From NCBI GenBank assembly GCA_903813345.2, contig CAIIXF020000002.1, positions 2,022,001 to 2,086,000 of the forward strand: a stretch of 64,000 nt of DNA, read 5' to 3'. The stretch comes from Owenia fusiformis (lineage: Eukaryota > Annelida > Polychaeta > Sabellida > Oweniidae). The notes under the pieces were generated by a model. The model was not told the DNA's origin and did no database searches. It saw only the letters and a list, made by a program, of their open reading frames with translations. This document shows, in pieces, positions 1-64,000 of this stretch; position 1 is the stretch's first letter, and every line of letters begins with the position of its first letter. The position numbers were made by a program, and so were the translations under genes.

Positions 1-244
1 AGCGTTTGTTTTTGTTGAATGTTACTAGAAAACAAGGCGTAATTCTGATTTTGATATTATTGCAATGCACATAAAGCACATAAAGCATAGTTCTATGCAT
101 GTGAGGAATCTACATGCATAGTTCATTTGATAGAGGGAAGGGGTGGCGTAAACAATTTCTGACTGCCAAGTACCCCTCTAGAAGCCCATTATACCAAACC
201 CTCCACTCACGCACACACGCAGTCCATGTTGGGTATGAGAATAG

Positions 245-335
245 AAACGGATCAGGCCCAAGGGGGGGGGGGGTAAAACCACACACCTTTGAAGAAAAGT
301 TTCTGACGGGGCTGAGCCCCCCCCCCCCTCGGCAA
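245..335. repeat. Poly-G and poly-C pair
   Basis: A G run at 262-273 and a C run at about 317-329 are spaced 45 bases apart and can pair as a hairpin. Nearby AGGCCCAAGGGG and GGGGCTGAGCCCC resemble the inner ends of the hAT-like elements at 16226-16503 and 47662-47993, so this may be a remnant of that family. Confidence 0.5.
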
Positions 336-362
336 AGGCAGATTATGAATAATGTAGCCAGT

Positions 363-478
363 CCATGATAGTTTCTCGGAGATATCTTTGAAGAATTCCC
401 AATGCAACTTATCAAGACAGATAACAATGTTAAATGTAGATGGCAAAATAAACGCGTAAAATAAACTCATCATGCATG
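363..478 (-). pseudogene. Decayed duplicate of the 534-798 exon-like frame
   Basis: On the minus strand this segment matches 670-790 base by base over long stretches. Its translation keeps VYFAIYI and GILQRYLRETIMDWL but is interrupted by several stops. The pattern is what one expects from a duplicated exon that lost function while its neighbour stayed open. Confidence 0.35.
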
Positions 479-533
479 TGACTTGTCAAATAAGAAATAA
501 AAACAAAGAAACAAACATAAAAACCTATGCTCA

Positions 534-798
534 TTAATTAAGGGGAAAATCAGATTTAGTAAGCAAACTCCGAGACTTAACAAGAATTTTTGAATATTTT
601 TTGCTTATATCATTCCGATCCTTGTCATAGTTGTCAAATAAAAAATCCCCTTGGCAAGAAGGCCGCAGCTTATACTTTAAAGAAAGTAGTCGGTCCATGA
701 TAGTGTCTGGGAGTTGTCTCTGAAGAATTCTCAACATATCAAGATACGGCTGATAATATAAAATGTAGATGGCAAAATAAAACGGCATGCCCCTCTAA
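534..798 (-). CDS. Unidentified exon-like frame (possible C-terminal exon)
   Basis: Read on the minus strand, an acceptor-like TTTAG at about 799 is followed by an open frame of some 86 residues ending in a stop at 534. It includes MPFYFAIYILYYQPYLDML, ILQRQLPDTIMDRL and DNYDKDRNDISKKYSK. I do not recognise it confidently. The pattern of aromatic and hydrophobic residues followed by a basic tail is like C-termini of membrane-linked short-chain dehydrogenases, but that is a guess. A decayed duplicate lies beside it at 363-478. Confidence 0.3.
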
Positions 799-3700
799 AC
801 ATATGCTCATTAATTAATATGGTTACAAGCAAAAAAGGATATAAAAAGGATATATAAAAGGATTTAAATGGTTGCAACGCATTATCTATTTTAACAGAAA
901 TCAAGATAGTAACTCATGCAACCAAACGGAAAATGGTTTAGAAAATAAATCAATGAGATCAACGTTATACAATGATGGAAACAAATCAGATAGTAAAAAA
1001 TCTTATTCTAATTTAATTCCTAAATCAAGTCTCAACCCTCCAGACACTGGTGACATTTGAACGCATTTTATCTAATTTAAATTAGAACTTAAATTAGATT
1101 TTATGTAATTTAAACAATCAAATCAAATCAAAAGTAAAACATGCAAACAGGTATAACTGCTTATTTGATCTAATATCCGAGGAAATGTACGTCCGGGGTG
1201 TGTGACGCTTATTTACAGTCCTACATCGCCGCTGAACACCCTGAAAAGAAATCTGCTTATGATAAGTTATTCTTTTTATACCATGGTCAGAGCAATATCT
1301 CAGTATTCAATAGCAAGTGATAAATCATATATTTAGGATATGGATGATATTGGGATTAGAGGGATGATATGGATATCGACCCGGGTATTATTAAAGAAAT
1401 TCACTTTTTCAAAAACAAAAATTTTAATTTTTTCAAACATTTTCTCTCATTCAAAAGAGGATTTTAGATATATTTTGCTCTTGATCATGGTATAAGGTCG
1501 TTATTCACCTGTCGGGATGATATTGAGAATATCCCTCGGATGATATCAATATTTCCCTCTGTCACTGCGTTCCCTCGGGATATATTCATATCATGTGATA
1601 TTCCCCATATGAAATCCCTCCTGGTGATTAACTTCTTTGTATATACTTTCAACTAATTTAACAATGAAACAGAAACACAATGCATGCCAAACATTATCTA
1701 TTGTTATATTATAGTTATTTCATAGTTTGCACTTGTATTCAGCAACTGTGTTTCTCAAACCAAATATGGGATAAACCTTTTTAGGGTTATCACGTCAGAC
1801 TTAACACGTCGCTTGAGGCAAGATGCATAAACTATATAATTCCACGGCTATAACTTGAAGAACGCCATTGTTGTGTCTGTACCCCTTTAGGATGGGCCGT
1901 ATATTGTTCTTGTGTGTATCCTACCCACGGGAACCTACAAAACAGAAAAATATATAATTACATTATCAAAAGGGGAAGTCCCGTCTATATAAATCCCTAG
2001 ATTGAAGTCGTTGAAACATTCCCATATTTGCAACAAAAGAATGATAAACCAAAGTCAGTTAGTAGTAGTTGTACCATATGCATGAATTGTAGCTTTTGGG
2101 AAAGATGATAAAACGCTAAATATAATTTAAATACTTGGTGAAGTCAGGCATTCATGATCTAACAAGAAATTTAGGGAAGGCGTTGATTATAATTAAACGT
2201 AAAAGCAAAAGTTGACCATTGCATATCGGTGGTTATCATGGCAAATGAATGTTCATTCGAAGACTTCATATTGCAAATTTGACCCAAAATCACACGAAAA
2301 ATGGTCAGAATTATGAAAAACTTTTGGCCAGGGGGGGGGGTTGCCAAAAATAAGTGAAACTTTGAGAACCCACGGGAGTACATGTAATTACTCACTGTAG
2401 AAGTTAAATGCACGCGAGGAAATGTTTGTTTTATTTGTGATACTCCCTAGATTTGCTTGTTGTGAATCAATAGAGTAAGAACGATACGTTTTGGATGTAA
2501 ATAATATTAAAAGTTAATGAATGATTTGAAGTGCAATACAGGATATATTCTGCTCGAGAAATTCCGTATTGGAACGAGACGAAGTCGAGTGCCAATACAG
2601 AATATCGAGACAGAATATCATAATGTAGTTATTAAATTCACACGTTTGGTGTATTTGCTATTGCCGAAATTATGTACTGTTGTACATAATTAAATTACAT
2701 AAATACATAATGTACGTAATTATGTCTGTTGCAATTTCACAATTTCAAGCTGTAATCGGCCCTTGTGCCCGGGAGTAGAAATAAACTATATCTATGACAA
2801 CATATGTCATCTCACTAAATTTAAACCCCTTATTTATGGAAAATACTTTACATTGTTCTTACTATGGATGTTATATAGGATTTAATTCGAATTTGAAATC
2901 TGGAATTTTTAGTACTTTAAAAAGATGAATTAAATATGGATATTCTTTGTACAGTTTGTGCATTTACAGGATGTTGTGTACGTAGAAACAGAGAGGCTAG
3001 CTACATGTACACGTATTTTAGAGAACTTGTACGTGAACATATAATAAATATGAACCCCTGGGTTTCCTGTCCCTCCCTCAATTTATTTTTTTTACCATCG
3101 GGAAGCTATCGTTCCGAGCTAAACCATGGTGTTATTTATTAAGAATTCCGACGACAAGTTGCAGAATTATAGACCGATTAATGCAGTTTCTCAAATGGCT
3201 TGTTTAGAGCCAGAAAAGTGGATTCAGACTGTAACATGGTTGCTATATTGCTCTGGGTTTCGTCAGAGCCGACCGGCCGTGTATGATGTAGTATTGAAGG
3301 CCGGAGTGCAACTAGAGCACGGGTATTTAAAATGTATTCCCGTCCCCCCAAAAAGGTTAATTCATCAAAACTACTCCGGGACTGTACATACGCGCACGAA
3401 ACTACTGTAAGAAGAATAGGCGTAACATTCCTGTCGACTTATTAATAAACGTAATTTTAAAAAAAATTAAATCACCGAAAAGCGTATACAACTGCTTCAA
3501 ATGTTTGTACATGTGTGCCACTGGACCAATGTGAAATGGAATGATCCGTAATCACTTTAATTGTATTCTTTTTCAAAACAGATTAGACGAATCAAATATT
3601 CATTGAAACTGAGAAAAACGCAACACTAAAATCTTGTCTGAAAGTTGAGTTAATATAATCTCTACTACATATGTAAATGAAAAATAATGTAGGTTTAGTT

Positions 3701-4470
3701 TAATTAATATGCGTATACAATCGTTGAGCGAAGGCAACACTGGCGTTAAGCTATGTAAGCACGAACGGTTCGCAGGTTAAGTCCTGTCGCAAAGCAAGGT
3801 AAACGCGAGGTAGTCACACACGCGAAGCGACCGCGCCGCTCAAGTAAAACAAGAGTATCGCACTCGCACGGCAAAGGAGTGTACGGCGGACGGCAAAGTG
3901 ACACTTTCGTTAATAGATGGACTGTAGTATTAGTTAACGAGTTAGTGTCAGTTATGAACTCAATTTAACTACTCCCTTGGTATTTTTTTGCATCGGAAAA
4001 AGTAAAAAAAACGGGTTATCAATCTACTTGCCAACTGTCAGATACCGATTTATACGTTTACGGCGTCAATTCCATGATTGTACGCAGAAATGAATTACGC
4101 TTGGTTAATATCTCAAAGACATCAAAAAGCCCACTCTAAATCTGATTGGCTGTCTATTAAGTTCAAGTCACGTGACGTTGCCCGGGGTCACGCGACGGGA
4201 ATAATCTTTCGAAACTGACATGCAGAGTAAATTACGTCCGATTCTAACAGTTGGTTGTTTTGTTGATTTTCTCAACTTATCGGCACTACTGTGCCCGAAA
4301 GTTTATCCAGGTATGTGAGGTAGTATACTTCGTATTTTCACATTAAAATATCTAGAACAAACAATAAATAATTGAAATTTGAAACGTTAATGCACCCGGT
4401 ATAGCTGGTGTCAGATGTATCATCCGATTCAAGTATTCAAGTAGTTGAAAGTCCTGTTTGAGGTTGTGGA
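799..4470. other. Intergenic region, small inverted repeats only
   Basis: I see no supported gene. A loose inverted repeat built on GATATCATCCC-type motifs covers about 1335-1620. A hairpin lies at 2541-2619. A poly-G run occurs at 2331-2340. A moderately GC-rich stretch at 3720-3900 contains a tRNA B-box-like GGTTAAGTCC. Frames at 872-1060 and 3126-3410 are open but show no family signature or codon constraint I can recognise. Confidence 0.5.
2541..2619. repeat. Hairpin element with GAGACGAAGTCGAG core
   Basis: The inner stem CCGTATTGG and CCAATACAG flanks ACGAGACGAAGTCGAGT, and the outer arms contain GATATATTCTG and AGAATATC. The layout (a stem closed by a short GC-rich TTCG-type loop) is like the hairpins at 50082-50182 and 54860-55024. 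Confidence 0.6.
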
Positions 4471-4572
4471 ATACGAGGGACATTTGAAAAGTTCGTTTCT
4501 TTTTGCTCTCAAAAATACCAGGAATTATTAGAACAAGACACAATTTGCGAACTTTTCAAATGCCCCTCGTAT
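4471..4572. mobile_element. 102-bp mariner-type MITE
   Basis: The ends are inverted repeats of about 25 bases: ATACGAGGGACATTTGAAAA at the left and its near-exact reverse complement at the right, with one substitution in the first 25. The ACGAGGG start and TA at the boundary are typical of Tc1/mariner-derived elements. It is too short to code. Confidence 0.85.
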
Positions 4573-7500
4573 GATTTGTGTTTTCATATAAAGAATCTGT
4601 GATGAATCTTTGAAATCTTGTCTACATGTATAATGCACCTGATGTATTGTCAGCTGTTTTATATCGGGTTCGAGAGTTCCGGATCATTACCCGAAGCGGG
4701 AGATATCGGCAGTTTATTTTTACCTATCCTCGACAGATGTACAGTAGCTCATTGATGAAAGCCACTGAAACAAGCCAATATATCTCTCAATTGTGCACCT
4801 TGTCATTAGTTCGGTTTCACTTTCTCAAAAGATTCATCAACTGTTATTCATTTGTCCTATTCATTATGTACCAATTACAACAAATTTGCATTTATTTTTG
4901 CATCTTCAATCTTTAGAGAGCTCAATTATTTCCGGATAGTAAGACAGGGATTAGATTGCGCTTTTTCAAGATATCACTTATCAAATTTACTCTCTCTAGA
5001 CCTTGATGCACCAAAATTAGCTGATATTTGTTAATGAAAAATTCTCAATTAGTTCATGTAGCCCGATGAACATGCTAAGCGTATATATCTAGGTAATGGA
5101 AATAGCATGCAGATGTCAATTTTAGAAAATTTAAAATGATATATTCCCACATGTTTTAAATTTAAATTTTCAATGTTTCTTTTCTTTGTCGAAGTAAAGT
5201 TTGCCTAGCATTCACTTAGTGTAGCATATATCCCAAACATTGATATACATCTTCAAATAACTCTTGATACTACTTTCTGATTTTCTATAGGCTCTATTCT
5301 ACCCAATGGCATTTTCCGAAAATGACATGTACAAATGGCAATCCTAGCTACGTGGACTTTTCCGACGAGCTAACAAAATTAAAGACGTGGCCATGAGATA
5401 AGTACACGTCTAGAATCTTACAGAATACGGATTTTATCCGTTTCTTTCTGCCTTGAAAGGAATTGCGCCAGATTCCTCCAATAACTTTATTTACACTTTA
5501 ATTTGAAAACATTGTAATAACACAAAGATACACAGAACATCAATTTACGTTTAGATAGAAACAATATCGGCGGAGTTAGAGTGTACATAAAACTTGGCTT
5601 TGCTTACCTCGGGATTAGAAAAGTTGATACATAATCCGGAAGTAAATCAATTGAACGATCCACTTGGGCATTTGATCGTAAATCAAATTGAATGCAAAAA
5701 CGTTTCAGACAACATATTAACTACAAGGATATAGCCAGCATCTGAAAAAGGCGAAGCAAATGTTAACAGACGAGGTAATTTCAATATAAAGAGAATATAA
5801 AGAAACTACTAGATACTCACACAGTTTCAATAAAAAGTCTGAATAATACTACTTTGCAAATGCACTGGCTAGGAACATGTTCGAATTCTCTCATGATATA
5901 TATAAGGGGCTTTCGCAAGCTTTTGAAAAGAGGGACCCCGATGAATCGGAATGCATGATGCACATACCTCGCTTCGCTCATATAAACCTATATACTGTAT
6001 CATACAAATTATAGTCAAGTCCCTGGAAACACATGGAGTTAGTTATAGATTGGAACTTCCGACTGCTTATAAAGATATCTGCAGCAATTCTACTATAAAC
6101 ACTGCAGGCGTAAGTCTATTCTTCAAAAGCATTGATTACTTCATTCCCTTTAACCCAAGGCCAAATACGCTCATCCACGCGTATAATGTTTCGCTATATT
6201 GTGTGTCAAACTGATCTTTAAAACCGTTCAATGAATACTTTTAATAACGTATTAGCTTACATTAACGAAATTTTCCACAAGGTTTCGATTGTTCCTACCC
6301 CACCTTGATAAATCCGCCCGATTTAACGACTGCTGTGAAAATAAACCCCAGCTGAGTTCACTCTCAATATCGCTCCTCCTGACAGTTGCCCGCAGAGTTT
6401 TGTGAGACGCCACAAAACCAATAGCGCAATCAACGATGCGATATTTATTCAGTCCGTATAGACTATTTTAAACATTTTGTCACGTGACTAAGCAGAGCGT
6501 TCTGATTGGGTCCGTGGACACGGGGTCTCTAAACCAAGTGGAAAGCGACGATGGCTCTCCACTTCATTTTTGTGAGGCGTGGAGGATGAAAATAGTACAG
6601 GGTACCTTTTCAAAATTGTCCCTCCATAAATATAAACATCTAGTTACACAATTAAATCATTTTGGCAATGCTATACATCACAGCCTTTGGGGGTCACAGC
6701 CTTTTATTATTTTCTAATTGGTCATTTTGAAACAGAAACTGGCGATCGATATTAGAATGACGATAGATAGCGCTTTGCAATGTTTTTTCCTTATAAGGAA
6801 AAACAGAAACAGTAATGGATTATTTTATTGTGGATATATTTGTCGTTTGAAAGGGAAATTGAATAGTGTGAATCAGAAGTCAATGATATTTTCTATTTCG
6901 CATTAGTTTTCCATCTAATTCTAAGGCACACAGCGTGTTTTATCTATGTTACATCTACTATCGTCTCGGGCGATCCCCGTCTTAAAACAAGAAATATATG
7001 TAATTTTCCAATGTAATGTGACTGTGAAATTATTTAATTCTAAGATATAGTAAAATAAGCTCAAAATAATTGTGTGATGAAACAGATATCAAATAAGCTC
7101 AATAAACAAGACATAGCGGCAAACTAATGCGTATGAATCATTCTGAGAAAATACGAATTTGATGATAGGATATTTGAGAAAAACAAGAGGCAGATGATCA
7201 AAATAGGAATATCATGTTGCATAGAAACAAACCCGCACAAACTATTGATACACATGCACACAATGATTTAATTTATCACACTTTGGACCACGGGGGTATA
7301 TCGTTTATTCAATATTTTTCCCCATTTTACAACTAGGTCACATTTGCGCCAGCTGCCGGCTACTAAGTGAGAGACGATCGATTTCCTCTTGTCCCGAGCG
7401 CCGATAACCATGAATGTCTTGAATTCGCCGTGAGAATGGTCACATTAAGAACGGGCACCGTGCGGCACCCGCATACAATTTGCCGGATTAAATCGGACGG

Positions 7501-10500
7501 GTATGTTATCAAAAACAATTAAGGTACAAGTTACTTTACACATTTCATAAGTTCAGTCGGTATGATTGAATCAGGCAACTAGACTCTCTCCCTATACCAA
7601 ATGTAGATACCAGGGCTTGTAGCAAGATACTCCCGAGAAAATCTGAAATAAGGTTTTTAGGCCTCGTGATATTATGTTACGTTCATTTATATTGCATAGC
7701 AGATATATTTCATCGTCTGTAACGAACTCATTACCTACTTGATGTATGGCGTAATGAAATCGCAAAGCCATGAAGAACCGCCTGCTCTATCATCGTGTAA
7801 TCCTGCGGGAATACCGCACTCAATAGCAAGCTTTTCACTGTGGTTCGAGTTCGGTTCAGTATTACTCTGTGTGCATTAAATTATAGTTGTGAATATTGGT
7901 TGTTGGTGTCCATGCTGCAGATTTAGCTTTTAGATACACCCCCTCCATAGATTTGGTAATTTTGGGTAACTGACAGACCTCCGATTGCGAAACTTTTTTG
8001 AGGGAGTGTATCTCTTTTTTGTAGAGCTTTGTGATATACTCTTTCGTCTTTCCCTATTTTGACTTCAATAATCATTCATTGTCGATTATTTTCTGTCTAG
8101 AAACATTGTCTTTCGCGTATACATTTCCCAGTTTATAATCACAAGAGGCAACACTTTAAAACAAAACATACGCAAAATGTATAAAGTGAATTCCGAATTT
8201 ATAATTTTTTAACCACGAGAAGCGATACTTTCTCAACCTACTTTATTTTGTGATGAATAAAACGTACACGTCTGAATACATTTATGGAATGATCTATTAG
8301 CGTTAGTGAAAAGAAATCTGAATTTGCTGGCTGATTACGGGAATAACATACCAGAATAATATTAACGGATAGGAACGCTGTGGCATTGTTCACTTGATTA
8401 AGGTTGGACGGGTTTTATGTGTATTGTGGATGTAAATTACTCGTTACCACGTATTTACAAAATTATTCAGCTGTTTTGTCGTTAATTTCAATGTTCTGTC
8501 CACGATTGGATTCGTGTAAATCAAATACACGACATAAGGTCACGACTATACACAATGTAAAACATGGCGCCTATTTTACCCTTCTTCGCATCGATTTTTC
8601 TCCGAATTTAAGATTTTATTTTCTTTAATTTCCACATTTATATTTGTATATATAAGTAAACGGATGAATAAATAAGACTGGTCGCATATACCCGGGTTTC
8701 CGTAGCTTTCTAATGTTGACTGTTGCATCATTTGTTAATAAAATAAAAAATTATGAGCCACATACTTGTATGTGTACGAACGAAGTCAAATTTCGCGCAA
8801 GAATAATTTTTGAAAAGAACGTCACATGCAGTTTGATCAAATGCTTGACATTTTTATTTCAATCATGAAATATTGATCCTAATATCACATAAGTCCTCAT
8901 GATATAATTTCATCGTTTTATCGATTCGTAGCTCCTTGATTAAAATAAAAGCAGTCAAACTTATCTGATTTTCTATTCGTATCATACCACGAATAATAGA
9001 TACTAGCTAAAATCATTTTGGTACTTGTTTATTGCAGAATGGTCCCATTAATCGAAAATGACATACCAGTATCCAAATGGGTATAATTACTGTACTATTT
9101 TAGTATTCTGAATGAACTTGAGAGGGATAATGGTATTAAGTTAGTATTGACGTCAGATCGTTGGATTTATTTATAGCTCTTGTAGTGTTCTTGACTTATT
9201 TCATGTTTTCTAGCAACTTATTCTTTAGTCTGACGATGGGAGGCATGCTGAATAATTCATGCTTTTTCAATTACCGTTGTCCCTGCATGCATCAGATATT
9301 AGTGTAAACATGTTTCTGTATTCTGTAAACACGCATTGTTTTTCTGTTTGATACACTTGTAAACATGCACTATTACATGTTAGCCTGACGTACAGGTCGT
9401 TATTCATGTTGGCCTCTGGATGAGATACATCCATTTGAAAATTAATATCAGTACCAGAAACAAGGTATTGATTCATCATATACAAAAGGCTGGTCTATAG
9501 CTTTCCAAATACCTTGCAAAACAGGATTTCATAATTTGCCTAAACGGTAAGTTATTTGATAAATTTAAAGGCGTTTCTAAGATACTTTTTTATGAACGCA
9601 TGTACGTGAAGCGAAACGTGTCTTCTGAACATAAAGGTGTTGTCCGAAGATTCTAACAAAATTAAGTTGATATATTTTTTTATTCGTCCATAAATGAGTG
9701 GCGCCTTCAAAATCAACATTTACTTTAATTCAGCCATTTTGAAAATGTTAATCGTTTTCGGATAAGGAATCCGTTTGGAAATGAAATCGATGCAAAATTT
9801 CAGGTTTAAAATCGTTTCCTTCGTATGACTGATATAACATGTCCATGTGAAGAGACTCTTTAACGAGAAATTCAACGGGGGTCGTGAATTCAAAATTACT
9901 GAAGCACATCCTGTTGCATGGCAATGAATTCTGAATTAACAAATGCAAGCATCGAGATAATTCAGTAGTTGCTAATAGTGCTCCGGCTTAAAACTTCTTT
10001 GAGGCTTTCACGTATGTTGATCAGATTGTCTCATTGTGGAATGCCATTTACCAATTTGATTTAGTGGTGAAAACGTATCACGGTTTTCTCGTAGACAACA
10101 TTATGGTTTATGAACCGACATGAGCGAAAGAACTGTTCCGAGAGTGGGGATCGAACCTATAACTTGTACCAATCTCCACATATTCCATTTACAAAGTATC
10201 AGTTATGGTATTTTATTTGTAACTACACTCTCTTCCAAATAGTTGACAACCAAAACCGACTCGTATTTGATATCGTGTTGAATCGTGTTATGTTTATATG
10301 CGTCTGAAGTCACTGAATCTGGGAAATATTTGGCCTGATGATTTTATGTCACCACCACATGTAGTGACATATTGTTATGGTCTCATATCTTCTTGTAACG
10401 ACATTAGGAATTCGGCGACAATTTGCAATGTGGTGACATTTTGTCACGTTATAATATTGTAATGCCCTGTTTGATAATTGCCAAGAATAAACACGGTTAA

Positions 10501-11478
10501 CAACATAATCGTAACTGTTTTGCTAATGGTACATCTAACTATTGAGTTATTTCACTAAGCGTATTTCCCTTCATCAGTTATAAATCACATTTTAATAGTT
10601 TTTCAGACTCGATCGGCTATAAATGGTAATACATGGGAAATGATATTACATAACCTCACATAGACTATCATTAAAACCACATCGATCAAGTACTAGCACA
10701 ATCAAGCTATTTTTCAAGCTTTTATGATACATTTAATGTAACTTTATCTTTTACGGTCTTAAGAATGTTTATTACAATGTAATTCCAAGACAAGGCGCTA
10801 TGAAAAAGAGACGTAATATGTGGCACGCAATGTAGCCATTTCGGAAATCGTATGATAGTGCCAACAAAAGTTATCAAAAGCAAGCTAAAAGTCCTGTTTA
10901 TTAGCCCCTATTCTTTTCACTGAACATAGATTCCAGCGATTCATCGAGCCCAAATTCGAAAATCAGTACATATGGGCATTTAAGAACACTTGTTGCCAGA
11001 AGCTGTCACATTGTGACATACTAAATAGCCAGGTGAAATGAATATGAAGTTTTGACGCTAATAAAACTTGCATGACCCTAATAAGGAGCTTTATGGTATT
11101 ACGTTGGAGTTTCAGCATGTTTCCAATGACAGATGTTTCACAGGAAGTAAACGCATTCGCACAATCCACTGAACGATAGATCTCATAAGTTAGTCTTTTG
11201 AGACTCCGTTACGGATATTAAACCAACTTTTTTATTTTAAAAGGCAGGAATATAACACTTACGCAGTCGAAAGTACAATTTGAGAATCTGAAATCGTGAT
11301 CGCCAATGTAACAATCAGATTATATTGATTATCGGGAATATCAGTGTTTGGTAATCTACACTGCTAAGGGGGAATACAACCAAATGCTAAAACAAGCATT
11401 TCCCATATGATTAGTCTTTTAGAGAAATCAAGACTGTGGCCACATTTGCTCTCATGCCATCATACCCAAGTATGTCCT
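4573..11478. other. Intergenic region without recognisable genes
   Basis: The stretch is AT-rich and stop-rich on both strands. GC rises somewhat at 6290-6560 and 7330-7510. The latter contains GGTCACATTTGCGCC, similar to the inverted-repeat ends of the MITE at 24642-24861. Open frames here are under 90 codons and have no recognisable motifs. Confidence 0.5.
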
Positions 11479-11643
11479 CTGTCAGCAGGCCCCAAGGATC
11501 GGTCCGCTGGTCATTGACAGGTTACTTTTGTTACGGACCAGTTGATTTTTTCGAGAGGTATAGGAACAAAACATTGCAGCTGGCCCGTAATGCTATTTTG
11601 ACCAGCAGGTTTCAGATCCTTAGGGCCTTCAATGTCTGTCAGT
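11479..11643. mobile_element. Dispersed MITE, copy 1
   Basis: This stretch matches 60130-60265 over its length, sharing GGACCAGTTGATTTTT, AAACATTGCA and GGTTTCAGATCCTT. Its ends are weak inverted repeats (CTGTCAGCAGGCC and GGCCTTCAATGTCTGTCAG). It is a diverged short non-coding element. Confidence 0.65.
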
Positions 11644-14600
11644 GAAAAAGTTTGACTAAAACGTTCTGCGAAAATCAAAATATTTCATCTGTTTACGTCC
11701 TCTATGCAAACATGTCAAATGATGTCATTCTGATTTTGACAAATGGAGGGGTTCAAGAAGGTCAACGTCTTCAAAGAGAGTGAACCTTTTTCATATCAAA
11801 TCATATGAGAGTGTGTAACATCTCCGTTTATCACAATCTTCGTTTGTCACATCTCCGTGTGTTACATCTCCGGAGCGGTTCGTTGGTTGCACTCTTGCCT
11901 CCTTCTCTGCAAATCTCCCTCTGTGCAATGCACTTTCAAGACAATATTTCTTGCATATTGTCACTGAACTACCTCAAAATCCCTCGAGGAAAACACTTGC
12001 AAGAGTAACGTTAACGTACTGAACAGCATTTTGATTAATTTAGATTTTTGAAAAATTACCGGCTTTTAAAAATGATCACAAATTTTCGAAATCCCCCCTC
12101 CCACTATTAGTCTATATCTTAAGAATAACCAGTTTGGTCCGCGACTTTGCTTTTCTTGGTTATTCTTTTTTTTATCAACAACTCAATTAGATAATTCTGA
12201 TTACGTATTCATGTGACACTAATTACCAACGCTGTCGTAATGTGTTCACATAATCCCTGGGTTAATATCCCTAGAATAGAGTATAATACGTAGGATAAAA
12301 TGTTCTAGTATGAAGAAGATGTACACCGATATTTTAATCACAAGAGTTAAATTACTAAAAAATGAATATATAACGTCTAACTGATTTTTGCGAAAGTAAC
12401 AAAACGTGCAATAACACGATCAAAAAAGTGTTCACACGATTTTTATGGATGGGACTACTTTATTTTGTGGGACTATTTGTTTTAACCGGAAGAATTTCCT
12501 CAATAAAACCTCGCTATAATTACATAAAGATGCTGCTATGGGTGCTTATTCCCAGTTCATTTCCTATGGCGTTGTTGAATGTATTAATAATTTTATACAA
12601 CATCCGCCCGTCAAGGTGCAATTTACATTCTAAATTACTAACCTACGGCAATCGCATTGTGATTCGCCTCCCTCCCTTTATCCCAGAGGGTCGTAGATTT
12701 GCTACTCCCTTACTATGCTTTACAAATAATTTCGAAGTGTTACAAATTGATTCACTTTACCATCAAACTTTTTAACCAATTTGGGAGCTTTATGAAAAAG
12801 GAAAACTTTTGAAACTGTATGAGGGAGAGTCGTATCAAAATATATCACAAGCAATGTATTATATAGTATTACTAAATGTAAATATAATGTAATTGATTTG
12901 TGGGAAAGACAAATTGTTGGCTTAAGCACAATAACTCTAACTTTAATCTTAAATCTATACAGTTTTACTGCATACATCTTTAATAACATTTTGAGTTATC
13001 CATGCCCTTCTTTATATAATGCTTGAGAGGGTGTATTCCAAGGGATAGCAAAGGTTATGGATCCCACAAGCTGCAATAAAATGTTTTAAGTCGTTTCTTT
13101 AAAATGTTAAATAACTGTCAAACACTCATGAAGGCAAGGCATGTTGTAACACTAATTAGTCAATTAATTTGTCTAGATTGAAAGTAATTAATTTTGAATA
13201 AATATCTTAAGATCCTCCGATTTTGGAGAGTTTTGAAACCTCCAATTTCTGAGAGGTCTGTACCTCCGATTTAGGAGAGGTTCGAACATCTTTTGTGATG
13301 TATTTTCGTGATGTCACGGTAAGGTGCCGGTTTATTATGAATATGCATTATTGACACAATTTCCAAGATGGCGTTTTTACATTTTACTATCATAACTGTC
13401 ATTTAATGTTTGAAGTTGGTGATAATATCGATTTTGGTTTAAAAAAATGTACGAGACGTACACAATTTTCTATTTTAATTTTAGTGAAAAATGACGAGAT
13501 AAATCATTGTAATTGTCAGCAATTGGTGTAAATGACATTTGCAGTATTCATAATATGTGCTTTTCAAAAAGTAGTCTGGCCTTGAATATCTAAGCTTATT
13601 AGTCCATGGTATGACTTCCAAATACGAAGGATCCGTAGCACACTATTAGTGCAGCAACATTTGAAGCAATATTATGAAGGTGTACATGTCTTGATTCTGA
13701 AGTATACTTAAGGAGGTACATATTTCTTGATTTTTTGAAATACCATTTGCAGAAAAAACTTTGGGTTTTCGGGTTGAAAAATGTCTTTCATCCCAAGGGG
13801 ACAAAAAATGTAAATATTTTGATTCGAAGTTTTATACATTTTTCAAGACACAGGCCGTTATTCTAAGTATAGGGACAATAAAAAGATTATCATAATGTAA
13901 ACAATTACTATAATTTTACTATAAATATCGGTTTTTAATTAGTGCAATTACACAAGTGTGCTTTTCAGATTTTGTTTGATTTTTCAAATACGAGCTACGC
14001 AGATTCAACAAATGATTGCGAATATATTAGTTTTCTTACAATTTAAAACATTTTACCAGAATCTATCCGTATTATCGCAAAGAGTCAAACAATAAATTAT
14101 TGTTCATGTTTTATAAAACATAAGACAATAACAAATAGGTATTAAGCTTTATATCTAATTCAATGTTACAGATTTATTGGAATGTTCATATATTCCAAGG
14201 ACATGTCTAGTAATCTATAACAGCCATATGCGATCGAACGCCTTACAATTCTACCTCGACGTACTACCGGCTATCATCAGATTTTCTGATGGTTATATAT
14301 TCTTTGACCTTACTGCTGGATATCATCAGATTTTAGGAATACAATGATAACTATCTGGCTGGAGTTGCAAGTAGTCAAGGAAGAACAATAGGCTCTCCTT
14401 TATTGACACTGTTCAACGCGGAATAACAGCCCATATATCAAAACATATTAAGACTCATTTTGTGAAAAACTAGCAAAACTTAAGCATTTATCATTCTAAT
14501 ATAAAAGTAATTCGATCATTTGTACCATTTATCTCATTAATGTCTGAGAAACAATACAAAACGACAATGCACTGATTACATACTTTTTGGTATTGATGAG

Positions 14601-15586
14601 AAAAATAACATCAATCCCAAGCTTAGAATCCTAATTCATATATTCAAAATCAGTTTATAATTATTTTCTGTCGCATTGTGTACTCCAAATTGTGAAAAGA
14701 GGGATTTGAGGTTTTGTTAATTTTTTGACCTTTGCTTATGACAGTCATAATTCAGCATTAAAGCTGGACGTACATTAAACGATTATAATCAAAATTATTA
14801 GGAACATAGTATAGGTATGTTATATTAAGTTAAATATCGCTGCGCTATATTTTGCTACCAGCTCCTTTATTAGACCTCCTAGAGATTCATACCATGGACT
14901 ATATCTATAAGTGGATAATAAGAAAATGCTACGTTACGTCACAACATTATGCTGCTCAACTTTATTGGTATTTTGATCATGATGGCTTTGACTTTTTATC
15001 AAGTAGAGTATAAAGTGGTTATACTTACAATGATGGAATATTTTATTTTTCTGTCAACTATGGTATGTTATATTTGCGACAGTCAATTTCACAATGGGTT
15101 TGTGCGTCAAAGCATCGGGTCATTCGTGTATTCAATTCATATATCTAATAATGACACCTATCATTGATTTCTATTCTTCGTAAGAATTCATATACCATAT
15201 ATTCATATATGTTGGTATTTCTATTATATGTTCTCAGTCATACTCTTAAAGCCCGTAATTTCGACGAGACATATGGATTTTTGTGATGTTTATTCATGTA
15301 TGGTCATGTTAGGGTGTTAGAAACGGTTTCCCGTGAGGGGGATGTAGCTCGGGATATTGGTGTTTTTGTCCTTGAGTATATCCTGTAACTATATATATAT
15401 ATACCGTCGTAATTTACGCATGTAATCGAATGGAAGACAGATCCAAGACCCCTCCTGGAATAAATCCTTTGTTCTTTTATATACACTCATACATAGTCCC
15501 GCAAGTACACATTACGGCCTTTGTACAAGTTGTGGACCACTTAGTCAAACACCCTGAAGGACCCTTACGAAAACAAGCAAATTAGG
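11644..15586. other. Intergenic region, minor repeats
   Basis: I see no supported gene. A small hairpin (AAGAATAACCAG with TTGGTTATTCTT) lies at about 12119-12170. Three tandem copies of a unit of about 25 bases built on CCTCCGATTTTGGAGAG lie at 13213-13288. A short (AT)n tract lies at 15392-15404. The open frame at 12428-12775 is hydrophobic but has no recognisable family. Confidence 0.5.
13213..13288. repeat. Short tandem repeat, about 25 bp x 3
   Basis: Each unit has the form CCTCCGATTT-GGAGAG followed by about nine variable bases. Each unit is also a small inverted repeat, because CCTCC pairs with GGAG. Confidence 0.7.
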
Positions 15587-15662
15587 TCTTGCCTGAACCG
15601 TGGATTGAATCTGAGACCTTTTGCGTAATTGGTACACCCGCTAACGCTGAGCTATACGTACA
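15587..15662 (-). ncRNA. tRNA-like sequence, probably a SINE head
   Basis: On the minus strand, GTATAGCTCAGCGTTAGCGG is a good A-box and D-arm match, and AGATTCAATCC is a B-box-like sequence at about the correct distance. The acceptor ends do not pair well, and an AT-rich microsatellite adjoins it. I judge it a tRNA-derived SINE fragment, not a working tRNA. Confidence 0.35.
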
Positions 15663-15670
15663 ATTTCATA

Positions 15671-15905
15671 TCAACCAACAACTTGACAAATCAACAACAA
15701 TAACAAATCAACAACAATAATGAATCAATAACAAAAACAAATCAACAACAATAACAAATCAACAACAATAATGAATCAATAACAAAAACAAATCAACAAC
15801 AATAACAAATCAACAACAGCAATAATAAATCAACAATAATAACAAATCAACAACAATAATAAATCAACAACAGTAACAAATCAACAACAATAACAATTCA
15901 ACAAT
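15671..15905. repeat. A/C-rich microsatellite array
   Basis: Irregular repeats of CAACAACAATAACAAAT and AATGAATCAATAACAAAAA extend for about 235 bases. The plus strand has almost no G. Confidence 0.9.
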
Positions 15906-16225
15906 AACAGCAATAATGAATCCGATGTGTGGACTTGTCGAGGCAGTTAGACATACTACACAAGCGACATTGCAAGGTTAAAGTAGGTATGTGCTTTTCA
16001 ATAACGAAAAAAACATATTTCACTTGCAACAATACATTGACATAAAACCTTTCATTTGTTACTCCGCGTAAGATAAATATAGTGTTATTTTGCATGCAAC
16101 ATAGAAGTACCCTGTCTCGTTTTTTCGTAATATACAATCGTATTGCATTTATACATTTACCGTTGTGGTCTCTGTATCCACCGAACGTATCGTTATATAA
16201 AATTGTGAAGGACATGCTTATTGGC

Positions 16226-16503
16226 CAGTGCAATGGTGAATCCAGAACCTAATAAGTAGAAGGGGCACATTTCAACTACGAAGACAACTACGAAGACCCC
16301 TAAAGCCAAATGTTGGGCAAAATTTGAAAATTGAAGGGTCATTTGGGTAATTTGGCCTATACTTGAAAAACAATGCCCAGAATGGCCTAGTAATGTCCAA
16401 AAAGCCAACTGATTGAGGTCACACAAACTTTTTGGGGCCCAACGATTTCTCTGGGCCCAACCTAAGGGGCATGCCCCCCCCAGTCTGATCCGCGAAAGCA
16501 ATG
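16226..16503. mobile_element. hAT-like MITE, diverged copy
   Basis: The left end CAGTGCAATGGTGAATCCAG and right end CTGATCCGCGAAAGCAATG resemble the CAGTGGCGGATCC terminus common to hAT MITEs. The interior shares the GGGCCCAA blocks and C-rich inner end of the copy at 47662-47993. Confidence 0.6.
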
Positions 16504-19500
16504 TGCCATAATTAGTAAATATCTACAGAATTTTCTCTGATACTTTACCATACAATATTATAATGGGAAAGAAAGATGGTCTAACGTGTATGTCTGCACC
16601 ATTTTGAATAACTTCACATTGGACCAGACTTGCATTCCAATAAAATTCACACAAAAAGTACGATTCACTTAGCTATGAATTGAGCAGTTTAATATATTTT
16701 GTTTGGGAGTTTACGACACATAGTATGTGAAATTCTTAATGTGGTAAAATGCGCGCTTACACAACGTATCCAACGGACCAAGTGGTAAAACTAGAATTTC
16801 TTTTAAATATCTCATTACCCGCATCTGTTTAACTTAATACGTATACCCTATTTTCAATATAAACGTGTTATTCTATTTAAACACACACTGCTGTAACTTC
16901 GAAGCTTTCAATACTCCGTTCGGATGAAAATCCCGTCGTTCGGATACAATAAGGCAATAAGGATTACTACAATGATGAATTTATTTGAAACAATGACGTA
17001 TACAGTACGGTGGAATGCACTGATAGCATGATTTATTACGTTGGGTAATAAATTGAATAAGCTGATTAGAATGGCAGAATACAGTAAGCTGACATCACCT
17101 TGATATCTTCGAAATATCTCAAATTGATTTATTGTTGGATTGATCCTTAATCTAAGTCATCCTCCTCGTAAGTTGTTCGGGCACATGTACATGTGTGTTT
17201 ACATTTCTACACTTTACGTTGTTTAGGGTTTGTTCTGCATCTATTTTCCTTGCACGTAATAATTCTATACCACCATGGAATGGATCCATGCATCGGAAAA
17301 AGTGTTGAGGTTATAGATACCATGCCTCTTTGTAATATGTTTGAGTGGCGTGTCTTCTTAACGTATTGAGTTAGTTTAATACATTTGCTATGTTCGGTCG
17401 CAGTGATCTCCTTATTTGGCATGCCAGTGATCGGCGTTTTCATCAATAATGTGATGGATCACAGACTGCTCTATTTGTGATTTATACAGACTAGAAACAG
17501 TTTTATCTAAGGACAAATAAACTACATGTTGCACATGCGATGCTATTTGTATTAATTTGATAAATTCGATATTTTGCTCTCTGATCTACGTCCATTAACC
17601 CCCCGTCCGTTCTCTGACTTAACTTTCGTCATAGTTTTGCTTTCTCCTTTTCACAATTTGGAGAACATAATTGCTGAAATTGTCACGTTCGTAATTTCAT
17701 CAATCGTTCGTGTTTTTAGCACATCATTCCTGGCACGTATTATTCGAATGTATTATTCAACTACATACTTTATTGTCATTGAGCTTTTGAATCGAAGTGA
17801 CACATTTACATATGGAGATAAACACTATTAGCTACTCTATTGTCATATGTTATTTGATGCTACTGTGTGACAAATCTGTTTATTCGAGTTTCTAGCAAAA
17901 ACCTCGTAATGTTATTTAAAAGTCAATAATCATATCGGCCATTCTGACTAATTTATTTGTTATTTTGCGTTATTTTAAAGTGATATTATAGCGAATAAAA
18001 CTAGAAAATACAAAAGAGAGAATAAATCCCAATATGTCAGCCATCTTGGAATGTAATAGGGTGATATGACTTAGACTATTTGATTGGCCATTTTACGTTA
18101 CAGTGTTCGTTAGATTGTCAAAGCCAGAAAGCAGATGAGAGGGAATATATTCCATGATGTCGGCCATTTTTGGGGAATATAAGGCGAAGTGCAATGACAT
18201 TAGCCATTTCTTTTGTGAATACCCCAAAATTCAAAAATTAAAATTTGACATTATAGGAGACAGAATGTATTGTGGGTCAAGGTAAAATTATCTAGCTGCT
18301 TGTAACATTGTCTATTTACTTTTCATCTATTCAACCTTCAAATGTTAGTACTGATGTTCTCAAAATGTTAAAGAACGATCACGATAACCCATTGATTCCC
18401 CTATCGTATCGTAAAATAAAGCTAAATATACCAGACATGACTCGCAATTACTTTCTTACAGGATATAGAAAATCCACAGTTGGGATTTTAGATCTTAACC
18501 AAGGGTTACTTGAGTTACATATTGAGTAAGGATAGCTTGAGCCGGAGCTTGAGCTTAATTGTAGGCAATGGTTCCCTGAGTTATATTTTAAACAAGGGTC
18601 GCTCACTGATCTCAATATTTACAGTGATATCATACGAACTGGCATGTTATTGACTTTACTTTGAGATCCTGGTTCGCTTTTTGCAAGATATGGCTTTTGT
18701 TAGATTGCTAAAGCATAACTGACTCTTTACTCCAGGTTTTAATAAAATAAATCATTGCGATTATGTTTATTCAGTTTATGTATTAACCATTATTTAAAAT
18801 CATCGACTACGTTAACGTTAGTTCGTGCGGATGTCGTTAGTCAATGGATTTAACCTCTTTGCTACCGGAGATATGCGTTTTCTTTGACAGTGTCATAATA
18901 CTATTAAACCAGTTTATTCATTCAGTTATATGAAAAACCTCGATGGACTAATATCTGACAGTGTTGCCTCTTGACAAAATCCATGTACACAACATGTGAT
19001 AGGTCAACTAGTTATAATAAGTTAAAACCCAATTTGTGCAAAGTATGTTAATATTGCCAAAGTTGCAAATGCACGGGGGTAAAGCAGACCCGATGATGCA
19101 ATGAGCTTGCTCGGCGGTATCATGACTGTGTAACGGGTCTTAATGTATAAGTGTGCTCGGCGGTAGGTTCAAACAACGCGGATCCTCAAAGCATGTGCTC
19201 ATGGTATATTCGTGTTTTAACACCCGTGAATTGGAGCTAATATGTTGGAATGTTTGCTCCTTGTCTGGAGGCATTGTGTGTTGCTCTTGGGATTGAAGAA
19301 GTTAATAAAAATACTCCCCGTTTATCATTATAAATCGGAACACCAGGCACCGCCAGCATGTGATGCTTATTCACAAATTCTTTAATTATTTTGTGGCATA
19401 TTGCTTCCCCAATACTGTACTGCCCGTCGTGTTCAATTCATCTATCTTTCTTTGCGTTTTCCTATTTGTTCAGCAGTTATGTTTTTCAACAGTTGAATAA

Positions 19501-20624
19501 CAATGTTTTTGACTTCTGACCAGTCCGAAAACGGTATATCAACAAACAATCAACCTTGATTGTGTTTGAATAACAAACAAAACAAGTCCATTTCCTGCTA
19601 CAAAAACATATACCGCTGGTTGTTTTATTTTCTGCTTTCAGATTTTGTATTATTTGTAGAAATCTTCACAATTTATGCTTAACAGAATTTTTACGTTTAT
19701 ACATTCGTTTTCTGTAAATTGATCGTAAATAGCTAACAAACTAATAAGATACCACGTTTTGAGAAAATATGAGGCAATAATGACTAATTCCTTAGTATTT
19801 CAACCGTAAATATTAAAAATGCATTTGGGGGTCTCATCTTTGAGAAATGACGCATTTTGGGCAATGGCCATCAATTTTAAAACAATGGGGCAACATATCC
19901 TGAAGTTACCAAAAAGTTCACTAAAAGCCCATTTTCTCATCCAATTGTGTAGTGGTTGCACTTTCAAAGGTAAACGAGTCGAATTGTCAAATATTGAATC
20001 CAGACCTGGGAGTAGTCCCGTTTAGGTTCGTAATTGTCGCAGAAGAGAATTCCTGACCTCACACACTAGAAAAGAATCACATAATCGGCAGAAAAATCAA
20101 ATAAATAACAGTGTTCCACTTCCCAATAAAACCCTATGTAACTTAGATTCAGAATAATCAATCGCAACTTGAATGTAAGTGATAGCCAAGTAGACATCAA
20201 CTTCAAAATCAACTTAAGACGTGTTTCCATGGCAACCAAAAGCTATGGTGATACAGTTTCAAAATACGTCTTTCGTTATAATGAAGATCACTATCCGTAT
20301 CGTATCATTAATTATTGAGCGGGGTCATATAGAAACATAAATGGTATTGATTAACAGCGAAACTCTTCAAGTGTCTCTTGTTTCGGAAAAACTAAGTCTG
20401 AAAAGTGTTTGATAAAGGATCCATTTTAGATTAGGAAACTACCAGATGGTTGAGGGATAAAGAAACATATTAAACGTTTCTCTATCAATGAGCTAAACGG
20501 CTGATTCCTATATGTTCATTTAGCTGATATAAAATGTATTTGTTTTTTTCTGATCCAAAAGTAATACAAGGCCACTGTTCGGTAAGACATCAATTTCCAT
20601 ATAAAGCTTGGTTCGTCCCGATTG
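16504..20624. other. Intergenic region without recognisable genes
   Basis: I found no gene and no strong repeat. Near 18030-18200 two loosely related stretches share GATGTCGGCCAT-type motifs. Open frames of 68-85 codons (17574, 18308, 19819) lack splice context or family motifs. Confidence 0.45.
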
Positions 20625-21465
20625 TTAAAGGCCCCATATAAAGTTTAAACCACTTTGGCTTATATTGTAGTCTTACCCAATGTTATCAAAGTGTGATATG
20701 TGAAACTTTTTTTTTAAATTTCAAAAAGTGGTTTTTGATAGACTTTTTGTTCCAAAATTTGTGAATTTATTTAAAACCAACTTTTAGAGGTCACTCATAT
20801 CTTCTAATTAGCCACAATTCATACCAATGTATAGCATTCATCCTCCCATGTTTTTTGCCGGAAAAATTAAGAAAATCGGTTCATAAATAAGCGAGAAATG
20901 AACTTATCAGTGCATGAAAATTGTTCTGAGAAAAATGCATTTCAAAATGTTAGTTCTCATTGAAACCAATGGTACAATGCTATCTAAAACATAATTTATT
21001 CTTCCTTTTAACCTGGTTAGACAATCAACATTGGTTTTTTATGAAAGTCTAACATATTTAGGAAAGATTGACATCGAAAAGAAAATTTCAATTTTTTTTA
21101 AAAAGTTTTTGGTACCTTAGTGACATCACTAATGTTTCAAAATATTTTTGATATGCTAAAACATTGAAGTGGCCCATTAAATATGGCATTTTATCATTGA
21201 AATAGTGTGTCCTTTGTTCAATCTTTGCACTGGTGTTAAAAATATAATCTTTTTTAAAATGCATTAAGAAATATTTGATGATTAAGAAATTTCAACTTTT
21301 TTGGAAAAATGGTGGGAAATTTGAATATTTGAGAAATGAAATGCTCACAACTTTTTTTTCAAAAATATTTTTTTGTTCAAAAAACTCTAAAATCACTTTT
21401 TAAGTGCTGACAAATAGTAAATGAATGATAAAAAAATATTTTCAAACTTTAGACGGGGACTTTAA
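20625..21465. mobile_element. TTAA-flanked non-autonomous element (~840 bp)
   Basis: The left end TTAAAGGCCCCATATAAAGT and the reverse complement of the right end (TTAAAGTCCCCGTCTAAAGT) match in 16 of 20 positions. Both ends start in a TTAA, which fits piggyBac-like target use. The interior is AT-rich and non-coding. Confidence 0.75.
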
Positions 21466-23452
21466 CGAAGTCAAATGGTATTGACAAAGCGTCTGTAAAA
21501 TATTGTTTTTCCTCCTGTATCGTTACCTATAATCTAGTATCTGGACAATATTAGTTAATTACTAATTTGCTAATGTTCTTCAAAAAATCATGATAAAGTC
21601 CATTATTTATTACACCTAGACAAAAAAAATCCGATACGGTTTAATTAATCATTTCCATTATTTTACGAAGTGTTTTGTGTAGACCTTCTGTACATTGTCC
21701 CTTTCATATAACCAGTGGCGACATACCGATTGGGAAAGTTGTTGTTCCCATAGTAACAGGTTACCCCTTTCAACGGGATGTTCCCATAGTAACTATTCCA
21801 AATAGTGTAGTAAGCTAAATATACCGTAAGCTTCAACTATTTTTTAAGTTTGCATTTTAGTTTATTGTTTTATGTTTTCTACCCGTGATACTATTAAATC
21901 TTTTTCATGAATCTTGTTTAAATGTTTTATATTTTCCACCCGAGGTAACATTTGTAATTATTTTTCGAGATTAGATTCGTATTTGCATCAAGGGTGCCAT
22001 TGGCAATATGATCTGTTTTCTGTATATTCTCTCCGGGGGGTTAATAGGATCAGCCCAATGAATAAAAAATATTGAATATATAATTGAATATAAAATGGTA
22101 ATTTTATGATTTACAATTACACATCTTTTGAATCATAAGAAAAACCTAATTTATAGATTCTTACAATTGACAATTTGATCAAAGAATGATTTATTATTTT
22201 GGTTTACATTTGCATAGTGTCTATATGTCCGATTTCTACGGATTTGATTTCCAAACAAGATCAGGCGTTGATGAATGGGTTCAGTACAACTTGATTGAAA
22301 GAGTCATCGAGCTCTCATCTGTACTTCTTAACATTAATTGGTGAACGTAATATCACATTATATAATACATTCTTGGGCAAAGATGATAATAAATTATGAA
22401 TGCTAGAAGAATGGTGAACAAACATCATTTCTTTGTTCTTCAGTTCATCGCTTGGGATCCTGGGGATTGTTGTTTCCTTAAAATCCAGATGTAAATGTCC
22501 AATTTTTATTTAGTGTCCAAAATCATTCATGCTTGTTTGTTATTGCCCTTATGCTACTCCAATATTCAAAATGCATGTAATTTTCTCTAGCTATTTTCAC
22601 CAATACTTCAAATTCTGCTAAACATCTAAATTCGAAATGACAAATACGATTTTTATTCAATAAAAAGCAAAATGATTGCGACGTGATAATATTATTTATT
22701 TATTAATCATCTGCATTAATATCTAAAGATTATTTATTGAAATATGGTGGATTATTTAATGAAGACTAGAAAAATAACGATCCTAGCTCCCCCACTATTG
22801 ACAGTCTTTATCATGTTTGTAAGAACATCATTATGTTAAAATGCACAATTTAGGCCATGGTATCAAATGTTCCCGTTATTGAACGTATAATCGACCAATA
22901 ATGTGGCGTTCGATTTGCAGGGACACGTGTATAAAAAGGAAGTAATTGTAGATGATAAATCATATATCCAAACTGATAGGACTTGATATATGATTTATAT
23001 CATACCAAAAAGCTAGGACATAAAACCAAACTATTTAACTATTTTACTCTCACTTCTAAAAACATTTCTAAAATACTACAAACTGTTTACAAACAAGGGC
23101 TCGAGAAAGTTGTGGCCCTTTTGAAATTGTAGCAAACCATGTCTCATCGCTGCTTTTATAAATACAATTACATCTAGCGTTTTATTTCGTCATCTTAATG
23201 ACCGATCAATTTGCAATATCCATGACATTTTGAGATATTGATTGTTAAAATAGAATTTAAAATCAGCAGCCCGATCCGGATCTACGTAATTGAGAACCAA
23301 GGGAATAACAGAGAAAACTCAATAGCTATGTTGAAGTGAAACACTTAACTATGATATACGATATAATCAAAAGTAAAGTATTTGTCTTTAGGGAAATTAG
23401 ATTTAGGACACGTCCAGTGTATTCCAGTAAGTGTAATCGCTATGTTAGAACA
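21466..23452. other. Intergenic region, one hairpin
   Basis: A hairpin of about 50 bases lies at 22951-23001 (GATGATAAATCATATATC with GATATATGATTTATATCA). I see nothing else. Confidence 0.5.
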
Positions 23453-23532
23453 TACAGGGTGGCACAAAATGCAATCCACTTTTGTGACTTTATCAAAAAT
23501 TATACACGGTCTAAATTTGGTGCCACCCGTAT
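23453..23532. mobile_element. 80-bp mariner-type MITE
   Basis: The left end TACAGGGTGGCACAAAAT and right end ATTTGGTGCCACCCGTAT are inverted repeats. The ACAGGGTG(G) start is the one seen at 29410, 35894 and 43552. Confidence 0.75.
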
Positions 23533-23567
23533 TGTGCACCGATAGAAGCAGTATCACGGTGTCTATC

Positions 23568-23816
23568 CAGGCCCCGCTGACATCGCGAGCAACGAACTCA
23601 TGCTAGAAGCGGGGCCTTGAGAGATATGATAAATTGAAACATAAGCATTTCTATGACACTTAAGTAAGATAAACTCAATACAACTTTATTTTATAGTACA
23701 ATGGCTATTTAGCAGAGAAACAGTGTTCTTCAAGTATAACTATATTTTAACGTATTTCTCAAGGCCTTGCTTCTCACACGAGCTCATTGCTCGCGATGTT
23801 AGCGGGAACTTGCCTG
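23568..23816. mobile_element. Inverted repeat pair with ~58-bp arms
   Basis: The left arm 23568-23622 (CAGGCCCCGCTGACATCGCG to GGCCTTGAGA) matches the reverse complement of the right arm 23757-23816, with about one difference in five bases. The spacer is about 135 bases and AT-rich. It looks like a foldback or MITE element. Confidence 0.75.
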
Positions 23817-23911
23817 TGATATTTATAAGGGGCCTGGAAAGTAACCGTGAGTATATAAAGTACTGTAATTATTGGTATTTTCAGCGTCAGACTGCGCCCG
23901 ATTTATGCCGT

Positions 23912-24100
23912 GGTCACATTTCCTCCCATTTTTACTACGGCGTCCGGCCGATTAGGTATTTTGTTCTGATTTAAATACGGAGGCGACGAACTCTCTTGAG
24001 AAATGCTCTGTTTGTCGTGATTGGAGAGGCATTTTTGAGTATGGTGAACATAATTTTCAATTTTCAAGGGCATCACCCTGGCAAACTGTATTAAACCAAC
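23912..24100. mobile_element. Degraded copy of the GGTCACATTTG MITE family
   Basis: GGTCACATTT followed by CGGCCGATTAGG and TTTTGTTC corresponds to the left end of the element at 24642-24861. I could not find a matching right end. Confidence 0.5.
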
Positions 24101-24641
24101 TGCTCAAGGTAGGCCGCAAAACAAAATTAGGTTAATGTTAAATCAATGGTTATACAAATCTAAGCTATTTTATGAAACTAATATTTAAAGAGTTTTATCA
24201 TGCGAATCTACCTCAAGATATATGCATCATTTGTTCTTCTTGTTCTCATAATGACATCCGACTCTTTGTGCAAATTACATTATTTTTCAGTTATCTCTCC
24301 ACTGTTTCTTGATTATTGGACTCGGTTATTTTCAGTATAATACAATAGAACCATTGCTTAGGAAAGAATAATCTCGCAATGCTTTGTCCCCTGTGTTGTT
24401 GTAAATAGTGAAGTTATCGACCTGGTATTTAACTTACTAGATAAGGTGTCCGGGCCGTAGCTTCTATTCGCTTTTTGTCTGTGTCTGTGTGTCTCTTTGT
24501 GTATTGTGTGGAGTGTATAGTAAATACTGTTCACTCCGTTGATATGTTAAATTAAACGTTGATGTTTCCGATAGAGAAGAATAGTTTAATCGTTATTCAA
24601 TTTACTTAAATCATTTCAAAACAGACTTGCTTATATACTTT

Positions 24642-24861
24642 GGTCACATTTGCCCCGATTCATCACCTGTCATCCAGCCGATTGAGGCTTTTGTTCAAAA
24701 TTGAAGGTCAAATTTCAAATTTGATATCGGATGTGAACTCCTGAGAACTTGTGCATCATTTTAGAAAAAGGTTTGGTCAATGTTAAGTAAGTTGAAATAA
24801 GTTTTGAACAAAATACTGCAATCGGCCGAGCGCCGGCCGATGAATCGGGGCAAATGTGACC
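24642..24861. mobile_element. 220-bp MITE with ~60-bp inverted repeats
   Basis: The element begins GGTCACATTTGCCCCGATTC and ends with its exact reverse complement. The arms continue inward through CGGCCGATT and TTTTGTTCAAAA with a few indels. The centre is about 100 bases and non-coding. Confidence 0.85.
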
Positions 24862-26958
24862 TAGGCATTACTGACCTAGACAGCATGCAGAAAACGTTTC
24901 AAAACGTTGTTTCCATTAACGCACCTCAACCTCAATTAATTGGAGTGTTGACTCGATTTACAAACACTCTTAAAGCTTATTATTATGAATTATGAAAAGC
25001 GATGTAATTATTTTTTGTTACGCTATTGTGACTTCATGGGAGATGTTATTCTACCGCTAGTTGACTTTGATAAAAATTTTGTCTGTTAAAGGACTGCAAG
25101 GGGTTAATTTGAAACATATAGTACTCAGATAATTGCTGTATTTGAAGTATTAACTCAATGTCATTTATGTACGAGGGGTGATCAATAAGTAAAAAGTGCA
25201 ACTTACGTTTGAGACTACCTATGACGTCATAATAGTTACTTAGCCGGGGTCCTAAATAGGCAAGGCAAATTTTACAAAGGTGAGGTAAGTAAGCTTGTTA
25301 TCTTCTCGAAGTGCTTTTCAAATATCTGAATTAATTCCATCCTTCGGGATAAACTTTGTATCCAAATCTCCTAGAACAAAATCCCGTTTTAAACGCAAAT
25401 GTGCCAGGAAGGCTATAAAGTAATACGAGTAAATTACACTGTCATTCTTCAGAATCAACTTTAGCTTGATGACCTTGTTACCTTGATAGTTGTCATCGTC
25501 CTTAAAGACGTATATTTATATAATCGTTACCTAATTCGGCGTATTTGGCATATTCATGAGGGTCAGTATCAAAACTAACTAGGACAATGTTCTTCTTTAT
25601 GATAAAGATGAACTTCTGAAATTGGCAAACTTTAAACTATTATTCAGTAGAAAAGGGGTCATCGGGTTGCCAGATTTATGGAGATTACGCTGTAATTTTC
25701 TTGCATCAGACAAATAATAATTATATGTTGATGTTGGAATTGTTCATCACGTTTGCTTGATGATGATGTCGAATGGAAGTGAAATTGCTCAAGGAGTTTA
25801 ATGGCCTAATGTAATATGACGTGCAAACTGTAAAGTTGCAAGCTCAATGCCTGGGTAAAGAAGACATTACAACTCGGCAATAATTCATTTTTGTTAACCG
25901 TTGTGCTTAGCTTGCCAGTATATAGCAATCTTGGTGCTTTCTTTCTCTCACACCTTCCCATTTCACCAGATTCTCAAATGTTGTGTTATCCATCGCTCAC
26001 CTTCACTTTATCTCAACGAACTTAACTCGTCGGTTTTCTTCGAGTCACACTCGGTCTGGCTTCGGCAATACAGCTTTCTTTTCAAGTAATTGCTTCGTTC
26101 TACCATGAAATATTTTGATATTTGACATTGATACTACCAATTGACAATTACTGGCTTATCTGTTTGGATGGAATTCTATAAAGAAAGGAAATTGAAGATT
26201 GTGCTTAATCCGCAATTTAAAAAGTCGTCCCTCATAAGTAGCAACTTGTGTCCTTTTGGAAAATGTCAACCACTCTCAAAGATTGTTGTTGTTATTATTT
26301 GTGAAAATAAATAAATTGACTATGAAAGAAGAAGAATTGCTAGTGAATAGAGTGTGATGTTTTGTTTGAGCAAGATAACCCACCGATCATTTGGATTTGT
26401 TAAGAACACGTCCCTACTTATGTACCTTATGAGGTTTTTTTCATCCCAATTGGACTAAAATTCTATTTTCTTTACCCTCTTTTAAAATTGCTCCACTTCG
26501 ATCATAAACATTGTTTTATATCTTAACTGTAATTGTTATCGTAATTGGAAAGTTTGAACATTACAACTTCAAAATATACCTTTTTGTATATTTATAACTG
26601 ACAACGAGCCGGGGGGAAATTACGTTGAAATCTCGCTTTCAAAAAGGATGATTATTTTCTGATCTATCTTTCCTAGTTTTCCCAGATGTTATTACTTCGT
26701 TTACACGCCCTGGGGTGCGTTATATTTCGGTATCTGAGGAACTCTGTTCAGTATATTTTCCAAGATAGTATATTAACAAGAATACTGACTCCGGTTTTGA
26801 GAAATAACGTTTAGCTATATTATTTTCACAATAGACAATGGGAAAATCGATTTGTATTTGCATTATTTACCTTCTGAACAACAGTTTTTTCTTTACTTTT
26901 AAACATAAAATATTTCTATGTTGTTATCCATATAACATTTATGTCAGGACATTTTTAT
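24862..26958. other. Intergenic region, one solo mariner-type end
   Basis: TACGAGGGGTGATCAATAAG at about 25170 is a classic mariner-type terminus. No matching opposite end or transposase frame is visible within 1.5 kb. The rest shows nothing. Confidence 0.5.
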
Positions 26959-28575
26959 ATATCGAGCCTTGGTTAATCAAACTCTTAAGTTAAACCTTAT
27001 TTTTATGATATACGACCTTTCCTCCATTCTAATTCGGCCTAACACGAGTAATGAACTTCACTACTAATTGAATGATATCAAGCCTTGTTTAATTAGATTA
27101 GATTTCAACCTTCTCTTTTCATGATGCAACGTTGCCTCCATCCTAAGTCGGCCTAATACGAGTAATGAACTTCACTACTAATTGAATGATATCAAGCCTT
27201 GTTTAATTAGATTAGATTTCAACCTTCTCTTTTCATGATGCAACATAGCCTTCATTCTAAGTCGGCCTAACATGAGTAGTGAGCTTCATTACTAATTGAA
27301 TAATATCAAGCCTTGTTTAATTAGATTAGATTTCAACCTTCTCTTTTCATGATGCAACATAGCCTTCATTCTAAGTCGGCCTTACACTAGTAATGAACTT
27401 CACTACTAATTGAATGATATCAAGCCTTGTTTAATTATACTAGAATACAACCTTCTCTTTTCATGATGCAACATAGCCTTCATTCTAAGTCGGCCTAACA
27501 CGAGTAGTGAGCTTCATTACTAATTGAATAATATCAAGCCTTGCTTAATTAGATTAGATTTCAACCTTCTCTTTTCATGATGCAACATAGCCTTCATTCT
27601 AAGTCGGCCTAACACGAGTAATGAACTTCACTACTAATTGAATGATATCAAGCCTTGTTTAATTAGATTAGATTTCAACCTTCTCTTTTCATGATGCAAC
27701 ATTGCCTTCATTCTAATTCGGTCTAACACGAGTAGTGAGCTTCACTACTAATTGAATGATATCAAGCCTTGTTTAATTAGATTAGATTTCAACCTTCTCT
27801 TTTCATGATGCAACATAGCCTTCATTCTAAGTCGGCCTAACATGAGTAGTGAGCTTCATTACTAATTGAATGATATCAAGCCTTGTTTGATTAGATTAGA
27901 TTTCAACCGTCTATTTTCATTTATGATATGCAACATAGCCTTCATTCTAAGTCGACCTAACACGAGTAGTGAACTTCATTACTAATTGAATGATATCAAG
28001 CCTTGGTTATTGATATTAGATTTTAACCTTCTCTTTTCATGATGCAACATATCCTTCATTCTAAGTCGGCTTAACACGAGTAGTGGGCTTCATTACTAAT
28101 TGAATGATGTGAAGCCTTGTTTAATTAGATTAGATTTCAACCTTCTCTTTTCATTGTGCAACATATCCTTCATTCCAAGTCGGCTTAACACGAGTAGTGG
28201 GCTTCATTACTAATTGAATGATATCAAGCCTTGGTTATTGGTTATTATTATTTCAACCTTCTCCTTTCATGATATGCAGCAACATACATGTAGCCCTCAT
28301 TCTTAGTAGGCCGAAGACATGCGACAAGTAGAGCGTTTTACTACCAATTGCATCATATCTAGCCTTGCTTAATTATTTTCGATTTCAACATTTCTTTCAT
28401 GATCTGCGAAACAACCTCCATTCTTAGAAGGCCTAACACCTGTAACCAGTAGAGCGTTTCACTACCAATTGCATCACACCAAGCCTTGCTTAATTACATT
28501 CGATTTCAACATTTCTTTCCATGATCTGCAACACAACCTCCATTCTTAGTAGGCCTAACACATTTGACAAGGACA
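26959..28575. repeat. 114-bp satellite array, about 14 units
   Basis: The CGGCCTAACACGAGTA block recurs at 27035, 27149, 27263, 27377, 27491, 27605, 27719 and 27833, exactly 114 bases apart. It then recurs at 27953, 28067 and 28181 with one six-base insertion. Three more degenerate units of about 120 bases follow, to about 28575. The inner units differ at only a few positions while the edge units are diverged, which is the usual outcome of unequal exchange. Confidence 0.95.
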
Positions 28576-31500
28576 AATTGCCACTAAAGAATCAGAGGAT
28601 CCAATCTAACATAATGAATGCGTTACAACGTGTAATCTAATTGTAAAATATCGTAATCCAATCTGCTTGATTAATAAGCACACCCTGACTCAAGGCTTTT
28701 CAAATGCATATTTCAACTAACGATGCTCGATTACACTTTTGCGAACCCAATTTCATCTTTGATAATACAGGGTTTCCCGAAAGTATTATATGGAGTCCTA
28801 TTTTTAAATAACTTTATTAGTAATAGGGAGATAATCTTAATTTGGAAATAGCAATGTACAGTATTTCCATACTATACGCTGTGAACGACTTTGGGATTTG
28901 GAGAAATTATTTTTCCGCTGACACACGTACTCATACCAAGGTCCTCACATTTCGAGTTATAAAGTTCATATGTCCCAGTACCAAATAAGCAAGTCATTTC
29001 CTGGTTGCTTTGGAAGTCAATTTCCTCTAAGATTATTCAAATAGCAATAAAGTTCTGTTGCACAGTATTACATTTATAATTTTTGTTCTGTGACTGCTAA
29101 ACGTATATCTACAACAAAACTCGTACGATCTCGCGTATGTTTTGGAATTCTTCCTGTTTTAGATTAGATTTTGTTTGACACGTGTCAGGTTTGGGTTTGA
29201 ATTTCTCTAAGCCAGAAAATTAGGCAGTTCTCACGATGTTTATTTAAATTGAAGATGTCAAGAAATACATGGAAATGGATTGCATATTTGTTCAACTAAA
29301 ACTTTTTCCTGACAGTTAACGCAATGGGTCACTTTCTGCATGCACCGATGATCACGTGCCCATGATCACGTGGTTGCATGCGTTGTGTGTGAACATAATT
29401 ATCTATATATACAGGGTGATCATTAGGTCTCTACACTTTACAAAGACTGTGTTTGTAAATGTAAAGATATTAAACGGGAACCCTGTATAATCAAATAACA
29501 AGTTGGTTGTATAGAACTGATGTGCATTGCATTACGATTCAAGGAAACAAATCGAAGTCTTGCAAGGCTCGTTTAGAATAATGACCTAAACTAGCGATTT
29601 ACAACCATTTTAGTGACGTCACAACCGGAAATATGAACACGCAATAAGTTGCAAGGGCGGATCATCTTAAAAAGCATAACGCAACCTTTTTAATATTGAC
29701 CAAAATACTTTTTGAAACGGATAGAAATATATTTTCAAACACAACTGAGGAAGCGTCTTTCCAAAAAATAATTAATGGCGTTTATTTTATCACTCTGAAA
29801 ATTGGTTTATTCGTTCTTAAAGTGTTAATGATGTCTAACTAGAAAAAACACCACCGTCGTCTGTAATCTGAATACCATTTTTACTCATGGTCATGGATCG
29901 ATCAGATTTTCATATTTTATTCAGAAACGATGTAGAAGTATATTACTCATCAATTGCACTATTAGACTCAAGTACCGGACATTGAAAACGCTTGATTGAT
30001 CATAATTCATATAGGGTTTTATTGAATTTAACTCGAGGTACTTGGGAGATCTGCGTCACTTTGACATGGTGCATTTCAAGACGAAAATTGCTCCTTAATA
30101 TATTGTAAATCCCCGAGGTCTATTTTACTTCCCAGGATCGTAGACGACTTGCGTTATTAAGAAATAGAGCTTTCTTGGCGATAAGGGGCTGGATCAAAAA
30201 GTATATCGAAGTTTTTCTCGATCTACGTGAAAAGGACAAGGCGTTTTGACCTTTTGGAGATTACATGTTCTTTTGATAAGCGATTTGAAAAAATCATGTA
30301 TGATGCTGACACACGTACATTCATGGATTGCTTGGTTGGTCATCAAATATAATTATTCTGTATACTCCTTTAATTTTTACCTCCAGGGAGTCAAAACATG
30401 AACTTCCGTTAGAAATTCCTACACCCATCGGAGTAACCATGGAAAGAATGACGTCATGGTGAACTATGGATTTTAGATTTCTTAACTTAAGTTTTTGAAA
30501 ATAGCCTTGGTTAACTTGCAGTGTATCTAAGGCATCGATTGGAACTTATAGGCAGTGTTTGGCTTTTTGATACTGTCCAATTGCAGAACCTAATTGCAAA
30601 ACGTATGTTGCGCATAATTTAGGAAATATATATTAAATAACCTAGACTACTTACCCACCTCCCCTTTAATAAACTCGCAAATTATCTATATAATCCCGGA
30701 ACATCGAGTTTTATGTGATTTCAAAGACTGGGAGACAACCACTTTATATTTTTCGACCACAGCTCCCATGTGTGTTTGCTTTTTATAACGCAAACACGAC
30801 ACTAAGTGACAAATCTCATTCGCAAATTCTCACCGGACAACTATATTCAAGCAATTATCGTATAAGATTAAAGTAACTCATACTTTCAACTCATGTAGAT
30901 AAACAACTTCTCAGTTCAGTAAGGAGGATGGGAAGCCAGAGTTCCAACTCGATACTCTTTAATCTCCAAGCAATGCTATATTGCCGATCATGTCTGTATA
31001 TTTTTACAGCTGCAGGGAGAATGAACAGTATTCTCCAACAAAGCTGGCGTCATTATTCTCTGATATTTACCTTGCTCACAATCAGCACAATTAGCATTCA
31101 AAATATTAAAACTAATGGCCATTAATTAAGCCACTGACGATTTTGATCATTTCTTAAGTGTTTTGAATTTTTATTTGGTAATAAGACCAAAACTTGCGAT
31201 TCAATTTTTGAAGTGAGAAATACGACTCCAGGTTTGACGCTAGCTTTGTTTAGGGAGTATCGATGTTGCATTCTGGCTTCCAATCCTCCTTGAAGTTCGG
31301 CATTAATGGAGACCGAATGGGAAATCGGGAATTGGTATAGATCAGTCTTGCTTGATTTATCGGGTGGTTTATGTGATTTTATCAATTTTACTTGATAGTA
31401 AAGTGAATAGCGCCGGTTAACATTAAGCGAATCAAATACTTATTTGCGCCGTTCCGAACCAGCAACGGTACATCGTTTAGGGGTATAAAAAGAGCATATA

Positions 31501-32242
31501 ATTTCGCTTGTAAACCTACTAATTTAATGGGGTCGATTTATTACGAGCCTAACGCAACATATTGGCTGTCGTTATATGGATTTGGAGTTTACAGAATTAG
31601 ATTTTGTAGGACATCGTCGGATTAGTTGTTGATGTTTTCATTGTCTTACTAAGTAACAATATTCATTCTTTATATCAGAATTGCAAATGCATTAGATTAT
31701 CGCATAAACATCATATTCAGCCTGACATAGAATCTTTGTGTAGACCTTATTTTGGTTGGTCTTATGAATTCTATGCCCATTTTCTGCTATCTGGAAACTA
31801 ACATAAATGAAGGTGTGAATTTAATTGCTTATTATCATTATTGCTTCCTCTCTCTCTATTATTTTCAAACACTAACTTCCACGCTCTTTTACTTTACGAC
31901 CCAGACATATGCGTTTCTCAAGACAAGGCGAGACAAGACAAGAGTCGTGGGAATCACAAGTACCGATTATATCTCGCAACCGACTGGAGAAAAGTCGCGC
32001 AATTTTCGCATCTGGGAACAAACATGACGTAAAAGAGGGGCAAGTGTAACGACTTACGATTATTTTATGTATTTCCAGGTCATTGTGTAAGTAAACTCCG
32101 AGCAACAGTGGGACTGAGCACAGCAGTTGTTTATGGTTCGCCGTATCGATCTCCAGGTACATTGCCAAGCCATAAAACAGTTATAAACCGTGGCACAGTA
32201 TCTCATAAATTCAGCATAGAGGTTTTACAGAATATTAATTAG
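28576..32242. other. Intergenic region upstream of the KCTD gene
   Basis: I see no supported gene. A lone ACAGGGTTTCCCGAAAG end lies at 28767 and a small MITE at 29410-29488. Palindromic CGATGATCACGTGCCCATGA with E-box CACGTG lies at about 29345-29375. Open frames at 31122-31385 and 31752-32027 have no recognisable motifs. Confidence 0.45.
29410..29488. mobile_element. 79-bp mariner-type MITE
   Basis: It starts TACAGGGTGATCATTAGG and ends CGGGAACCCTGTA. The terminal eight bases are inverted repeats and the inner ones pair only in part. Confidence 0.6.
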
Positions 32243-32248
32243 TATAAA
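32243..32248 (+). promoter_or_regulatory. Candidate TATA box of the KCTD gene
   Basis: TATAAA lies about 130 bases before the KCTD start codon, which would place a cap site near 32275. In DNA this AT-rich the match is weak evidence, and an upstream non-coding exon is possible. Confidence 0.22.
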
Positions 32249-32376
32249 CTTCATTAGGAGACTATACTAGAGACTTCGTTACTAACTCGAGTGATACTTC
32301 ATATCATCAACACGGTATATTACGACAAGAAATTAATGCGAGCTCAAATATAATATACCACTTTGGATATTAAGCA

Positions 32377-33159
32377 ATGGCAGATGGAAGTAACGGTGAT
32401 TCGTTTCCTGAAATAGTTGAATTAAACGTTGGAGGAGTATTTTATACGACATCATTATCTACGCTTATAAAGGAGGATAATTCACTTCTGGGACAAATAT
32501 TTACAGGAAAAGCTAAAAACTATCTTGCGAAAGACTCCAAAGGAAAATATTTTATTGACAGAGATGGTGTGTTGTTTAGATATATTCTGGATTATTTGCG
32601 CAATCAAAAACTAGTTCTCCCGGAAAATTTTCACGAAAAAGACCGATTAAAATCCGAAGCGGAACATTTCTTATTGCCGGGAATGGTTAAATGTATCACG
32701 TCGCAACCAGCAACGAATAATAAAACCCCAAATGGCCCCATTGTGAATAGTGTCTCCAATTCCAAATCGACGACTGATCCATCATCAAAAGCAGGAGTTA
32801 TCACGCTTGGATATAGAGGCACGTTTGCCTTTGGTCGAGATGGCCTTGCAGATGTGAAATTCCGGAAATTGACCCGTATTCTGGTTTCTGGCAAAGTCTC
32901 GTTATGTCGAGAAGTGTTTGGCGAGAGTTTAAACGAGAGTAGAGATCCAGATCGAGGCAGCATTGATAGGTACACATCCCGGTTTTTCCTGAAGCACACC
33001 TTCATGGAGCAAGCTTTTGACCTGTTGTTTGAGAATGGTTATGAATTAAAAGGATGCTGCGGAACCGGGACAAACGGTGCCGGTGAGCTAAAACCCGGCA
33101 TGGATTCAGAAGAAAATAGATGGCAACATTACAATGAATTTATTTTTTACAGACATTGA
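32377..33159 (+). CDS. KCTD12: KCTD8/12/16-family BTB protein, single coding exon
   Basis: This is an intact frame of 260 residues with no intron. Residues about 13-105 form a T1-type BTB/POZ domain, starting VELNVGGVFYTT and including DRDGVLFRYILDYLR. Residues about 138-260 form the H1 domain of the KCTD8/12/16 group, starting GVITLGYRGTFAFGRDG and ending WQHYNEFIFYRH. A polar linker joins them. In vertebrates this group are auxiliary subunits of GABA-B receptors: the BTB domain oligomerises and binds the receptor, and H1 shapes G-protein signalling. That role here is inferred from the family. The protein ends right after H1, so the H2 domain of KCTD8 and KCTD16 is absent and the layout is like KCTD12. 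The start is supported by an in-frame TAA two codons upstream and a G at +4. Vertebrate KCTD12 is also short and encoded in one exon. The symbol means family, not proven one-to-one orthology. Confidence 0.93.
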   Translation: MADGSNGDSFPEIVELNVGGVFYTTSLSTLIKEDNSLLGQIFTGKAKNYLAKDSKGKYFIDRDGVLFRYILDYLRNQKLVLPENFHEKDRLKSEAEHFLLPGMVKCITSQPATNNKTPNGPIVNSVSNSKSTTDPSSKAGVITLGYRGTFAFGRDGLADVKFRKLTRILVSGKVSLCREVFGESLNESRDPDRGSIDRYTSRFFLKHTFMEQAFDLLFENGYELKGCCGTGTNGAGELKPGMDSEENRWQHYNEFIFYRH

Positions 33160-36100
33160 GATATATCAAGAAATACAGTGTATATATAAATTAAGGGGAT
33201 TCAGACATACTGTAGGTTGTACATTGTATTAAGCATTACCATCACAATTACGCATGCGCTTTTAGCTATAGAGATAATCGTTAATTTTACTAACGAATAC
33301 CACTGTATGATCGTGATGACTACACGTAATCGAGGGGATAATATTGTGAATGCTCAAGTTAAGTTGCATCATACGTTGGATACAGTAATGTAAACATGTC
33401 ACGTCGAACTAGAGGTTGTCTTGATATTTGAGAACACCGTATCTAAATAGACATTTGGGAGACTGTATTAAAACTATTCATAGTGAATATTTGTAAATAG
33501 ACATCATCTACAATACATAGTAGCATTAGCACTGTAGGTATTACCACTTACTGTTCAAACGAAAACCTAATGGAATAATTCCGATGTTGAATCTTCTGTG
33601 GAGGGGATTCTTGCCATATAGAAGGATACGAACAGTAATACAAACCCTGTGATATATAGCCATATACCATCTAACCATGAAATACGCTTATATGGATGAA
33701 AGGATAGTTTCGATATCGAAAGCGAAAGTTTCGTTTAGTAAATTAAGTTAATTATATACGACTGGAAATAAACACACGCATGACTTAGATAATAATATAG
33801 AAATACAGTCTTGATTATTTATGAAATACGATAAGCATGTGATATGTCGATCACTGAGAAATGCAAGAGAAAACTGTCGACATAACGGAAGGAAAAACAT
33901 AAAAATTATCATGACGATTGCCAACATATTGCCTGAAAACAACCGTGCCATCTATCTAATAATTATTAGTTAACTAATATTTTTAAGCAGCATTTGAACC
34001 AAAAGTTTAACGGAACTTGGCTGTTACTGCAGTTATTCTACTAATACCTACCCTTGGGTCCATTAAATGAATTTATTTCGATGTTGCTGGAATCTTAATA
34101 AGCTCAATAGTGGATTTATAAGGCAATGTAATGGACGTTCTTTAGAATGAACGTCAGATATGACATTGGTTTTACCATAGGGCGGTACAATAACCGGGAA
34201 TGTTTCGTTCAGTACATTTCTATAATAGTGCGCCCTCTTTAGTGATACACAGCCACATAGAGTGGTTGTTTTCAGAATAACACGTTCTGATTGGATAGCA
34301 CGACTAGAAAAGTAGATAGATGTCTCTTTTGAGATGAGATATCGGACGTTTGCAGAGGTTATAAATCAGCGTTTATTTGAGTATATCAGCGTATAATCGA
34401 TCAATCAACAGTTACGAGGTGTCTCTCTCGATTGGATATGCTGTCAAGATAATTGAATGCTTAGTTGTGAAATCTAAAGCAAGGTTGCTTGATTTCGCCG
34501 ACACATTTTAGTACTGTTAGTGCGCGATATAATTATTAGAGAGGTACATCCAAAAATGATGATTCGGTAGGGTTGTGCAATATGTTTCCGGATTATAAAT
34601 AAAAAATAACATAGTCTGAATAACGAAGTTATTGCGAATCTCCCAGTTGATAGTAGAGTGTTGATTCTTGGTTGTATTTTATGTGTCGGTGTGCGAGAAA
34701 TCATACAATATACTTGAGCATTCAACTTTTTAGAACCCAGCATGAAAACAGGTTTATTATGATGTGCGAAAAGTCCAATCCAAATGAAGCCATTAAGTTT
34801 GATGCAAGTAGAAACAATCTCGATACTCACAATTAACCCTAATATCAACCCGATCTCCTCGATTTTTCCATAGTCCTTTTTACAAGTTGTAGTGTCCTTG
34901 TTATTTTGAGCCAAGATATAAGACACTTTTTGGCGTAAAAACCAAGGTGAGTGGGGCTAGAGGGGCAAGGTGATGATAGTTGGAACTCGATGCCAATAAA
35001 ATCGTAATTCATCAATATTGATTATTTCCTTGTTTCTAATACTCTAGAAAATAGTTGATTTTTGTCCTGTTTGATAGATTACCATTGAACAGATTGAATT
35101 AACTTTCCAATATGTTTTATTTAATAAGAATCTAGCCACTTTTGACCATTTTACCAATCTTTAAAGATAAAATAAATGAATCGTCAAGTATTCACGAAAC
35201 ACGTTTTCTTCACGAATCTGAGAGACATTTTTTCAAAAGCTGCCTATGAGTACAATTGTTTTTTTGCATATTTCTGAATGTTTATGTACACTGTGGTAAC
35301 ACGCATTATAATGTTCACTTCTTCAGGATTTTAGACATAATTCTTCCCCTTCTCCAAATTTTCACTAATTTCAATTTTAATTTTACTAATTTGATGTTTA
35401 TTCCATTGGTTGCAGATGGATTGTAAAACAATGGACCAAAATGATATTGAAACAATACCAAGTCAAGCATTATTATTTATTCTTACTAAATCACTGATTG
35501 GCATTTGTTGTATATCTTGAAATATGAATGCTAAAGGCAAAGCAAGTTGAACGTGAAATTGTTGATAATGTTTATTGTTTAAGGTACCGTACGGCAGCAT
35601 TTAGGCCCGTAAGAAATTTATTTTGAAAAGAAACTGAGATTTTATCTCAAATGTAAAAATGTACAACCCTTGGGTCACGTTAATCTCGGTTTGACCTTTT
35701 TTACCAATTTTTCAAAGAATGCAATACTTTTCTGAAGAGTTTGATTGAATAAGGTTTACAACAATACCAACATTATTGAAAATCATTCGCAAAGGGGAGG
35801 GGATCCAAATGCCCTTCCCCCTGCGACTTAATGTTTTTGAAGGTTTTCAGATGTAGCGTGAAGACTTCAGGTTTGATTATTTAAATGAAAAATATACAGG
35901 GTGGTCAAAAAAAATGGAAACCCTGTCGCCATTTTCCTCATATCTTTGTCATTTTGAGAAATTACTCCCTGATATTTAGCACATTTGTACATCATTCAAT
36001 TTCCTACCGGCCTACCACATTTTATGAGCATCGAATTGATAGTCAGAATGTTACAGCACTTTAAACAACATGCTCCATTGGCCAATATGCACTTTCGGCA

Positions 36101-37076
36101 AACCTGCACCTATCATCCAAAATGTGTATAAATGGATATAAATAACTTGGAAGAATCAAATAACATTTCAACAAGCCCAGAGTGTAGAATAGGCTACTAC
36201 TGCCATGGTATATCTATTTTAGTGCTAAATTCACTTTTCTTCAAAACTAAGGTAATTGAATTGAAAAATGTCACCAACGTCCCAAAATAAAACTCACACG
36301 TACAGTACTCAGTGATGAATGAAGCTTTCTAATGAGAAGTTAGGGCTGTCAATTTAATGCTGTCAGAGGAGTGTAAGATCCATGACAGTGTTGTTATATT
36401 TTATAACTGAATTCCCGGGCTGCAAATGGAATAGAAGAACTGTAAAACGGTTTACATATACTATTAATAAAGTAAAGTGTACATATAGTCATATATGAAA
36501 GTCTTGTATTGTTTAGCTACACGTGCCATTTTGTGAAATAGTATCCGTCAGGTCAATTGTATGTTACTGCTCAGAATAAATGTGAAATCTAAAAAATAAA
36601 AAACGCGTTAAATGGTAATACTCTGATAAAAAATGTGCCCTTTCCTTCCTCCTGCCGGAGTGCACTTAACGTCGACAGGACGTAATTAGCAACTGTCGTT
36701 GTACTGGCAGTTGAATTTGATGAGAAATGGTATGGTTTTATACACTCGTGGGAAAAAAGATGACGAATACTAGAAATTGTTTCATGAAGATAATGATGAT
36801 GCTAAATTTAATGGAGCGATGATCCAATATTTAAAGTACACACTGTACGGCCCACGAGTAACTTTCATGTAAGACCATGCTTCAGCGCACCTATAAAATT
36901 GGCGCGCTGCATGGAGACACTGTCTGCGTTCAAACTCTCTCAGCGACTCAATGCGACGCTGTTTACGACTCAGAGCATAGATACTCGTGCTATGTTATAA
37001 ATAGCATCACGCTACGGCCCATCTATGCCTGTCCCGTGTTACTATTAATAGACCAATACGCGATAACGTTTAATTT
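33160..37076. other. Intergenic region downstream of the KCTD gene
   Basis: The first several hundred bases are probably the KCTD 3' UTR. A lone TACAGGGTGGTCAAAAAAAA mariner-type end lies at 35894. The 150-codon minus-strand frame at 34474-34926 has no family signature and lies in AT-rich DNA, so I do not call it. A locally GC-richer stretch at 36840-37040 contains CCTATAAAATTGGCGCG but no gene I can recognise. Confidence 0.45.
33767..33772 (+). terminator. Candidate poly(A) signal of the KCTD gene
   Basis: AATAAA is found about 600 bases after the KCTD stop codon. I see no nearer canonical hexamer. The assignment depends on position only. Confidence 0.3.
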
Positions 37077-37158
37077 AGTTCATTTATGTAGACTTTCATT
37101 TGCAGAAACGATAGGTATACCTATCGTTTGTGCAAATAAAAGTCTACATAAATGAACT
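37077..37158. repeat. 82-bp near-perfect palindrome without a loop
   Basis: The arms of 41 bases run AGTTCATTTATGTAGACTTT to CGATAGGTA, then back. Only two positions mismatch. The centre is GGTATACC, so there is no spacer. Confidence 0.9.
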
Positions 37159-39849
37159 ATATGTAATTAAGATATATAACAATATGGCACAACTTTATCG
37201 TTGTGACAGTTAACACGATAAAATGTCCAAATAATATATTAAAAAGTGAGGTACTGTACTTGTTTGATTTCCATGTTGAATACATAGGTGAAAATCTCAC
37301 TATCTCTGAAAGTGAATACCAATTGTATATATGTAGTTGTAATGAAACATTGATCTTGAAATGTAAAATTTGTTAAACAACATTCAGCTAGCTTTCGCGA
37401 ATTCAGTCGCCGGTTGTTGGCGGACGGATTAATCGTTATTTAAGGGCAAACTCATTTAATATGAATATGAATAGTAGCAGGTATCTAAATGAGTTAGCCA
37501 TAACAATAGCGATTCCGAATTAATAGGTCAAAAACGTATTTGTTTTAATGCGTATTTCCAAATGAATGTAATTACAGTACATGAGGCCATTGTATTTGCT
37601 TCTTGGATGTTAAAACCTTTTCAAAGAAAATGCAGTACATGTGATGTTACATAGTACACGTCGCACGAAAGTGGGGACAACTAACGGTGACAAAATTGTG
37701 TAGTTAATTTTTTTCAAATCAGACCTATATTAAAAGGTTAAATAAAGGTTAACTTATTGCTCGTCCCCTTCGCCTTCAATACCTTATACTTATTTTCGAA
37801 AATGTTAAAAGCGTATCATATACGGCAAGTTGAACTGAAACCGTCCGTTAAGCAATTGTGACGTTATCAAACCATATGTTCCATTTAATAAAATGTGAAA
37901 TTTTAGTGAGATTCTGGTCATTATTTCAAAAGTTATCCCAATTTTAACGAACCGTGTAAGCGTAAAGTGTTTATGACATTAGCTAAATTTAATTAAACAA
38001 TGTTCACCTTCATGTTTTACCCTAGGTATAGTGTAAAAATGCAAATCTCTGGCTGAATAAGATGATTAAAGTCACACATAGACATTTTACCTATATTTTA
38101 AAACCCCCAAAAAAGTAATAAATATGACACTGTGCTATAAAAAATGAGATAGAGAAAATATTGTGGCTCAGAAATAAAGAAAAAAAAGAAAACATGATGT
38201 GCTATGGCCGGGATTCGAACCTGCAAAATCAAGACTGATTCCCTAACCGCTCTGCCACAGCCTAAGCTATGGAGCATTTTTAGTATTCATTTTTAATTTC
38301 AGAAAAATGTTTTTCCTCTACACCACAATTATTAAATAGTAGTCAATAATCATGGTAATTATATTACAATACATATCTGAGTAAATATTCTAAGCCAAAT
38401 TCAGAATTAATGCTGTTAATCCAGTTTTCATTTTGAGAATCTATTTCCTGTCATGATTGTCAAAAAAACATGGCTTCCAAAACAAAATTCTTGCTTCCAA
38501 TTTTCAAAATGATATATTCATGGATCAGCTAATTTTGGCACCTGAAGCCATCCTAATAGAAAGGTAAGACTATTTACTTGAAAAGTATTTCTTGAAATCC
38601 CCAATTTCGGCCTCTGAAGTGTAAGAAAGCCACTTTAACTTGATTGTTTTAACTAAGACAAACTGAATGAGAAACGTTTTATTTTATTGGAAATTAATAT
38701 ATTTATAGACATGTGTGACTCAACATAATTCGAAACAGCGTTCAGGTTGATAGCCTTGCTTAGCTCTGCACTATCTTTTATTTATCTTGATTTTCAATTA
38801 TATTGAAAAAATAAAAAATAAAAAGAGTTGGACTTGGGCAAGGCTATCAGGTTGGCAAGTTCTAGATATGTGATGCAAGACAAGACATGCACGAATACTT
38901 AATTCAAAAGTGCGCAGACAAAATAATGTTCATTCTTCTACAGAAAACTGCATTGGATTCAACAAATCTAAATAATGTTAACATTCCTATTTGCTTCTGA
39001 AAGAATATTAGCCTGGTCCTCCCTTTTGGTGTTTGGAATGTATGCCTATGTATGGATAAGTACGAAAGGGAAAGAAATAAAACTTGTTACAAAACACAAC
39101 AAGAACAATAAAACATATAAAATATGCAACATTCATAAAGATAACTTTTTCTGGAAATGACGATACTTGATGGCCTTCTTCCTACAAGTTGATATGATGA
39201 ATCATTTGTATCTTCAACATTATGCATTTGAAAGACTAATAAACAGCCTCGTTCTTTAAATAAATCAGTAATCGGGATAAGCGAAAACAAATTTGCAACT
39301 AACGAAACAGTAGAACATAGGCACCTAGATATACAGAATATATAGACAAACAAATTAGAACTAACCAAATATTTCAAAAAGGCCTTAGTAAGCTTAAATG
39401 TCCTGTTTAAGAACCCCCACTATTTAAAATGGATTCCACCAATACTATCCCATGCGACTGTCCTTATTAAGACTCCATTAACGTTAGTTCTTCTGAGGAT
39501 TTTGTATCTATCGTGTTGAACAGTATTGCTAGAATCCATTTTCAATAGTAAGAAACTGGGTTATTAAACAAGACATTGGGCTTGCCTTTAGAACTTTTTG
39601 TTGGCTTTAAATTATCTCTGTTGCAAGATACATAATAAATTTATTGAAATTTTGTAATATCATAACTCAAACAATTTGTTTGTTATAAACACTTTTGAAC
39701 GAGATACAATTTTTCATTTTTCAATTTTATTTATTATACCATCACCCAAATAAAGGGTATTAGGCAAAAGTACATACAGTAAATAAGTATATAACAATTA
39801 AGTATTTCATAACAAACATATTTACAATTGCTTCCCAGCCTCATTTAGA
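37159..39849. other. Intergenic region without recognisable genes
   Basis: Apart from the tRNA-like element I see only AT-rich DNA. An inverted pair (TAGCCTTGCTTAGC near 38750 and GGCAAGGCTATCAGGTTG near 38836) brackets an AT-rich spacer of about 80 bases. Confidence 0.4.
38201..38261 (-). ncRNA. tRNA-like sequence, probably pseudogene or SINE head
   Basis: On the minus strand GCTGTGG pairs with CCATAGC as a seven-base acceptor stem (one G-T pair). A D-arm and A box follow (CAGAGCGGTTAGGG), then a canonical B box (GGTTCGAATCCC) and a T-run about 14 bases after the end. The total is only 61 bases, and the anticodon and variable regions are about 12 bases too short. A normal cloverleaf cannot form. 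Confidence 0.5.
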
Positions 39850-40630
39850 AACTTACATAAAGCTAACTATACTTTACTATCAGATTGTAACAGCTTGGCA
39901 TATTTAAAAGTACTATTGTTTTGACAAAAATATTGGGGTAAATATTGTTTTCTAATGCTTTTAACAGACTTACATTCTTATATAAAATGAAATTCATCTC
40001 CTAATGAATTGTTATTACATAGTTCACAAAATCTCCTATTTCTTTCTACATTTCTTTACCTACCCCTCTCAATAGGTAATTTTGTGTTGTACATTGTGTG
40101 TTTTGATAAAATGACTCTATATTTTGAGGCAGTGAAAATAATCAGTCTTCAAACTTGAATTCTGTTTTAAAAGTTCTATAATTAAAACCTATGTTACTAT
40201 TACTAACGTCATTTTCCCATGATTGCCTGAACTGGTCTTCTAGCCTTAATTTTACCGTTTTAACAAATTTTGAAAAACGCGAACTACCAGGATTTAACCA
40301 AATGTTTGTCATACCAAGATTAATCAATGACTTCTTAACATAATTCAGCCAGTCAGACTTCACTCGATTTTTTATCAAAATAACTTCTATATATTTTGTA
40401 CATCTCTGCTGAGAGCGTTTTTTCATTGTTAGAGCTTAATCTATAAAAAATATTTTAATATATATAAATCAAATTTTACCCTAAATTGCATTCTCCCTAA
40501 CTCACCATAAACCATAAAATGTGGTGTTGATGCTTTGACTTTAAGGATATACTTTAAAAACTTTAAATGTAATTTTTCTATTTTTGTATTGTTGATAAAG
40601 CCCCATACCTCAGCCCCATAAAACAACATA
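39850..40630 (-). pseudogene. Decayed LINE (non-LTR retrotransposon), 3' part of the polymerase frame
   Basis: The minus strand keeps two open pieces. At 40441-40629 is LFYGAEVWGF, then KLHLKFLKYILKVK and FMVYGELGR. At 40142-40426 is WLNYVKKSLINLG, then KTVKLRLEDQFRQSWE. A stop-riddled continuation keeps CELCNNN, GDEFHFI and QYLPQYF. This order matches the region after the reverse transcriptase in CR1/L2/Jockey-like LINEs, where thumb-like segments lead into a Cys/His motif. Frameshifts and stops show it is dead. It is truncated at its 5' side and lies just upstream of the lectin-like gene. Confidence 0.8.
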
Positions 40631-40849
40631 TGTAGAATATGTATATACGTACATATTATCCCAACTATTATTTATGTACATAAGTATCGTATTATAAAAA
40701 ATATACTTCGAAACTCCATCGTCCAATTTTGTTCGCCAGAATCAGTCTTATAAAGTAATAAGAGAGGATCATTTAATAATTTTTCATAGTCTAAATAATT
40801 TATTTCACCAATGAATTTACAGTGCTCGCTGTCACCCTATTTTATTATT

Positions 40850-40856
40850 TATAAAA
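40850..40856 (+). promoter_or_regulatory. Candidate TATA box of the lectin-like gene
   Basis: TATAAAA lies about 120 bases before the start codon, with CCAAT about 45 bases further upstream and CRE/AP-1-like TGATGTCA and TGCGTCAT between the TATA box and the ATG. This spacing would leave a 5' leader of about 90 bases. It is a reasonable core promoter layout but rests on short motifs only. Confidence 0.35.
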
Positions 40857-40973
40857 ACAAAGAGTTCATCGACAGTTTCAATAATAAATGATATCTGGTG
40901 ATGTCATGCGTCATAGCAAATTCGTTGAAAGTGTTTTGCATCAATCAAGCTTGGGCAGGCGCATGCGGTGAAC

Positions 40974-40991
40974 ATGGACCTCCAGTTAATT
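40974..40991 (+). CDS. Exon 1 of the lectin-like gene
   Basis: The exon codes for six residues (MDLQLI) and ends at a GTAAGT donor in phase 0. It is too short to find by itself. It is supported because the next exon, starting in phase 0 at 44205, completes a signal peptide. Confidence 0.65.
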
Positions 40992-43900
40992 GTAAGTATT
41001 GCATCTTTATTTTTCATACTATTCTACAGGTAATTTTATGCCATGGTGGTGTGGTGAATTGGATAATCGTTCGATGACAGTTTTTGTTGATTGAATGGAG
41101 GCAACTGGGAATTCGAACGATACACTTACAATATGTGAAAAAAACATGAACTGATCACAGAATGATAGCAATTGTTGTGAAGTAAGAAATCAAGACAGGG
41201 GATCACTGAAGATTCGATCATGCATGATTTCATATATAACGATTTCAACAGACAATGACAGACAATGATATAATAAAACAAATTTTTCACTCTACCTTCA
41301 GTGATTACCTTGGACACATTCAAAAGATGATATTCCATTCGCCCCCGGGCTTCGTGAGAAATAATTTGTGAAAGATACGACACGGGTATTCCTCTCAATA
41401 GAGTGAACTACCTGTTCAATAATATTGCATAGTTTTTATTTCATTTTAACAAAATTGACATGAGATATTGAGATATTGTAGCTCGAATGTTTTTAGAATG
41501 GTGTATGTATTTTAATCTTTTAAGAAAATTATAGCGACATCATTTCAAAAACCGATGATTTTTTAAATTGCTAGTTAGACCTCTGTATAAGTCTATGTAA
41601 AGTCCTCCACACAATTATTTTACTTATGAATATAATTAAATAGAACATAATTATATAGATGCTATTCAAATATATATATCGGTTCTTGAATGATGGGGGA
41701 AAGGGGGTATTAGATATTGCTTCTTTTCACGTTAAATAATGGTTTTGGGAGATATGGGGTTTGTTTTTCTTGACTGGTGGTATGCACTTAGAGTTTTCGT
41801 TTTCTTGCTAACCCCCCTATCACACCAAACTCTAGTTCTTACCCGTTCTTGCCAGTCCTACGAAAATGTTGTAAAACGGGCTCAATCTGGCTGTGGTCGG
41901 GAAATATGTCTGAAATAATTAGCTTCTTCGTTCTTAAACAATCTTCAATACGTCCATCTCGTTCGCAGTTCGTTCAGGTCGCACCACGTCGGTGTGCAAC
42001 GTCGTAGAACGCGTCCCTTAGTCCAGAAGGTCAACATGACCTGATTACAGAACGGTGTGGTCGCCATCGAATTTTGAATCGATTCAAAATTCTAAAATCA
42101 CATTCCCGTCTGAGAACGTTCATAAAGTTCGTAAATAGACCTTAGACAGTAGCAGCTACGTTCATTCCGCTCGCACACAGTTTAAAACCAGTTTTGAAGA
42201 ACGCAGTGGCAACTTGTTTGGTGTGATAGCTATATTTTTGCTACCTCGTTCATAAGCAGTGTAAAATACGTTCTTAATCAGTTTAAACCCGTTTGCAATT
42301 AGTTCTACCTCGTTCTCAACACGTCCTCAGACAGTTCAACTCGTTGTTAAAACGTCCCTAGTAGGATTGAAGTACGACGGTTCCGTTCGTTGTACGTCCA
42401 GCTCGTCGTTAGTACGTTGTCACTCGTTCTAATTGTAGAACGTGACGACCAAGAGAACATTTTGAGCATGTTCTAAGTTCTAGAGGACCTATCCGTTAGA
42501 GTACGTTCGATGAAGTTTGTAAATAGATCCCAAACGGTTCTTAGTATGTCCAGTCCGTTCGTACACAGTTGAAGCCCGTTTTCGAGAACGTAGTGAGAAC
42601 TAGTTTGGTGTGATAGTAGGGTAAGTTCAATTACAACTTTTAGGTCCTTTCACCTTGGCACTTGTGCTTAGATATTTAGATGATATATAAATGCTGCACT
42701 ACAATACCACTTTATATGCTCCACTGATCTGAAAGTGTTTTATCACATCAGAAGTATATTTTATTATTCAGTTCATTTGTTTGTGTTTTGACAACTATTT
42801 TGTACGTCATTGACATTGCTTAGAACAATAGATCTGGACGCAGAACAAAAAACGGATTCATGAATAATTCCCTCACATATACCTAATAACTAAAAAAACA
42901 CTAAACAATAACAAAAAACAAAAAATAACAAATATTGGTCTCTTGGTTGCTGAATGCGAATGTAGTTAAGTTTATTTATTATTTATCAGTAGTGATACGT
43001 TAACAAAAATCAATGGAATAAAATACAAAACAAAGTTAGAGAAATTACAACCCAACCCAAATCGGCTTATCAAACATCTTAGTAGAATGAAATATGCAAT
43101 GACATGAGAAATCTTTGTGCACATTAATTTTTATCTCTACTACTCTCTACGTTATCTACTGCCATCTTTCCCCTGGGAATTATGGTTCCCTTTCTTTTAG
43201 GCCCTTACTGGCCCTGATTGTGTATAAGATAATAAGGTAAAGAGTTGTATTTAGGTCACCATATAAATCAATGGAGAGTGAGACCCTAATTTGATAGGAC
43301 CTCCTAGCCTTTTACACCTGTATCTTTCTAGTTTTAACGGATTAAGCAATGCATGATTTAATAGCAATGTGAAAAAGAAAATTATACCTTATATTATAGG
43401 GTTTCAGGAAATCAACAGTGCTGTGTATGTACTCATGAATATTAATTGTATATGTTTAGATCTCACAACAACAGGTAATTGAATTTAGTACATCCAGTCG
43501 TTGCCGACTTATGAGAGACAACATCAAACATTAACATTGAAAATTCGATCATACAGGGTGTCAAATAAGTCCCGTCCTCCCTGCTACAGCAAAAACCTTA
43601 ATAGATGGTACCTAGTGTGATACACCATTGGAAAGATCATCCAAAGTTATGTTAACTCACCAACTCTCAAGTATTTTGGATGAAATTTACCTATATTTCG
43701 ATGATGTCCTTTATAGTTAATGTGCCCTCCTTTAAGCAGCTTTTATCGTCAAAATGACAAGGATATGACCTCAGAAAAACGTCAAAAAGTTTATCTTTTT
43801 CGCATTCCACTTGTTATACAAAAAGATTTTCACCACTTTCCTTGCACTTTTATTTTCTACACAGCTAACCCTATCCAGCAATTGGTTAAATGCATTGCCA

Positions 43901-46900
43901 TATACATATTTAGTCATCTTTTGGTCCTTTGACTGTTCTTATACCCGATTCTTAAAATCCTGCCAAATACGCCAAATTGCCATGTTTCTATAGGCCTATG
44001 GTCACCTCAATTGATACAATGTAAAATTTTGTGAGATTGGTTGACATGTGTCAGATATATTCTAATCAACGTAACTTTGGAAGACCTTTCCAATGATATA
44101 TCACACTTGGTACCAAATATCTTGGTTTTGGCTGTAGAGGGGGGACGGGACTTATTTGACACCCTGTATATGCCAGCTTTAATGTTTACTCATTGACGTT
44201 TCAGGGTTGGGTGTCTGTCGCCCTGATATTGTGTACGTTAGCCACGCTCACTGAGTCATCAGGTACATATAAAAAATTCCAGCCGTGTAGCAACCGACGG
44301 CACTTGTCTCTAACAGACTGAATGATTTGTCAATCTGCTGTTACAATAGTTCGGAGTATTACTAAAATCAGAGAAATGTAAAATTGTTCAAAAGTAATTT
44401 TTATGATATGGCGAAATTCATGTATTTTCAAAAGTAATTATATGATTGATATGGCAAAAATTCATGCATTTATCAAAAGTAATTATATAATTGATATGGC
44501 GAAATTCAATCATTTTTAAAAGTAACTAAATCATTGATATGGCGAAATGCATGCATTTTTCAAAAGTAATTATATGATTGATATGGCGAAATTCAATCAT
44601 TTTCAAAAGTAACTAAATCATTGATATGGCGAAATTCATGCATTTTCAAAAGTAATTATATCATTGATACGGCGAAATTCAGGCACTTTTAAAAGTTGAA
44701 TTATATCAAAGTAAAACATTAATATTTTTGCCCACTTTTTTTACATTAATATGTATATGTTTGGTTTTAAGTAATAGGTACATCGGTGGCAATCCGTGCG
44801 AAAAACCTTCCGAAATATGCATTATATGCCAGAGAAAATATGCAGGTGTGGTCCGACCCGCCAACAAATAATGAACTTGTGTTGTGGACCATTAAATCAC
44901 CAGGTAACACCCTCGTAGCTGATACTGTATCTCTTGAGTACAAGGCCAGGCCTGGATATTTCCTACGAAGCTTCAACGGGTACCTTAGCATAGAGAATGA
45001 GTCGGCTGGAGCAGTTGACTGGGCACACGCCTCGACTTTCAGGCTGCTAAAAGACGAATATTTCCCGGGGACATATGCAATTGAATCAGCAGCGAATGCA
45101 AAACATGTGCGTCATGTAGGTGGTCGAGGAATGACATGGGTTGTTGAAAATACAGATGTTTTCAAAAACGAAGCAAGCTTCTTTCTCGGTAAGACATGCT
45201 ATATTATTTAGTTCTAAACAAGAATTTCAAAAAGGACTTATTTTTAAGTTGGCCTTTCAAAGAACCTCTATTCTAACTATTAAAAATAACTATTAAAAAT
45301 TGATTCTAGCAATACTCACGTACATAAATCCACTTGTTGAAATTCGATCATCTTGATTTCTTCTGAGAAAATGAGGAATTCAAAAAGGATGCATTGATTT
45401 AATATGGGGACATACACCATTGTCAAATGACTTAGTAACGGGATAACATCATTTATGCCACCATGTTATGTCAATGCACCCTTGCTGAAATTCTATATTT
45501 TCTTAATGCACAATGACATATTGGTGAACATGAAAACACCTACTTAACTTAAACTGTATTATCAAATACACAATGATATCGGTGAAGATAGTGTAAAGTG
45601 CACAAAATTAAACTGTATTATCAAATGCACAATGACATATTAGTGAACATTGGTGAACATGGCGTAAAATACAAATAATTGAACTGGATTATAAAATGCA
45701 CAATGACATATGGATGAACATAGCTTGATTTAGCTGTATTACCAAATGCGCAATGACATATTGACACAATGACATATTACTGTACAATGTCATATTGGTG
45801 AACATAGCAAAAAATACACATAATCGAACTGTATTATAAAATGCACAATGCCATACAGTGGGTAGTGAACGAGAAAAATGACTTTTTATACGGAAAACCA
45901 AATCACCGCTAGTATCCTTACGAAGGACTATATCCTTCTGATCTTTGACCATATGAAAAGGACGAGTCTCGGTTTGGAGAACAGTATCCTAGGCTTATAC
46001 TCTTTTTCATGAAAAATATATAAATATCACTCAAATTGAATTATGAATATCCAAAAGAAAACATTTAAATCTTCAAGATGTACTGTAGAGTATCAAAATT
46101 GTCAAAAGCAGGCGTAATGTGCAGTTACATTAGATTACAGTTAGATTCAATAAAAGACAAGTCTCGTTTTAGAGAGACAAATGTCCATCGGTGTACTGCG
46201 CTAATCATTTCATGAAAAATAAAGAAATACCACCAAAATTAAATTATGGATATTCAAAAGAGGATATTTAAATCTTCAATATGTAAAAATATCAAAATTC
46301 TTCAAACTTGGCGTAACGATGAACTTCGTTCTCCAAACAGAGACTAGTCGTTTCTATTCAGTAACCGGTAACCAAATGTAACCCCATTCATGCAATGGAA
46401 TTGCAGTGAGGAGTGCTCTCAAATTTATGCAATATCCATTTGATAAATTGTAATTGGTCAACACATTTTGATTTAAGATTACCCCATACATGAGAAGTTG
46501 GGGTTGCGATGTAAGTTGGCTTTTAAATTGCTACATATTTCATTTGCTAAATGTTATTAGGTAAAAATATTACGATTTTAGTACCCGAAAGTTACCCCAT
46601 TCATGCAATGGGGGGTTCAGTGCAAGATTTGGGCATCAATATAGCTGGGACAGATCTGATGATATTTACAACACTAAATATCGAAGCCCATGGCGAGATT
46701 CTCGAATGGCAATACTATGCTGAAAACACCAATCCGTTTTGGGCAGGTATATGGAGACCTTTGGTTGACGGTGGATACGAACTAGTCGGAAAGAATGAGA
46801 TTGTTCCCGCTGGGACTGGTGAGTGCAACATCATAGTTTATCATTATGGTGAATATTTGTTTTTGATAAGCTGCCTCGTCCGGCATTCTGAACGTTTTCC

Positions 46901-49900
46901 GTACTATTTAAACGTTGCTTCTGTTTGGCAGTTATCTCTTTCCAAGAGGAGGGATAACCCCATGATTCAATTGATGACATACAATTTCCTCCTTCGCGCA
47001 CCTCCTTTCCCGAAAGTACGTATATTTGTTTACCCTCCATCTTGGTCTTCAAAGTTTTCAAATTGACCTAGTTTTAAAACAATCAATGATCGACTCGCTA
47101 AACCAATCAGCGACGATGTCATCTCAATACAGATTTACATTATAAGCGTATGTCATCTTTAAACCCTAGGTTTCTCCCCCTCTTTCTCTTACCTAGGATA
47201 CTAGATAAATCTCGTGTGCACATGTTATAAAATATTCACTAAATGATGTCCCAAAAACAGAAAAAATCATTTTGCTCATATTATTAAATCATTGCGTCTA
47301 TGGAGTAAAAGCTTATCTGAGAAAGGTAAAACAAAATTGGTAAACGTTTAATTTAGGTAATACCGCAGATTATAATGTGCAATCGCTACCATGTTAATTA
47401 TATTCTTCAAATTGTAAAAAGTGATAATTTAGTTGGTTCTGGATTGGAGGGGAGGATCTTAGACATTATTTATTTTCACGTTAGGTCATACTTTTTGGAT
47501 ATAATATAGGGTATGTTTTTCTCATGACAGGTTTAGACTTAATAAAGTTTGATTTTCTTGCTAGATTTCTTCACAGTTGTTGGTCCTTTTCATTGGCATT
47601 TGTGCTTAGATATCGATTTCATCGTGTTCGAGTCATATATGCTATAAAAGTACATCTGTCGCAGGGGCGGATCTGGGAACCAACAAGGTGGGGGGGCCAA
47701 AGTTCTTGTCTGAGAAAAAAATGTCTGCGCTTGCGCGGAAAATTTATTTAGGCCCCTAAAACCAAAATGTGGGCCCAAATTTTGAAATTTTGAGGCTCAT
47801 TTTCTTCAAAATTTGGCCTAAAATGAAAAAATAAGGCCTTAGAAGGCCCATTTATGACCAAAAAGGCCCACTTTTTGGGGCCACAAGGCCTTTTTTTGCT
47901 CAAAAATTTTTTTGGGCCCAATTTTTTTTTTCTGGGCCCACCCGAGGGGGGGGGGGCCCGGGCCCCTGGGCCCCCCCCCCATATCCGCCAGTGTGTCGTT
48001 TTATCAAAATCTCCTAAAATTTAGTTCAACATGATTTTGATTGAGATGGAATGTGCTTAATATTTTATTAGGCCAATTTTGGTTATGGGAAATTCTTATT
48101 AATCACCATTTGAAACAATTATATTTCTTAAAGGGTGAAAAGTATAATATCAATGTCCTCATCGTCATAATACTTGTACCAGCATAGTGAACTACTTCTA
48201 AGGCGAGTTTGATGAAAACCACAAAGGTATCCTTAACATGATAGAGAATTATTAAACTGCGGTTGGGGTTGAGCTAAGCATATACCAATTTTGCATACAT
48301 AGGGGTAGCGATCGCAACCCCCCCCCTTATAAACAATAAATATAAAACCATGAAAAGAGGAAGAAAAGAGCTTTAAAATGCTTTTTATTTGAACCTTCTA
48401 GCTCAATTTTGAAGTAAGCTGCACCAATATTTGTAAAATTCAAAATAAATCTTATTTTTTGGGTTGTTTATGCTACAATCGCATCGCCCCACCTGACTGG
48501 AAACCAGTTTTTTGGCGATCAAACCCCCCTGACTGAAAGCTGGATACGCCTATGCATGGATTCAATGATTTGCTTATTCAAGCAAGATAAGAAAATGCGT
48601 TTTTAAGAACACCATAATCAACTCCTCTAGCTACAATTCTTAACATTTAAAAATTCTAAAGGACTAACATATCACAAATGAGAACCCCATGTAATGATAC
48701 TTACTCTTTGATGAAACAGCTTTGTTATTAACTCAGCAAAGCTACATGCACGAGAGACTTCTCTCTTTTGTGCATACATGTATATGAACATATTCTACAC
48801 AAGTGATATAAGATATTATACTCAACTGTACGAATTATATGTGCTCGTGTGTGTTATTTAGGTTACCAGTCTTACAAGGTTCCCTTCGGCCAAACAATTA
48901 GCGTCAGACCTGGGGATGTAACAGGAAGACATACGGCAGGTCAAACTAATCTTGCATACGCAAGTTCGGAAAGTGAATATATAACAAAAAATATACAGGA
49001 CAATTCTCTGCCAATTGGGAAAATTATAACTGGGACTAAGCAATGTTGTCGGATGCTTCCTCTAATGGCACTTAGCCAACCAGGTATTAATGTTTGTCTG
49101 TTTGTTTTATGTAAACAATATCAAAATAACTACTTTGATAGATAGTTTAATTATTTTGAGGAAAATAAATATTTTCATGAAATGGAACTGTTTAAATGGA
49201 AATACTATTCTTAGACAATACCGATTGGATTGTCAATTAAAATTCAACTTTAGTCTGGCATTGGGCATGTCGAAACTCGCAATTCGAACCCAGTGCAAAT
49301 TCAGTGGATACGGTTCAGAATGGATTGAATTGATAGATTTCACGGTTCAGAATGGATTGAATTGATAGATTTCACGCCCAACCATCGATAACGTACAGTG
49401 ACAAAAAATAACGTCGTACACATTTTATGTACGTTGTCAATGTAATAACTGATTTGAAGCAAAAGCTATGATGTAGGTTTGATGTACGTTTTAAAAGATT
49501 AATCTGAGGAATACGTAAAGGATTTCACGTTTAATAACATGTGTATTATCTTTAAGATACGTTTAACTTAATAATTACGTTAAAAGAATCTAAAGCAGAG
49601 CTCGATTTTTTTCATGATGAATCTACCCATATAATTGATTGGTATAAAAATGTTGTTTTTTCATATTTTCTTTGACCATTTGCTACCCTGTCTTCTAAGA
49701 GTGTCGAATAGTTTTATGAGAATATGTTTCTCTAAACTACACAATTTAGGAGGGGTGATGACTTAATAAATATTCAATATAAGGTATAATTAAGAAAGTC
49801 AGAAATACACGTTGACTACTTCACTGTACGTTGTCCGTGTAATTGGAATTATTACCACCTTGCCGGGCCAGTTCTAGGGATTTTAGTGCTAGTTTAGAAG

Positions 49901-52872
49901 GCGTTCATTTTACTATATCGACCTGAGAAATGTGTGACGTCATAGTGGCGGTCCATATGGAGTCTAGAATCTAGAATATATTCTGGACCGGCAATTTTTT
50001 TCCCCGGGAAATTAGATGTCGTTCAGTGCGTAAGATTTTCTTGCTATTTCAGCCCTGGTCGTTAACGGTGGTAATAATACTAATAACGTCATTTCTGCGA
50101 GCAATATAGTGAAATATTGGACCTTGGGCCTTCGGCCCTCGGTCCAACATTTCACTATATTGCCCTTAGAAATGACGTTATTGTACTATTCATGAGATGT
50201 TAAAAAAATTCAATATTTTTATTTCAAAATCCATTTTTGGGTTTTTAATGAGTAACAAGTGATGTTAAACGATTGTAGTATCCTTTGTACATTTGATGTT
50301 GAAGATAAGGTAAATGTGATTTTATACGTTTTCTTGAGTACTAATTATTTTATGAAAGTGATGATGTTGTGATATTTGACCATGCTTCCTCTAATGGCAC
50401 TTAGCCAACCAGGTATTAATGTTTGTCTGTTTGTTTTATGTAAACAATATCAAAATAACTACTTTGATAGATAGTTTAATTATTTTGAGGAAAATAAATA
50501 TTTTCATGAAATGGAACTGTTTAAATGGAAATACTATTCTTAGACAATACCGATTGGATTGTCAATTAAAATTCAACTTTAGTCTGGCATTGGGCATGTC
50601 GAAACTCGCAATTCGAACCCAGTGCAAATTCAGTGGATACGGTTCAGAATGGATTGAATTGATAGATTTCACGGTTCAGAATGGATTGAATTGATAGATT
50701 TCACGCCCAACCATCGATAACGTACAGTGACAAAAAATAACGTCGTACACATTTTATGTACGTTGTCAATGTAATAACTGATTTGAAGCAAAAGCTATGA
50801 TGTAGGTTTGATGTACGTTTTAAAAGATTAATCTGAGGAATACGTAAAGGATTTCACGTTTAATAACATGTGTATTATCTTTAAGATACGTTTAACTTAA
50901 TAATTACGTTAAAAGAATCTAAAGCAGAGCTCGATTTTTTTCATGATGAATCTACCCATATAATTGATTGGTATAAAAATGTTGTTTTTTCATATTTTCT
51001 TTGACCATTTGCTACCCTGTCTTCTAAGAGTGTCGAATAGTTTTATGAGAATATGTTTCTCTAAACTACACAATTTAGGAGGGGTGATGACTTAATAAAT
51101 ATTCAATATAAGGTATAATTAAGAAAGTCAGAAATACACGTTGACTACTTCACTGTACGTTGTCCGTGTAATTGGAATTATTACCACCTTGCCGGGCCAG
51201 TTCTAGGGATTTTAGTGCTAGTTTAGAAGGCGTTCATTTTACTATATCGACCTGAGAAATGTGTGACGTCATAGTGGCGGTCCATATGGAGTCTAGAATC
51301 TAGAATATATTCTGGACCGGCAATTTTTTTCCCCGGGAAATTAGATGTCGTTCAGTGCGTAAGATTTTCTTGCTATTTCAGCCCTGGTCGTTAACGGTGG
51401 TAATAATACTAATAACGTCATTTCTGCGAGCAATATAGTGAAATATTGGACCTTGGGCCTTCGGCCCTCGGTCCAACATTTCACTATATTGCCCTTAGAA
51501 ATGACGTTATTGTACTATTCATGAGATGTTAAAAAAATTCAATATTTTTATTTCAAAATCCATTTTTGGGTTTTTAATGAGTAACAAGTGATGTTAAACG
51601 ATTGTAGTATCCTTTGTACATTTGATGTTGAAGATAAGGTAAATGTGATTTTATACGTTTTCTTGAGTACTAATTATTTTATGAAAGTGATGATGTTGTG
51701 ATATTTGACCATAGGTTGATTATTCGGCGTCTGTTCGTTACGTTTTGTTAAATTACACTTTTATGAATCCAGTTTATGCTATATCTTGAAAGTGCAATTA
51801 ATGGTTCAATCAAGTTGAAGTAATACTGTAATTGTTAAGTTTCAATTTTGAATACATCGCCCCCCCCCCCCGAAGTAAGTGTTATAAAAATACCTTTCCT
51901 GCAGAGTTATCTGTGAATTAAGATCTGTAAATTCAAAAGGACAACGTATACTCGAGTTGACAATGTACATTTCTGGTTTCTAAAATTATAGCCAAAACGT
52001 AAACATTTATTAAATCAATCTTTATCAGACCTAGATTGTGTAGTTTAGAGAAACATGTTCTTATAAAAACAGTCGATACTCTCAGGGGCAGGGGAAAAAC
52101 TACACTATTATTTTTTACTTGTCAATATGGTTTTAATAAAAACAACTCTGTTCATTTATATGAAGCATTCCCTAATGAAAACCTTGCCTGCATTGTAAAA
52201 AGAATTGTAATTGATTAACGAAAAGCTCGTTTATCTGTTCAACTAGACATTATATCACATGTAACCTTCGACAACGTACTGTGACAGATAAATCTGAGGA
52301 ATACACAAAGAAGTTCATGTTTAATTTTGTGTATATTCGCTTGGGAAGACTTTGAGCTTTCTGATTATGTTAAAAGATTTTCGAGCAGTGCTCGATTTTT
52401 AGGCGTGTATACATAGCACAGCTGAATCCTATATCTGAATACTTTTCTAGCTGCTCCCATTGTCTACAACACCAAGCATGGTGACGGACCTCTCATGGAA
52501 AGGAAGACATACATAATAACAGATGGTCAATTGGACACATGTGTTGATATCAAGACGGGAATCACTCTCAAATTTGACGAAGATAATTCTGGTTATTCCG
52601 AATACAATATCGTTGTATACACGCGAGGTTTTAGAGATTGCGTTTCGAACACCAGTCATGTGTACCAAGAGACAACGATCACTGGCGACTTCATTGGCTC
52701 ATACAAAACTTGCGATTTTCTGGACTCTAAATCTTTAGAAACGTCAAGTGGTTATGTGACAGGATGTATGTGGAGCTGTGGATGCGAAGCAAATGTTTGC
52801 AGCAAAGGCTACGTCTCAATTTTTGCCAAGACAACGCTGTGTGAGGTATACATCAAATATCAAAATCTATAG
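40974..52872 (+). CDS. Secreted multidomain lectin-like protein (AbfB-like + galactose-binding-like), six exons
   Basis: The spliced model is 40974-40991, 44205-44262, 44778-45188, 46582-46818 (or 46621-46818), 48862-49083 and 52451-52872. All junctions are GT-AG and in frame, giving 1368 bases and 455 residues. The first intron is phase 0 and the other four are phase 1. Residues 1-25 are a signal peptide (start MDLQLIGWVSVALILC). Residues about 74-162 resemble the beta-trefoil of arabinofuranosidase B (AbfB). Residues 163-315 form a beta-rich module seen, as I recall, in other marine invertebrate secreted proteins. Residues 316-455 resemble an F5/8- or fucolectin-type galactose-binding fold ending LCEVYIKY. 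There is no transmembrane segment, so it should be secreted and may bind glycans. No catalytic glycosidase domain is present. The function is inferred, and the exact domain families need profile searches. Long introns hold many transposons. Confidence 0.82.
41261..41428. mobile_element. Hairpin MITE of the GGGCTTCG family, intron 1
   Basis: GATATAATAAAACAAAT, TTTCACTCTA and a central CCCCCGGGCTTCGTG match the better-preserved copy at 54860-55024. The arms pair imperfectly. Confidence 0.75.
41817..42616. mobile_element. 800-bp inverted-repeat element (CTATCACACC family), intron 1
   Basis: It begins CTATCACACCAAACTCTAGT and ends GAACTAGTTTGGTGTGATAG. The interior is rich in GTTC, CGTTC and ACGT motifs and has no long frame. 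A second internal GGTGTGATAG at 42220-42229 suggests that two copies joined or one inserted in another. The same family is at 59120-59525 and 59541-60117. Confidence 0.9.
43552..44168. mobile_element. 617-bp mariner-type MITE, intron 1
   Basis: The left end TACAGGGTGTCAAATAAGTC and its reverse complement at the right continue as inverted repeats for about 28 bases. Further paired blocks lie inward (CCATTGGAAAGATCATCC with GGAAGACCTTTCCAATG). TA flanks both ends, as in Tc1/mariner insertions. There is no transposase frame. Confidence 0.9.
44205..44262 (+). CDS. Exon 2 of the lectin-like gene: signal-peptide core
   Basis: Preceded by TTTCAG and followed by a GTACAT donor, it encodes GWVSVALILCTLATLTESS. 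This is the hydrophobic core and likely cleavage region of a signal peptide. It ends in phase 1 and joins exon 3 in frame. Confidence 0.75.
44389..44700. repeat. ~45-bp tandem repeat, intron 2
   Basis: About seven units of the form CAAAAGTAATTATATGATTG followed by ATATGGCGAAATTCATGCATTTT run up to about 80 bases before exon 3. Confidence 0.9.
44778..45188 (+). CDS. Exon 3 of the lectin-like gene: AbfB-like beta-trefoil
   Basis: The exon encodes residues 26-162. Two internal repeats resemble AbfB repeats: VSLEYKARPGYFLRSFNGYL followed by ASTFRLL, and YAIESAANAKHVRHVGGRGM followed by ASFFL. In fungal and bacterial enzymes this module binds arabinofuranose side chains. Only two recognisable repeats are present where a full trefoil has three, so the divergent residues 30-73 may form the third lobe. 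The exon is phase 1 at both ends, so it can be shuffled as a unit. Confidence 0.8.
45505..45860. repeat. Degenerate tandem repeat, intron 3
   Basis: AATGCACAATGACATATTGG followed by TGAACAT recurs five or six times at irregular spacing of about 60-70 bases. Confidence 0.8.
45962..46350. mobile_element. Inverted-repeat element with internal duplication, intron 3
   Basis: The left end ACGAGTCTCGGTTTGGAGAA pairs with CGTTCTCCAAACAGAGACTA at the right. Inside, a block of about 110 bases (TTCATGAAAAAT to GGCGTAA) occurs twice as a diverged direct repeat, about 200 bases apart. Confidence 0.7.
46381..46620. repeat. Degenerate intronic repeat reaching exon 4
   Basis: ACCCCAT(T/A)CATG recurs at 46381, 46481 and 46594. 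The last unit overlaps the first of two possible exon 4 acceptors. Confidence 0.6.
46582..46818 (+). CDS. Exon 4 of the lectin-like gene: beta-rich module, acceptor uncertain
   Basis: The exon encodes a frame including DLMIFTTLNIEAHG, EWQYYAENTNPFWAGIWRPL and YELVGKNEIVPAG, and ends at a GTGAGT donor in phase 1. Two AG acceptors keep the frame: one before 46582, and one before 46621 after TTCAG. Degenerate intronic repeat units starting ACCCCATTCATGCAATGG at 46381 and again at 46594 run across the first acceptor. This favours the second acceptor and a protein 13 residues shorter. Confidence 0.75.
47662..47993. mobile_element. hAT-like G/C-run MITE, intron 4
   Basis: It starts CAGGGGCGGATCTGGG and ends ATATCCGCCAGTG, and is directly flanked on both sides by TGTCG. 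The interior repeats GGGCCCAAA, AAGGCCCA and GGGGCCACAAGG, and ends in a 13-base G run and a 10-base C run around GGGCCCCTGGG. Confidence 0.85.
48293..48558. mobile_element. Diverged MITE, intron 4
   Basis: CATACATAGGGGTAGCGATC at the left pairs with GGATACGCCTATGCATG at the right. The interior has C runs and CTGACTGGAAACCAG/CTGACTGAAAGC. Confidence 0.55.
48862..49083 (+). CDS. Exon 5 of the lectin-like gene
   Basis: The exon encodes residues 242-315, beginning GYQSYKVPFGQTISVRPGD. This reads as the second half of the exon 4 module. It contains a CC pair (KQCCRML), so a disulfide is possible. The acceptor is TTATTTAG and the donor GTATTA, phase 1 at both ends. Its last 31 bases and donor are repeated at 50382 by the tandem duplication. 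Confidence 0.75.
49053..50381. repeat. 1329-bp tandem duplication, copy 1 (end of exon 5 plus intron 5)
   Basis: The copy begins ATGCTTCCTCTAATGGCACT inside exon 5 and ends GATATTTGACC. It is followed directly by copy 2, and no differences were seen in the parts compared. It contains a 32-base direct duplication at 49311-49376 and the hairpin at 50082-50182. Confidence 0.95.
50082..50182. mobile_element. Hairpin MITE with GGGCCTTCGGCCC centre
   Basis: AATAACGTCATTTCT to AGAAATGACGTTATT pair over about 45 bases on each side, through CAATATAGTGAAAT and ATTTCACTATATTG. The second copy at 51411-51511 comes from the tandem duplication. Confidence 0.9.
50382..51710. repeat. 1329-bp tandem duplication, copy 2
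   Basis: The copy is identical to 49053-50381 wherever compared. It carries the last 31 coding bases of exon 5 and the GTATTA donor but no matching acceptor, so it should be spliced out as intron. Both copies end at GACCAT, and the shared AT at the joint is minimal microhomology. Confidence 0.95.
51411..51511. mobile_element. Second copy of the GGGCCTTCGGCCC hairpin MITE
   Basis: It is the duplicate of 50082-50182, 1329 bases downstream. It is not an independent insertion. Confidence 0.9.
52451..52872 (+). CDS. Exon 6 of the lectin-like gene: C-terminal galactose-binding-like module
   Basis: This terminal exon encodes residues 316-455 and ends in TAG. The pattern ITDGQLDTCVD, then LKFDEDNSGYSEYNIVVYTR, then GYVSIFAKTTLCEVYIKY is like the core and last strand of invertebrate fucolectin-type F5/8 domains, which often end LTLCEVEV. 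A Cys cluster (GCMWSCGCEANVC) lies in the region where those lectins carry disulfides. The match is from memory of the family and is divergent. The last 16 codons also form the start of a 77-bp tandem array. Confidence 0.75.
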
Positions 52873-53245
52873 GTTACAACAAAGGATATTTAGCAATGGT
52901 TGCCAAGACAACACTGTGTTAAGTATACATCAAATATTACAATCCAATAGTTACAACATATGATATTTAGGAATTGTTGCCAAAACAACACTGTGTGAAG
53001 TATACATCAAATATTACAGTCCAATGGTTACAACATATGATTAATAGCAATTGTTGCCAAAACAACACTGTGTGAAGTATACATCAAATATTACAATCCA
53101 ATGGTTACAACATATGATATTTAGCAATTGTTGCCAAAACAACACTGTGTGAGGTATACATAAAATATTAAAATCCTATGGTTACAACAAAGGATATTTA
53201 GCGATCGTTGCCTAGGCAACACTTTGTGAGGTACACTGTATACTT
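52824..53245. repeat. 77-bp tandem array that starts inside the coding sequence
   Basis: TGCCAAGACAACGCTGTGTG at 52824 recurs as TGCCAA(G/A)ACAACACTGTGT at 52901, 52978, 53055, 53132 and, diverged, at 53209. The period is exactly 77 bases. Unit 1 encodes the last 15 residues and stop of the lectin-like protein, and the other units lie in its 3' region. Confidence 0.95.
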
Positions 53246-54134
53246 AGTATATGTAGGGACTTGTTTATCCAAGTATGTGGTGAACTCTTTGAATAATGTA
53301 TGACATATATGAAACAATGATGCGAATTTTCACGGATTGCCACAACACTCATGTAAAAAAATGATGGTCCATGTTATGATATGTCCTTGGTGGTATGTAT
53401 AAAGTTAAGTCAGTTAATCATTTTCTAATGACATGCATGAAATGGCATGAGTGAAAAGCACGCCAGGCTGATAGCGGAGAAATATAAACGAACTAGACAT
53501 TTTATTTGCCTATCCAGGCATAGAGGTTTCACATTATGACACCATTAACATTGGTCAAACAATAGAAAACATGATGGTAATCTGGAATAATGAACTTACA
53601 AATAAAAGCTTATTAAAAAACAGCGCCATCTAACAATGTACATTCAGCAATTCCTCTGCACATTTATTTGCGTCGGTAACATCACTGTTTTAACTACATT
53701 TTCATGTAAATATGTTTGTAAAATACTACTCTGTTCAACTAGTACAGGCGAATAAAGTAATAATGATAAAGATAGACTGTGTGTTAGTATAATCTAGTGT
53801 AAAGTATTTCAATTCATTTAGTACTTACTTTTCTGTATATTATCTAATTTGATGGATTTCTGCTTGACTATCCCACAAATTAGACGATCGATTCCGGCCA
53901 GATTGGCCTTGGTAGTGTCAAAACTCAAAATAATTACTCAGATAAGAAATTCAATTAGAGAATGCGAACAATTCCCTACAGAACGTTTCTTAATAAAGTG
54001 GTACGGCGCATGCGCAGGCGCTTTAACATGTGATGAATCTCATAGGCTAAATGACAATAGTTATTAAAGCTGACATTTAACATGTGCTTTTACTACGCCA
54101 GATACTATAGAATCCTATGGTTTTAAAAACATAT
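53246..54134. other. Intergenic / 3' UTR region
   Basis: This holds possible poly(A) signals of the upstream gene at 53601 and 53751. I see no further gene. Confidence 0.4.
53751..53756 (+). terminator. Candidate poly(A) signal of the lectin-like gene
   Basis: AATAAA lies about 880 bases after the stop, and another lies at 53601. If either is used, the mature 3' UTR carries the whole 77-bp tandem array. Confidence 0.25.
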
Positions 54135-54225
54135 AATTTATATCCATGAGTGGATATTGATATCTTCATGAGTGAGCTCAGCGAATGAGTGAAGATATTG
54201 ATATCAATGAGTCTATATAATTGAT
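54135..54225. repeat. Hairpin with GAGCTCAGCGAA loop
   Basis: ATTGATATCTTCATGAGTGA pairs in part with TGAGTGAAGATATTGATATC. It looks like a short foldback element. Confidence 0.65.
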
Positions 54226-54383
54226 ATTTCTAAAAAAACATAGGGGTCTCCGTTTATCCCATGGGAAATCATCAAAAGCGAAAAAAATGAAAAGCAATTT
54301 TTGAAAAAAAAATGAAAAAAATTGAAAAAATATATTGAAAAATGATTTTTAAAAATGACTTAACTTTTTTTGGGAAAATGGAA

Positions 54384-54486
54384 ACCATCGAATATCACTT
54401 TTAAAACCATCAAATTTCACTTTTGAAGCCATCGAATATCACTTTTTAAGAAGTGATATTCGAAAGATTAAAAGTGATATTCGATG
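54384..54486. repeat. Inverted and direct repeats of CCATCGAATATCACTTTT
   Basis: The motif occurs three times on the plus strand (about 54385, 54407 and 54429) and in reverse complement at about 54449 and 54468-54486. A long A-rich stretch lies to the left. Confidence 0.8.
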
Positions 54487-54859
54487 GAATGAGAATTTTT
54501 TGCTAAATTATGATCCACATATCAAATATACCTTAATGTGGTATACGATATATATCCATGAAACCATGGGATAATCCACATTATTATATCACTATCTAGC
54601 TAGCGACAGTATGATTGGTCAAAACCGGGTCACATGTCGTGGGATATCTGGCGATATTCAATGGCAATGCTAATCAGATAAGACAACCGTGAGATATCTA
54701 GCGATATCCCACGCTCCCGGGAATTTTCAAAGAATTTGTTTTCGTTCAGTGTAAATAATTTAGTTCAGTGTAAGTCAAAATTGCAGACGAACCGAGTAGA
54801 TTCAATGTATTTCAATGTTAGCCTATGTCTTAATAATATTAGGGATGTTTAGCTAGACA

Positions 54860-55024
54860 GTGATATAATAAAACAAATATTTCACTCTATTTTCGGTGAA
54901 TACCTGTAGCACTTTCGCGAGGTGATGTTCCACTTGCCCTCCGGGCTTCGTGGAATATCACTTGTGAAAGATGTACAGGTATTCACCTCAATAGAGTGAA
55001 ATATTTGTTCAATATTATATCAAT
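54860..55024. mobile_element. Hairpin MITE of the GGGCTTCG family, well-preserved copy
   Basis: GATATAATAAAACAAATATT and AATATTTGTTCAATATTATA form the ends. The arms pair through TTTCACTCTATTTTCGGTGA and CTCAATAGAGTGAAA to a centre of CCCTCCGGGCTTCGTGG. Confidence 0.85.
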
Positions 55025-56224
55025 GTCATATTCCCCACTATGTGCGTGATTGGTACATATCCTTCCCATGACTAAAAATAACAAGCGATATCCAACGGCA
55101 CTTAGATGAACATAATAGTTACAAAAGATCAAGACAGTTTCCCTAAGATGGCAAAAACACTAGTACAAGTATATCTTACATGTTCAGGTAAAATTGCTGA
55201 AAAATCTCCAAAGGTAATTTAACGAAAATATGTAAATGATAATTGATGATATTAAATCTCCAAACAAAGGTAAATAACTATCCAGGCTTAGTTGATCGTT
55301 TTATATATCCAGTTTTTTTAATATCTAGGGTAGGATAAAGGGTATCTAGGCAAATATAGGGATCATAACCAGTGTCCCGAATAATTTAGCAATTAAATGA
55401 CCCTTTTTAGCTCCCCCATTGAAGTACGTGTTAACGCCTCTTTACGTTTGAATTTTTGAGGTATTGGTGGCAAACCTACCATTTCCCATTGGATTACATT
55501 GGAATGACGATTTTCAAAAATTCATCAAATTTATCATCAATTTTCGACTTATTGTAATTGAGGAAAAAATTGAGAAAATGTGGAGGTATTGGAAATAAAG
55601 CAAGTTACGTTTCCATCAATATTATAAGTTATTTCATCGCCGATTCAGTAAATAAAAATTCAAAGATAAAGAGGCTTTAACACGTAGTTCAATGGGGGAG
55701 TAAGTTTGCCAAACTTATGGAGGGGAGTACATGTTTGGACTTTTGGGGTTACTTATGTTCATGATAAAGTTTTCGTTTCCTCCTTATCTCGTTTCTCAAT
55801 CGGTTTCCCCATTGTATTATTAATCACCTTTCTGAAGATGAGGTATATCTCTTGCACCAAGGGATATTCAATAATGAACACAGGTACTATGAAATAATCT
55901 TCATAATTTTTTTAGTCATTTATAATTTCACGTTTTGCAGAGCAAGTTTCCAAACTTTGGGATTCAAAAACAATAATTTAAAAGCTAAATGTGTACATAA
56001 CATATACGCCTTGATATGATATAGTAATTAATATGTATGGGGGAAATTAGATTATTTTTAATTTGAACTTCAGCATTATTAACTTAATGGTGAGGAGTGT
56101 TCCAATAACAATTTTTAAATACGCCAGGAGCTGTTTCATGTTAGTTCAGCGTGCATATGTGTGATAACAATATCCTATATTACATAATATTAAATGTTAT
56201 TAATTTTATAGGAACTTTTATTTG
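55025..56224. other. Intergenic region upstream of the His-rich Ly6 gene
   Basis: An inverted pair (TTAGCTCCCCCATTGAAGTACGTGTTAA-type sequence near 55408-55436 and TAACACGTAGTTCAATGGGG near 55678) brackets about 240 bases and may be another MITE. Nothing else is visible. Confidence 0.45.
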
Positions 56225-56230
56225 TATAAA
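56225..56230 (+). promoter_or_regulatory. Candidate TATA box of the His-rich Ly6 gene
   Basis: TATAAA lies 46 bases before the start codon. An initiator-like TCACATT falls about 30 bases downstream, near 56256, leaving a leader of only about a dozen bases. The spacing fits a core promoter, but the leader would be unusually short. Confidence 0.4.
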
Positions 56231-56270
56231 ACAACATCATTATTGATTCGGACAGTCACACATTAGGAAC

Positions 56271-56322
56271 ATGAGTTGGATTTTAGGATTTTCGATCATC
56301 TCTCTGAGTCTGATATCAGTCG
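56271..56322 (+). CDS. Exon 1 of the His-rich Ly6 gene: signal peptide
   Basis: The exon encodes residues 1-17, a short N-terminus followed by a hydrophobic core. It ends at GTAAGA in phase 1. Cleavage is predicted near A20, in exon 2, so that the mature protein starts QCYDC. Confidence 0.8.
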
Positions 56323-58747
56323 GTAAGACATAAGTTTAATTTTATTTTAATGTTTTTTCATTACTCATTAAACAACAATTCTAACATATTATCTAATCTC
56401 TATTATCTAATCTCTTATGTAGCACTCTGCTGATCTTCCTTACCACGAGATTTGATAACGATCGTTCACAAAACGTTAGGAATATATTTCTAAGTTCATA
56501 TTTGTTTATAATCTACATTTAAGTACAGTCAAACAATGTTGAAAAGAGGCTTTAGGACACCTTATTATATCTTATCGTATTTGAATTTAATCAATTATTT
56601 CCATGGCAAAATGTAGAATCCTTCAAGACATCCATTCAAGATTTCTTCTTCAAATTTGCACCATTTACTTCTTATACTGATGTTCAGGTATAAAATAATG
56701 TTCAAAATATCATGGATCATATTTCAAAAAATTGTTTCATTTCAGTGGGGGCACAATGTTACGATTGTAACTATTTACCCGGAACAAATGGTGGATTCCC
56801 TGCATGTGGGCTTGCAACGGCTGCAGACACCGCTCTCGTATCACAAGTTACGTGCTCATCAAATAGATGTTTCATTCGTCAGGATTCTAATGGATGTAAG
56901 TTTTGAATTATCATTGCGCCATATCTATGAGTAAAAACCTTTTATTAATTGTCTTGATCAAATCACCTGATTTATGTTGATTTAAATACATTTTATCTCA
57001 TAGAATTTTATATGTGTTGTTTAAGAATTCGCTAAGGATAACTATGCTATTTATAATTTTTATTTGTTTCGAATAAAAATATCGTTTTTCCCGAGCCGCA
57101 TATTGTAAATACAATAAAGTAGAATCTGCATGAGTGCATGTTTTCTTCAATATTTGTAGTTATATACCGCGGTTGTGGCGACGTTTCGCATCTTCCATTT
57201 GGTGCAAACACCGCGCTCCAATGTGCCACCCAGGCCGGTTCTGTGTGGTATTTCTGCACAGGGGCACTTTGTAACTCTGGCCAGTTCACTACAGTTTGCC
57301 CAACTTCTTCGACCATATCGGCCCCAGCTACTGTTGCACCAACTACAGTTGTTCCTGTAACCGTTGCGACAACTGTCGCCACATCCGGTGAGTGGGAAAT
57401 AATCCTTTGTGTTCTACAGATACCAGCCAAATTGCTCATAGTAGTGCTAGCATATTAACAACCTTTTATCAGTTGAGTTGCGTTAACTACAAATCACTTA
57501 ACCAGAATATGAGTGTTTTTAGAATTTCAAACACTGCAAAGGACATTTTTATTGGTAATGTACACAGAGCATTGCATTCTATTATGATCGATCTGTGTTG
57601 AAAATGTGACTTTCACCTGAAGAAACTAGTATGTCAAAGTGTATTATGTGTAAATCTTTTATTTTCAGTGAATTGCTACGACTGCACATTCCATCCATAC
57701 AGCTACAGCGGGTACGTGCATCATCAGACTCCTTCTGCGTGCGCAGCTCCTAGCACTGTCAATGGCGTTGCTCAGACGCCCTGCTCCGAAGGACGTTGTT
57801 TCGTTCGTCGTGACGCAAACGGGGGTACGACATTTTTCCTAGTCCCATAAAACTATCGATCTAACAGTTTTCAATAAATCTCGTATCATCAAATGGGACA
57901 AGATTTAATGACTTTCAGAATGTCAATGCAATCGGTTGCAAATAAAAAAAGAAAAATTCGAAAATTAGCATGAAAGTTGTTACAATTATAGATTTATGTG
58001 CATAGAGTGCCTCAGACTTTATCTAAACGATTTATTGCAGATATTTACCGTGGATGTGGCAATGTCGCCAACCTTCCATTCGGGGCAAACGTCAACCTAC
58101 AATGCGCCACACAAGCGGGGTCAGTTTGGTATTTCTGTTCCAGCAACCTCTGCAACAGTGTTAGTCTCTCCTCAGTTTGTCCCACCACCAGTCATGTGAG
58201 TCACACGCATCACAGTCATCATCATGGACATAGCCACGGACACAACAGCCATGTCCACTCGCACCATGCCCATGCGCCTAGTTACCCGACGCACCAACAT
58301 TCACACGCAACATACAACAACCATCATCACCATCAACATGCGCACGCACACAGCAATACGCATGCGCATGGAACCTACAACAACCATCATCACCATCAAC
58401 ATGCGCACGCACACAGCAATACGCATGCGCATGGAACATTCAACAACCACTATCACCATTCACATTCCCATAGTAACGTAGTACACGCTCCAGCACCTGC
58501 ACACACAAGCAATACTGGTATAATATACGTCAACGGAGGGACTTACCCGAACCTTGCCAATTACGTCGGACTTCCAACACATGGACAGTCATTCGTCGGC
58601 CATGGGAGTCAAGCAAGCCATTCGCATTCTATCCCGAGCAGCAATGGAATCGTTCATGTGCCCGCTGGTCAAACATACCCCAATCTCGCCAATTACGTCG
58701 CCGCCCCTGCCCACAACCAACCAGTTTTTGGACATGGGAAGAAATAA
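56271..58747 (+). CDS. Secreted histidine-rich tandem Ly6/uPAR-like protein, five exons
   Basis: The spliced model is 56271-56322, 56746-56895, 57160-57387, 57669-57824 and 58041-58747. All introns are GT-AG and phase 1, and together they give 1293 bases and 430 residues. Residues 1-20 are a signal peptide (MSWILGFSIISLSLISVGA). Two Ly6/uPAR-like three-finger domains follow, at about 21-118 and 145-242. Each begins C-Y-D-C and ends with the family hallmark LCN. A Thr/Val/Pro-rich stretch (119-144), possibly O-glycosylated, separates them. Residues 247-350 hold 43 His. Residues 351-430 carry two copies of a motif with TYPNLANYV. There is no GPI-type hydrophobic tail, so it should be secreted. 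Likely roles, by analogy with other His-rich secreted proteins, are divalent metal binding, mineral or matrix binding, or adhesion. None is shown by the sequence. Confidence 0.88.
56746..56895 (+). CDS. Exon 2 of the His-rich Ly6 gene: first half of Ly6 domain 1
   Basis: It follows TTTCAG and ends at GTAAGT. It encodes VGAQCYDCNYLPGTN, then FPACG and VTCSSNRCFIRQDSNG. The CxxC start and Cys spacing fit the first finger of a Ly6/uPAR fold. It is homologous to exon 4, which has CYDC and GRCFVRRDANG. Confidence 0.85.
57160..57387 (+). CDS. Exon 3 of the His-rich Ly6 gene: second half of Ly6 domain 1 plus linker
   Basis: The exon encodes IYRGCGDVSHLPFGAN, LQCATQAGSVWYFC and ALCNSG, then a Thr/Val/Ala/Pro-rich tail of about 26 residues. 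It is homologous to the start of exon 5 at both protein and DNA level. The intron cuts the domain at the same place in both copies (before IYRGCG). Confidence 0.85.
57669..57824 (+). CDS. Exon 4 of the His-rich Ly6 gene: first half of Ly6 domain 2
   Basis: It follows TTTTCAG and ends at GTACGA in phase 1. It encodes VNCYDCTFHPYSYSGY, ACAAPSTVNG and CSEGRCFVRRDANG. Compared with exon 2 it carries extra Tyr and His residues after the CYDC motif. Confidence 0.85.
58041..58747 (+). CDS. Exon 5 of the His-rich Ly6 gene: end of Ly6 domain 2, His-rich tail, YPNLANYV repeats
   Basis: The exon opens with IYRGCGNVANLPFGAN and WYFCSSNLCNS, which closes Ly6 domain 2. The tail then alternates His with Ser, Gly, Ala and Asn, including HHHHQHAHAHSNTHAHG twice. 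The last 80 residues contain two copies of a motif of the form GI(I/V)xVxxGxTYPNLANYV, each followed by PxHxQ and GHG. The stop is TAA after GKK. I see no AATAAA close behind it. Confidence 0.88.
58305..58440 (+). repeat. 63-bp coding tandem repeat in the His-rich tail
   Basis: A 63-base unit (21 codons, TYNNHHHHQ then AHAHSNTHAHG) is present in two near-identical copies, with a diverged third copy starting TFNNHYHHSHSHS. Near identity at DNA level suggests recent unequal exchange, so length polymorphism is likely. Confidence 0.85.
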
Positions 58748-59119
58748 GACTCTATCACGGCAACATTTTTAATGTTTCATGGTGGAAGGACTGCTTTTCA
58801 AATCATGATCATGTCCCGAGTCAATTCCTCACGACATGATAAATTAGAAAACCAAATACCATAAATATTTGCCTGAGAGTAAATAAGTGTGACATTACGT
58901 GAATCTTGATTCATAATTTTTTGACTTGAGGAATGACGGTCCATCACAAAACCATACTTTATAATACAGTATTGATTTTTTATCTATATATTGTAGACTA
59001 TATAAAAAATTAAATATATCCATGATATACATTATTATTTTTTATTAGAAACAGTATTATATGCTGTTATATGCTTCGCAGCCATACAAAGATTATAAAA
59101 CAACACCTTACCCCCCCCC
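58748..59119. other. 3' flank of the His-rich Ly6 gene
   Basis: This is probably 3' UTR at first. I see no canonical AATAAA, only variants such as AATAAG near 58883. The region is AT-rich. Confidence 0.35.
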
Positions 59120-59525
59120 CTATCACACCAAACTAATCCGCAACCGTTCTTTCCAGTCATAGTCCTACGAAAAAGTCGTAAAACGGGCTAAATCTGGCTG
59201 TGGTAGGGAAACATGTCTAAAATAATTAGCTACTTCGTTCATTAACAGTCTTCAATACGTCCATCTCATTTGCAGTTCGTTCAGATCGCACCACGTCGGT
59301 ATGCAGACGTATTGCAATCGATATCCGATTGCACGACGTTGTAATACATGTCCCTACTAGGGAGAACATTTTAAGCATGTTCTAAGTTCTAGAGGACCTA
59401 CCCGTTCGAGTACGTCCGATGAAGTTTGTAAATAGAACCCAAATGGTTCTAAGTACGTCCAGTCCGTTCGTACACAGTTGAAGCCCGTTTTCGAGAACGT
59501 AGTCAGGACTAGTTCGGTGTGATAG
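59120..59525. mobile_element. CTATCACACC-family element, copy A
   Basis: It begins CTATCACACCAAACTAATCC and ends GACTAGTTCGGTGTGATAG. Both ends align with the ends of the element at 41817-42616, but the interior is shorter by about half (internal deletion). Confidence 0.9.
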
Positions 59526-59540
59526 TATAGGGCTACCCTA

Positions 59541-60117
59541 CTATCACACCAAACTAGTTCTCACTACGTTCTCGAAAACGGGCTTAAACTGTGCACGAAC
59601 GGATTTGACGTACTAAGAACCCACTAAGAACCGTTTGGGATCTGTTTACAAACTTCATGAAACTACTAGAACGAGTAGGTCCTCCAGCACTTAGAGCATG
59701 CTCGACATTTTCTGGTGATCATCAAAACGTTGCCGAATCGGTTTTAAACTGTGTGCGAACTGAATGAATGTAGCTACATTGTACAACGTTCTACGGTCTG
59801 TTTACGAACTTCATGAACTTTCCCGGACGGGGTATGTGATTTAGAATTTTGAATTGATTCAAAATTCGATGGCAACCATACCGTTCTGTAATCAGGTCAT
59901 GATTACCTTCTAGACTAAGGGACGGTTTATACTACGTTGCACACCGACGTGGTGCGACCTGAACGAACTTCGAACGTGATGGACGTATTGAAGACTGTTT
60001 ATGAACGAAGTAGCTAATTATTTTAGACATATATCCCGACCGCAGCCAGATCGAGCCCGTTCTACGACATTTTCGTAGGACTGGCAAGAACGGGTAAGAA
60101 CTAGTTTGGTGTGATAG
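59541..60117. mobile_element. CTATCACACC-family element, copy B, inverted relative to A
   Basis: It begins CTATCACACCAAACTAGTTC and ends AAGAACTAGTTTGGTGTGATAG. Its sequence is the reverse complement of the family, so copies A and B lie as a large inverted pair with 15 bases between them. Confidence 0.9.
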
Positions 60118-60129
60118 GGGGGTTAGAGA

Positions 60130-60265
60130 CAGTGTAGGCCGGTCCTTTGGGGACTATGAGGCTACTTTTGATATGGACCAGTTGATTTTTATAGGAAAAA
60201 AACATTGCAACTGGTCAATAATGCCATTTTGACTAGGAGGTTTCAGATCCTTTGGACCTACACTG
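60130..60265. mobile_element. Dispersed MITE, copy 2
   Basis: The ends CAGTGTAGGCC and GGACCTACACTG are inverted repeats. The inner sequence matches 11479-11643. It lies 12 bases after copy B of the CTATCACACC family. Confidence 0.75.
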
Positions 60266-60856
60266 ATTAAAGATATGATTCCGCACTCTATGCATTGTGT
60301 GTGGGTATTAAATCCCTTATCACGTTGCAATTTGCATCATCGTAAACAGTACTAAACGCCTTCTGACGTTTGAGCTCATTCACAGGTAATACATAAATAT
60401 ATAAGAGACGGACAAGTAAAACCAGAATGAACAATTTTGATCAGATTAGAAATATGCATCAACAATCTACACTTATCATTCAATTATCTTATGACGACGA
60501 CACGTCATCTGACTTGAAGTTAGTCGGATAAGGAGTGAAGTTTTTCGCTAAATTTTAACATAATCCAATGCTGTGTTTTGTTTACTTAGCCTAATTACAA
60601 TGCACTTTCGAAGAAATTGTTCTAAACACTGTAACAAGAATAATTGTATATATTCTAATCAAATGAAAATCTCTGTTCCTCTCAAACAAATAGTTTCTGC
60701 TGACTTGAAAGTATATATGTACGTTAAATAATGCTAATAAATGACATATACTGAGTTAGTTATGCATTTATTATGGCAAAATATCTGAAGAACAGAAACA
60801 GCGATCAGTTATGTCTAAAACAATTGTTTTCATATAATATTAGATTCTTAGTTTTT
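60266..60856. other. Intergenic region without recognisable genes
   Basis: AT-rich sequence with no long frame. I see nothing in it. Confidence 0.5.
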
Positions 60857-61235
60857 ACCTTATTTGATACACAGGCTCAGAATCAGTAATGAATATCTAA
60901 TAAAAATGTGTTCATTGTTATTTTACACCTTGTCATTGAATTTTTCTTTTTTCACCTTCTAAAGGATTTTATTTGAACCCCAAGTACCTTATTTGACACA
61001 TATGCTCAGAATCATTTATGAATATCTAATAAAAATGTGTTCATTGTTATTTTACACCTTGTCATTGAATTTTTCTTTTTTCACCTTCTAAAGGATTTTG
61101 TTTGAACCCCAAGTACCTTATTTGACACATATGCTCAGAATCATTTATGAATATCTGATAAAAATGTGTTATTTTACACCTTGGATTTTCATTTTTTCAC
61201 CTTCTAAAATATTTTGTTTGAACCCCAAGCACATA
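60857..61235. repeat. 129-bp tandem repeat, about 2.9 units
   Basis: ACCTTATTTGA(T/C)ACA followed by GCTCAGAATCA starts units at 60857, 60986 and 61115. The third unit has a deletion of about 14 bases and is truncated. Confidence 0.9.
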
Positions 61236-61332
61236 TTTTTTAATATCTCTGTAATTACCTTTCATAAGATATATGCATTATTTATCTTGGATGCAATAAT
61301 TTATGAGTAAACTTAATCACACGGGATCAGAA

Positions 61333-62380
61333 GCCTTATTCATGAAGCGTACGTATGGCCACGAACCTGACGTAACGGATGCGTGACCGCCTTTTTTGTA
61401 TTCATGAAGGCTACGTAAGCTCGCGCACTCGTATGACGTCATACGATCACTTTACGATGTTCGTAAAATTAACCATAATTTACGCGTCACCTCCAGACCA
61501 TGCTCAACCAGTGCGTATAAACGTACCATTTTTAACTCAAAAGTTTACCAATAAAACTTTATATTTTCAAATGTTTTAATATATAGGCATTTAGAAAGTA
61601 TGTAGACGATCACGATCCAATTTAGTTTATTCGTTTTTGAAGAATTTAAAGCATCGTGGATTAAATGATAAGTCACTGATTTTCTATTTTCATATGCTAT
61701 CAATTTGGATAAATTAGTTACGATCTGTGCGTATGGGCATCGCATTGCGCTTCTTCGTTGATAAATAATCCGTTCAAATTTGACCTTGACGTCATAATAA
61801 TAGGTCATCCATGAACGGATTAAAAGAAGTGAAATGGCATTGCTGCTGTTGCAAAATGATGTTGTTCGGAGAAAGACGAAACATGATAGGATCTTTCATG
61901 GCAGATTTGACGAAGTTATAAGACGGTATCGACTCCTAATGGATGACCTTATTCCCAGATGTAGGGCTGGGGCAGTTGGTCATTTGCAAATGTACATGTA
62001 TGTGAAATTTCTAACCAAATAAATGATAATTAAGTGATTTCTACAACAATATTGATTGAACCTCTGTTTACTATGTTACAATTGCAAAAATGTCGACTTA
62101 ATATCAAAATGAATTTTTAAGAACTTCATATTCTAACTCAGAAATGTGTGGACATTGGCCAGAAAAGTGTAAATTCACAATGTCACACTGACATTTACAG
62201 GTGCCCATGTGGCTAACATGTGTTTTAAACATGATACGATCGGTTCGTGTTCGTATTTTGGCGCGCATAGTTTTGTGAATAAGACAGTATCGTATCGCAA
62301 ACGTATGCGTTACGACAGGTTTGCGGGTTCGTATTTGTTTACGCCATACGTATTTACTACGATGGCTTCATGAATAAGGC
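61333..62380. mobile_element. Harbinger-like DNA transposon remnant (~1.05 kb)
   Basis: The ends GCCTTATTCATGAAGC and GGCTTCATGAATAAGGC are inverted repeats, and such GGCTTATTCATGAA-type ends are common in PIF/Harbinger elements. Paired CG-rich inner blocks (ACGTAAGC and TACGTATG types) lie next to each end. A 62-codon frame at 61834-62022 (VVRRKTKHDRIFHGRFDEVI, then RRYRLLMDDLIPR) resembles the N-terminus of HARBI1-like transposases, where R-x-R-F/Y precedes an LI segment. The catalytic region is missing, so it cannot be autonomous. Confidence 0.6.
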
Positions 62381-63361
62381 CTCAGGTGTCTTAGCATTAT
62401 GAGCATTTCTTGACATTATCTGTTTTGTTATATTATTTGTTATAGTGAAGTTCTCTGACCTCGAGAAGCACAAAAAGTTTTTGCAATTTACATCTGGTTT
62501 ACTTTATCAGAGAGGAGATGGATTGATTGGGAATGTGTAATTTCATTTAGATTAAATGATTATCTCTCATATAATTATTGCAAAGAATGTGCTCTGAGGA
62601 CCAAAATATATTTAAGGGTTTAAAGCTGTTATATTACCTTTTTTTGAATAGTAAGTAAACAATAGCGCTTTTCGCACCATATCGTACATACATCAATTAA
62701 TCCTGTAACAAATGTTGATGATCACTTTATCCTACCACGCACGTGGCTGCGTTTAAAGTGATTCATGCTGCAGGGAAGTCTAGTTGCAAATAGAGGGGGT
62801 ATACTGTATCGTTGTCATTCAGTTTATAGGGCTTTTCTAGTAAAAATAAAGTGCGAACCTCTGCATAAATCTCTACAATATATAGTAGAACACTGGGAAG
62901 ATATGTAAAACCGAGTTTACATTCTGAAATATGGAAATAAACAAACGACTTCCATTTGCAACGTCACCGTATACTATATCTCTAGATCTTTTAAACGTCG
63001 TCATGTGATGGGGTATAGTGATGATGTTGCATTTTATTAAAAACTGCTGTTGCATTGCCAACAAAGGCGTTCAAGATTAAAGTCCTGATTCAATTTAGTG
63101 CATGTTATAATCTGTTAACTCATTGTCAAAACCCAGTGTTAGAACATGACGTAAAGCGATGCTATTGTTTTCATGTACACACTGATATCAGCTCGACATT
63201 CCTACACAATAGTTGAAATTATCTTCAATCGTCTGAATACAAGCAAAGTTAAACAGGCTGTTGATGACACATACTGTTTACTAAAGATCTATTCAGGTTT
63301 TCGTTATTTAGGTTTTTCAAATATTCACAGACGTACTTGTTAGTAAAGGGTTTAAGCTAAC
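62381..63361. other. Intergenic region without recognisable genes
   Basis: No long frame or strong repeat is visible. Confidence 0.5.
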
Positions 63362-64000
63362 GATGTTTTTTCACAACGCAACCGTGAACGCAAACTCAAT
63401 GAATTAATACAGTAATTTATATAGCGCGCATGCAATACAAGCGCTACTTAGTCTATACCAGATACCTGATCTGTTTCAGATATGTGTTTAGTACAGGAGA
63501 TTTGCAATTTCACGTTGGTGACAACGTGAATCATTATACTCATGACTTTAAATACTATGCTGGCAATTTTGATTTCGATGCATAGTATAATTTATTTCTG
63601 AAGAAAATGATGTATGTCATACATGTTTAAGCTTCGAATATTTTACGAAACGAGCATGTTTTAAATATGTATCGTAGACAACTAGCTGTATAACTATCAA
63701 TGGCATAGTGCACGATGATGTGTAGTATAAGTAACGGACTATTAAACACATGTGACCGAACGATTGTTTTATGTGAGAAAACTGCATGCATTTATATAGG
63801 GCGATTTATACGTACAGGTTTCCCGTTCGATTTTTTGTGCATTGCTTAAAGTCTCAAATGTTTTTCACAACGCAAACGTGATTGTTTAGCCTGCATTAAA
63901 AACAAGCGCTCACTTATATGCTTCAGATACCCGTTCAGCGAGTTTCGTGTTTAGACCGCGAAATTCCACGTTGTCTCAACGGAAATCATTATACTCATGT
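63362..64000. repeat. Diverged direct repeat at the window end
   Basis: TTTTTTCACAACGCAACCGTGA at about 63365 through ATCATTATACTCATGAC near 63545 is repeated, with deletions, from TTTTTCACAACGCAAACGTGAT at about 63860 to ATCATTATACTCATGT at the last base. The period is close to 490. The array may continue past the window. Confidence 0.7.

Follow-up and report, generated by a model that had tools for sequence, protein, structure and literature searches.

In this study, we found that the annelid Owenia fusiformis carries a five-exon gene which apparently encodes a secreted protein joining two tandem domains, probably but not certainly of the Ly6/uPAR (LU) family, to a long histidine-rich tail. 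The gene lies on the + strand at 56271-58747 of the 64,000-nucleotide stretch of DNA analysed here (the window). The unusual part of the protein is the tail, not the tandem LU domains. A sequence-only reading of the same DNA had proposed this secreted architecture of two LU domains and a His-rich tail, and both the gene structure and the constraint seen at codon level support it.

The five-exon, 430-residue reconstruction of that reading stands as drawn. All four introns (423, 264, 281, and 216 bp, in order) are GT-AG and of phase 1, and the joined exons give a single 1293-nt frame of 430 codons. The exons are as follows, with a slash marking the splice point in donor motifs:

56271..56322, + strand: exon 1, start codon and a hydrophobic, signal-peptide-like N-terminus (residues 1-17); donor TCG/GTAAGA, phase 1
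56746..56895, + strand: exon 2, first half of LU domain 1 (Cys 1-5), with GT-AG, phase-1 introns on each side; homologous to exon 4
57160..57387, + strand: exon 3, remainder of LU domain 1, with LCN and one more Cys, then a 27-residue spacer
57669..57824, + strand: exon 4, first half of LU domain 2; donor GGG/GTACGA
58041..58747, + strand: exon 5, remainder of LU domain 2, followed by the His-rich tail and the stop codon

The N-terminus resembles a signal peptide by hydropathy alone, with a Kyte-Doolittle maximum of 2.47 in a 15-residue window from residue 4. The spacer at the end of exon 3 consists of Thr, Val, Ala, Ser, and Pro and corresponds to the Thr-rich spacer described earlier. The concern that the His-rich exon might belong to another frame or transcript is answered at the DNA level, as the second half of LU domain 2 and the tail share a single open frame (57992-58747). 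A TATA-like motif, TGTATAAAAC (56223..56232, + strand), stands ~40 bp upstream of the start codon, and we take it to be a possible promoter. No AATAAA occurs from the stop codon to 59300; the interval has only ATTAAA (59009) and two copies of TATAAA (59001 and 59094). At the sequence level, comparisons within the gene itself make the five-exon model believable.

The assignment of the two domains to the LU family is probable, not certain, and it draws on exon plan, profile matches, and cysteine pattern. The exon plan is that of LU genes, with a signal exon of its own, two exons for each domain, and phase-1 introns throughout, and in domains 1 and 2 alike the inner intron falls between Cys 5 and Cys 6, an interval which is presumably loop 2. 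In a review of the family, LU genes are described as having a separate signal exon, two exons per domain, and phase-1 introns, with the inner intron at the tip of loop 2 (PMC6600238), and a three-exon plan is described for human and mouse genes (PMC4839075). None of the four Pfam matches of the whole protein at E up to 10 lies above its curated cut-off: Quiver (E 4.7e-5, 24.7 bits against 27.3), DUF7622 (E 0.0012, 19.3 bits against 28.2), DUF753 (E 0.006, 17.7 bits against 24.7), and the unrelated and weak PFF1_TM (E 1.6). Quiver is an LU-type family according to its Pfam model description, and we assume the same of DUF753 and DUF7622. These three families are matched again by each domain alone, at E 0.00093 to 0.019. 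Among ten decoys in which the cysteines were fixed in place and the remaining residues shuffled, none matches any of the three, and three have some other weak match.

Each domain contains 10 Cys, with spacings of 2-12-15-4-13-15-10-4-8 in domain 1 and 2-18-13-4-13-15-10-4-8 in domain 2. The standard LU domain is described as having 10 Cys bonded 1-5, 2-3, 4-6, 7-8, and 9-10, with an Asn after the tenth (PMC6600238). The order in the Owenia protein differs from this, in that LCN contains the ninth Cys and the tenth follows 8 residues later in both domains. Of the earlier description of two three-finger-type domains each ending in LCN, the LCN motif is borne out in both domains, the LU exon plan makes the family probable, and the tenth Cys lies beyond the supposed end. 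Most simply, the sequence can be read as loss of one Cys from the usual 8/9 pair and gain of another after LCN, both before the domains duplicated. Eroded Cys patterns are reported within the family, and the N-terminal LU domains of human multi-LU proteins are nonstandard too, being without the 7-8 bond (PMC6600238). Sequence searches of the PDB gave no convincing relative for the domains or the tail: domain 1 alone had two weak, unrelated matches (best E 0.14), the two-domain profile had two weak matches, to a Geopilin domain 2 protein (best E 0.28), and the tail had none at E up to 1.

An alignment of domain 1 (exons 2-3) with domain 2 (exons 4-5) spans 101 columns and shows 53% identity. 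Between exons 2 and 4 (44 codons) pS is 0.94 and pN 0.36, with 18, 15, and 32 mismatches at codon positions 1, 2, and 3. Exon 3 and the start of exon 5 share 73% amino acid identity over 48 codons (pS 0.81, pN 0.19; 13, 6, and 30 mismatches at the three positions). The tail contains repeated sequence as well, within and beyond its His-rich block:

58193..58504, + strand: His-rich block, residues 247-350, 43 His among 104 residues
58511..58744, + strand: C-terminus of the tail, two copies of a ~32-residue unit (TYPNLANYV ... GHG), beginning at residues 353 and 396

The two copies of the C-terminal unit, compared over 32 codons, have pS 0.90 and pN 0.23, with 9, 7, and 22 mismatches at positions 1, 2, and 3. 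The domain pair and this unit diverge chiefly at the third position of codons, so selection appears to have maintained the reading frame in each domain and also in the tail past the His block; inside the block such support is weaker.

No further LU copies were seen in the 64-kb window outside the LU exons of this gene, the best domain match elsewhere (E 0.69) being to another frame of the tail. In viral contigs, 12 stretches matched the search pattern and four loci passed; all four match one 36-residue stretch at 42-44% identity while keeping 1 of its 3 Cys, and we took them (L001-L004) as chance. In bacterial and archaeal genome contigs, 29 stretches matched the pattern and none was confirmed, and the tail motif YPNLANYV, written as degenerate DNA with Leu as CTN only, had no match in the viral contigs. 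Since the collections searched are viral, bacterial, and archaeal, these misses say nothing about animals.

Elsewhere in the window, scans with Rfam at gathering scores and for tRNA genes returned nothing. Upstream of the gene lie a KCTD8/12/16-type ORF (32374-33159, Pfam 1.4e-54) and, in an animal-looking gene, an exon-like ORF (44771-45208) with an AbfB (arabinofuranosidase B) domain at 24.5 bits against a Pfam cut-off of 22.8. Downstream is a fold-back element of ~1 kb (59115-60122), perhaps a non-autonomous transposon, with arms at 59115-59161/60076-60122 (85%) and 59161-59305/59938-60082 (90%) and an inner hairpin at 59445-59621. We saw no bearing of the KCTD-type ORF, the AbfB-like exon, or the fold-back element on the function of the protein. 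A 1331-nt exact tandem repeat with a period of 1329 occupies 49053-51712 (copies 49053-50383 and 50382-51712) and stems either from duplication in the very recent past or from misassembly. A Cys-containing ORF of 148 residues (52426-52872), with no Pfam family above cut-off, may be another exon belonging to the region at 44-53 kb, and a 77-bp tandem array (52817-53233) overlaps its end. Further upstream, a 114-bp tandem array (27021-28273, 10.9 copies, 91% matches) is followed by a 121-bp array with a similar-looking unit (28298-28563).

The sequence-only reading had counted 43 His in residues 247-350, and our recount is identical. The next-highest His count is 12, among the 12 listed of the 18 best non-overlapping 104-codon stretches in the six frames of the window. 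His makes up 54 of the 430 residues of the whole protein (12.6%). The tail from residue 241 to 430 holds 50 His in 190 residues, with 27 HxH and 11 HH, and contains no Asp, Glu, or Arg and only 2 Lys. The net charge computed for it falls from +47.3 at pH 5 through +26.4 at pH 6 to +1.5 at pH 8. On the basis of this composition, the tail (~185 residues) is presumed to be disordered. A GPI anchor signal was not seen, the best 15-residue hydropathy after residue 240 being 0.35 and the C-terminal end being FGHGKK.

Recent duplication has produced part of the His block, whose precise length may thus be a matter of chance. A 63-bp (21-residue) unit is arrayed in tandem at 58309-58459, where two 21-codon copies are identical at 20 of 21 codons, with a single synonymous difference, and a third, diverged copy (17 codons) has pS 0.73 and pN 0.37. 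The near identity of the two copies favours an alternative in which the protein is an LU receptor-modulator whose tail grew by slippage and has little function. However, His is encoded throughout the protein by a mixture of codons (35 CAT and 19 CAC, with no pure triplet run), and the codon constraint on the C-terminal unit argues against a tail of little function.

A variant of this alternative is a gene with two isoforms, one of which stops at the border between LU domain 2 and the tail. Outside the model, a 5' splice motif, CAT/GTGAGT, lies at this border (58193-58201, + strand; GTGAGT at 58196..58201). By a rough consensus table, the donor after 58195 scores 4.74, which is the second-highest score in 56261-58760 and exceeds three of the four model donors. 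Joined to an acceptor-like site at 58474, whose score of 1.17 equals that of the model exon 2 acceptor, it would bring a stop codon directly after residue 247 and leave a two-LU protein without the tail. The strong border donor may therefore allow a tail-less isoform, although its phase is 0, whereas all four model introns are of phase 1. By the same table, the exon 4 donor (after 57824) is weak at 0.86, while a non-model donor after 57711 scores 3.29, and the exon 5 acceptor (before 58041) is not among the best 14 listed, which do include one before 58144 that the model does not use. In this part the model is nevertheless supported by the homology of exon 4 to exon 2 and of exon 5 to exon 3. 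We regard a slippage-grown tail of little function, or a two-isoform gene of this kind, as unlikely.

The reading we favour, tentatively and at slightly less than an even chance, is that the protein is secreted and either cross-links a matrix or forms a metal-loaded part of one. Its LU domains would dock, and its tail would be a soluble cation inside acidic granules and, outside them, a neutral metal ligand or a phase-separating segment. Its two LU domains and Thr-rich spacer are followed by a tail placed where GPI-anchored relatives have the anchor signal. The LU domains would fold and dock on a partner, as the general use of LU domains in protein-protein contacts suggests (PMC6600238). In acidic secretory granules, the tail would be strongly positive and soluble. 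Upon release near pH 8 the charge would be lost, and the imidazoles could act as ligands of Zn, Cu, or some other metal, or the tail could phase-separate; charge loss together with either event would cross-link or concentrate the protein in an extracellular material such as cuticle, tube, shell matrix, mucus, or glue. The sequence-only reading likewise suggested metal binding, perhaps in shell, tube, cuticle, or adhesive secretion, and there as here this is inference.

Parallels exist for the separate parts of this mechanism. Phase separation of squid beak proteins is reported to be switched by His deprotonation (PMC6884462), and the byssal preCols and mfp-4 are described as having His-rich parts able to cross-link with metal ions (PMC12621633). 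Against the metal reading, the latter paper reports that these metals were not detected in the sabellariid worm cement that it studied itself. Also counting against the favoured reading are the profile matches below cut-off, the nonstandard Cys order, the failure of PDB searches to give a convincing relative, the recently duplicated part of the His block, the strong donor at the tail border, and the two weak splice sites of the model. The squid histidine-rich beak proteins and the Owenia protein have His-rich low-complexity sequence in common; GHG occurs twice in the Owenia protein, but the GHGxY repeats of the beak proteins do not occur in it. To our knowledge, the beak proteins are without LU domains.

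The general kind, a secreted Cys-rich domain followed by a His-rich tail, is already known from perisilin and the mussel EP protein, and both bear on a second alternative. Here the tail would not cross-link through metal ions but would interact with a mineral as it forms (silica, carbonate, or iron oxide), and the Cys-rich domains would act as a disulphide-stabilised scaffold. Some perisilins of glass sponges have the same layout, a Cys-rich domain and then a flexible His-rich C-terminus, and the protein is located in silica; their domain, however, is CAP-like with 12 Cys, their tail has 59 residues with 14-15 His as against 50 in 190 here, and many perisilins are described as having no His-rich end (PMC10772126). 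The mussel EP and EP-like proteins are likewise extracellular and His-rich (14.3% as against 12.6% here), and two EP-like proteins are found in the shell, but they have a C1q domain where the Owenia protein has LU domains (PMC4517812). Neither the CAP family nor C1q is among the four Pfam matches of the Owenia protein at E up to 10. Repetitive low-complexity regions are said to be common in molluscan shell matrix proteins (PMC4897951), which also favours a mineral matrix. On the other hand, the silica-promoting domain of glassin is described as rich in both His and Asp (PMC10772126), whereas the Owenia tail has no acidic residue. A mineral-matrix role is, in our view, not likely.

A third alternative is non-structural, namely a soluble metal carrier of haemolymph or mucus, or a metal-sequestering defence protein. 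The abundant His, the almost neutral tail at pH 7.4-8, the apparent secretion, and the unseen anchor signal would all suit such a protein. No carrier fold is found among its Pfam matches, however, and the use of LU domains in protein contacts points away from a carrier, so that we consider this reading improbable.

Tandem LU domains are ordinary, and the earlier remark that Ly6 proteins are usually single-domain, while right, should be read with this in mind. Published counts are three LU domains in uPAR, two in LYPD3, and two (human) or four (mouse) in CD177, together with a zebrafish cluster with two and some Drosophila proteins with 2 to 44 (PMC6600238, PMC4839075). The Owenia protein resembles these multi-LU proteins (uPAR, LYPD3/C4.4A, CD177, and those of zebrafish and Drosophila) in exon plan, tandem Cys-rich domains, and the CN end, and differs from them in its long His-rich tail, in having LCN at the ninth Cys, and in showing no GPI signal. 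LU domains are reviewed as seldom joined to unrelated sequence, with GPIHBP1, SP-10, and the TGF-beta receptors as examples (PMC6600238). GPIHBP1 and SP-10, like the Owenia protein with its presumed disorder, combine an LU domain with a disordered segment, but theirs is N-terminal (acidic in GPIHBP1, where it is reported to speed partner binding) and that of the Owenia protein is C-terminal and His-rich (PMC6600238). The titles and opening lines of abstracts among the literature matches listed describe no LU protein with a His-rich tail. A survey of the Ly6 family of Fasciola gigantica exists (PMC8763315), and annotated yet unpublished relatives of the tandem LU and His-tail protein may well exist.

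In summary, two LU domains with a His-rich tail would add a case to the few in which LU domains are joined to unrelated sequence. The protein would also link receptor-type LU domains to the biomaterials built on His and metal, and this predicts that its assembly depends on pH and metal. More broadly, and with considerable doubt, it may represent a class of extracellular material proteins in which tandem LU domains serve as disulphide-stable docking modules and the His tail as a pH switch, possibly with splicing at the border choosing between a soluble and a cross-linking form. If so, the LU domain, reviewed as rare beside unrelated sequence, would have been recruited as a module of structural materials.
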